Of a stretch of DNA of 34,381 nucleotides, positions 1-34,381 are shown piece after piece. Positions within the stretch are counted from its first letter, which is position 1, and every line of letters starts with the position of its first letter. A model generated the notes under the pieces. That model made no database searches and was not told the origin of the DNA. It saw only the letters and a program-made list of their open reading frames with translations. Where the stretch lies: the NCBI GenBank assembly GCA_024229615.1, contig JAAESG010000114.1:1-34381 (forward strand), given 5' to 3'. The position numbers and the translations under genes are program-made. The DNA comes from Gammaproteobacteria bacterium. Lineage in GTDB: Bacteria > Pseudomonadota > Gammaproteobacteria > GCA-001735895.

Positions 1-132
1 GAAGAAAGCCCAAGTTCAAGCCTAGCTGGACAAGTCAGCGCCGGGATCAGGCTCAGGCCGGTTACAAATTACATAATCTCATCCGACATAAAAACTATCG
101 ATGAATCTTTCATATTCAATAGTTTACGGTAA
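1..132 (+). CDS. Possible C-terminal tail of a gene cut by the window edge
   Basis: Frame 1 is open from the first base to a TAA at 130-132, giving 43 codons without a stop. The peptide is unremarkable in composition and I recognise no family. It could be the end of a gene starting left of the window or chance; the 84 bases after it hold nothing I can name. Low confidence. Confidence 0.2.
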   Translation, partial: EESPSSSLAGQVSAGIRLRPVTNYIISSDIKTIDESFIFNSLR

Positions 133-216
133 GACTTGAGGCCGACTGGTGAGAAATGCGGGCTAGATGACTGTGTAAAATATCGAATGCAGAGGGTAGC
201 GATACCGGTATCACGA

Positions 217-450
217 CTATCTGATCAGTGTATTCTCACGGATCTCCTCCAGTTGATCTTGCAGTCTTCTAATTTCACAGCGAAAAAACTCCTCTCTTAC
301 GGTTTGAGCACTATTGCCGTCGACGACTTCCAGTGATTGAGTCAACTCGTTGATCCTCTTCAATATCCTTATCTCTTCGACCGTTAAGTCAAAGTTTCTC
401 AGTTTCTCCTTCTCTGCTGGAGATTCATTGCTGGCCTTCGAAAGCTTCAT
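217..450 (-). CDS. Small charged hypothetical protein, predicted coiled coil
   Basis: A 77-residue acidic/basic protein beginning at the ATG at 450. Its second half (ELTQSLEVVDGN, then RREEF-like and RRLQDQLEEIRE-type helix) has a heptad-like spacing of leucine and isoleucine, suggesting a coiled coil. The reading frame continues upstream to an ATG at 609, but the extra 53 residues are rich in Cys, Lys and Arg and look like untranslated sequence, so I prefer the shorter start. No signal peptide or membrane segment is visible and no known family is recognised. The 195 bases between it and the next gene hold nothing clear. Confidence 0.4.
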   Translation of the reverse strand: MKLSKASNESPAEKEKLRNFDLTVEEIRILKRINELTQSLEVVDGNSAQTVREEFFRCEIRRLQDQLEEIRENTLIR

Positions 451-645
451 TACTCGACACCATCGTGTTTGGATTTCTGTGAAATGCTTCACGCATTGAC
501 AACTTACAAACAACTTTATAGCTAATTTTTTGACACTTTGAAGGATTTGGTGACTTTTTTTGCTAAACTTCGATCGCTCTCGAATTGGTCGAAAACACCG
601 GGATATCAACGTTAGACCAGCCCTTCTAGTCAGTAAAAAAGGCGA

Positions 646-1791
646 TTACAGCGCAGGTTGATCATTGGTATGACAATGCACACCACCGCCATCGTACCAG
701 GATTTCAGCATTTCGATGACATACACGTCGCGCCCGGGGAAATACCCCTGAATGCGTTTCTTTGCCGCGGCATCGGTACGCGCATTGCCGAAGCCGACCG
801 TGATGACGAAGCCATTACCGACCAACCAGTTCAGGTAGTTGGTATCAAAGACCGTGTCGCGGTACTTGACCTGCCCCAGGATGGGATCGCGAACGACCTT
901 GAACCCGGCAGCGGCGATGGTTTCGGCGGCCTTGTCGTAAATACTGCCTGCGGCATTGTCGCCGGGGCGACAACGCGAATCGACGGTGCATTGCGACACC
1001 ACCACGGTATCAACATCGATAAAGCGCGCGAAACCATCTATATGGCCCCGTGTCAGGTCACCCGGCGGAATACCTTCAACCATAACGACCCGAGATACTC
1101 CAAAATGCCGCTTTAAATCCTGCTCGGCCTGTTCCCGCGTATAACCCGGATTACGCAGCGGGTCGCCGATCGTGCTCCAGTTCAAAATGACGCTATCGAC
1201 TCCATTGAACTCGAGATTGCCACGCTCATGCACAATGTCGATGTTCTCGACCGGCAATCCGAGGGTTTGACCGAGCACCGCAGGAACCCTGTTATCCCGG
1301 TGAAACGGAATCTGACTGCCAAACGCGCCACCCCAGGCGTTGAATTCCCAGTTCTGGATGCGTAGTTCGCCATTTTCGAGCAGATAAACCGGGCCGTTAT
1401 CGCGCATCCAGGCGCTGTCGGTCGGGACGTGATGCCAGACGATATTTTCGTGATCCGGATTGGCCTCGGCATCCAGCAGAGACTTGCGGGCCTGTTTTTC
1501 ATCTGCGCTAGAGGCGAACAGGATATTCAGTTTCTGATAACGACTGATAATGGCGCTTATTTGCGCGAAGGCGGGTTGAAACACGCGTTCATACCTGCCG
1601 GGCCATTGCAGCCAGACCGCTTCCTGTGGTTCCCATTCGGCGGGAACCCGTCTTTCATCATTGGTTTGATTCGCGCTCAAATTCATATTTGGACTCATCC
1701 CCAGCACTACCGCAACAATTAAGAAGCACCCGACGATAAGTCGTAACAGGTCAGATATCGCGCTTTTTCGAAACCACAAATGTTTCGTCAT
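646..1791 (-). CDS. Agmatine deiminase family protein (peptidyl-arginine-deiminase fold), membrane-anchored or exported
   Basis: Member of the PAD_porph/agmatine deiminase family, enzymes that hydrolyse a guanidino group (agmatine to N-carbamoylputrescine plus ammonia, or peptidyl-arginine to citrulline). Seen in order: WxQWPGR near the start of the domain, WMRDNGP (substrate Asp), the GNLEFNGVDSVI loop, HIDGFARFID (catalytic His/Asp), and GGGVHCHTNDQP near the C terminus carrying the nucleophilic Cys nine residues from the end. The protein begins with a hydrophobic segment (LLRLIVGCFLIVAVVLG), so it is probably exported or anchored, unlike cytoplasmic AguA. I chose the ATG at 1791; this overlaps the upstream methyltransferase by 41 bases, implying co-transcription. 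A start at 1848 is also open. The substrate is uncertain: the export signal argues against simple cytosolic agmatine catabolism. Confidence 0.85.
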   Translation of the reverse strand: MTKHLWFRKSAISDLLRLIVGCFLIVAVVLGMSPNMNLSANQTNDERRVPAEWEPQEAVWLQWPGRYERVFQPAFAQISAIISRYQKLNILFASSADEKQARKSLLDAEANPDHENIVWHHVPTDSAWMRDNGPVYLLENGELRIQNWEFNAWGGAFGSQIPFHRDNRVPAVLGQTLGLPVENIDIVHERGNLEFNGVDSVILNWSTIGDPLRNPGYTREQAEQDLKRHFGVSRVVMVEGIPPGDLTRGHIDGFARFIDVDTVVVSQCTVDSRCRPGDNAAGSIYDKAAETIAAAGFKVVRDPILGQVKYRDTVFDTNYLNWLVGNGFVITVGFGNARTDAAAKKRIQGYFPGRDVYVIEMLKSWYDGGGVHCHTNDQPAL

Positions 1792-3151
1792 TGAACCAGA
1801 TACCATTGTGTTTGTGCAAAATCTCGGCGGTGGCATCGAGATATTCACCCGACGATATTACCGGGTCGAGGCGCTCGTCTTCAATCTGTCCGACATAAAT
1901 GGCCGCATTCCAGGCAGCAAACAGGGTCGAAGTACCGATCGCTTCGCTGATCTCGGTCGGCAGGGTATGCATGTAATATCGAATAATCGACTTGGCTTCA
2001 GAACCCGCATTGAAATTGTAATTTTGCGCCCCGCGACCGAGGTATTCCTTGAGTGTCTTGATCAATTCATGTCGGTCGACCTGGAACGGGTCTTCATCCG
2101 GCCAGATCTTGCGTACCAGTTCCAGGCCCGGATCTTCACCGCAGGACTGGGCTGTCAGTAACCTGCCGCCCGGACGTAAACTTTTTGCCAGTGGCGCCAA
2201 CACGTGCCTGACCTTGAATTCGGCATTCATACGCGCGCGCCATGGCTGCGACGCGAGTATCAGGTCATAGTCCCCGCCAGCCGCCTGACCTCGCTTTGGT
2301 ATCACGTCGTCCAGCAGAAAGCGGTGATCTTCACGAAACATGACCAGCACCGAGGGTCGTACATACATCGGATTGCCGCTCTTCTCATTCGCCTTGACCT
2401 GCCAGCCGTCAACCAGCTCTTTGTCGATGCCGCGTAACTGTTCACCGAATTCGTGCGCCGAGTCGCCCTGCAGGGGCATCTCAAGCCAGTTCAGCGCCGA
2501 AGCCTTGGCGACGTCGTTGGGCATTAACCAGGGTGCCTCGGCATAGTACAGGTTGGTGATAATGATGACGCTGGACGGGTGTTCGATAAACCGGTCCGGT
2601 AACTTTTCGAGGGTCAGTCGTACGTCTTCGAGACTGACCTCCTTACCGACGATAAAAAACGGAATGGTCGGAAAACGGCGATGCATTGCGCGCATCAAGT
2701 GGCTGAGGACGGTGCTGTCCCCGACTCCGGCATCGAACAGACGCAGCGCCGGAGGCGATGGTCGGATATGCGTCAATTCCTGCGTGGCGCGCTGAGCGAC
2801 TTTCCACTTTTCGTTACAGGTATTGACGAATGCCAGGTATTTCTGGCGATTGTCGTAGAATCGAAACGGCCGATCGTCGGTGACATGTTTCATCCGTTTG
2901 CTCCCCGTAACTTTAAGCCGACTGCCCTCGGACTCGGGTTTGATTTCGACACTGTCGGGCTGCGGTGATTGCTGACTGATGTGTTCCCGAATTCGCAATG
3001 CGGTTTCGAGGGTTACATTTTTGCCGGCGCGCAGCCGAGTGCAAAGCTTGCCGTCGTTGACTACCTGTCGACCGAAGGTCGACTCGGCCATGCCGACGGC
3101 TTTGCAGAAAGCCTCCACTTCTTTTAGTAATAATCCCGTGGCGTCATTCAT
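1751..3151 (-). CDS. SAM-dependent class I methyltransferase with N-terminal HTH-like domain
   Basis: About 466 residues. The first ~60 residues form a small helical domain (LLLKEVEAF, then GMAESTFGRQVVNDGKL and LRAGKNVTLETALRIREHI) resembling the XRE-like helix-turn-helix modules found in many proteobacterial proteins. A class I Rossmann methyltransferase domain follows, with motif I at LRLFDAGVGDS and a late LAKSLRPGGRLL segment typical of post-motif strands. Substrate unknown. The ATG at 3151 is used; a TTG at 3175 in the same frame would add eight residues and neither has a strong ribosome binding site. It is followed by the agmatine-deiminase-family gene with overlap and preceded, 94 bases upstream, by the broken cupin gene. 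Fusion of a DNA-binding-like module to a methyltransferase could mean autoregulation, but that is conjecture. Confidence 0.7.
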   Translation of the reverse strand: MNDATGLLLKEVEAFCKAVGMAESTFGRQVVNDGKLCTRLRAGKNVTLETALRIREHISQQSPQPDSVEIKPESEGSRLKVTGSKRMKHVTDDRPFRFYDNRQKYLAFVNTCNEKWKVAQRATQELTHIRPSPPALRLFDAGVGDSTVLSHLMRAMHRRFPTIPFFIVGKEVSLEDVRLTLEKLPDRFIEHPSSVIIITNLYYAEAPWLMPNDVAKASALNWLEMPLQGDSAHEFGEQLRGIDKELVDGWQVKANEKSGNPMYVRPSVLVMFREDHRFLLDDVIPKRGQAAGGDYDLILASQPWRARMNAEFKVRHVLAPLAKSLRPGGRLLTAQSCGEDPGLELVRKIWPDEDPFQVDRHELIKTLKEYLGRGAQNYNFNAGSEAKSIIRYYMHTLPTEISEAIGTSTLFAAWNAAIYVGQIEDERLDPVISSGEYLDATAEILHKHNGIWFNDETFVVSKKRDI

Positions 3152-3269
3152 TGCAGCATTAGGACTGTGCGTCAAACAGGCAGCCTACGTCGAGATCAGA
3201 GCAAAAACAAGTTTTTTGCCCATCTTTATTGCAAGTGATTTTTATGGGCAGTTGCCCACTCTTGGTAAA

Positions 3270-3648
3270 CTAGCTGAATTCGCGCTTCATCAGATCGTAG
3301 TTTTCATCGGTAAAAGGACAGGCTACCCCGCTTTCCCAGTCGAGCAGGGAGCGCTCAATCGTGGTCAGTTTGACGAGGTAAACATGAATACCACAGCTTT
3401 GTTTGCCGTCGGCCGCTTCAACCGAATGGATACCATCCGGCTTGAGCGCGATGACATCGCCCGGACCCACCCGTCGAGTGGTCTTATGTACGAGCCCCCG
3501 GCTTCGCACAGGTAGAAGTGGTTGTTTTCCGCTCCCTCGTAAACACCGATGGTCGCCGTGGTCTGATGATCGTGCGGTGGCACGTGCAGACCGGGCACGC
3601 CGCAGTTCGCAGTTCCTGTACGAATTTATCCAGATTAAAATCAGTCAT
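3270..3648 (-). pseudogene. Cysteine-dioxygenase-like cupin, disrupted by internal deletion and a frameshift
   Basis: Three pieces in three reading frames together resemble one cupin. The ATG at 3648 begins MTDFNLDKFVQELRTAA. A second frame then gives LHVPPHDHQTTATIGVYEG and FYLCEAGG. A third frame, from about 3500 down to the stop at 3270, gives RVGPGDVIALKPDGIHSV and GIHVYLVKL. HDH and the later IHSV are the expected metal-ligand regions of this double-stranded beta-helix family. Between pieces one and two roughly 40-50 residues seen in intact relatives are missing. Between pieces two and three a single extra base at the C5 run 3495-3499 (plus strand) would restore the frame. It lies 18 bases downstream of the DddP-like gene, so it was probably the third gene of that operon. 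Non-functional as written, unless the assembly is wrong here. Confidence 0.75.
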
Positions 3649-3666
3649 TAAGGTTTCTCCCGCTCA

Positions 3667-4899
3667 TCAGTCGAGTAGATTTTCTTCATAGGGATAGGTC
3701 GTCAAGAGTTCATAACCATCTTCGGTAATCAGCACCTGTTGCTCGAGCTTGACCCCGTCGCGCTCACCCTTCGGCCCGATGTAACTCTCGATACAGACGA
3801 CCATGCCCGCCTCGAGACTACAGTCGTAAGGGTTTTCCTCACGGAACAGCGGCTTGACCATCGGATACTCATCACACATGCCAACCGCGTGCATGATGCA
3901 GGGATACGCGTTTTCGCGGCATTCTGGCGGCACCGGGTAAGCCTGTTTCTGCATTTCCTTTAATGTCATTCCGGGATAGACGAGCTTCAAATTATGTTCG
4001 ATCTCATCCACCGCGAGGCGATAGATTTCCTTCTGGCGCCGTGTCGGTTTTGCCGGGCCGCAATGGAAGGTTCGCGACAGATCGACAAAGTAACCGAATG
4101 GACCGACCATATCGGTATCGAAGCCCACCAGGTCCCCCGATTCAACCTTGCGTTCACTCGCTTCCTGCAGCCAGGGATTGATGCGTGGGCCCGAAGACAA
4201 CATGCGCCCTTCGTGCCAGTCACCGTTATTGGCGATGTTGGTGTAGTTCAGCAGCCCCCAGAGTTGTAGCTCGCTGACCCCCGGGCGTAGCGCCTTTCTG
4301 ACCATTTCGGCACCGTGCTGGCCGACCGCGATAGCCCAGCGCATGCAGGCAATCTCATCCTCGGACTTGATCAAACGGGCCAGCTCGGCAATACGCACTC
4401 CGTCGATCACCTCGATACCTCGCGCTTCCAGTGCCTGGGTCACCGAAGGATTGACGTACTCGACTGCGACGCGCCGGTTGCGGCTGCCGATTTCATCGAG
4501 GTAGGCAACGACGTCATCAGCCAGTCCTTTTGCACCCTCGTCGATGTTGGTACCGCCCTCGAAAAAGGCGTGCGGTCGGCCCGGGCGAAACTCCTGCACT
4601 TGCGGCACGTCGTAATAACAGCCATAGAAAACCGTTGGACCATCCTGGGGCAGAAACAGGTAAACCGTCGGAATATGCGACTGGAACAACATGTAACTGC
4701 GGTAATCGACCGCGTAGCGCAAGCTGATCGGGTTGACCAAAATGCACATAGCCGCATCGTGTAGTTGTAACTGCTGCTTGAGTCGACCCATGCGGTAGGC
4801 AGACATTCGCTCCAGGTCGATCTGCGGCATATCCTGAAAACGGCTTAGATCACTCCAGTTATCGTCGAATACCAGCTTGTCTACCGGGTTGGCGCTCAT
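3667..4899 (-). CDS. DddP-like M24-family enzyme (candidate DMSP lyase or related non-peptidase)
   Basis: A 410-residue protein of the M24 creatinase/prolidase superfamily. It resembles DddP, the M24-fold enzyme that cleaves dimethylsulfoniopropionate to dimethyl sulfide and acrylate, rather than true Xaa-Pro peptidases. An N-terminal creatinase-like domain (about 35-165) precedes the pita-bread domain. Ligand candidates are D261 and D263 (GFDTDM), D273 (VDLSRTF), H337 (MHAVGMCDEYP), E371 (CIESYIG) and E386 (KLEQQVL). D343 matches the catalytic Asp position known in DddP. The spacing of all of these matches my memory of Roseobacter DddP (D295, D297, D307, H371, D377, E406, E421), with a constant offset of 34-35. 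The tail KLEQQVLITEDGYELLTTYP is also DddP-like. The gene starts at the ATG at 4899, six bases after the threonine aldolase stop, with AGG overlapping that stop as ribosome binding site. DMSP specificity is inferred, not shown. Confidence 0.75.
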   Translation of the reverse strand: MSANPVDKLVFDDNWSDLSRFQDMPQIDLERMSAYRMGRLKQQLQLHDAAMCILVNPISLRYAVDYRSYMLFQSHIPTVYLFLPQDGPTVFYGCYYDVPQVQEFRPGRPHAFFEGGTNIDEGAKGLADDVVAYLDEIGSRNRRVAVEYVNPSVTQALEARGIEVIDGVRIAELARLIKSEDEIACMRWAIAVGQHGAEMVRKALRPGVSELQLWGLLNYTNIANNGDWHEGRMLSSGPRINPWLQEASERKVESGDLVGFDTDMVGPFGYFVDLSRTFHCGPAKPTRRQKEIYRLAVDEIEHNLKLVYPGMTLKEMQKQAYPVPPECRENAYPCIMHAVGMCDEYPMVKPLFREENPYDCSLEAGMVVCIESYIGPKGERDGVKLEQQVLITEDGYELLTTYPYEENLLD

Positions 4900-4905
4900 T
4901 TTCGT

Positions 4906-5922
4906 TTACCTGTAAAAGGAATGAATCGCTGTCACCGCTCTGTCTATCGCGGCACTATCGATATCGAGGTGCGTCACCATGCGGATCGGTGGCTTCTGCT
5001 CGCCGATCAGGATCTGCCGATCCTGCAGATGCAGACGCAAGGGTTCAATATCATTTTCATCGGGTTCGATAAACACCATGTTGGTGTGATGTCGCACGGC
5101 GAGACCCTCGATGCTGATAATACCCTCAGCCAGTTGTCGCGCCGTTTCATGGTCTTCAGCCAGTCGCTCGATGTTGTGTTCCAGCACATACAGCCCACAG
5201 GCCGCTATCACCCCGGCCTGGCGCATGCCACCACCGAGTTGCTTGCGCAGACGTCGTGCCGATTTAATGAAATCATAGTTTCCGCAGAGCATCGCGCCAA
5301 CCGGTGCACCGAGTCCTTTCGACAGGCACAGCATGACACTGTCAAACGGGTCGACGATTTCGGCTGCGGGCTTGCCCAGCGCGACCGCCGCATTCATCAG
5401 GCGTGCGCCATCGAGATGCACCTTCATGCCCTGTGCGCGCACAGCCTCGGCCAGTTCGCGATGCTGCTGCGGATCCTGCACCCGTCCGGATACGGTGTTC
5501 TCCAGCGACAGGGTTCGGGTAATCGGTAAATGCGGATCGTCTTCCTTGATCGCAGCCAGCACCTGGGGCAACGACAATCCTCCCCGCTCATCGGTCGCCA
5601 AAGGATGCAATACGATGCCACCCAGCGCGGAGGTGCCACCCGCCTCGGAACTGAAAATATGATATTGCTCGCCGAGCAGGATTTCTTCCCCGCGGGCATT
5701 GTGCACCAGCATCGCGGCCAGGTTTGCCTGGGTTGCGCTGCTCACAAACAAGCCGGCTTGTTTGCCCAGCATTTGTGCTGCGACCGCCTCGAGCTGGTTG
5801 ACGGTGGGGTCTTCGCCATACACGTCATCACCGACCCTGGCATCGATAATCGCCTGGTACATCCCTTCATCGGGGCGGGTTACGGTATCACTGCGTAAAT
5901 CGATAATTACTGCTTCGCTCAT
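4906..5922 (-). CDS. ltaE: Low-specificity L-threonine aldolase
   Basis: PLP-dependent aldolase splitting L-threonine or L-allo-threonine into glycine and acetaldehyde. The sequence follows E. coli LtaE nearly throughout: DLRSDTVTRP at the N terminus, VGDDVYGEDPTVNQLE, LSLENTVSGRV, VHLDGARLMNAAVALG, LCLSKGLGAPVGAML with the Schiff-base lysine in SKG, GGGMRQAGVIAA and a C-terminal IRMVTHLDID. Length (338 residues) is normal. I chose the ATG at 5922 (MSEAVIIDLRSDT); an in-frame ATG at 5931 is also possible. It is the first gene of a leftward set with the DddP-like enzyme and the broken cupin, diverging from the MFS gene. It may provide glycine for C1 metabolism; the link with the DddP-like gene is by position only. 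Confidence 0.92.
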   Translation of the reverse strand: MSEAVIIDLRSDTVTRPDEGMYQAIIDARVGDDVYGEDPTVNQLEAVAAQMLGKQAGLFVSSATQANLAAMLVHNARGEEILLGEQYHIFSSEAGGTSALGGIVLHPLATDERGGLSLPQVLAAIKEDDPHLPITRTLSLENTVSGRVQDPQQHRELAEAVRAQGMKVHLDGARLMNAAVALGKPAAEIVDPFDSVMLCLSKGLGAPVGAMLCGNYDFIKSARRLRKQLGGGMRQAGVIAACGLYVLEHNIERLAEDHETARQLAEGIISIEGLAVRHHTNMVFIEPDENDIEPLRLHLQDRQILIGEQKPPIRMVTHLDIDSAAIDRAVTAIHSFYR

Positions 5923-5988
5923 AGCTACCATCCACTGAATTCTACTGCCAATATTAGGTCGACGTGTCGATAAGGGAAAGCTTTTTAA

Positions 5989-6016
5989 GCGTCAAAGATG
6001 AACAAGATTTTGACGC
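5989..6016. repeat. 8-bp inverted repeat in the ltaE/MFS divergent promoter region
   Basis: GCGTCAAA and TTTGACGC form a perfect 8-bp inverted repeat separated by 12 bases, inside the 116-base gap between two divergent genes and ending 22 bases before the MFS start. This is a plausible operator or short mRNA hairpin. No regulator gene lies next to it. Confidence 0.4.
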
Positions 6017-6038
6017 CGGGCTGGAGTAACATCCGCTC

Positions 6039-7211
6039 ATGACAGACCCCGACAATACCAACATCAGAAACCTGATCGCCGCCTGCGCGTCGATTACCGT
6101 GTTTGGCTTTGCTTTCGGCATGTCTTACCCATTGCTTTCGCTGATTCTTGAGTCTCGCGGAGTCGCGAGTGACATGATCGGCATCAATTCGGCGATGATG
6201 CCGATTGGCATTCTGCTGTTTTCGAGCGTCATACCGGTCGCCGCGAGACGCTTCGGTGCGCGCAACGTCGCCATCACCGCCGCTCTCGTCACCGCCCTGG
6301 TTATCCTCTCCTACAAGGTATTTGACACACTCGCGGCCTGGTTTGTCATTCGCCTGGTTCAGGGCATGACGATGTCAACGTTATTCGTGTTAAGCGAAGC
6401 CTGGATCGTGGGTTCCGCCGGAAGTAAAAACCGCGGCAAGATTGTCGCCATCTACGCCAGCGTGCTTTCGGGCAGTTTCGGCGCGGGCCCTCTGCTGATC
6501 AGCTTCATCGGCATCGAGGGCTGGGCTCCGTTTGTCCTTGGAGCAGGCGTGGTCACGATCGGCGTCGTCCCTTTTTTGTTTATTCGCGAGGATGTACATG
6601 GCGAATCCGAGGAAACCCAGCCTTCCGGCCTCCTCAGTTTTGCACCCAAGGCGCCGATGCTACTCGCCGCGGTTGGCGTTTTTGCCATATTCGACGCGGC
6701 TTCTTTGTCACTGTTTCCGATATATGGCGTATACAATGGGCTCGACGTTTCGACTTCGGCCAATATCCTTAGCGCATTAATCCTCGGCAACGTCTTGTTG
6801 CAGTTTCCGATCGGCTGGTTGTGTGATCGCTTTGCACACCGATGGGTCCTCGCCGGTTGCGCCGTGATCACCGCGATCACGCTACTGTTGCTGCCGGGCC
6901 TGATCGACTCACCACTCAAATGGCCGCTACTAGTGCTGATGGGGACCACCGGCTACGGGGTTTATACAGTATCGCTGTCATCGCTTGGTAATCGCTTTAG
7001 CGGTATCGAATTAATCAATGGCGCCGCTGCGTTTGCGGTTGTATGGGGATTTGGTGCATTGCTCGGCTCGGTTTCCGGTGGCTGGGCCATGCTCGGCTTC
7101 GATTCACATGGCTTGCCGATCAGCCTTGGAGGCGTCTATCTGCTGCTCGCAGTCGGTATCACCTGGCGCCAGATTGCGCTGCAACAGGCAGCCCACAAAA
7201 ACGATATGTAG
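6039..7211 (+). CDS. Major facilitator superfamily transporter, YcaD/YfkF-like
   Basis: A 390-residue inner-membrane protein with about 12 hydrophobic segments. Features typical of the YcaD-type MFS branch include the N-terminal FGMSYPLLSLILESRG segment, a conserved RLVQGMTMSTLFVLSEAWI helix, the LSGSFGAGPLLI helix and a C-terminal half starting near residue 200 with GWLCDRFAHRW between helices. Substrates of this group are mostly unassigned. The stop (7209-7211) is 11 bases before the sulfotransferase-like gene, so the two are very likely one operon. The gene diverges from ltaE. Confidence 0.85.
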   Translation: MTDPDNTNIRNLIAACASITVFGFAFGMSYPLLSLILESRGVASDMIGINSAMMPIGILLFSSVIPVAARRFGARNVAITAALVTALVILSYKVFDTLAAWFVIRLVQGMTMSTLFVLSEAWIVGSAGSKNRGKIVAIYASVLSGSFGAGPLLISFIGIEGWAPFVLGAGVVTIGVVPFLFIREDVHGESEETQPSGLLSFAPKAPMLLAAVGVFAIFDAASLSLFPIYGVYNGLDVSTSANILSALILGNVLLQFPIGWLCDRFAHRWVLAGCAVITAITLLLLPGLIDSPLKWPLLVLMGTTGYGVYTVSLSSLGNRFSGIELINGAAAFAVVWGFGALLGSVSGGWAMLGFDSHGLPISLGGVYLLLAVGITWRQIALQQAAHKNDM

Positions 7212-7222
7212 AACCTAGTTCA

Positions 7223-8023
7223 ATGAGTCAGCCCGTGCATCCTGTTTACATCCTCTGGGCCACACCACGCTCCACTTCAACCGCATTCGAATGGATGATG
7301 CGCATGCGCGGAGACATGGCTTGTTTCCACGAACCCTTCGGCCAGGCCTGGTACCAGGGAGACGATGCGCGAGCACCTCGACTGGACGCGAATAGCCCGC
7401 GCAAACCAGGCCTGAATTTTGCTGGCGTCGTCGACAGATTGCAGTCCGCAGCGCTGAAGCATCCGGTGTTTTCGAAGGATATGCCGCAATTCACCGATCA
7501 CCTCTGGAGCGATGAATTCCTGGTTCGGTTCGAGCACAGCTTCCTGATTCGTGATCCGGCCAAGGTTCTGGCGTCACTGCACCGCAGCTGGCTTAAAGCG
7601 GACAATGTAGAAGGATTTACGCGAAACGAGATCGGTTTCGACGAGCAACGTCGATTGTTTGACCTGCTGCATTCGAAATCGAATCAGCCGCCGGTCGTGA
7701 TCGATAGCGACGACCTGCTCGATGACCCACACGCCATGGTCGAGCAGTACTGCGCGGCGATTGGCGTGCCATTTATTGCCGGGGCGCTGAGCTGGGAACC
7801 GGGAAGCCGCAGTGAAGTGCTGTGGTATGACGGCGACGACAGCATCTGGCACGAAAGCCTGAAGAACTCGAACGGGCTCAAGGCGCAGCCCCGCAAAACG
7901 ATCGAGGTCGAAGAACTGCCGCGAAAATTACAGGCGCTCTACGATGAATTTTTACCGCATTACCAGCACTTGCACCGCTTCCGCCTGCGTCCTAAAGCTA
8001 TCAATTCGGAATCATCGAACTGA
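7223..8023 (+). CDS. Sulfotransferase-family protein (PAPS-binding P-loop type)
   Basis: A 266-residue cytosolic protein of the bacterial sulfotransferase-like family. It starts with YILWATPRSTSTAFEWMM, where PRSTST is the 5'-phosphosulfate-binding loop, and contains the 3'-phosphate-binding region FLIRDPAKVLASLHRSW with the conserved Arg and Ser. A later segment VVIDSDDLLDDPHAMVEQYC matches the LxYExLxxDP helix of this fold. The ATG at 7223 is used; the frame is open further upstream inside the MFS gene but that would be overlap. The acceptor is unknown. Position directly after an exporter-like MFS gene suggests the pair may modify or carry one small metabolite, but this is weak inference. 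Some relatives were annotated as aminotransferase-like on poor grounds. Confidence 0.75.
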   Translation: MSQPVHPVYILWATPRSTSTAFEWMMRMRGDMACFHEPFGQAWYQGDDARAPRLDANSPRKPGLNFAGVVDRLQSAALKHPVFSKDMPQFTDHLWSDEFLVRFEHSFLIRDPAKVLASLHRSWLKADNVEGFTRNEIGFDEQRRLFDLLHSKSNQPPVVIDSDDLLDDPHAMVEQYCAAIGVPFIAGALSWEPGSRSEVLWYDGDDSIWHESLKNSNGLKAQPRKTIEVEELPRKLQALYDEFLPHYQHLHRFRLRPKAINSESSN

Positions 8024-8036
8024 TTTGACGATAACG

Positions 8037-8342
8037 CTACCCTTCCAGGATCGACAACTCAGGGTTGTAAACCTGCCGTGCGAGTTTCATCGCGACCTGG
8101 TAGCCCGGGTCTTCGTAGCAATCCAGGGCCTGTTGAAAACTTTCGAAGCGAATGATCAAGTGCCGGGTATATTGCAGCCCCTCGCGGGATTCGATGACAG
8201 CTTTACCGGCGATAACCTCTGCGCCGTATCGGGCCGAAATGCCCGTCCATAACTTGCCGCACTCCTCGAACGCCGCCGTGTCTTTTATCTCGGAATTCCG
8301 CGGGACAGTATTACCGTACTACCGCTTCGAGTACGCGTTCAT
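8037..8342 (-). pseudogene. DUF1330-type small protein with an in-frame amber codon at position 8
   Basis: Read leftward from the ATG at 8342, the frame gives MNAYSKR, then TAG, then runs open for 93 codons to the TAG at 8037. The downstream peptide carries a DUF1330 pattern: IKDTAAFEECGKLW, ISARYGAEVIAGKAVIE, a HLIIRFESFQQALDCYED strand-helix and a final PELSILEG. MNAY is the usual beginning of this family, so start and body belong to one gene. No ATG, GTG or TTG lies between the amber codon and the conserved body, so no intact product is predicted. Intact relatives are ~95-100 residue dimeric alpha+beta barrel proteins of unknown function. It converges on the sulfotransferase-like gene. Confidence 0.65.
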
Positions 8343-8527
8343 GATTTAAAATCGAATGCCCGCTTCTAGGTAGCTGCCGTTCAAATCTTCGGGCTATCTG
8401 GCAAGAATCGGCACATTATGCGGATGCTGGCACCCATCAAGTTAAGGCACCTCATTTCATTGTCAGCAGAATCCGCCAACCTTTACAATAAACGTAGCGC
8501 TGACCCCGAATCGAAGAAAATTACATT

Positions 8528-8830
8528 TTATCCGGCTTTCGCAATCCAGGATTTACACCAGCCCTTGGCGTTAACCACCTTCCCGGGGAAAATAGCACAT
8601 GGTCCCCAGTCGGCGTCCGCTGTGCCAGTATAGAGCTGGCATCCGACGCAAAGTTTCGCTGCATCCGGGGACTCGTGGACATACTCCAGCGCTTTTGCTG
8701 TAGGATCATTGAGATCCACCTTCGGGATATCGGCCGCCAATGCAATACCCTGGCGGGTTAGAGTGCCCAACGATATAGCAACGGCCCCCGTACCGAGTGT
8801 GCACAAAAACAATCTACGAGATTTGGTCAC
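8528..8830 (-). CDS. High-potential iron-sulfur protein (HiPIP), Tat-exported
   Basis: A 100-residue periplasmic electron carrier binding one [4Fe-4S] cluster. The signal starts with TKSRRLFLCTLGTG, a twin-arginine motif, and likely ends after ALAAD. The mature part has the four cluster cysteines in HiPIP order: CVGCQLY (C-x2-C), a Cys in WGPCAIFPGK, and a Cys in GWCKSW close to the C terminus. The start is GTG at 8830 with AAGGAG eight bases upstream. HiPIPs shuttle electrons between the bc1 complex or other donors and reaction centres or terminal oxidases, mostly in Gammaproteobacteria. It stands alone, diverging from the hemerythrin gene. A second paralogue lies at about 25 kb. Confidence 0.92.
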   Translation of the reverse strand: MTKSRRLFLCTLGTGAVAISLGTLTRQGIALAADIPKVDLNDPTAKALEYVHESPDAAKLCVGCQLYTGTADADWGPCAIFPGKVVNAKGWCKSWIAKAG

Positions 8831-9068
8831 GGTAGTCTCTCCTTAGCATTTATTCGACTCAGCGGGCTAGGGTAACATCAAATGACTGAAGAATCTGCAA
8901 GATAAACACTGTGGCTCTATCCATTGCTGGTAGAAATGTTGCCTGCATCAATCCTTATTTAATTAATCTTTGGCGGTTACCAGTCTGATAATAACTAGAC
9001 CTTCGGGAGTTCAATGAATGCTAGAATCCAGGATTTTCTGACCTTTATAAAACTGTTACAGAGTAATA

Positions 9069-9506
9069 ATGACACTAACCAGTTTAAATCTGAAAAACAT
9101 CCCCTCTGTTGGTATTGATTTCATGAACCGAACTCATCAGGAGGAGATAGAGATAGTAGACTCTTTGATGGAAAAGATTAAAGCCAGGCTATCAGGCAAA
9201 CAAAATGATACGGAAATATCGCAGCAGCTAACGCATTGGCTTGAACATTCACAGGCACATTTCGCCCGCGAAAATGAGCTTATGCAGGAAACCGGTTTTC
9301 CAGCATTTCCGGTTCATTCCAAAGAGCATGAAACTGCATTGAATTGTATGCGATCAGTAATCGATAACTGGTGGGAAAACAAGGATATTGAACACTTACA
9401 AGATTATGTTTTCAAACGGTGGCCAAACTGGTTCTTGGCACATGTAAGCACCATGGATAAAGTAACAGCCGAGTATGCCCTCATGAATGGCTATACCGAA
9501 AAATGA
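9069..9506 (+). CDS. Bacteriohemerythrin
   Basis: A 145-residue four-helix protein binding a non-heme diiron centre that carries or senses oxygen. The ligand set is complete: His in FMNRTHQEE, His and Glu in HSQAHFARENELM, the two His of VHSKEHE, and His plus Asp in WFLAHVSTMDK. The early SVGIDFMN segment is the usual hemerythrin lead-in (here F replaces the common M or E positions). Weak ribosome binding sequence (CAGAG) precedes the ATG. It stands alone between a HiPIP gene and an inverted-repeat element. Role could be oxygen storage or delivery; no signalling domain is attached. Confidence 0.88.
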   Translation: MTLTSLNLKNIPSVGIDFMNRTHQEEIEIVDSLMEKIKARLSGKQNDTEISQQLTHWLEHSQAHFARENELMQETGFPAFPVHSKEHETALNCMRSVIDNWWENKDIEHLQDYVFKRWPNWFLAHVSTMDKVTAEYALMNGYTEK

Positions 9507-9511
9507 TTTTT

Positions 9512-9574
9512 AGTTCGAGCCAAAGGCCAAAGGACAGATACTGTCCCCGTATTACTGGTTTAACTGCTCGAACT
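9512..9574. repeat. Nested inverted repeats (REP-like / cruciform element) after the hemerythrin gene
   Basis: An outer 9-bp inverted repeat (AGTTCGAGC at 9512-9520, GCTCGAACT at 9566-9574) encloses an inner palindrome GGACAGATACTGTCC at 9532-9546. The inner motif, continued by CCCGTATTA, resembles the GGACAG...CTGTCC cores of REP-type elements mobilised by IS200-like tyrosine transposases in gammaproteobacteria. That resemblance is from memory. It lies five bases after the hemerythrin stop and lacks a T-run, so a simple intrinsic terminator is less likely. Confidence 0.45.
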
Positions 9575-9756
9575 GGGTATTGCTCAACTTGCGAGACAAA
9601 TCCAGGCCACAAACTTAGGCGCCAACGGTGCTCGACCGGGGGATCACTTCCACGACGCTATCATCCCGGTTTAGGTTAAGAAATCACACGCAGATTTTAT
9701 CGAATCATCGTATCATTCAGCAAAATAGGTATCACTTTGCAAGTAAACCAATAGCA

Positions 9757-11028
9757 ATGAATAGCGAAACGTCTCAGTTGCCCGATTCGACCGATGTGGT
9801 CATCGTCGGCGCCGGTGTCGCCGGTATTTCCGCGGCCTGGTTTTTACAGCAGGCTGGCGTGCGTGTGGTCGTATGCGAGAAAGGCGTCGTTGCCGGAGAG
9901 CAATCAAGCCGCAACTGGGGCTGGATTCGCCAGCAGGGTCGCGACCAGGCCGAACTGCCAATCGTCATGGAAAGCATGCGACTGTGGCAGGACATCGCGG
10001 ACGAACTCGACACCGACATCGGTTATCAACGCAAAGGCAGCCTGTATCTTTGTGAAAACGAAGCGGAAATGGCTAACCACGATCGTTTCATGTCGTTCGC
10101 GTCGGCCTATGGCCTCGGCACCGATCGCCTCAATCGCAAACAGTTGGAAGCCTTGATGCAAGATTGCCCCCCTCGCTGGCAAAGCGGGCTCTACACCCCG
10201 GACGACGGACGCGCGGAACCCACGCTTGCGGTTCCGGCTATGGCCAAAACCCTGTTGGATCGTGGCGCACCCATCCTCGAAAACTGCACAGTCGAAAGCG
10301 TACAGATTCAAAACCAGCGAGTCTCGGGTGTGCTCACTGAACATGGCGAAATCCGTGCAAGTTCGGTGTTGTGCGCGGGCGGTGCCTGGTCGACCTTCCT
10401 GCTGAAAGACTGTGGCATTCGCCTACCCCAGCTCACGGTCAAGGCAAGCGTCGCGCGTACCGCGGCGGCTCCACTGATATTCGACGGCAATGCCTCGGGC
10501 AGCAAGATATCGTTTCGCAGGCGCCTGGACGGCGGTTATACGATCGCGTCCTCGGACTACCTCGAAGTTTTTCCGTCAGCCGGGCACCTTCGCTTCGTCG
10601 CAGACTTTCTGCCCTTGATGCGCACCTCGCTCGGCAAACTCAGGATTCGGATTCCCGAATTAAAAGTGGGCAAAAATTTCAAAAAACATCGCACACTGAA
10701 CCCGATTCCGAGTTCGAAAACAATCGACCGTATCAAAACACGGCTCGGCGAGCGCGTACCAGCTTTGAAGGATATCGAACTGGTGGAAGCCTGGTCTGGA
10801 ATGATCGACGCCCTGCCCGATGTGGTGCCGGTGCTCGACCGGGCAGCGCCTATCGATGGGCTGTTCATCGCAACCGGCTTCAGCGGACACGGTTTCGGCA
10901 TCGGCCCGGCCGCGGGCAAAATCATCGCCAACCTGATACAGAACAACCCGGTCGAATACGACCTCGATCGTTTTCGCCTGGCGCGCTTCAGCGACGGCAG
11001 CAAACTCGAACTCGGCCCAGCAATTTAG
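9757..11028 (+). CDS. FAD-dependent amino acid/amine oxidoreductase, DadA (DAO) family
   Basis: A 423-residue flavoprotein of the D-amino acid oxidase/dehydrogenase superfamily, which oxidises amino acids or N-methylated amines. The dinucleotide-binding motif VVIVGAGVAGISAAW is at residues ~13-28, followed by a conserved SSRNWGWIRQQGRD segment in the position where covalent or tight FAD contacts occur. A substrate-domain middle part and the C-terminal FIATGFSGHGFGIGPAAGK FAD motif complete the family pattern. The start at 9757 (MNSETSQ) begins just before the fold; the frame is open to an ATG at 9628 but that extension looks non-coding. No good ribosome binding site is visible. The gene is isolated; substrate unknown. 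Confidence 0.85.
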   Translation: MNSETSQLPDSTDVVIVGAGVAGISAAWFLQQAGVRVVVCEKGVVAGEQSSRNWGWIRQQGRDQAELPIVMESMRLWQDIADELDTDIGYQRKGSLYLCENEAEMANHDRFMSFASAYGLGTDRLNRKQLEALMQDCPPRWQSGLYTPDDGRAEPTLAVPAMAKTLLDRGAPILENCTVESVQIQNQRVSGVLTEHGEIRASSVLCAGGAWSTFLLKDCGIRLPQLTVKASVARTAAAPLIFDGNASGSKISFRRRLDGGYTIASSDYLEVFPSAGHLRFVADFLPLMRTSLGKLRIRIPELKVGKNFKKHRTLNPIPSSKTIDRIKTRLGERVPALKDIELVEAWSGMIDALPDVVPVLDRAAPIDGLFIATGFSGHGFGIGPAAGKIIANLIQNNPVEYDLDRFRLARFSDGSKLELGPAI

Positions 11029-11157
11029 CAGCCTACTCTTGTCGCCTTGGATGGAGCTTTTCGGGCACATGTGGTGATGGCAACTACCGCTATGTAGTCG
11101 TATGAGTACTTTCCAGAAAGCAGTCGTTCACGATCAGGAAGTAAAAGGCCTACGGCG

Positions 11158-11337
11158 CTAACCGGATACCCTGCTCTCGGGCAGTGGGCTGAATTCTTTT
11201 GATTCTGCTTTCCTCTCCAGGTGTGCAAGTATCGGCTTGATCACCGCAGGGTCTTCGATACTAGCGAGAGCCTGCCCCGTGAGCGCAGCGAACGCTTTGG
11301 GCATTACCTTGACAGTGCCACCGCATTCTTCACTCTT
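11158..11337 (-). pseudogene. Remnant of an IS91-type (Y2) transposase C terminus
   Basis: The frame read leftward between an in-frame stop at 11338-11340 and the TAG at 11158 encodes EECGGTVKV, then SIEDPAVIKPILAHLERKAES and LPESR. The order Cys-Gly-Gly, K-V, IEDP-VI-IL-HL is the recognisable C-terminal tail of IS91-family transposases. About a dozen foreign residues (around FAALTGQAL) sit between KV and the IEDP motif, so even the tail has been rearranged. No start codon and no catalytic HUH part are present. The rest of the 398-base gap between the flanking genes holds nothing else I can name. Confidence 0.6.
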
Positions 11338-11426
11338 TCATAGTCCCGATTATCTAGGCATGGTTCCAGCGAGTATCCTATACTAATTTTTCGATTCAGG
11401 AATACATAATAAATAAAGAGGTAATA

Positions 11427-12314
11427 ATGATGAGTTTTTCTACAAATCAACACCAATCAACAGCTGCCTTGTTGCTGGCTTCAACCTTGATTCTCTTGCC
11501 TGGTGTATCGAGTGCCCATGGAGATCGGGTTTGTGCAAACGAAACTATTAGCGGGGGTGTCTTCAAGAATATCAGGATCGATGCAGGTGCTTCGTGTACG
11601 CTGGAGAATGTAATCGTAAAGGATCGAATAAATGCGGTTAATACGACCGGTGTCGAAATGTTTGGCGTGACGGTCGGGAAAGAGGTTCATATCACTGGGT
11701 CAACGGGTGACGTCGATATCCGCGGTTCAACCTTTCGGAGCAAGTTAGAAATCACGAACAACTATGTAGATGGTGACATTAACGTGGTTGGCAATAACAG
11801 CATCGGTGGTGATCTGGTTGTTCGTAATAACTCAGCAGTCGGCTTCCTGATCGGCAGCAGGGTATCAGGTGGCAATCAAGTACGAGGTAAACTGCAGGTA
11901 GAAAGGAACCAGGCTAAGTACTTTATCGCGGCCAATAACAACCTTGTCTGGGGCGACATCCGGGTATCGCGTAACGATGCAGGAGAAGATATTTCTGCCT
12001 GGCAAAACAATGTTCAGGGAAGCATCCACTATGAGAGCAATAAGTCAAGCGACGACGTCTGGCCTCAGTTTTTCAATTCAGTATTACTGAACAATGTCGG
12101 CAAGAAAGTTATCATCAAGAAGAATACAACCATCGCTCCAATCGTTGCCGCAGGCAATATAGTTGGCGATAAATTCGAGTGTGGAAGTAACATGGGACCC
12201 AACCAGGAGTCATTGTTGATAGATAGGTCGCCCGTCGAACTCGAGGATGGGACGAAAGTTGGAGAAAACGTCATCCTTGGTAAGGTAAAATGCGAGTTTG
12301 CTGACGACGAGTAA
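11427..12314 (+). CDS. Secreted repeat protein, probable right-handed beta-helix
   Basis: A 295-residue exported protein of unknown function. Residues 1-30 form a signal peptide (LLLASTLILLPGVSSA, cleavage before HGD). The mature part is built of degenerate repeats with the pattern G-D-I/L-x-V-x-x-N-x (for instance GDINVVGNNSIGGDLVVRNN and GDIRVSRNDAGEDI), rich in Asn, Gly and Val as in beta-solenoid ladders. Four cysteines lie at the two ends (VCANET, SCTLEN, FECGSN, VKCEF), which may cap the solenoid by disulfides. Ribosome binding site GAGG is five bases before the ATG; a second ATG follows immediately. Likely periplasmic or surface located. It stands between a transposase remnant and a hairpin, in an accessory stretch. 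Confidence 0.7.
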   Translation: MMSFSTNQHQSTAALLLASTLILLPGVSSAHGDRVCANETISGGVFKNIRIDAGASCTLENVIVKDRINAVNTTGVEMFGVTVGKEVHITGSTGDVDIRGSTFRSKLEITNNYVDGDINVVGNNSIGGDLVVRNNSAVGFLIGSRVSGGNQVRGKLQVERNQAKYFIAANNNLVWGDIRVSRNDAGEDISAWQNNVQGSIHYESNKSSDDVWPQFFNSVLLNNVGKKVIIKKNTTIAPIVAAGNIVGDKFECGSNMGPNQESLLIDRSPVELEDGTKVGENVILGKVKCEFADDE

Positions 12315-12366
12315 GCTGACCACTGATAAAGGGAGTAGTAGTCCGCCAGTATGACGTCCCAGTCCA

Positions 12367-12400
12367 ACTGCCCTGTGATGGATTATCTTCACAGGGCAGT
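12367..12400. terminator. Perfect 12-bp stem-loop downstream of the secreted repeat protein
   Basis: ACTGCCCTGTGA and TCACAGGGCAGT form a perfect 12-bp stem with a 10-base loop, extended outward by GTCC/GGAC with a small internal bulge. It lies 52 bases after the stop of the secreted protein gene. No T-run follows on either strand, so it may be a Rho-assisted terminator, an mRNA stabiliser or part of a mobile element end. Confidence 0.5.
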
Positions 12401-12402
12401 AA

Positions 12403-12684
12403 GGACGGAATTCGATTTATCTCAAAGGCCCTGGTTGGAACAGAGCACCCGCAAATTGCATAAAGCCCCCTCTTTCCGATCCGAGTGATAAAGGCGGCAT
12501 TTCAGTTTTACACATTGGTATCGATAGCCTCTACCTGTCTTACCACGGTGAACTTCACTCAGATATCGAAGCAAAGCTTGAAAAGTGCAAGGAGAAGACA
12601 CAGTCCACGGATGCTGATATCCAGTCACAAGGTGTAATTTATCTTGCGGATCATTGCTTCGAGGTTAGTTATAGGAAGAATTAA
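12403..12684 (+). pseudogene. Gene remnant lacking a start codon (HIGIDSLYLSYHGEL protein)
   Basis: An open frame of 93 codons between a TAA at 12400 and a TAA at 12682, with no ATG, GTG or TTG near its beginning. From about codon 26 it reads PPLSDPSDKGGISVLHIG, then DSLYLSYHGELHSDIEA, a Lys/Glu-rich helix, and DIQSQGVIYLADHCFEVSY before the stop. The alternation of strand-like and helical segments and the codon pattern look like a real protein rather than chance. I suspect an N-terminal fragment of a larger gene, perhaps of plasmid or phage type, but I cannot name the family. The hairpin at 12367-12400 abuts it directly. Confidence 0.45.
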
Positions 12685-13178
12685 AACCCTATTTTCCCTA
12701 TTCCGCCAAAATAAAGAAAGAGTTTCGCGAAGCCGCCTAGCCCTGGAACACCCGAAGTCTGAGTTATTCCCGCCGACAAGCCAGGATTGCTCCTTCCCGT
12801 CGGTTGATCCAGCCAAATTTCAGTCACCAGGCATGCCGACTTTTGCTTCAGCTCTTGCTAATTGACGCGAGCATGAGTGTCTCAGTTGGTACTGAGCACG
12901 CAAGTTGCCGATCTGAGTAACTCTTTCCTGGAAGCCGATGCTATAAAATTGCCGAGGCGGTGCCTTCATATTGTTACTTCTTGATACCAGGTTATTTGAT
13001 TTTGAAATTCAGTAACCACCTGACTGGCGAAATTCGACTTTATCCATTAGTTCACACACTCAGGGAGAATTACTTCCTTGGCTAATCGCATTTTTCAGAC
13101 TAGATTTAACTAACTCCGCTATATATTAAGTAAGTAGTAATCAATAAGAATCATGTTTTAGGGTATTTGGAGTTCTGT
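12685..13178. other. Non-coding or decayed stretch, no gene recognised
   Basis: Nearly 500 bases with AT-richer composition than the flanks. Short frames exist on both strands but their translations have no conserved look. The last 60 bases before the next gene (around ATATATTAAGTAAGTAGTAA) are AT-rich and could hold its promoter, but no convincing -35/-10 pair is seen. Confidence 0.4.
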
Positions 13179-13505
13179 ATGTTTAATTGGCTATTTGCGA
13201 ACAAGAGAAAGAGCGCCTCAGTCACCCCCAAATCGGTAATGAGTGAACTGTCGATGAGAGCAAGTATTGAGGGTAAGCTCAGGAATTATAACGCGGACGA
13301 AGATACCACTATCTCGGAATTTTCCCTGGCTGATGATGATCAGGGAATAGAAACTGCGGGCAAAGCTACGACGGTTTCAGATTATGATGTCTGGGGTCAA
13401 GCCAACCCTAAGGAGACGGGTAAATGGAATAAGGAAGTTCGACAGAAAAGGAACAGAGCACAGGCCGGTAGGCATTCTATCAACCCTCGACAAAAGAACA
13501 TTTGA
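13179..13505 (+). CDS. Small hypothetical protein, orphan
   Basis: A 108-residue hydrophilic protein beginning MFNWLFANKRKSA. The ATG at 13179 is preferred over 13167 because GGAG lies six bases upstream. The first residues are hydrophobic then basic, the middle acidic (NADEDTTISEFSLADDDQG) and the tail basic (RQKRNRAQAGRHSI). No domain, signal peptide or membrane helix is recognised. It is probably soluble and largely disordered. It precedes a truncated FecR-like gene in another frame. Confidence 0.45.
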   Translation: MFNWLFANKRKSASVTPKSVMSELSMRASIEGKLRNYNADEDTTISEFSLADDDQGIETAGKATTVSDYDVWGQANPKETGKWNKEVRQKRNRAQAGRHSINPRQKNI

Positions 13506-13523
13506 GCTGCTTCTCGTAACTGA

Positions 13524-14009
13524 CACCTGAATCCGTGGGTCCATGACAGCGTATCGGTTGGCAGCGATTCGTTCCTGATGCGTAGCAATAGTGAAATGGA
13601 AATCAGCGGCAGCGGTTTTTTTATCGCCGGGCTCAGAATTCTAAGCGGTCGTCTACTCTCGGTTTTCGGTAAACGCAAGGTGGGTCAGCAGCTCAGCATG
13701 AGCGCCTCCACGGCAACCATCGGTATCCGTGGAACAGGGGTTTACCTGGAAGTCGAACCCGATCTGACTTACCTGTGCACCTGTTATGGCAAGGTGGATT
13801 TAAGCGCCAAAGACAACCCCGACGATCGCGAAACGATAGCCGCCACCCGTCACGATGATCCACGTTATATCTCCAGCAAGCCTAATCGCGGCTCGCAAAT
13901 TCGAAGCGCACCGATGATCAATCATACCAACGCCGAACTTCAGTTACTCGAAGCCATCGTCGGAAGGCAGGTCCCGAACTCACTGCGCAAGTCCTACAGC
14001 AATTATTAG
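13524..14009 (+). pseudogene. FecR-like domain protein, 5' truncated
   Basis: The frame opens right after a TGA at 13521 and already encodes conserved sequence (DSVSVGSDSFLMRSNSEMEI) before the first ATG at 13578, so the true N terminus seems lost. The body is FecR-like: SGSGFFIAGLRILSGRLLSVFG, then SASTATIGIRGTGVYLEVE, the TYLCTCYGKVDLS motif with paired Cys, a His-containing RHDDPRYIS and a C-terminal INHTNAELQLLEAIVGR. Intact relatives carry an N-terminal signal or a further ~40-80 residues. A short product from 13578 is possible but has no ribosome binding site. The 182 bases before the next gene hold nothing clear. Confidence 0.55.
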
Positions 14010-14191
14010 CGAGCTGCGTCTCGGTAAACATTCGTATCTCCTGCAAAATCGGTAACCGGGCCATAAGCTGGTATTTGCCGCACTTCTGCTCGATAAATCT
14101 AGTCCAGGCTGGGACGAGCCCAACACGGGAAGTGAAATGAGATCGTATCGGTGATATAAGCCTCTGGACCAACAGTCGGCGAGGCACAGTC

Positions 14192-15925
14192 TTGAACAGA
14201 ACATTCATCGCGGAAGTCATCGTAATCCTGGCACTGCTGCTGTTACCAATGGCGCAGGCGCAGGACAAAACACAAACCGCTTCGGCAGAGGCGACGTCAG
14301 AATCCTCAGAATCGGTGCATGCACAACGTGCTCAGACTATCCGTAAACTGCTCACGATCAAACAGGCACTGGAAGACAAGCGTTCTCAAGTCAGGCAATT
14401 GCTCGAGCAACTGGACGCCGCCGACGACGATGAAAAGGCAAAAATCAGGGGAAAGGTCGCCAACCATCGCGAGATCATCACTGCATTAACCCGGTCCTTC
14501 GAAAACATCGCGGTCAGTGGTGCGAACCGGCGTGCATTGACGGACGCCGAGGAAAACGAACTCAGCTGGCGCGACGAACTGGTGCAGATCGCAAGACCGA
14601 TCCTTGACAGCCTGAAAGATGCGACCGAGAAGCCACGCAGAATCGAAGAACTGCGCCGGGAAATCAAGTTGTTCGAGCAGCAACTCGAAGTAGTCCGCAA
14701 AGCGACCGAGTCCATTTCCCTGTTCAATCAATACGAGATGCCGCCACTGGTTGAAGACGGGCTCGCTGAAGTCGCTGTTTCCTGGCGCGAACACAGTAGC
14801 GATATCGAGCGCTCGCTCGAAATCTCACGCGACGAGCTTCGTCATCTCGAAGCGGATGATATCAAATTGCTGGAGACCATGGGTCGCGTCGTACGCGAAT
14901 TTTCTCTGGGGCGCGGGCTGACTCTGCTGATCGGACTGATAGCGGCCATTGCCGTATGGTTTGCGATGCGCGCACTACGCAGATTGGTCAACAGCTGGCG
15001 ACGACCTTCACAAAATGCCGATCATGCCGCAAAAATCCGCCTGCTGCTCTATGGCTACCATCTGCTGACGATAGTGCTGATTTCGGTGGCTGTGCTATCG
15101 GTGTTCTATGTACGCGGCGACCTCTTGTTGCTGTCACTGGCCATTGTTGCACTGGTCATGCTGGCGCTTAGCGCCTGGCGTTATCTGCCAGGGTATATCA
15201 TGGAGGCTCGGTTACTGATCAATGTTGGTGCCGCACGTGAAGGTGAACGCGTGACTTATAACGGCCTGCCTTTTCGCATCGCCAGCCTCAATCTTTTTTC
15301 GTATCTTCGTAATCCCGAACTGGAAGGTGTCATTCGCCTGCCCCTGTCGGCACTGGCTCAACTGACCTCACGGCCGGCGGCCAACGATGTCTGGTTTCCG
15401 TGCAGTAGCGGGGATTATCTATTGCTGCCGGATGGTAGTTTCGCCGAGGTACTTCAGCAAACGATTGAACAGATTCGACTCAAGGTGTTGGGGAGCGTCG
15501 TACAATTTGCGACAGTGGACTTTTTGCAACTGAATGTACGCAATCTTTCACGCAATGGCTTTAACGTTATCGTCGTCTTCGGGCTTGACTATCAGCACCA
15601 GGAGATTTCGCTGGACCGGGTCCCGAAACGCCTCGAATCGGGTCTCGAGGAAGCCTTCAAAGAAACCGGTTTCGGAGATGGCCTGAATAATTTACTGGTG
15701 GAATTCAAGGCAGCAGGTACCAATTCCCTGGACTACCTGATCTGCGCGACGATGGACGGTCGTTACGCCAGCTCGTACTTTGCGATCGCCCGCCTGATTC
15801 AGCAAACCTGCGTCGACATCTGCAATCACGAAGACTGGGTTATTCCGTTTGCCCAGCTCACCCTTCACCAGGCCGAGGCCTCGTATGCCGATGACGTTCG
15901 TGCCGCTCTGGCGAAGACAACATAG
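14192..15925 (+). CDS. Putative MscS-like mechanosensitive channel family membrane protein
   Basis: A 577-residue protein. Residues 1-24 form a signal peptide ending AQAQD. Residues ~45-225 are a predicted periplasmic coiled-coil region (KRSQVRQLLEQLDAADDDEKAK, RRIEELRREIKLFEQQLE). Three hydrophobic helices follow at about 241-259, 284-306 and 309-328. After them comes INVGAAREGERVTYNGLPFRI, whose layout recalls the beta domain after the pore helix of MscS, and LRNPELEGVIRLPLSAL. The C-terminal domain is mixed alpha/beta. The start is TTG at 14192, with GAGG seven bases upstream and no in-frame ATG at the signal peptide. Length and plan fit a large MscK/MscM-like relative, but the pore helix lacks an obvious Gly/Ala pattern, so channel function is tentative. 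Confidence 0.55.
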   Translation: MNRTFIAEVIVILALLLLPMAQAQDKTQTASAEATSESSESVHAQRAQTIRKLLTIKQALEDKRSQVRQLLEQLDAADDDEKAKIRGKVANHREIITALTRSFENIAVSGANRRALTDAEENELSWRDELVQIARPILDSLKDATEKPRRIEELRREIKLFEQQLEVVRKATESISLFNQYEMPPLVEDGLAEVAVSWREHSSDIERSLEISRDELRHLEADDIKLLETMGRVVREFSLGRGLTLLIGLIAAIAVWFAMRALRRLVNSWRRPSQNADHAAKIRLLLYGYHLLTIVLISVAVLSVFYVRGDLLLLSLAIVALVMLALSAWRYLPGYIMEARLLINVGAAREGERVTYNGLPFRIASLNLFSYLRNPELEGVIRLPLSALAQLTSRPAANDVWFPCSSGDYLLLPDGSFAEVLQQTIEQIRLKVLGSVVQFATVDFLQLNVRNLSRNGFNVIVVFGLDYQHQEISLDRVPKRLESGLEEAFKETGFGDGLNNLLVEFKAAGTNSLDYLICATMDGRYASSYFAIARLIQQTCVDICNHEDWVIPFAQLTLHQAEASYADDVRAALAKTT

Positions 15926-16001
15926 CCCGGCTCTGAACAGTAGTCAGATTTGCGCCGAAAGAGCGAGCCGACATCTGAATTGATCGATTATTTTAAACGC
16001 T

Positions 16002-17390
16002 TCAGGCAATGAGCTGCAGTGGGTCCCAGCCAAAAACCCGCTCGATATAGCTGGCGAAAGCAAACAATTCAAGCTCGCCATGCGGCTTGCCGATGATTTG
16101 CAGGCCGATTGGCAAGCCCGATTCTGTCTTGCCACAGGGCAAGGTGATCACCGGCAGGGTTGTCGCGGTGATCGCGCAGCAGATATACAACCAGCGATAG
16201 TACTCCGAGTATTCGAGACCATCGGAAAAACCCGGGAAACGCTCCTCGACCGGATAAGGCGTCAGGATGGTGGCCGGGCAGATGAGTAAATCGTAATCCT
16301 GCATAAATAACGAAGCGTTGGCGAAAACCTGCCCCTGCGCATCCATGGACTGCCGGATTTCGTCGGCATCGATGGCAAGACCTTTTTCAATGTTCCAGAT
16401 ATTTTCGGGTTTCAAAATATCACGCAAGTCATTGAGATCGGCACCGTACGACTGGGCATAATCGAGTGCGCGCGGAACCTCGAACGCGGCATGCATCATG
16501 CTCAGGTCCGGATGTGTGTTTTCAATAGCGATCATTTCCTGCTCGAGTTTGGCGATAGCACTGGTACAGATCGCAGCGACCTTGGCCGAGGTCCGGGTAA
16601 CACCCAAATCCTCGCTATAGGCAATTTTCAGTGGCTTCGTCGGCCGCGCCGCTGCATTTCCAAACTCGTCAAAAACATGCGGTTTACTCAGCCCCGCCAA
16701 CGCACTCGGACCCGCCATAACATCGGTAAACAGGGCCAGATCGGCGACCGTGCGCGCCATCGGGCCCTTTTGTGAATAAACACCGAACGGCTGCATGCCC
16801 GGGTTGGTGGCAATCAATCCGGGCGACGGTCTTAAACTGGTGACGCCGCAAAACGCGGCCGGCGTACGCAACGAACCGCCGAGGTCTGAGCCTTGCGCCA
16901 GCCAGGCGGTGCCACTGGCAAGCGCGGCCGCTGCTCCACCCGATGATCCCCCGGCGCTTCGCGTCAGGTCATACGGATTACGCGTCGCACCGAATACATC
17001 GTTAAAAGTATTCGCACCGGTGCCAAATTCGGGCGTATTCGATTTGGCGTAGACGATCCCGCCATTGGCTTCGAGCCGTTCCACCAGGATATCGGACTGT
17101 TGAGGAACATGGTTTTCATGCAGCATCGAACCGTAGGTTGTCCTGACCCCGGCGACATCGGTCAAATCCTTGATCGCAACCGGGATTCCGGCCAACGGTG
17201 TATCTTTCAGATCGCCCTGCCGGGCCGCCGCGCGGGCACGTTCGAAACAAAGCGTCGGTAATGCGTTGATGTCGCCATCGACCTCCTCGATTCGCGCCGC
17301 CAGCGCATCCAGCGTGTCATCGCCAGTGAGCTCACCTGCCTGTAGCAAGCTTACGATTTCACAAGCACTTTTGCCGATTAATTCATGCAT
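16002..17390 (-). CDS. Amidase signature family hydrolase
   Basis: A 462-residue cytosolic amidase with the Ser-cisSer-Lys triad in place: the Lys in PVAIKDLTDVAG (near residue 75), the cis-Ser in SAGGSSGGAAAALASG and the nucleophile Ser in GSDLGGSLRTPAAFCG. The AKSNTPEFGTGANTFNDVFG segment between them is typical of GatA-like amidases. The family includes malonamidase E2 and ureidomalonase, which yield malonate. The gene overlaps the malonyl-CoA synthetase stop by eight bases, so the two are translationally coupled; a substrate releasing malonate is therefore attractive, but not proven. GatA itself is unlikely because no gatB or gatC is adjacent. Confidence 0.87.
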   Translation of the reverse strand: MHELIGKSACEIVSLLQAGELTGDDTLDALAARIEEVDGDINALPTLCFERARAAARQGDLKDTPLAGIPVAIKDLTDVAGVRTTYGSMLHENHVPQQSDILVERLEANGGIVYAKSNTPEFGTGANTFNDVFGATRNPYDLTRSAGGSSGGAAAALASGTAWLAQGSDLGGSLRTPAAFCGVTSLRPSPGLIATNPGMQPFGVYSQKGPMARTVADLALFTDVMAGPSALAGLSKPHVFDEFGNAAARPTKPLKIAYSEDLGVTRTSAKVAAICTSAIAKLEQEMIAIENTHPDLSMMHAAFEVPRALDYAQSYGADLNDLRDILKPENIWNIEKGLAIDADEIRQSMDAQGQVFANASLFMQDYDLLICPATILTPYPVEERFPGFSDGLEYSEYYRWLYICCAITATTLPVITLPCGKTESGLPIGLQIIGKPHGELELFAFASYIERVFGWDPLQLIA

Positions 17391-18870
17391 ATTTGTCCCG
17401 CAAAATATTCTTTTGCACCTTGCCCATCGCGTTGCGCGGTAATTCGTCGAGCAGATAAAGCTTGCGCGGTAACTTGAAACGCGCCAGCGCCGGCTCGAGC
17501 GCCCTGATCAATTCTTCCGGGTCGAGTTCGGTGCCGGCGACCGGCACGACCGCGGCGGCAACCGCCTCACCCAGGTCGGCGTGCGCGATACCGAACACCG
17601 CCGATTCGAGCACACCATCGAGCGTGTCGATTTCGCTTTCGATCTGTTTCGGATAAATGTTATAGCCTCCCGAAATGATCAAGTCTTTTTCGCGCCCGAG
17701 AATATGCACGTAACCATCCGCGTCGATCTTGCCCAGGTCGCCACTGATGAAATAGCCGTCGTCGCGTAATTCGAGCGCGGTCTTCTCCGGCTTGCGCCAA
17801 TAACCGAGAAAAACATTCGGCCCGCGCACTTCGATCATGCCGGTTTCTCCAGCTGCCAGTTCAGCACCGGTTTCGGGATCACTGATCTTGATATCGACCC
17901 CGGGCAATGCAAAGCCGACACTGCCGACACGACGCTCGCCGGTGTAAGGATTGGACGTGTTCATGTTGGTTTCGGTCATGCCGTAGCGCTCGAGAATGCG
18001 ATGCCCGGTGCGTTGCTCAAATTCGATATGGGTTTCGGCCAGCATCGGCGCACTGCCGGAAACGAACAGGCGCATATGTGCAACCAGGTCGCGATCAAAG
18101 CGCGCATCGGCGAGCAGGCGCGTGTAAAAAGTCGGCACACCCATCAATGTGTTCGAGTGGGGCATTTGCTCGATCATCCGATCGACATCGAAGCGCGTCA
18201 GGAAAATCATCGATGCGCCCGCCACCAGAATGATATTGGTGGCGACGAACAAGCCATGGGTATGGAAGATCGGCAACGCGTGCAGTAACACGTCATCGCT
18301 GTTGAAATGCCAGTAATCGACCAGCGTCAATGCATTCGACAACAGGTTGTCGTGGCTCAGCATCGCACCCTTGGACAGACCCGTAGTGCCCGAGGTATAC
18401 AGGATTGCGGCGAGGTCCTGCGCCTCCCGTGCGACGTTGTCAAACTCCGTCGCATGCGCTTGTGCAGCCTGCATCAGATCGCCACCACCGTCGCCATCGA
18501 GACTGAAAAGACGTGACTCGATTCCATCGAATTCAGCCTTGCGCTCGCTGCTACAGACAAACATTGCGGGTTCGGCATCATCCAGAAAATAGCAAACCTC
18601 GCTGCGTGTATAAGCGTTGTTCAATGGCAGAAAAACCGCCCCGGCACGTACCGTGGCGAGATACAGCGCAATCGCCTCGACTGACTTTTGTACCTGCACC
18701 GCAATACGGTCGCCAGGCCGGACGCCTTGCGCCAGCAGCAAATTTGCCAGTTGAGCGCTCACCGCGACCAGTTCGGCGTAAGACCAGGATCGTTCGCCAG
18801 GCACTTCCAGCAGGGTTCGCGAGTCGGTTTCCCGTCCTTTTAACAAGCCGTCATATAAATGATTAGCCAT
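17383..18870 (-). CDS. matB: Malonyl-CoA synthetase (malonate-CoA ligase)
   Basis: A 495-residue ANL-superfamily enzyme that joins malonate and CoA with ATP. It has the P-loop LAAILYTSGTTGLSKGAML, the A5-like RYGMTETNMNTSNPYTGERR stretch whose NTSNPY sequence is a hallmark of MatB, YFISGDLGKIDADGYVHILGR, the hinge DLIISGGYNIYP, and the catalytic Lys in PRNAMGKVQKNILRD near the C terminus. The ATG at 18870 shares a base with the transporter's TGA (TGATG type overlap); a GTG three bases earlier is also possible. Middle gene of the transporter-matB-amidase unit. No malonyl-CoA decarboxylase lies in the window, so product malonyl-CoA may feed fatty acid synthesis or a decarboxylase elsewhere. Another short-chain dicarboxylate ligase activity cannot be excluded. 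Confidence 0.88.
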   Translation of the reverse strand: MANHLYDGLLKGRETDSRTLLEVPGERSWSYAELVAVSAQLANLLLAQGVRPGDRIAVQVQKSVEAIALYLATVRAGAVFLPLNNAYTRSEVCYFLDDAEPAMFVCSSERKAEFDGIESRLFSLDGDGGGDLMQAAQAHATEFDNVAREAQDLAAILYTSGTTGLSKGAMLSHDNLLSNALTLVDYWHFNSDDVLLHALPIFHTHGLFVATNIILVAGASMIFLTRFDVDRMIEQMPHSNTLMGVPTFYTRLLADARFDRDLVAHMRLFVSGSAPMLAETHIEFEQRTGHRILERYGMTETNMNTSNPYTGERRVGSVGFALPGVDIKISDPETGAELAAGETGMIEVRGPNVFLGYWRKPEKTALELRDDGYFISGDLGKIDADGYVHILGREKDLIISGGYNIYPKQIESEIDTLDGVLESAVFGIAHADLGEAVAAAVVPVAGTELDPEELIRALEPALARFKLPRKLYLLDELPRNAMGKVQKNILRDKYA

Positions 18871-19787
18871 CACAGCACCGGCACCGGTTTTCGGCGCAGG
18901 CCACTGAGCGCATTACCTGCAATCGCCATCATCAGGACGGAGCCTCCAAACAGCGTATAAAAACTGACACTTTCACCCATGAAGATCCACACCCAGAACG
19001 GACCCAGCAATACTTCCGTCATCGACAACAAGGTGAGTTCCGCCGCCGGCACTACTTTCGAACCAACGGTATAAATCACCAGCCCCATTCCGACCTGTAA
19101 ATAACCCAGCGTAATCGCGATGCCGATATCGCTGCGCGGCAACGCAAAACTGTAGCCTTTAGCCAGACATATCATGCCTGCCGTGACGAAGGCAAAAACT
19201 CCGGCCAGGAACACGGCCGGCAACATATCCTCGAGCTTGCCCCAACGCAACGCGATGCTGAAGACCGCAAATCCGAACGCCGATCCTATCGCGCTCAGGT
19301 TACCGACCAGCCTTCCGGCGGCAAAACCGTTGATGACCATGATGGCGATGCCGATCGATGCGAAGATCATCGCAACCCAGGTCGCCTTGCGTACCTCTTC
19401 ACGCAGTATGATCCAGCCGAAAACCGCGGCCAGGAATGGCGCCGCGGCAAACAGAAACATCGCGTTCGCGACCGTCGTGGTCTGGATCGCATAGACACCG
19501 CCGCTAAACGCAGCCACGAGACCGAGCGCGCCGATGACCCCGGCGATGCCGGCACTCCTGATCGCCGCGACGGGCCTGAAACCCGATTTATAGGTAATGA
19601 TGCAAAACAGGAAGATGGCCAGGGCGATCGAGCGGTAGAACAGAATCTGCCAGACATTGGCCTCCTCAATGAGCCGAATCCCGACACCCATCGACGACCA
19701 GAACACGCCCGCCAGCAATACCAGCACGACACCGCTGACATAGCTGATATTGGGTGATTCGAGCCTCGCGGCCATGGTCTCGGACAT
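18870..19787 (-). CDS. EamA/DMT-family transporter
   Basis: A 305-residue inner-membrane protein with about ten transmembrane helices in two EamA repeats, e.g. LVLLAGVFWSSMGVGIRLI at the first helix and FGFAVFSIALRWG at the second repeat. The final helices VWIFMGESVSFYTLFGG carry the typical GE motif. I chose the ATG at 19787 (MSETMAAR), just ahead of the first helix; the frame remains open to an ATG at 19958, but that stretch overlaps the divergent PhyH gene. First gene of the unit with matB and the amidase. Family members export or import small metabolites; here a malonate-related or amide compound is conceivable. Confidence 0.85.
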   Translation of the reverse strand: MSETMAARLESPNISYVSGVVLVLLAGVFWSSMGVGIRLIEEANVWQILFYRSIALAIFLFCIITYKSGFRPVAAIRSAGIAGVIGALGLVAAFSGGVYAIQTTTVANAMFLFAAAPFLAAVFGWIILREEVRKATWVAMIFASIGIAIMVINGFAAGRLVGNLSAIGSAFGFAVFSIALRWGKLEDMLPAVFLAGVFAFVTAGMICLAKGYSFALPRSDIGIAITLGYLQVGMGLVIYTVGSKVVPAAELTLLSMTEVLLGPFWVWIFMGESVSFYTLFGGSVLMMAIAGNALSGLRRKPVPVL

Positions 19788-19935
19788 ACGTTCAAAAGCC
19801 GTTGTGACAAGTCTGGCGCTTGAGATTAATCGAAGGCAATCAGAATGCAAAGCAATAGTTTTACACCTGCGGCCATTCGGTTTTACGGTGCGCCAGGATC
19901 GGCATAAACTCGATACAACCCCGGGGGTGATCGAC

Positions 19936-20834
19936 ATGCAACAGGACAAACCTTTCAATCAGGTCACCGTGGACTGGCACCGACCTGATTTAGTCATAGA
20001 CACCAGTGAACTGGCAACATTTAGCGCACGCGACGAAGACATCGAAACTTTCAGGCGCGACGGTGTGGTGGTGCTGCCAGGCGCCAGCCGCGAATGGGTC
20101 GAAACCCTGCGCACCGGCCTGCAGCGCAACCTGGACAACCCACAACAATTTGCCTTTCCCTGCGAAAGCAATCCCGCAGATCTTCCCGGCCGATTTTTTG
20201 ACAGCTATTGCAACTGGCAACTGATTCCCGAATACCTCGACTATGTCTCCCATTCATCGGCCGCATCGATCGCGGGGCAATTCATGCACGGCGAAAGCGC
20301 GCAGTTTTCCACGAGCACGCCTTCATGAAGGCCCCGGGCACACAACGCGCGACGCCGTGGCACCAGGACCTTTCCTACTATTGCGTCGATGGCATGCATA
20401 CCGCGACCGTATACGTGTCTTTGGATCATGCCGATGCGGACGTGGCAGTACAGTTCGTCAAAGGTTCGCATCACTGGAACAAGTCATTTTATCCGCGTGT
20501 TTTCGAAGATGGCAGCGATTTTAACAACGACCAAGCCGATGCCGAACTCGAACCGGTACCCGATATCAACTCGAACCCGGATCAGTACGATATCGTCGCG
20601 TGGGCGCTGCAACCGGGTGACACCATCGTATTCGATTTTCGCACCCTGCACGGCACGGGCGACGCCACTATCAAATCCCTGCGGCGGGCATTTTCAACGC
20701 GCTGGATAGGCGACGATGTCACTTATTGCGAACGCCCGGGTGAAACCTCGCCGCCCTATGTCGATCACGGCATGCAAAGCGGCGACAGGATGCGCGAGGA
20801 CTGGTTTCCGGTTTTGTGGCGAAGGGCGGCTTAA
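19936..20834 (+). pseudogene. Phytanoyl-CoA dioxygenase (PhyH) family oxygenase, frameshifted
   Basis: Two overlapping frames make one PhyH-type non-heme Fe(II)/2-oxoglutarate oxygenase. The first, from the ATG at 19936, gives FRRDGVVVLPGASREWVE and ends after QFMHGESAQF. The second continues with FHEHAFMKAPGTQ, PWHQDLSYY (iron ligands His and Asp of HxD), TVYVSLDHADADVAVQFVKGSHHW, and FDFRTLHGTG with the distal His followed by the 2OG-binding Arg in RRAFSTRW. Adding one T to the T4 run at 20305-20308 restores a normal 299-residue protein. So this is either a recent mutation or an assembly error. It diverges from the transporter-matB-amidase unit and converges, with a 4-base overlap, on the FAD oxidoreductase. 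Substrate unknown. Confidence 0.75.
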
Positions 20835-22156
20835 ACCTCCTTCCGCGCGCGCCATAACTCCCAGGCCATTCGAGCCCTGACCCCGATGCCAAGGAAAGGC
20901 TGCATCGGCAATCGGCTGGGTTCACCGAGGCTTTGCATGAAGCCGATCAGCTCATTGTCGATACCGCAGGCCATGTCCGCGGCGAGCATACCGCCCGTGG
21001 TCCCCTTGGTGACGCCGATCGCGTTCTGACAGATCGAGGTATGTATATTGTCCGCCAGCCGGCCAAATCCCGGTGCGCCATTTTGCGACAGGCAGATGAA
21101 GCCGGTCCAGGTATATTCCATCTCGACCTGCGGCAGCATCGGGAAGCGTTCATCGAACAGGCGCTTGTGTCGCCGTGCAATTTTGCCCTGGTATGAAGCC
21201 GTTTCCCGCATCGACGGGTTGTAGTAGATGTTGTTACGGATCAAAATACGGTGATCCTGTGTATAGCGCATCGTGATCGCCGCAAACGCATTCGCCGGCG
21301 TCACACCCCAGTTCTCTTCGCAACCGATCGTATCGCGTTCCGCATCGGTCAGCTGCCGGCTCAGACTGGCGTTGGCCGCAAACGGCAGCAGTCGGCGCCG
21401 ATAGAATCCAAACTGCTCGGCGAAAGCGTTGACACCGAGAATCATTTGCTTTGCCCTGACTTCGCCACCCGCGGTCGTCAAACTGATTTCGGCGCCACTG
21501 TTAAAACGAGTCACCGGGGTATTCTCGTAAACGCTGACGTTTTCCGGCAGATTATCGGCGAGACCACGCACCAATGCCGCAGGATTGAGCAGCCGACAAC
21601 CCGGGGTGTAAATCGCCGCCTTAAAATGCGTGGTGCCGAGACGTTTGTCCAGATCAGCCTTGTCGATCCAGCTGAAGGGCTCGTTGAGTGCTTCCAGCTC
21701 ACGCGCGAAAGGCTCCAGTAATTCGGTAACCCCCTGCGCCGAACAGGCGGTCTGGTATTTACCGGGCTTACTCCAGTCGCAATCGATGTTGTAACGTTCG
21801 ATCTGGGTCTCGTGATAGGCGATCGCGGCGCGTGCCAGCGCCATGTAACGATGCGAACCATCGAGCTCATCCATCGAGCTGCCGACGACATGTGGCAGAT
21901 CGATCGCAAAACCTGAATTTCGGCCCGAGGCATTCTCACCGACCTCACCGGCATCGAGTAATGCGATGCTGTCGTCGGGGCGATTCTCGGCCAGGCGCCG
22001 TGCAGCGGCCAGGCCGGCGTAACCGGCGCCAATGACGACCCAGTCGACCTTGTGCAAGCCCGCCAGTGCCGGGTTCGGCCTTCGCATCGGCAGAACCCGG
22101 CTCCAGCCGTTGGTGTTATCTTCGATCGGGAAGTGTGAAATCTGTTTCGCGTTCAT
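20831..22156 (-). CDS. FAD-dependent amine/amino acid oxidoreductase, PuuB-like
   Basis: A 441-residue flavoenzyme of the DAO family, closest in pattern to gamma-glutamylputrescine oxidase-like proteins. VDWVVIGAGYAGLAAARRL near residue 38 is the FAD-binding Rossmann motif; GENASGRNSGFAIDLPH follows as the usual second FAD contact. C-terminal features include MEYTWTGFICLSQNGAPGFG and NAIGVTKGTTGGMLAAD. The ATG overlaps the stop of the EutQ-like cupin in an ATGA arrangement, so the two are coupled. The enzyme probably oxidises a secondary or N-methylated amine or an amino acid; the shared promoter region with an MttB-family methyltransferase suggests a methylated amine, by inference. Confidence 0.85.
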   Translation of the reverse strand: MNAKQISHFPIEDNTNGWSRVLPMRRPNPALAGLHKVDWVVIGAGYAGLAAARRLAENRPDDSIALLDAGEVGENASGRNSGFAIDLPHVVGSSMDELDGSHRYMALARAAIAYHETQIERYNIDCDWSKPGKYQTACSAQGVTELLEPFARELEALNEPFSWIDKADLDKRLGTTHFKAAIYTPGCRLLNPAALVRGLADNLPENVSVYENTPVTRFNSGAEISLTTAGGEVRAKQMILGVNAFAEQFGFYRRRLLPFAANASLSRQLTDAERDTIGCEENWGVTPANAFAAITMRYTQDHRILIRNNIYYNPSMRETASYQGKIARRHKRLFDERFPMLPQVEMEYTWTGFICLSQNGAPGFGRLADNIHTSICQNAIGVTKGTTGGMLAADMACGIDNELIGFMQSLGEPSRLPMQPFLGIGVRARMAWELWRARKEV

Positions 22157-22509
22157 TCGATTTCATGCCAGTTCGACGGGTGAATCGCAAAATGTATCAA
22201 AGCCGACTCCGCCTCGTAAACCAGTTCAGTACCGCTCGGCAACCAGATACAGTCACGCGCTCGCAACTCATGCACCTCTCCATTGGCGTGCAGCATGAGT
22301 ACACCCTCAAATACCGTCAGAACCTCGTCATACCTGATCGTCCACGGGATGCGTGCATGGCTTAACCTGCCCCAGCCGGTGCCGAGTTCGGTGCCATCCT
22401 CGGCGCCACAGATACCCGACACTTTGGCCATATCGCCGTATTCGAAACGCGGGGCAAACTCGAGGTCATCGAATCGCTCGACCCGCACAGGTGTTTTCGC
22501 TTTACTCAT
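22153..22509 (-). CDS. EutQ-like cupin protein
   Basis: A 118-residue single-domain cupin. The stretch IPWTIRYDEVLTVFEGVLMLH followed by ELRARDCIWLPSGTELVYEA matches the two cupin motifs in the EutQ/ethanolamine-utilisation style, where the usual metal-binding histidines are largely replaced (YDEVLTV), so metal binding may be weak or absent. A strong ribosome binding site (AGGAGG) lies eight bases before the ATG. First gene of the leftward pair with the FAD oxidoreductase, divergent from tetR. Cupins in such clusters may be dioxygenases, isomerases or ligand-binding proteins; the role here is unknown. Confidence 0.75.
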   Translation of the reverse strand: MSKAKTPVRVERFDDLEFAPRFEYGDMAKVSGICGAEDGTELGTGWGRLSHARIPWTIRYDEVLTVFEGVLMLHANGEVHELRARDCIWLPSGTELVYEAESALIHFAIHPSNWHEIE

Positions 22510-22537
22510 TGATCATCCCTCCTGTCGATTTTCTATC

Positions 22538-22565
22538 TTGCATATAAAATACAGATATGTATATT
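22538..22565 (+). promoter_or_regulatory. Putative sigma-70 promoter for the tetR-mttB operon
   Basis: TTGCAT (22538-22543) and TATATT (22560-22565) are separated by 16 bases, a plausible -35/-10 pair directed rightward, with transcription expected to start near 22572, about 23 bases before the TetR ATG. The -10 box overlaps the left arm of the operator palindrome, as expected for repression. Confidence 0.45.
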
Positions 22566-22584
22566 TAACCATACATATCTGTAT
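22549..22584. promoter_or_regulatory. Candidate TetR operator: perfect 14+14 bp inverted repeat
   Basis: ATACAGATATGTAT (22549-22562) and its exact reverse complement ATACATATCTGTAT (22571-22584) are separated by eight bases. The palindrome sits in the 85-base gap between the divergent cupin/FAD and tetR/mttB transcription units, over the likely -10 box, so a TetR protein bound here could control both directions. The right arm covers the possible ATG at 22583, which favours 22595 as the regulator start. Confidence 0.75.
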
Positions 22585-22594
22585 GGATTCAATC

Positions 22595-23266
22595 ATGTCT
22601 GATACCAAGCTGCTCCGAGCGGTCGCCGAACGTGGTAATTCGGCCCCGGAGCGAACCCAGTTACAACGCTTTGACTGGCTGCAAAAAGCACTCGAGATCT
22701 TCGTTGCGGAAGGTATCGACGCAGTGCGTATCACGCGCCTGGCGCAGGATCTCGGCGTCACTCGCGGCAGTTTTTACTGGCATTTCGAAAACCGTGATGA
22801 CTTGATCGATGCCCTGGTGCACTACTGGAAAGACAAGAACACCGCTGCGATTACCGACTCGATCCTGCAGGCAAAAAGCCTCAGTGACGGCATTTTTCGC
22901 TTTTTCGAAACCTGCATCGATGCCGCACTGTTCGACCCAAGACTCGATCTCGCACTCAGGGAATGGGCGCGACGCTCCCCCACCGTGCGTGACCTCGTGG
23001 ATCGTGAAGACGAGGCCCGGATCGATGCCTTGCAACAGTTTTTTCTACGCTTCGAATTCCCGATGCCACAAGCGTTGATTCGCGCACGCGTGCTCTACTA
23101 TTCGCAGATTGGCTTTTACGCGCTCGAAGTGCAGGAACCCCTGCAGACCAGGCTCGGCTACACCGAGGCCTATTTCGAGGCTTTCACCGGCGAACAACTG
23201 GATTCGCTCGAAGCCACCGGTTTTCGCAAACACATACTCGAGACTTATGGAGATAAATTGTCATGA
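22595..23266 (+). CDS. TetR-family transcriptional regulator
   Basis: A 223-residue regulator. The helix-turn-helix domain is at residues ~26-74: ALEIFVAEGIDAVRITRLAQ followed by DLGVTRGSFYWHFENRDDLI, the standard recognition helix pattern YxHFxxRddL. The C-terminal ligand-binding domain is all helical. The ATG at 22595 is chosen because the earlier ATG at 22583 lies in the operator. Its TGA overlaps the ATG of the MttB-family gene (ATGA), so regulator and enzyme are co-translated. Most likely it represses both its own operon and the divergent cupin/FAD pair through the 22549-22584 palindrome until an inducer, probably the pathway substrate, binds. Confidence 0.88.
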   Translation: MSDTKLLRAVAERGNSAPERTQLQRFDWLQKALEIFVAEGIDAVRITRLAQDLGVTRGSFYWHFENRDDLIDALVHYWKDKNTAAITDSILQAKSLSDGIFRFFETCIDAALFDPRLDLALREWARRSPTVRDLVDREDEARIDALQQFFLRFEFPMPQALIRARVLYYSQIGFYALEVQEPLQTRLGYTEAYFEAFTGEQLDSLEATGFRKHILETYGDKLS

Positions 23267-24789
23267 GAAGATCTCGCCGCGGCAGGCATCATGGCCAGAC
23301 CGATACGTCACATCAGCGCCAGGTCATTTACCGTAACCTGAAAAACCCGTTGATCAAGCAGCCGGCCTTCAGCGCCGACCGGCTCGAGGCCATACATGAC
23401 ACCGCGCTGCGCGTGCTCGAAGAACTCGGCATCAAGGTGTTGAACAGCGAAGCCCGGCAATACTATGCGCAGGCTGGTGCCAGTGTCGATGAAGCCTCGA
23501 TGATGGTGAAAATCGATCGTGAACTGGTCGCAAGCGCACTCGAAACAGCGCCGAGCGAATTTATCCTGCACGGCCGAACGCCCGCGCACGATGTCACCCT
23601 CGGAGGCGATAATATCAACTTCGTTTCGGTCGGCGGCGCACCGCATATCTCAGACCTCGACCGCGGCAAGCGTCCCGCAACCCTCGAGGACACACGCAAC
23701 ATCATCAAACTGTGCGAGCACTTCGACATCATCCATCTGCAATCACCCAACGTCGAGTCACAGGATATCGCGGTGCATCTGCGCCACTACCCGGTTACCC
23801 AGAGCCAGCTAAGTCTTAGTCAGAAGCCCTTTTTTATTTTTTCGCGCGGGTCGGAACAGATCGCCGATGCCTTCACGATGACGCGCATCGCCTATGGACT
23901 CAGTCAGGAGGAGTTTGAAGCCAAACCCTGGTGCTACACCGTGATCAATACCAATTCGCCACGCCAGCTCGACCTGCCGATGTGCCAGGGCATCATCGAT
24001 TTCGCCCAGGCCGGACAGGTATCGGTTATCACGCCGTTTACACTGGCCGGTGCAATGGCCCCGGTGACCATGCCGGGTGCACTGGTATTGCAGCACGCCG
24101 AAGCTTTAGCCGGGATTCTGTTGTCGCAAATCGTGCGCAGCGGTGCGCCGGTCGTTTACGGTTCGTTTACATCGAATGTGGATATGAAATCCGGTTCACC
24201 GGCCTTCGGCACGCCCGAATTCGTGCAGGCAGCTTTCGGTGCCGGGCAACTGGCGCGCCATATCGCTCTTCCCTGGCGTGGCTCGGCCGCGACCGCATCT
24301 AATGCCCCCGATGAACAATCCGTATACGAATTCCTGATGTCGGCCTGGGGCAGCATACTCGGTGGCGTTAACATGATGGTGCATTCGGCGGGCTGGCTCG
24401 AGGGCGGTCTGACCGGCTCGATGGAGAAGTTCATTCTCGATATCGAAATGTTGCAAATCTTCGCCGAGATATTCGAACCACTCAAAAGTGATGATGCGGA
24501 ACTGGCCTTCGATGCGATCGCCAATGTCGAACCCGGCAGCCATTTCTTTGGTTGCGATCACACCATAGAACGCTATCAAACCGCCTTTTACGAGCCGCTG
24601 GTATCGGACTGGAGCAATTTTGGCCAATGGACCGACAATGGCAGCAAGACCGCGACGCAACGTGCGAATGGGATCTGGAAGAAAATCCTGCTGGATTTCG
24701 AGGAGCCCGCGCTGGACCCGGCACGCGCCGAGGAACTGCAGGCCTTTATCGATCGGCGCAGCGCCGAGGGCGGTGCTGCTGTCGATTAA
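23263..24789 (+). CDS. Trimethylamine methyltransferase (MttB) family protein, non-pyrrolysine
   Basis: A 508-residue member of the MttB superfamily, which includes the pyrrolysine-dependent trimethylamine methyltransferase and the pyrrolysine-free glycine betaine methyltransferase MtgB. The basic N terminus (RRSRRGRHHG) and FSADRLEAIHDTALRVLEELGIKVL are typical of bacterial non-Pyl members; further family segments are YGSFTSNVDMKSGSPAFGTPE and LGGVNMMVHSAGWLEGGLTGS. There is no in-frame TAG, so pyrrolysine is not used. These enzymes form a TIM barrel and move a methyl group from a quaternary or tertiary amine to a corrinoid protein. No corrinoid protein or activator gene is adjacent, so acceptor and chemistry are open. 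Co-transcribed with tetR. Confidence 0.88.
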   Translation: MRRSRRGRHHGQTDTSHQRQVIYRNLKNPLIKQPAFSADRLEAIHDTALRVLEELGIKVLNSEARQYYAQAGASVDEASMMVKIDRELVASALETAPSEFILHGRTPAHDVTLGGDNINFVSVGGAPHISDLDRGKRPATLEDTRNIIKLCEHFDIIHLQSPNVESQDIAVHLRHYPVTQSQLSLSQKPFFIFSRGSEQIADAFTMTRIAYGLSQEEFEAKPWCYTVINTNSPRQLDLPMCQGIIDFAQAGQVSVITPFTLAGAMAPVTMPGALVLQHAEALAGILLSQIVRSGAPVVYGSFTSNVDMKSGSPAFGTPEFVQAAFGAGQLARHIALPWRGSAATASNAPDEQSVYEFLMSAWGSILGGVNMMVHSAGWLEGGLTGSMEKFILDIEMLQIFAEIFEPLKSDDAELAFDAIANVEPGSHFFGCDHTIERYQTAFYEPLVSDWSNFGQWTDNGSKTATQRANGIWKKILLDFEEPALDPARAEELQAFIDRRSAEGGAAVD

Positions 24790-24817
24790 GCCCGGTCGAT
24801 TGCAGTCGAGCGCACGC

Positions 24818-25120
24818 TTAACCGGCCCGCATGAACCAGGAATTACACAAGCCCTCGGCACTGACCAGTTTTTCGGGGAATATGACACAGGCACCCCAGG
24901 CGGAATCACTCGCACCCGTGTAGAACTGGCATCCGGCACAGCGTTTCGACGCATCTGTCGATTCGTGGGTGTAGTCTAACGATTTGGCCGTGGGGTCATC
25001 GATGGTCAACTTTGGCATATCGGCGGTGAACGCAATCCGTGATAAAAACAGACCACTGGCGGGCACGATAATGGCCGCTGCGCCGAATGCGTGTAACAAC
25101 GATCTACGTGTCTTCTTCAT
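24818..25120 (-). CDS. Second high-potential iron-sulfur protein (HiPIP), Tat-exported
   Basis: A 100-residue periplasmic HiPIP paralogous to the one at 8.5 kb. The signal begins KKTRRSLLHAFGA (twin arginine) and probably ends near AFTAD. The mature domain PKLTIDDPTAKSLDYTHEST matches the first HiPIP closely. The four cluster cysteines are in CAGCQFY, WGACVIFP and GLCNSWF. The ATG at 25120 is used; an in-frame ATG at 25129 is closer to the AGGAGG sequence, leaving only two bases, which is too short. It lies tail to tail with the MttB-family gene, 28 bases apart. The 160 bases upstream hold no recognised element. Confidence 0.9.
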   Translation of the reverse strand: MKKTRRSLLHAFGAAAIIVPASGLFLSRIAFTADMPKLTIDDPTAKSLDYTHESTDASKRCAGCQFYTGASDSAWGACVIFPEKLVSAEGLCNSWFMRAG

Positions 25121-25281
25121 CGTCCTCATCTCCTCCTGGCACTGTGTTCAGGTTTAACGAGTTTGTCTGCTGACTTCGGAGATTAGAGTCCGGGATACCG
25201 ACATGGGTTCCCCGGTTAGACGAGGCAACTTGCTAATATCTTGAAATCATTGAGCTTTTACAGCAGGCCCAGCTGGCACAA

Positions 25282-26337
25282 TTAATCGTCAAGCGCGTCG
25301 CAGGCACTATCCAGACGCTCGATGACCGCGTCGACTTCGACCAGGTCCATGACGCCTTCCATTTCGATGCGCGTTCCCCAGCGCAGCTGCTGCGGCTCCT
25401 TGTTGCGGTAACGCCGCGCGGCCTCGGCAAATTTGTCCACACACAGATGCAATGAATGATAGGGACCGCTGCGTTTCGACCAGGTACAGGCGTGCAATCC
25501 GATGACGGGGGTTCCAAGCGCGTTGGCGAGGTGGGTCGGACCGGTATCCGGACACAGTACGATATCCACGCGCTTTAACAGCGCCACCAATTGCGGCAAG
25601 GTGTCCTTGCCAACCAGGTTGATCACCGGGTTTTTCATCGCGGCCTCGATGGCTTCACCGCTAGCCTGTTCGAACTCGGACGGTCCTCCGGACAAGACCA
25701 CCGCCATGCCGTGGCGCTCGACCGCGTAATCGGCCACGGCAGCGTAACGTTCGTTACGCCAGTTGCGCCACGGATGACTGGAACACGGAGAGATCAGCAA
25801 GATTCGTTGAGTGGCCGGCAACACCGACTCTGCAAATGCGATAGCTTCATCGGCGATCGGAAAATCCCAGACCGGTTCGCGCGCATCCAGACCAATCGTA
25901 CGCGCAAAAGACAGATGTCCCTGAACCTGATGTTGCTGGCGTGTTTGCGGAATCGCGTGGGTCATGAACAGTCGGTGATAATCCCGTGCTCGAAATTTAT
26001 CCCAACCCAGTTTGATATTGGCCTTTACACAGGCGCCGGTTATGTTCGCGCGCGTCGAGGTTTGCATCTGCAGCATGATATCGAATTTTTCGCCCGCCAG
26101 TTCGCGCCGCAGATTTCGATACGCCTTCCAGCCTCCCTTCTTGTCGAGCACGATAAAACGTACGCCGTCAATCGCACTGAGCAACTTGTGCTCCAGCGAG
26201 GCGCAGATCCACGTGACCCGGGTCCGCGGCCAGTTTTGCTGGATCGCGCGCAATACCGGCACCGCATGGGTCACGTCGCCCAGGGCCGACAGGCGCACTA
26301 TACAGATACTTTCAGGTGGAGCGGATAGCGGTAACAT
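25282..26337 (-). CDS. Glycosyltransferase family 9, heptosyltransferase-like (WaaC/WaaF type)
   Basis: A 351-residue GT-B enzyme of the lipopolysaccharide heptosyltransferase family. IVRLSALGDVTHAVPVLRAI at the N terminus is the GT9 acceptor-side motif with the catalytic Asp. RILLISPCSSHPWRNWRNERYA starts the nucleotide-sugar domain and VLCPDTGPTHLANALGTPVIGLH is the conserved ADP-heptose binding motif. It would act on the inner membrane's cytoplasmic face, adding heptose or a related sugar to lipid A core. It stands alone, not beside other LPS genes. The start has no clear ribosome binding site. The donor could differ from heptose. Confidence 0.85.
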   Translation of the reverse strand: MLPLSAPPESICIVRLSALGDVTHAVPVLRAIQQNWPRTRVTWICASLEHKLLSAIDGVRFIVLDKKGGWKAYRNLRRELAGEKFDIMLQMQTSTRANITGACVKANIKLGWDKFRARDYHRLFMTHAIPQTRQQHQVQGHLSFARTIGLDAREPVWDFPIADEAIAFAESVLPATQRILLISPCSSHPWRNWRNERYAAVADYAVERHGMAVVLSGGPSEFEQASGEAIEAAMKNPVINLVGKDTLPQLVALLKRVDIVLCPDTGPTHLANALGTPVIGLHACTWSKRSGPYHSLHLCVDKFAEAARRYRNKEPQQLRWGTRIEMEGVMDLVEVDAVIERLDSACDALDD

Positions 26338-26430
26338 CAGTGGTAAAGGTCGAATAAGATTAAACGCTTATCACCGCGGCGCGTTGCCAAAACAAGGTAA
26401 TTGAGCGTGCAGTGATTTCAAGGGGTAAAC

Positions 26431-27249
26431 TTACTCGCCGCGATTTTCGTCGGCAATGGGCAGATCGTAAAGGCTACCATACTGACCCAACTTGTCGTCT
26501 AGTCCGGCAAGCCGTAAAGCATGCCAGGCCATTGCATGATTGGACGAGGTCAGCGGTATGCCGAGGCTCTTCTCCAACTCGGCACAGGCCTGCATCAGCC
26601 GCACCGAGGTGCAGGAAACGAAAATGGCGTCAACCTCGGCATGTTTGAGCAGCTCACGCACGCCCTGCTCGATCGACTGTGGTGTAATTCGCGCGACCAC
26701 CGTATCCCGATCGGAATTAAAAGAACCAAATACCGGCACCTGGTAACCGCGTGCACCGATGTAATCAGAGACGATTCTGTTGACGTCGGCCGAGTATGGG
26801 GTCAACACGCCTATACGGTGCGCTTTGAATGCATCGAAAGCTGCGAACGCGGCGGTAATCGGAGTTGTGCACTTGACCCCTGGTTTCGCCAGCCGGATGT
26901 TGGCAAAGACCTGCTCCTCACCAATCGCCATCGAGGCCGAGGTGCATCCATAGGCCACCACATCGAGCGGGGTATCCGGTGTAATCACGCGTGTACATTC
27001 GACGATACGCGGCTCCATCGCGCGCAGCGTTTCCGGAGTCACCAGGTTTTCGTTGTGAATCCGGCTCTGATAGAGGGCGACGCCGTCGAGCGCCGCAAAA
27101 ACCTGGCGCCATTCGTGTTCGATGGTGTAGTCGGTGGCGAGCACGATCAAGCCAATCGAAGCACGCCGCGCGATACCCCTGTCGAGCTCATAGGGCAGAT
27201 GTTCAATCAGTCGGGTTTGGTTGATTGCTTTACTGGCTGGCTGACTCAT
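26431..27249 (-). CDS. Asp/Glu racemase superfamily enzyme, EutA/maleate isomerase-like
   Basis: A 272-residue protein of the Asp/Glu/hydantoin racemase superfamily, with the two catalytic cysteines in VAYGCTSASMAIG and IFVSCTSVRLMQ. The N-terminal ARRASIGLIVLATDYTIEHEW and C-terminal LTSSNHAMAWHALRLAGL resemble maleate cis-trans isomerases, arylmalonate decarboxylases and the ectoine-utilisation protein EutA. The ATG at 27249 has AAGG six bases upstream; a start at 27288 would run into the divergent transporter. It could racemise or isomerise a dicarboxylate or solute-derived amino acid. No other ectoine degradation gene is next to it. Divergent from a DMT transporter with a 37-base gap. Confidence 0.8.
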   Translation of the reverse strand: MSQPASKAINQTRLIEHLPYELDRGIARRASIGLIVLATDYTIEHEWRQVFAALDGVALYQSRIHNENLVTPETLRAMEPRIVECTRVITPDTPLDVVAYGCTSASMAIGEEQVFANIRLAKPGVKCTTPITAAFAAFDAFKAHRIGVLTPYSADVNRIVSDYIGARGYQVPVFGSFNSDRDTVVARITPQSIEQGVRELLKHAEVDAIFVSCTSVRLMQACAELEKSLGIPLTSSNHAMAWHALRLAGLDDKLGQYGSLYDLPIADENRGE

Positions 27250-27286
27250 AATTGACCTTACTTTTTTTGTCTGTACATACTTTAGC

Positions 27287-28168
27287 ATGAATAAAAACCA
27301 GATTGTCGGTCGAGCAATCGCTCTGGCGGCGGCGATTTTCTATGGTTTCAACACGACCCTGTCGCGGCTTGCCTATGACACGGGCACCACACCGGTGTCA
27401 CTGACGATATACCGCTTCCTGATGTCGGCGGTACTGATGATCGCGATCGTACTGATACTGCGGAAATCATGGAAGATCGCGGTCGCGCCAATGACCTTTG
27501 CACTCTGTATACTGGGTAATTTCGCCACCTCGATCGGTCATCTCGGTGCAGTTAAATATATCCCCGTCAGCCTCGCCGCAATCATTTTCTATACCTTTCC
27601 GCTGTTGGTGGTGGCTTACAAACGTCTTGCCAATCGCGAACCGGTTGCCCGCAACGAATTGCTCGCGTTTATACTTGCGTTTATTGGTATCGGGGTAGCG
27701 CTCGGAGTCGATTTTCACGAATTCGACCCGCTTGGAATCGGACTAGCCTTTTTGGGCGCTGTGGGCGCCAGCGTTTTCATCCTCAGTTACGAACGTTTCC
27801 CGCAGCAGACCGATGCCTATGTCGGCACCATGTGGATCATGATCGCAACGATTGCCTTTTCCCTGTTGGTATTGCAATTCGGCTTCGAACTGGTGCCGCC
27901 GAAAGAGTCGTCAGGATGGGTATACCTGGTCCTGATCAGCGCAGCGTCATCCACCGCATTCGTTTTATCGCTGCAGGCAATTGGTCGGATCGGGGGGGCC
28001 ATTTTCGCGCTGCTGCTGAATTTCGAGCCGGTTATCATTTTATTGCTGGCCTGGATCGTCCTCGGCGAAGAACTGACGCTGGAACGAACCGCCGGGATTA
28101 CCCTGATCGTATTCGCATTGTTCCTGAGTCACTGGAGGATTCCGCGACTCAATACGGCAAGCAGTTGA
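27287..28168 (+). CDS. EamA/DMT-family transporter
   Basis: A 293-residue inner-membrane protein with ten hydrophobic helices in two EamA repeats: RAIALAAAIFYGFNTTLSRLAY opens the first and GLAFLGAVGASVFILSYERF the second. The final FEPVIILLLAWIVLGEELTL carries the GE motif. The start lies 37 bases from the divergent racemase-like gene, and the AT-rich gap contains TGTACA, a possible small operator. It may export or import the racemase substrate. Only distantly similar in sequence to the DMT protein at 19 kb. Confidence 0.85.
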   Translation: MNKNQIVGRAIALAAAIFYGFNTTLSRLAYDTGTTPVSLTIYRFLMSAVLMIAIVLILRKSWKIAVAPMTFALCILGNFATSIGHLGAVKYIPVSLAAIIFYTFPLLVVAYKRLANREPVARNELLAFILAFIGIGVALGVDFHEFDPLGIGLAFLGAVGASVFILSYERFPQQTDAYVGTMWIMIATIAFSLLVLQFGFELVPPKESSGWVYLVLISAASSTAFVLSLQAIGRIGGAIFALLLNFEPVIILLLAWIVLGEELTLERTAGITLIVFALFLSHWRIPRLNTASS

Positions 28169-28266
28169 AGCGCCCTGCTCTCCACCACAAAGGCTCGACG
28201 ACGTGGCGGCAAACGGCATCATCTGATTTAATCGGACTTTACCAATCACAACGAGCAACCATTTAA

Positions 28267-29034
28267 ATGAATCCCCGAACCGATTTTTTTATTGTCGCAC
28301 GCGAACCCGGCGCCGAACATCCGTCGATCCCGGCCTGGGCCAGCCGCGCCGAAAATCCCGCCAGGCTCGACGCACATAATCCCAACGCCGTGGAGCGCGT
28401 CGATATCGCGACCGTCCCAGGCGCCTTCCAGTTAACCGGCGTTTTATCTACGGAGGAATGCGCACGCCTGGTGGAGATGACTGAAGCGCTCGGTTACCTC
28501 GAAGATGCCGCGGTATCACTACCGCGCGTAATCCGTCATAACCACAACGCCACCTGGATCGCCGACGACACCACTAACGAGATCATCTGGAATCGCTGCA
28601 GCGGCCTGATCCGCAACGACGACGACTTCGACGGCAAACGGCCCGTCGGGCTCAATTCGCGTTTTCGCTTTTATCGCTACTCCGAGGGGGATTACTTCGC
28701 CCCGCACACCGATGGCTCGTGGCCCGGGTCGCGTGTCATCGACGGCGAACTGGTCGACAACGCCTTTCACGATCGCTGGAGTCAACTCAGTTTCGTGCTG
28801 TTCTTAAGCGAGGATTACAGCGGTGGCGCGACCCAGTTTTATGTCAGCAAGCACGACCCTCGCCAACCCGCGCGCCATGCCGGCGATGCGAACATCGTCG
28901 ATGTCAGCAGCGCCATCGGTACCGCGCTGTGCTTCCCACACGGCCTGCACCCGCTGCACTGCATGCACAGTTCGCAGGAAATCTCCGCCGGCAGGAAATA
29001 CATTATCCGTTCGGATGTCCTGTGCGAGATGTAA
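28267..29034 (+). CDS. 2OG-Fe(II) oxygenase, prolyl 4-hydroxylase-like
   Basis: A 255-residue non-heme iron dioxygenase. Iron ligands: H147 and D149 in DYFAPHTDGSWPG and H234 in LHCMHSSQEI; R248 in KYIIRSDVLCEM is placed to bind 2-oxoglutarate. SRFRFYRYSEGDYFAPHTDG is the typical lead into the HxD motif of P4H-like oxygenases. The enzyme would hydroxylate a small molecule or protein residue, consuming O2 and 2-oxoglutarate. The gene stands alone in the plus direction, 98 bases after the DMT transporter; co-transcription is possible. Substrate unknown. Confidence 0.82.
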   Translation: MNPRTDFFIVAREPGAEHPSIPAWASRAENPARLDAHNPNAVERVDIATVPGAFQLTGVLSTEECARLVEMTEALGYLEDAAVSLPRVIRHNHNATWIADDTTNEIIWNRCSGLIRNDDDFDGKRPVGLNSRFRFYRYSEGDYFAPHTDGSWPGSRVIDGELVDNAFHDRWSQLSFVLFLSEDYSGGATQFYVSKHDPRQPARHAGDANIVDVSSAIGTALCFPHGLHPLHCMHSSQEISAGRKYIIRSDVLCEM

Positions 29035-29086
29035 ATGAATGGGTTTCGGGTACGGCTTTCGATCCAGACCAGCTAACAGCAACGCC

Positions 29087-30016
29087 CTATAGATTGCGCG
29101 CGCTGTCCAGTCCCATGAAATAAATCGCGCTCTCGAGATCGGTGGCGTCGATGTGGCAGCTGGTCGCGGCGCGTAAAATCGGCTTGCCATGATAGGCGAT
29201 ACCGAGTCCGGCGGCGCTCAACATCGGCAGGTCGTTGGCGCCGTCGCCAATCGCACAGCAATCGCGTAATGCGATGTCGAGCGTCTGCGCACGTTGCTGC
29301 AGAATCTGGCATTTCAAATCGGCGTTGACGATCGGTTCGCAGACTCTCCCGGTCAGACGTCCCGCGTCGATGTCGAGGTGGTTGCAATACAGCTCGTCGA
29401 ATCCAAGTTGGGCCGCAACGGGCTCCACGACCTGCGCAAACCCACCGCTAATCAAAATCGTATGCACGCCCTCCTTCCTGGCAACGGCGAGCAATTTCTC
29501 GGCACCCGAGTTGAATTGCAGAGTACTTGCAACATCGTGAAACACCCGCTCCGGCTGTCCCTCCAGCATTGCGATGCGTTCTCGCAGGGCTTCGTTGAAA
29601 TCGATTTCACCATGCATCGCCCGGGTCGTAATCGCCGCGATCTTGTCACCCATACCGAGCACCGTGGCGACTTCGTCAAGCGTTTCCGCAGCGACGATGG
29701 TCATATCCATATCACAGATCAGCAATCGCTTGCCATAGCCCTTGCGTGGTTGCAAATAAACATCGGCGGGGCCCAGGCCGGTACGCAACGCGCGTAACAA
29801 CGCCCAGGCTTCAACCGGGTTACAGTCAATCGCCATCGCGCAGGCGTTTGGCGCAAGCCGATGGCGGCCGAGAACACGGACGTCACCGAGTGCCCTTCCA
29901 AGAAAAGCCTGTACATCGTCAATTGCATCGGCACTGCAGACCGTAACCACGAAGGGTTGCGACGCTTCACTGCGTCGCAACCAGGGGGGTTCCTGCTCGA
30001 TCACGCCCTCGATCAT
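29087..30016 (-). CDS. serB: Phosphoserine phosphatase
   Basis: A 309-residue HAD phosphatase performing the last step of serine synthesis. The catalytic motif I is at D102/D104 in LLICDMDMTIV (nucleophile and acid Asp; Met replaces the common Ser of DMDST). Motif II Ser is in TILISGGFAQVVEPVA, motif III Lys in VNADLKCQIL, and motif IV GDGANDLPML. About 90 N-terminal residues form the poorly conserved ACT-like domain seen in SerB of proteobacteria. Its ATG overlaps the serA stop in an ATGA arrangement. Third gene of serC-serA-serB. Confidence 0.93.
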   Translation of the reverse strand: MIEGVIEQEPPWLRRSEASQPFVVTVCSADAIDDVQAFLGRALGDVRVLGRHRLAPNACAMAIDCNPVEAWALLRALRTGLGPADVYLQPRKGYGKRLLICDMDMTIVAAETLDEVATVLGMGDKIAAITTRAMHGEIDFNEALRERIAMLEGQPERVFHDVASTLQFNSGAEKLLAVARKEGVHTILISGGFAQVVEPVAAQLGFDELYCNHLDIDAGRLTGRVCEPIVNADLKCQILQQRAQTLDIALRDCCAIGDGANDLPMLSAAGLGIAYHGKPILRAATSCHIDATDLESAIYFMGLDSARNL

Positions 30017-31605
30017 TGCAAGGCGGGGAAGTGCAGGTACTGGGCATCGTTTATATTCGGCAGCGAACGCAAATGTTCGAGGTCGTCGCCGGCAAGTTGC
30101 TCGTCGACCTCGATCAATACAATCGCCTTACCATTTCGAATATCGCGTCCGAGGTGCATGTTGGCGATGTTAATACTCCGTTCAGCGGTGGAGGTACCAA
30201 TATCCCCGATTACGCCCGGCTTGTCATCATTGGTGATGTAAAGCATATGCTCGCCGAGTTTCGATTCCAGCGGAATGCCCTTGACGTCGATCACGCGTGG
30301 CAGATTTTGAATCAGCGTGCCGCAGATACTGCGCGATATCGATTCAGTTTCAACCGCGACCGTGATCCTGCACGGATACTCGTCGCGTCCTTCGTTATGC
30401 GCCTCGATGACGTTGATATTACGGTCCCGCGCCACTTCCCGTGCATTCACCGAGTTCACGTAACTACTGTGCTGCTCGAGTATCGATTGCACCACCTGCA
30501 CCGTCAACGGCGCCACGTTGACATCGTTGGCCTCGCCGCCATAGGTCACGGTCAGCGTCTTGATCGGATCATGCGTCAGCTGGCCGACGAAAGAACCCAG
30601 GCACTGCGCCAGCTGCAAATAGGGTCGCAGCACCTGCGCCTCCTCGGCACTGATGCTGGGCGCGTTGATCGCGTTATTGATCGCACCACTGCTCAGGTAT
30701 TCGCTGATTTGCTCGGCGATCTGGATCGCGACCTTTTCCTGCGCCTCGATCGTCGAGGCACCGAGATGCGGCGTGCAGATCACGTTATCGAGTTCGAACA
30801 GTGGGCTTTCTCGGGCCGGCTCGACTTCGTAGACATCGAGCGCCGCGCCTTTCAGATGCCCGCTCTGCAACGCGGCGAGCAGCGCCATTTCATCGACCAG
30901 GCCACCGCGCGCGCAATTGATCAGCATGCTGCCCGGCTTCATCTGATTGAGCGCATTCGCACTGATGATGTTGGCTGTTTCCGGGGTTTTCGGTACGTGC
31001 AGCGAAATGATGTCGGAAGTCTTCAACAGGGCTTCCAGATCGACCTTTTTAACACCCAGTTTGGCGGCGCGTTCTTCGGTCAGAAAAGGATCGTAAGCCT
31101 GTACGTGCAATCCATAGCCGATCGCCTTTTTCGCGACGATGGATCCGATGTTGCCGGCGCCGATAAGGCCGAGCAACTTGCCGGTCAATTCAACACCCAT
31201 GAAACGGGACTTTTCCCATTTGCCCGCATGCGTCGAGCTATTTGCCTGTGGGATATGGCGTGCCAGCGACAGCATCATCGCCATCGCATGCTCGGCGGTG
31301 GTGATTGCGTTGCCGAGTGGCGTGTTCATGACCACCACGCCACGCTTCGTGCAGGTCGGAACATCGACGTTATCGACACCGATCCCGGCACGCCCAACCA
31401 CCTTCAGATTTTTTGCGTGCTCAAGCAATTCCGCGGTCACCTTAGTGGACGAGCGAATTGCGAGTCCGTCGAATTCGCCGATCATATCGAATAGTTCGGC
31501 CTCGGTAAGCTTACTCGATTGCACGACTTCGACGCCACGCTCTTCAAATATGGTCACGGCCTGGCTCGACATCGAGTCGGATATCAATACACGGGGCTTA
31601 GTCAT
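30013..31605 (-). CDS. serA: D-3-phosphoglycerate dehydrogenase
   Basis: A 530-residue, long-type PGDH catalysing the first committed step of serine synthesis (3-phosphoglycerate to 3-phosphohydroxypyruvate, NAD-linked). Seen: substrate loop VGRAGIGVDNVD, NAD-binding LLGLIGAGNIGSIVAKK (GAGNIG at 149-154), INCARGGLVDE with catalytic Arg, and CTPHLGASTIEAQEKVA with the catalytic His. The C-terminal ~220 residues hold the ASB intervening domain and an ACT domain (MLYITNDDKPGVIGDIGT), suggesting feedback control by serine. The ATG at 31605 is preferred (AGGAGAACGACC upstream). It overlaps the serC stop by eight bases and serB by four. Confidence 0.95.
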   Translation of the reverse strand: MTKPRVLISDSMSSQAVTIFEERGVEVVQSSKLTEAELFDMIGEFDGLAIRSSTKVTAELLEHAKNLKVVGRAGIGVDNVDVPTCTKRGVVVMNTPLGNAITTAEHAMAMMLSLARHIPQANSSTHAGKWEKSRFMGVELTGKLLGLIGAGNIGSIVAKKAIGYGLHVQAYDPFLTEERAAKLGVKKVDLEALLKTSDIISLHVPKTPETANIISANALNQMKPGSMLINCARGGLVDEMALLAALQSGHLKGAALDVYEVEPARESPLFELDNVICTPHLGASTIEAQEKVAIQIAEQISEYLSSGAINNAINAPSISAEEAQVLRPYLQLAQCLGSFVGQLTHDPIKTLTVTYGGEANDVNVAPLTVQVVQSILEQHSSYVNSVNAREVARDRNINVIEAHNEGRDEYPCRITVAVETESISRSICGTLIQNLPRVIDVKGIPLESKLGEHMLYITNDDKPGVIGDIGTSTAERSINIANMHLGRDIRNGKAIVLIEVDEQLAGDDLEHLRSLPNINDAQYLHFPALQ

Positions 31606-32791
31606 GGTCGTTCTCCTGCATGGTTTGTTTGAATTCCGCAAACACCCAGTCCAGCCACGGGGTCAGCGCTTGCAGATCGCTGGTTTCAACAGTTGCGCCG
31701 CCCCAGATGCGAAACCCGGGGGGCGCACTACGGTAGTTGCCGATATCGAGCGCGACATTTTCCTGTTCGAGCTTCGCCAGCATCGCGTTGATAGCCAGTT
31801 GCTGGGCCGACTGTTCGAGGCGCACAAATTCAACATCGACGACCTGTAAGCACATCGACGTCGGCGATCGCGTTGCCGGATCGCGCGGCAACCAGTCGAT
31901 CCAGGCCGTGTTGCTGACCCAGCTGTCGATGCAATCGAAATTGCTCTGCGTGCGTTTCCACAATGCCTCAACCCCACCCTGCGACTCGGCCCAGGCCAGC
32001 GCCGCGTGCAAATCTTCGAGTGCGAGCATACTCGGCGTGTTGATCGTCGCACCGCTGAATATGCCGTCGACCAGTTTTTCGCCCTTGGTCAGCTGAAACA
32101 GTTTCGGCAATGGATAACGCGGCTGGCTGGTTTCGAGCCGCTCGACTGCTCTCGGGCTGAGCGCGAGCATGCCATGCGCGCCTTCGCTGCCGAGCACCTT
32201 CTGCCAGGACCAGGTGACTACGTCAAGCTTGTCGAAATCGATCGGCATCGCGAACGCGGCCGAGGTGGCATCACACAGGACCAGACCCTCGCGCCCGACT
32301 TCAATCCAATCCAGATCGGGCAGGCAAACGCCACTGGTAGTACCGTTGTAAACCATGACCAGGTCATGCGTCGAATCGACCAGATTCAAATCGGGCAAAT
32401 CTCCGTACTCCGCCTGGTACAGGTTGAGCTGCTCGACACCGAGTGCTTTCAAGTCTTTGGCCCAGTCATTGGAAAAGCTTTCCCAGACCAGCACATCCAC
32501 GGCCTTTGGGCCGAGCAACGACCACAACGCCATCTCGAACGCGCCGGTGTCAGAACCCGGCACAATGCCGAGCTTCCAGTCGGCAGGCAAACCAAGCATG
32601 CGATGTGAAATCTCGATCGCGTCGCGTAAACGTTGTTTGGGGAGTTTGGCGCGATGACTGCGCCCGAGAAACTCGGTGTTTAAATGGCTGATGTCCCAGC
32701 CGGGATACTTCTTACACGGCCCCGAAGAGAAACGCGGATCCGCGGGTCGAACACGCGGGCGCTCGGGAAGGCCGTTGGCTTCCTCGTTCAT
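31598..32791 (-). CDS. serC: Phosphoserine aminotransferase (alphaproteobacterial/archaeal-like type)
   Basis: A 397-residue PLP enzyme converting 3-phosphohydroxypyruvate to phosphoserine. PADPRFSSGPCKKYPGW at the start, GIVPGSDTGAFEMALW, the Asp in LCDATSAAF and the PLP lysine K198 in TWSWQKVLGSEGAHG fit the serC type 2 group rather than the ~360-residue E. coli SerC. The start has GAGG seven bases upstream. First gene of serC-serA-serB, with all three steps of the phosphorylated pathway in order of transcription. The type may reflect lateral transfer or simply lineage. Confidence 0.92.
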   Translation of the reverse strand: MNEEANGLPERPRVRPADPRFSSGPCKKYPGWDISHLNTEFLGRSHRAKLPKQRLRDAIEISHRMLGLPADWKLGIVPGSDTGAFEMALWSLLGPKAVDVLVWESFSNDWAKDLKALGVEQLNLYQAEYGDLPDLNLVDSTHDLVMVYNGTTSGVCLPDLDWIEVGREGLVLCDATSAAFAMPIDFDKLDVVTWSWQKVLGSEGAHGMLALSPRAVERLETSQPRYPLPKLFQLTKGEKLVDGIFSGATINTPSMLALEDLHAALAWAESQGGVEALWKRTQSNFDCIDSWVSNTAWIDWLPRDPATRSPTSMCLQVVDVEFVRLEQSAQQLAINAMLAKLEQENVALDIGNYRSAPPGFRIWGGATVETSDLQALTPWLDWVFAEFKQTMQENDHD

Positions 32792-32829
32792 GATATAACC
32801 TCTAGTTATGGGTGGTTTGCTCCACCAGG

Positions 32830-32857
32830 CCCGCGCAGAATACCATGACTCTGCGGG
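32830..32857. promoter_or_regulatory. Hairpin in the serC upstream region
   Basis: CCCGCGCAGA (32830-32839) and TCTGCGGG (32850-32857) form a GC-rich stem with a small bulge and a 10-base loop, 39 bases before serC, inside its presumable leader or promoter. On the plus strand TTT follows, so it might also act as a weak terminator. No ligand-binding structure was recognised. Confidence 0.4.
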
Positions 32858-32880
32858 TTTGAGGCTACCCTTCGAAATCT

Positions 32881-32904
32881 TTATGCAGATTATTATGCAG
32901 ATTG
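32881..32904. repeat. 12-bp tandem duplication
   Basis: TTATGCAGATTA is followed directly by TTATGCAGATTG, an almost exact tandem copy in the AT-rich, gene-free gap between serC and the group II intron. Probably slippage; the 282-base gap shows no other recognisable gene. Confidence 0.5.
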
Positions 32905-33073
32905 ATATTGATTTATTAGCGCAGTGCCACTTCCCTGGTTACTATTTCCCGTTAACGGACACTCAAAGTGCAGAGTTCAGAGACGGGAAACGGCCGATTC
33001 TGTTGAAAAACTCGATAAAAACGAAGGCCTGTTTTCTGCAAAAAACCAAATCATCATGAACTTCTCGTAGCCG

Positions 33074-33199
33074 TTAGTATGTGAGCTCATCAACGGTTCT
33101 GTCGGAAGAGATCGTTAGTTTTGGCTCTCCCCTCGTGTATGAAAATTTGGAAATCGTTACGGCGTAAATAATTTTGCCGTCTGGGAAAATTTGGAGTTG
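33074..33199 (-). pseudogene. Downstream exon fragment of a gene interrupted by the group II intron
   Basis: Just past the predicted intron 3' end, a minus-strand frame encodes QLQIFPDGKIIYAVTISKF and ends after RTVDELTY at the TAA at 33074, about 40 residues. Composition and strand-like pattern look like a genuine C-terminal end. The matching 5' exon would lie beyond the right window edge. The family is not recognised. If the intron splices, the host gene may still be expressed. Confidence 0.4.
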
Positions 33200-33238
33200 G
33201 TGAGTAGACCGCAGGAACCTCCCCTGCAGCCTCTCGCA

Positions 33239-33272
33239 GAACGGTACGTGAACCTCTCGACTCATACCGCTC
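33239..33272 (-). ncRNA. Group II intron domain V
   Basis: On the minus strand, exactly 34 nt: GAGCGGTA pairs with TACCGTTC as the lower stem, including the AGC catalytic triad. The CG before the 3' strand forms the two-base bulge. TGAGTC pairs with GGTTCA (with wobbles) under a GAGA tetraloop (GNRA type). This is the complete canonical domain V layout, so the catalytic core piece present appears intact. Confidence 0.85.
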
Positions 33273-33275
33273 CCA

Positions 33276-34381
33276 TCAGACAAATGCACCGATCATTCCT
33301 GCTCGCCAATGAGCGAACAAATATGGATATTGCATTGAAATTCCTTCCAGAAATTTCATTGCTCTTGTCTTGTGTCGGCGAAGGGGCTTGTATTTGCATC
33401 GAGCCCACCTCACCAGAGCTTTGTTTACATGATGGCTTAATCGATACAGAGCTGAACGATAGAAGCGACCGTAATAGTTAAACCAACCATTTATCATCGG
33501 ATTTAACCATTTAGCCAACTGCTCTATGCTCATCTCAGTACGTTTGCGCACCCGTAATTTTCTGATCTTCAATCGCATGGCTTTCAGCGATACCATACTG
33601 ACGGCTGGGTTAAAGCTTACAAACACACGATTGCGTTTGCGCTCCTTACACACCCGACGCCGGAAGGTATAGCCAAGAAAATCAAAGGACGTATTTTCAT
33701 ATTGTCCTTTGCGTTTGCCATCTTTACAGTAAACGATTTTGGCTTTCACTGGATGAAGCTCCAGCCCACAATCTTGAAAGCGTTGTTTCAGGACCTTCAA
33801 CATATGTATGGCTTCAGCTTCACTGTGACAGTGCACCAACCCATCATCGGCATAACGACACCATTGTGTTTTCGAATAATGCTTTTGTAGCCATTTATCG
33901 AAGACATAATGCAGAAACAGGTTACTCAGTACCGGGCTAATGACACCGCCTTGCGGCGTACCCAGCCCTCTTGCGACCCGTTCGCCATTGGGCATCTGCA
34001 TCGGCGCCGTTAACCACCGTTTGATATACAATCTTACCCAGGGTGAGTCTGTATGTTTGTGCACTGCTTTCAACAGTAAATCATGTGGAATGTTATCAAA
34101 CAGCCCTTTGATGTCGAACTCAAGCACCCAGTCCTGCCGCCAGCATCGCTGACGGGTTACACCAATTGCATCCAAAGCCGATTTGTTTGGCCGATAGCCA
34201 TACGAGTCAGATAGGAATAGTGGTTCGACTTGAGGCTCAAACTCCAGTTTGACCACCATCTGCGCGATGCGGTCACTGACTGTTGGAATACCCAAAATAC
34301 GCTCGCCACCGGCCTTCTTCGGTATTGCAACCGCCTTAACCGGTGGTGGGAAATAACTGCCTGACGACAATCGGTTCCAGA
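33276..34381 (-). CDS. ltrA: Group II intron reverse transcriptase/maturase (5' end off window)
   Basis: At least 368 residues; the frame continues through the right edge (WNRLSSGSYF), so the N terminus is missing from view. RT blocks present: AVAIPKKAGGERILGIPTV, SYGYRPNKSALDAI, LEFDIKGLFDNIPHDLL, GTPQGGVISPVLSNLFLHYVF, WCRYADDGLVHC (catalytic YADD), and FDFLGYTF. The C-terminal maturase X domain includes LAKWLNPMINGWFNYYGRF and ends at HWRAGMIGAFV. No HNH endonuclease domain follows, which suits endonuclease-minus lineages that target replication forks or terminators. Promotes intron splicing and retrohoming. It ends just before domain V. Confidence 0.93.
   Translation of the reverse strand, partial: WNRLSSGSYFPPPVKAVAIPKKAGGERILGIPTVSDRIAQMVVKLEFEPQVEPLFLSDSYGYRPNKSALDAIGVTRQRCWRQDWVLEFDIKGLFDNIPHDLLLKAVHKHTDSPWVRLYIKRWLTAPMQMPNGERVARGLGTPQGGVISPVLSNLFLHYVFDKWLQKHYSKTQWCRYADDGLVHCHSEAEAIHMLKVLKQRFQDCGLELHPVKAKIVYCKDGKRKGQYENTSFDFLGYTFRRRVCKERKRNRVFVSFNPAVSMVSLKAMRLKIRKLRVRKRTEMSIEQLAKWLNPMINGWFNYYGRFYRSALYRLSHHVNKALVRWARCKYKPLRRHKTRAMKFLEGISMQYPYLFAHWRAGMIGAFV

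Follow-up and report, generated by a model that had tools for sequence, protein, structure and literature searches.

Does a protein that carries the active-site residues of the DMSP lyase DddP, but is encoded next to a threonine aldolase gene rather than among DMSP genes, act on DMSP or on some other substrate? The gene lies in a window of 34,381 nucleotides, the whole stretch of DNA that was analysed, and the contig's named relatives belong to the Gammaproteobacteria, as had been supposed from the sequence at the outset:

3667..4899, minus strand: DddP-superfamily M24 metalloenzyme, 410 aa, ATG start

The sole Pfam assignment of this protein is Peptidase_M24, and by far its nearest solved protein in a PDB sequence search is RlDddP (4rzy, E 2e-70); the four DddP sequences in that search give E-values from 2e-70 to 5e-69, and the next proteins, proline dipeptidases, reach only 1.7e-14. 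With residue numbering fixed from the phmmer alignment, the RlDddP metal ligands D295, D297, D307, H371, E406 and E421 fall on D261, D263, D273, H337, E371 and E386, the catalytic D377 on D343 and the tyrosine Y366 on Y332, giving the complete DddP pattern of six ligands (D, D, D, H, E, E) with the catalytic Asp/Tyr. The offset between the two proteins is 34 and then 35 residues, just as the original prediction gave it for the ligands and the catalytic Asp, and judged from the alignment this agreement is far beyond chance. The C-terminal tail (ITEDGYELLTTYPYEENL) aligns with the DddP end and the N terminus is indeed shorter (410 vs 447/470 aa), both as described earlier; the predicted model aligns from residue 17, to residue 37 of the RlDddP chain. 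The residues concerned, placed by alignment with RlDddP, are encoded as follows:

4081..4119, minus strand: D261-D273 stretch with the three Asp metal ligands D261, D263 and D273
3871..3906, minus strand: substrate tyrosine Y332, metal ligand H337 and catalytic D343 (replacing a peptidase His)
3787..3789, minus strand: metal ligand E371
3742..3744, minus strand: metal ligand E386
4684..4686, minus strand: F72, equivalent of RlDddP Trp95

One way to read these data is that the protein is a hydrolase of the creatinase, prolidase or ectoine-hydrolase type that retains the M24 metal centre and acts on an N-methylated compound, cleaving an amide, amidino or dipeptide C-N bond in it. That the M24 fold also serves hydrolases (creatinase, DoeA) counts against a lyase, and five of the six ligands are shared by M24 proteins in general; RefSeq labels the relatives 'Xaa-Pro peptidase family protein', and neighbours acting on C-N bonds are found, namely hydantoinase/oxoprolinase, PAD/agmatine-deiminase-like proteins and a second creatinase-like M24 protein. 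The second-shell catalytic histidines of M24B peptidases, however, are missing: their positions in prolidase 3q6d correspond in the alignment to L244, P333 and D343, a replacement shared with DddP, in which the loss of two such histidines has been tied to absent peptidase activity (PMC5395565). The extra Asp ligand D263 and the D343/Y332 pair are retained, the NCBIfam DoeA and peptidase models give it only some 25-54 bits where their cut-offs are far higher (for DoeA, 24.7 bits against 575), and DddP is far closer than any hydrolase in both sequence and fold. The AlphaFold model (pLDDT 88.3) has RlDddP and RdDddP as its nearest solved structures (Foldseek E 1e-42, TM 0.88), and the proposed overlay on DddP gave a VIA Z of 42.8 (rmsd 2.4 Å) for RlDddP against 35.4 for the best peptidase. 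Because the ligands, the base and the tyrosine are retained and the peptidase histidines are lost, DddP-type chemistry is favoured, and we consider a hydrolase unlikely, though well worth keeping in mind.

If the chemistry is that of DddP, the protein might be a true, divergent lyase of DMSP (or DMSOP), with the aldolase and a neighbouring thiol dioxygenase handling DMSP-derived products such as 3-mercaptopropionate. Every essential metal ligand and the base listed in PMC4108388 and PMC5395565 are present, and FgDddP is active despite only 32% identity to RdDddP (PMC4108388). The NCBIfam DddP equivalog model NF043017, however, gives 293.5 bits, about half of the 600-bit cut-off. In trees built without an outgroup, the subfamily to which the protein belongs and canonical DddP form separate groups, each with 100/100 support, and several other DddP-like groups branch between them; fungal DddPs, including FgDddP, are absent from these trees. 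A joint clade of the subfamily with canonical DddP was rejected by the AU test both with an outgroup (p 0.0105) and in a rerun without it (p 0.0058), the outgroup consisting of very divergent M24 proteins from the same genome that left the root unsure. Phe72 also stands in place of the tryptophan that contacts the DMSP sulfur in RlDddP, which we take to be number 95, in a loop that is weakly modelled (pLDDT <50 at residues 70-73), and Phe replaces this Trp in 48 of the 50 alignment rows. The Trp-sulfur contact itself is described for DddP (PMC5395565). Close rhizobial relatives, moreover, adjoin betaine transport and MttB genes, and the source genome already has two canonical DddPs. The presence of these canonical enzymes, the missed cut-off, the rejected clade and the exchange of Trp for Phe together weaken the case for a DMSP lyase outside the usual clade, one of the two options raised originally, and we regard it as improbable.

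By the sequence tests run, then, the protein is not DddP. It is nearer to DddP than to peptidases and has the DddP-type Asp ligand and the Asp/Tyr pair, and sequence and model together assign it to a sister subfamily of its own inside the DddP superfamily, with the predicted 'pita-bread' M24 fold. The phylogeny that had been suggested as a check places the protein outside the canonical DddP clade and yet inside the superfamily, apart from both peptidases and ectoine hydrolases.

Members of this subfamily (at least 60% identity) were found in Gammaproteobacteria, Alphaproteobacteria and Acidimicrobiales, with Leisingera, Nitratireductor, Bradyrhizobium, Mesorhizobium and Leucothrix among the proteobacterial carriers; the hosts are marine symbionts, sediment bacteria and rhizobia, and the subfamily is rare in an even sample of the class. 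Among 28 such members D261, D273, Y332, H337, D343, E371 and E386 are invariant and D263 is kept in at least 90%; W188 and N224 are subfamily-specific invariants, and H229 is invariant within the subfamily alignment. The source genome holds six DddP-superfamily genes, the target and five more:

contigs C506, C15, C384 and C517, loci L009-L013: DddP-superfamily paralogs of the source genome (G000)

The paralogs at L010 and L011 are canonical DddPs, with 631 and 654 bits against the cut-off of 600, and the three others are more divergent (278-344 bits). In the neighbourhood of both canonical genes are MttB/sarcosine oxidase and DMGDH-like genes. The paralog on C517 has Val at the position of the catalytic Asp, and that on C384 has Gly at the DddP-specific Asp ligand. 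In a DddP-superfamily protein of Sinorhizobium meliloti pSymA (L146, 5001-6167), Gly takes the place of the catalytic Asp, and some members may thus have lost or changed their chemistry. An annotated dddP of Paracoccus yeei (L145, 3661-10535) lies between alcohol dehydrogenase, MR/MLE and hydantoinase genes, with no DMSP genes beside it, so annotated dddP genes may have other roles.

What the substrate might be is best approached through the gene neighbourhood. The following genes surround the M24 gene in the window:

4906..5931, minus strand: low-specificity L-threonine aldolase/GntG-type PLP aldolase (ltaE), first gene of the operon
3270..3648, minus strand: remnant of a thiol-dioxygenase-family cupin, intact in relatives
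1751..3175, minus strand: 474-aa protein with an N-terminal helical, HTH-like part and a possibly methyltransferase-like remainder, last conserved core gene
646..1848, minus strand: PAD_porph/agmatine-deiminase-like protein, a variable operon companion
6039..7211, plus strand: MFS transporter, divergent from ltaE and conserved in the genus
7223..8023, plus strand: Sulfotransfer_5 protein after the MFS gene, start uncertain

The order ltaE, M24, cupin, HTH-like gene runs on one strand, facing away from the MFS gene, and is kept in almost all those genomes of the genus in which the region is present. The ltaE gene, 6 nt upstream of the M24 gene, is conserved in 15 other loci of the genus. The 474-aa protein is very strongly conserved (82-89% identity in the genus); neither the window copy nor its relatives gave a Pfam match, a PDB search gave none, and its predicted model (pLDDT 38) was of no use. 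For the Sulfotransfer_5 protein, no solved relative was found by sequence. In two loci (L043 of G017 and L044 of G015) a 547-aa ORF on the opposite strand, an insertion that may be a transposase, separates the M24 gene from the cupin, and a similar opposite-strand ORF follows the M24 gene at L048.

Both neighbours named originally are real, but the downstream cupin is broken in the window: some 54 codons (about 17-70) are missing and there is a 1-bp frameshift, for which an assembly error may be responsible. No second copy was found in the source genome, nor was the cupin found at the locus of the Olavius algarvensis Gamma 3 symbiont (L052/L073); the M24 gene can therefore be retained without it. 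In 12 other loci of the genus it is largely complete. The cupin of relatives is homologous to mercaptosuccinate and 3-mercaptopropionate dioxygenases (E 3e-10 to 3e-8) and, with positions matched by eye, retains the iron-binding histidines along with the His-Tyr pair and the arginine that binds the substrate carboxylate in 3MDO; this last feature would suit the handling of 3-mercaptopropionate downstream of a DMSP lyase. The broken and missing cupins, the insertion in L043 and L044 and a diverged ortholog of the M24 gene (66% identity) with quite other neighbours could also mean that the thiol dioxygenase and aldolase are incidental and that, in the genus, drift has left the M24 protein with a minor or regulatory role. 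We hold this to be very improbable, as the M24 gene is intact in most of the genus genomes that carry it, at 80-90% identity and with all catalytic residues.

Elsewhere in the window, an MttB-superfamily methyltransferase and an EutA-like protein suggest a stretch rich in amine/ectoine-type catabolism, and a further ORF lies at the contig end:

23263..24789, plus strand: MttB-superfamily methyltransferase, no in-frame stop
26431..27288, minus strand: protein matching EutA at 220 bits (cut-off 318)
33276..34370, minus strand: ORF at the contig end resembling a group II intron reverse transcriptase (YADD motif)

Outside the genus neither ltaE nor the thiol dioxygenase adjoins the M24 gene, and both were rejected as marks of the whole subfamily. 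There, the gene immediately upstream encodes a Rieske oxygenase in at least seven loci and overlaps the M24 gene by 4-7 bp in four of them; all such neighbour counts are lower bounds, the ORF calling being mechanical and able to prefer antisense ORFs. One type of this oxygenase is nearest carnitine monooxygenase, and the other is nearest stachydrine demethylase Stc2 (which we take 3vca and 4qup to be) and carnitine monooxygenase. Proteins of the MttB, DMGDH, DAO (FAD amine oxidase), MR/MLE and SDR families recur near the subfamily genes, and on Mesorhizobium plasmids the M24 gene lies near MttB and glycine-betaine ABC genes. Downstream of the M24 gene, at least five loci have an APS kinase gene, and at least eight loci of other lineages encode nearby a sulfotransferase with 42-66% identity to the window protein, although several of these loci come from one family and are not independent. 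Gene order in the subfamily therefore favours methylated amines, with a link to sulfur in this genus. Since the neighbours vary by lineage, with ltaE and the thiol dioxygenase confined to the genus, the substrate may vary as well, or the links may be incidental; the Rieske, MttB and DAO neighbours would also suit a hydrolase. Literature searches turned up nothing usable on DddP-like or M24 proteins acting on betaines.

Taken together, the retained lyase residues, the quaternary-amine neighbours and the thiol dioxygenase fit best with the other option raised originally, a sister enzyme with a different sulfonium or amine substrate. We put at about even the chance that the protein is a lyase acting on a non-DMSP onium compound (betaine-type or sulfonium) or a thioether carboxylate; DMSP is the less likely substrate, and a betaine-type (quaternary ammonium) or other onium/thioether carboxylate the most likely one. 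By analogy with DddP, two metal ions, presumably iron, would hold the carboxylate of the zwitterion, D343 would remove the alpha proton (a mechanism carried over by homology), and the leaving group on the beta carbon would be expelled to give an unsaturated acid and a tertiary amine, thioether or thiol. Gene order would further allow that, in the genus, the product feeds the thiol dioxygenase of the operon and that the aldolase acts on a companion beta-hydroxy amino acid. A narrower form of this proposal, in which the enzyme is a metal-dependent C-N lyase that uses the elimination chemistry of DddP to release a tertiary amine from a betaine-type carboxylate, as a nitrogen counterpart of DMSP cleavage, is one we advance as rather unlikely in itself.

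Members of the subfamily are at present counted as 'Xaa-Pro peptidase' or as dddP. Among the DMSP-lyase genes in ocean data the latter has been counted as the most abundant, with survey cut-offs near E 1e-70 (PMC5395565). With 2e-70 to RlDddP, in a search of PDB size, the protein falls right on this threshold and yet belongs to another subfamily, and enzymes with other substrates may therefore be included in such surveys. If methylated amines are what the subfamily cleaves, it would represent a further way of releasing amines from betaines and offer a testable case of one active site moving between C-S and C-N chemistry.

Among known systems, DddP (NF043017; RlDddP 4rzy/4s00/4s01, RdDddP 4b28) shares with the protein the fold (Z 42.8), the six ligands, the catalytic Asp, the substrate Tyr, the replaced peptidase histidines and the C-terminal tail, but differs in sequence (33% identity, 293/600 bits), in clade, in having Trp95 where the protein has Phe72 and in its longer N terminus, and no DMSP genes adjoin the gene of the protein; W188, N224 and H229 are invariant specifically in the subfamily. 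Xaa-Pro dipeptidases and aminopeptidase P (M24B) have the same pita-bread fold and five of the metal ligands, but they match at E no better than 1e-14, and the protein lacks their catalytic histidines and has an extra Asp ligand. Ectoine hydrolase DoeA/EutD and creatinase belong to the same fold family and are likewise non-peptidases acting on small nitrogen compounds, but stand further off (model Z ~32-33 at 16-20% identity; DoeA 25 bits vs 575). As for the operon cupin, its relatives have the HxH...H iron ligands, the His-Tyr pair and the Arg168 equivalent of 3-mercaptopropionate and mercaptosuccinate dioxygenases, but match these at only 35-44 bits and have Gly in place of the Ser of the Ser-His-Tyr triad, and the window copy is broken.

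Follow-up and report, generated by a model that had tools for sequence, protein, structure and literature searches.

Which substrate is served by a divergent gene set that places an MttB-superfamily methyltransferase opposite a FAD-dependent oxidoreductase and an EutQ-type cupin, and what would accept the methyl group? The genes lie in a 34,381-nucleotide stretch of gammaproteobacterial DNA, analysed here as a whole and referred to as the window. Very few members of the MttB superfamily have an assigned substrate, and an MttB that is conserved along with a regulator, an operator and a flavoenzyme partner of its own provides a tractable handle for assigning one. An earlier sequence-only reading proposed a role in the catabolism of a methylated amine or betaine, and this remains the likeliest role for what is one conserved divergent locus linked to a TetR operator. 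Most likely, the locus demethylates a betaine-like compound and the remainder is oxidised, the individual steps being predicted from gene families and context. The full scheme combines TetR control, passage of a methyl group from MttB into a shared corrinoid-folate pathway, FAD-dependent oxidation and a cyclic amino-acid betaine as substrate; held to all of these parts at once, it is a tentative account with somewhat less than an even chance of being right.

The locus comprises four genes in two arms. On the minus strand are a DAO-family FAD-dependent oxidoreductase of 441 aa (20831..22156; PF01266, E 2e-43) and a 118-aa EutQ-type cupin (22153..22509; PF06249, E 3e-9), whose closest solved relative is EutQ (2pyt, E 4e-10). 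The plus-strand arm encodes a TetR/AcrR-family regulator of 223 aa (22595..23266, with an in-frame alternative start at 22583; PF00440 (TetR_N), E 2e-11), followed by a 508-aa non-pyrrolysine MttB-superfamily methyltransferase (23263..24789; MTTB, PF06253, E 2e-193). The ORF list and Pfam bear out all four reading frames (20831-24789) and the domains first attributed to them. The ATGA overlaps described in both arms can be read directly, the cupin stop and FAD start sharing GAATGAAC (minus strand) and the TetR stop and MttB start sharing GTCATGAG. The locus has no BCCT or TRAP transporter of its own.

The methyltransferase matches PF06253 over residues 5-504 of 508, with 643 bits against a gathering score of 25. 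As had been proposed, it lacks pyrrolysine: its 508 codons form a continuous ORF with no in-frame stop or amber codon, colinear with relatives. Against TIGR02369, the trimethylamine methyltransferase equivalog, it scores 334 bits, below the cut-off of 525. Solved relatives include 4yyc, 2qne/9yce (MtgB) and 7xcl (MttB). Known non-pyrrolysine members act on quaternary amines carrying an acid group (PMC12155760), and the window protein would likewise take one methyl group off a carboxylated quaternary amine. Among homologous MttBs (50-65%), the majority have as a neighbour a DAO-GcvT fusion of the dimethylglycine/sarcosine dehydrogenase type, so pairing an MttB with an adjacent amine-oxidising flavoprotein is the common design.

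Between the two arms, a single palindrome had been reported. An intergenic inverted repeat is indeed present (15-bp arms, 2 mismatches, about 22549-22584), but it resolves into two dyads, ATACAGATATGTAT at 22549..22562 and, 22 bp from it, ATACATATCTGTAT at 22571..22584, both copies of the conserved motif ATACAGNNCTGTAT. The window contains 2 copies of this consensus at no more than one mismatch, where 0.02 are expected by chance, and none of 100 shuffles contained two such sites. Such sites are also present in the intergenic region beside TetR in the same-genus loci checked, in Roseovarius (L047) and on plasmids from Tistrella and Paracoccus (L105, L106), as well as in congeners without the FAD-cupin pair (L194, L195, L198). 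The window TetR is 44-50% identical to the TetRs of Tistrella, Paracoccus and Roseovarius. The two dyads are a phylogenetic footprint of a TetR operator, and the repressor would bind them in tandem to control the divergent catabolic locus. Elsewhere in the genome, four other single-mismatch sites were found against three for a reversed control, and no further targets are claimed.

Conservation of the locus was surveyed in 31 genomes of the genus. The full divergent FAD-cupin/TetR-MttB set occurs in 12 further genomes, a count that leaves out the window genome (13 with it), as well as in Roseovarius, where the four proteins are 45-62% identical to those of the window; Roseovarius sp. MMSF_3359 carries all four genes. 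An MttB orthologue of at least 74% identity is found in most of the 31 genomes, some copies being partial at contig ends, and FAD orthologues of 57-82% identity are found in 8 loci. Two additional loci (L029/L031) carry FAD-cupin and MttB but no TetR that could be recognised; their MttBs form one clade with the window group (SH-aLRT 99). The Roseovarius MttB falls elsewhere in the tree, and the association of FAD-cupin with MttB is therefore not a single recent inheritance.

The four genes had been described as a self-contained module, a description that the partial sets contradict. The loci of Tistrella and Paracoccus contain no MttB; facing a related TetR with the same operator is a cupin-FAD pair, and a TRAP transporter comes next. 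In three congeners (G289, G301, G293), TetR-MttB lies opposite an EamA-type transporter gene without FAD-cupin, and a MatB-type ligase and an amidase follow where the contig allows. The four genes are therefore a meeting of two combinable units.

The relatives of the FAD enzyme bear on its substrate. Those at 35-44% identity adjoin DHDPS-family and ALDH genes, joined in one case by a proline racemase and by a relative of the Tistrella TRAP transporter, a layout that we take to represent 4-hydroxyproline catabolism. One paralogue from such a hydroxyproline-type cluster lies on contig C79 of the same genome (L158). In contrast to these clusters, which combine a proline racemase or epimerase, an FAD dehydrogenase, a DHDPS-family deaminase and an ALDH, the window locus is without DHDPS-family, ALDH and racemase genes, and its FAD enzyme groups with other cupin-linked members. 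No DHDPS-family deaminase, ALDH or epimerase was found among the genes flanking the locus, which places it outside the hydroxyproline-type clusters. The FAD enzyme also scores far below the curated cut-off for L-pipecolate oxidase AmaA (NF050086; 123 vs 600 bits). A further cluster (L160) contains FAD, ALDH, DHDPS, GntR, EamA, an enolase-superfamily (MR/MLE) protein and MttB, and L161 has the same layout, judging from ORF sizes and matches. The known pathways for hydroxyproline betaine employ an epimerase of the enolase superfamily together with a Rieske demethylase, and the L160 MttB therefore looks like a substitute.

A second clade of cupin-linked FAD enzymes, from Acinetobacter, Pseudomonas and others, is accompanied by a Rieske oxygenase, a rubredoxin-type reductase, an ALDH and a BCCT betaine transporter. 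The clusters of Acinetobacter (L186), Pseudomonas (L108) and Oceanisphaera (L107) resemble the window in having an adjacent FAD-cupin pair and an N-demethylase candidate, but a Rieske oxygenase stands in place of MttB and the FAD enzymes are only about 41% identical. On the tree, the pairing of FAD enzyme and EutQ-type cupin needs two changes, with one change in 26% of bootstraps, and may have had either one origin or more. From the hydroxyproline-type relatives, the L160 cluster and the Rieske/BCCT clade taken together, the leading substrate class, at low confidence, is a cyclic amino-acid betaine, with a proline-betaine-like compound as the leading guess. Under this scheme the FAD enzyme would oxidise the demethylated secondary or tertiary amine. 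AlphaFold2 modelling of the FAD protein with 8 sequences gave a mean pLDDT of 61, a quality too low to support fold searching.

The cupin would act as an accessory of the FAD enzyme. It exceeds the Pfam EutQ gathering score (37.3 vs 21 bits) and shares with EutQ 2pyt the cupin family, the YDE motif and an aligned core without metal histidines, although at 41 bits it is far below the cut-off of 193 for the EutQ equivalog of ethanolamine utilisation. The suggestion that it lacks clear metal histidines holds, as there is no His among 28 invariant columns, and no second EutQ-family gene was found in the genome. A more ambitious proposal is that, in aerobic-type bacteria, MttB has replaced an O2-dependent Rieske demethylase as the first step on cyclic betaines, and that the imino-acid dehydrogenase to which it is coupled depends on a dedicated EutQ-type cupin. 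We regard this as doubtful; if true, it would represent an undescribed pathway and give such a cupin its first role other than in ethanolamine utilisation. Literature searches on EutQ together with Rieske and betaine, and on induction of the MttB family in Rhodobacteraceae, yielded no relevant papers.

The genes next to the locus give rise to the main rival. The module was originally drawn too short, as in this genus the conserved stretch extends to an EamA-type transporter of 305 aa (18870..19787, minus strand; PF00892 and synteny), a malonyl-CoA synthetase (MatB)-type acyl-CoA ligase (17383..18873, minus strand; PRK07514 of NCBIfam), an amidase-signature hydrolase (16002..17390, minus strand; PF01425, E 6e-89) and often a PhyH-family Fe/2OG dioxygenase (19936..20834, plus strand; PF05721). 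The PhyH gene is intact in congeners and frameshifted near 20307 in the window; an intact homologue matches MysH (E 3.5e-27). EamA, the MatB-type ligase and the amidase, retained even where FAD-cupin is missing, do not fit a proline-betaine route. They would instead suit the degradation of a short acyclic betaine ending as malonate, for example beta-alanine betaine, in which MttB would demethylate, the FAD enzyme would oxidise the amine, and the amidase would release malonate from an amide intermediate, for conversion to malonyl-CoA by the MatB-type ligase. The ligase scores 785 bits against the PRK07514 cut-off of 558 and is close to a solved malonyl-CoA synthetase (4fuq, E 5e-192), and the genome encodes a malonyl-CoA decarboxylase. 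The amidase matches urethanases, biuret hydrolase and malonamidase E2, and other amide hydrolases recur near FAD-cupin or MttB, of another amidase-signature subfamily in L029/L031 and of the nitrilase type in L180, all from distant or unrelated families. Against a malonate route, MatB and the amidase were not seen beside the Roseovarius, Tistrella and Paracoccus loci, the amide step lacks established chemistry here, and the relatives of the FAD enzyme suggest cyclic imino acids. The route is kept as the main rival because the MatB score, the recurring amide hydrolases and the decarboxylase favour malonate and misfit proline betaine, but it is on balance unlikely.

Since FAD-cupin and MttB are separable, they may also serve different substrates and share just one TetR-controlled divergent promoter region. 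The two partial arrangements, cupin-FAD-TRAP without MttB and TetR-MttB without FAD-cupin, each with the operator, are consistent with this, as is the separate clade of the Roseovarius MttB. However, the two remain combined in 13 genomes of the genus, in Roseovarius and, even without TetR, in L029/L031, and DAO-type flavoproteins recur beside MttBs, which makes separate substrates rather improbable.

Returning to the favoured demethylation scheme, the methyl acceptor, which the sequence-only reading had left unexplained, has a ready candidate. Contig C283 of the same genome (L114) carries B12-binding, Pterin_bind, RACo and MTHFR genes of the MtgC, MtgD, RACo/RamA and MTHFR types beside another MttB, and their products may be the cognate partners of the window MttB. 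MttB would pass the methyl group to the corrinoid protein MtgC, MtgD would transfer it to tetrahydrofolate, MetF2 would oxidise the methyl-THF and the RACo-type protein would keep the cobalt reduced. An MtgC orthologue is present in 29 of the 31 genus genomes and in all 17 good ones, with or without the four-gene locus, and is thus compatible rather than specific evidence.

Precedents exist for such an arrangement. In Ruegeria pomeroyi, a shared, unlinked MtgC/MtgD/RamA/MetF2 set is used in methionine synthesis and glycine betaine demethylation, as shown genetically by Mausz et al., and is suggested to serve several PF06253 proteins (PMC12478193). The present genome is similar in encoding a PF06253 protein in a proteobacterium with unlinked corrinoid, pterin, RamA and MetF2-type genes and many MttB paralogues; it differs in that the window MttB is paired with FAD-cupin under a dedicated TetR and shares only about 38% identity with the MttB adjoining the Mtg genes on C283. 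In Eubacterium limosum, the non-pyrrolysine enzymes MtpB, MtcB and MtyB, each specialised for a single betaine, have been shown biochemically to use the same MtqC, MtqA and RamQ, although this organism is an anaerobic acetogen and the available portions of these sources mention no FAD dehydrogenase or EutQ cupin partner (PMC8604678, PMC12155760).

That MttB works through another methyl acceptor without any corrinoid protein, the novelty implied by the earlier reading, is very improbable. In its favour, no corrinoid gene adjoins the locus, and about 17 full-length PF06253 genes in the genome are matched by just two stand-alone corrinoid proteins. Against it, several E. limosum paralogues have been demonstrated to share an unlinked corrinoid protein (PMC8604678), and the same has been proposed in R. 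pomeroyi (PMC12478193). A complete shared set is present here, which is why corrinoid-independent chemistry was set aside as the default reading. The acceptor biochemistry is ordinary, and what is new about the locus is how its known parts are arranged, not the chemistry. It adds to the evidence that cobalamin-dependent osmolyte demethylation by way of a common corrinoid core is widespread beyond anaerobes. Besides the two stand-alone B12-binding proteins, a third match lies inside a 1253-codon frame that is read as MetH.

Most relatives of the window's MttB protein at 50-65% identity are encoded beside a DAO-GcvT fusion protein of about 800 aa, DAO being the FAD oxidoreductase family PF01266 (loci L032-L104). 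Among these loci, those of Rhodobacterales also carry a TetR gene downstream. MttB is additionally found in gammaproteobacterial clusters of the hydroxyproline type (L160, 5341-14420; also L161), together with FAD, ALDH, DHDPS and GntR genes and an enolase-superfamily protein. These clusters possibly function in hydroxyproline betaine catabolism, with MttB replacing the Rieske demethylase.

Elsewhere in the source genome, contig C564 (L113, 7631-12307) encodes a second corrinoid protein. Next to it lie an MttB paralogue that is highly divergent and an ORF of 815 aa whose N terminus is flavoprotein-like. Matches to the MttB family (PF06253) on contigs C635 and C179 occur in fragments, suggesting that these genes are broken or split by assembly.

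Within the window, a frameshift near 20307 disrupts a PhyH-family dioxygenase gene (19936-20834, + strand) whose counterparts in congeners are intact and encode 297-306 aa. An EutA-like gene of the Asp/Glu-racemase family (26431-27288, - strand; 220 bits versus a cut-off of 318) adjoins an EamA gene, a synteny kept across the genus.

A DddP-like M24 protein is encoded at 3667-4899 (- strand) of the window, and others adjoin MttB-DMGDH and Rieske-FAD-cupin clusters (L098, 12169-13536; L108 from Pseudomonas, 12149-13396). The window and Pseudomonas proteins score below the DMSP lyase cut-off.
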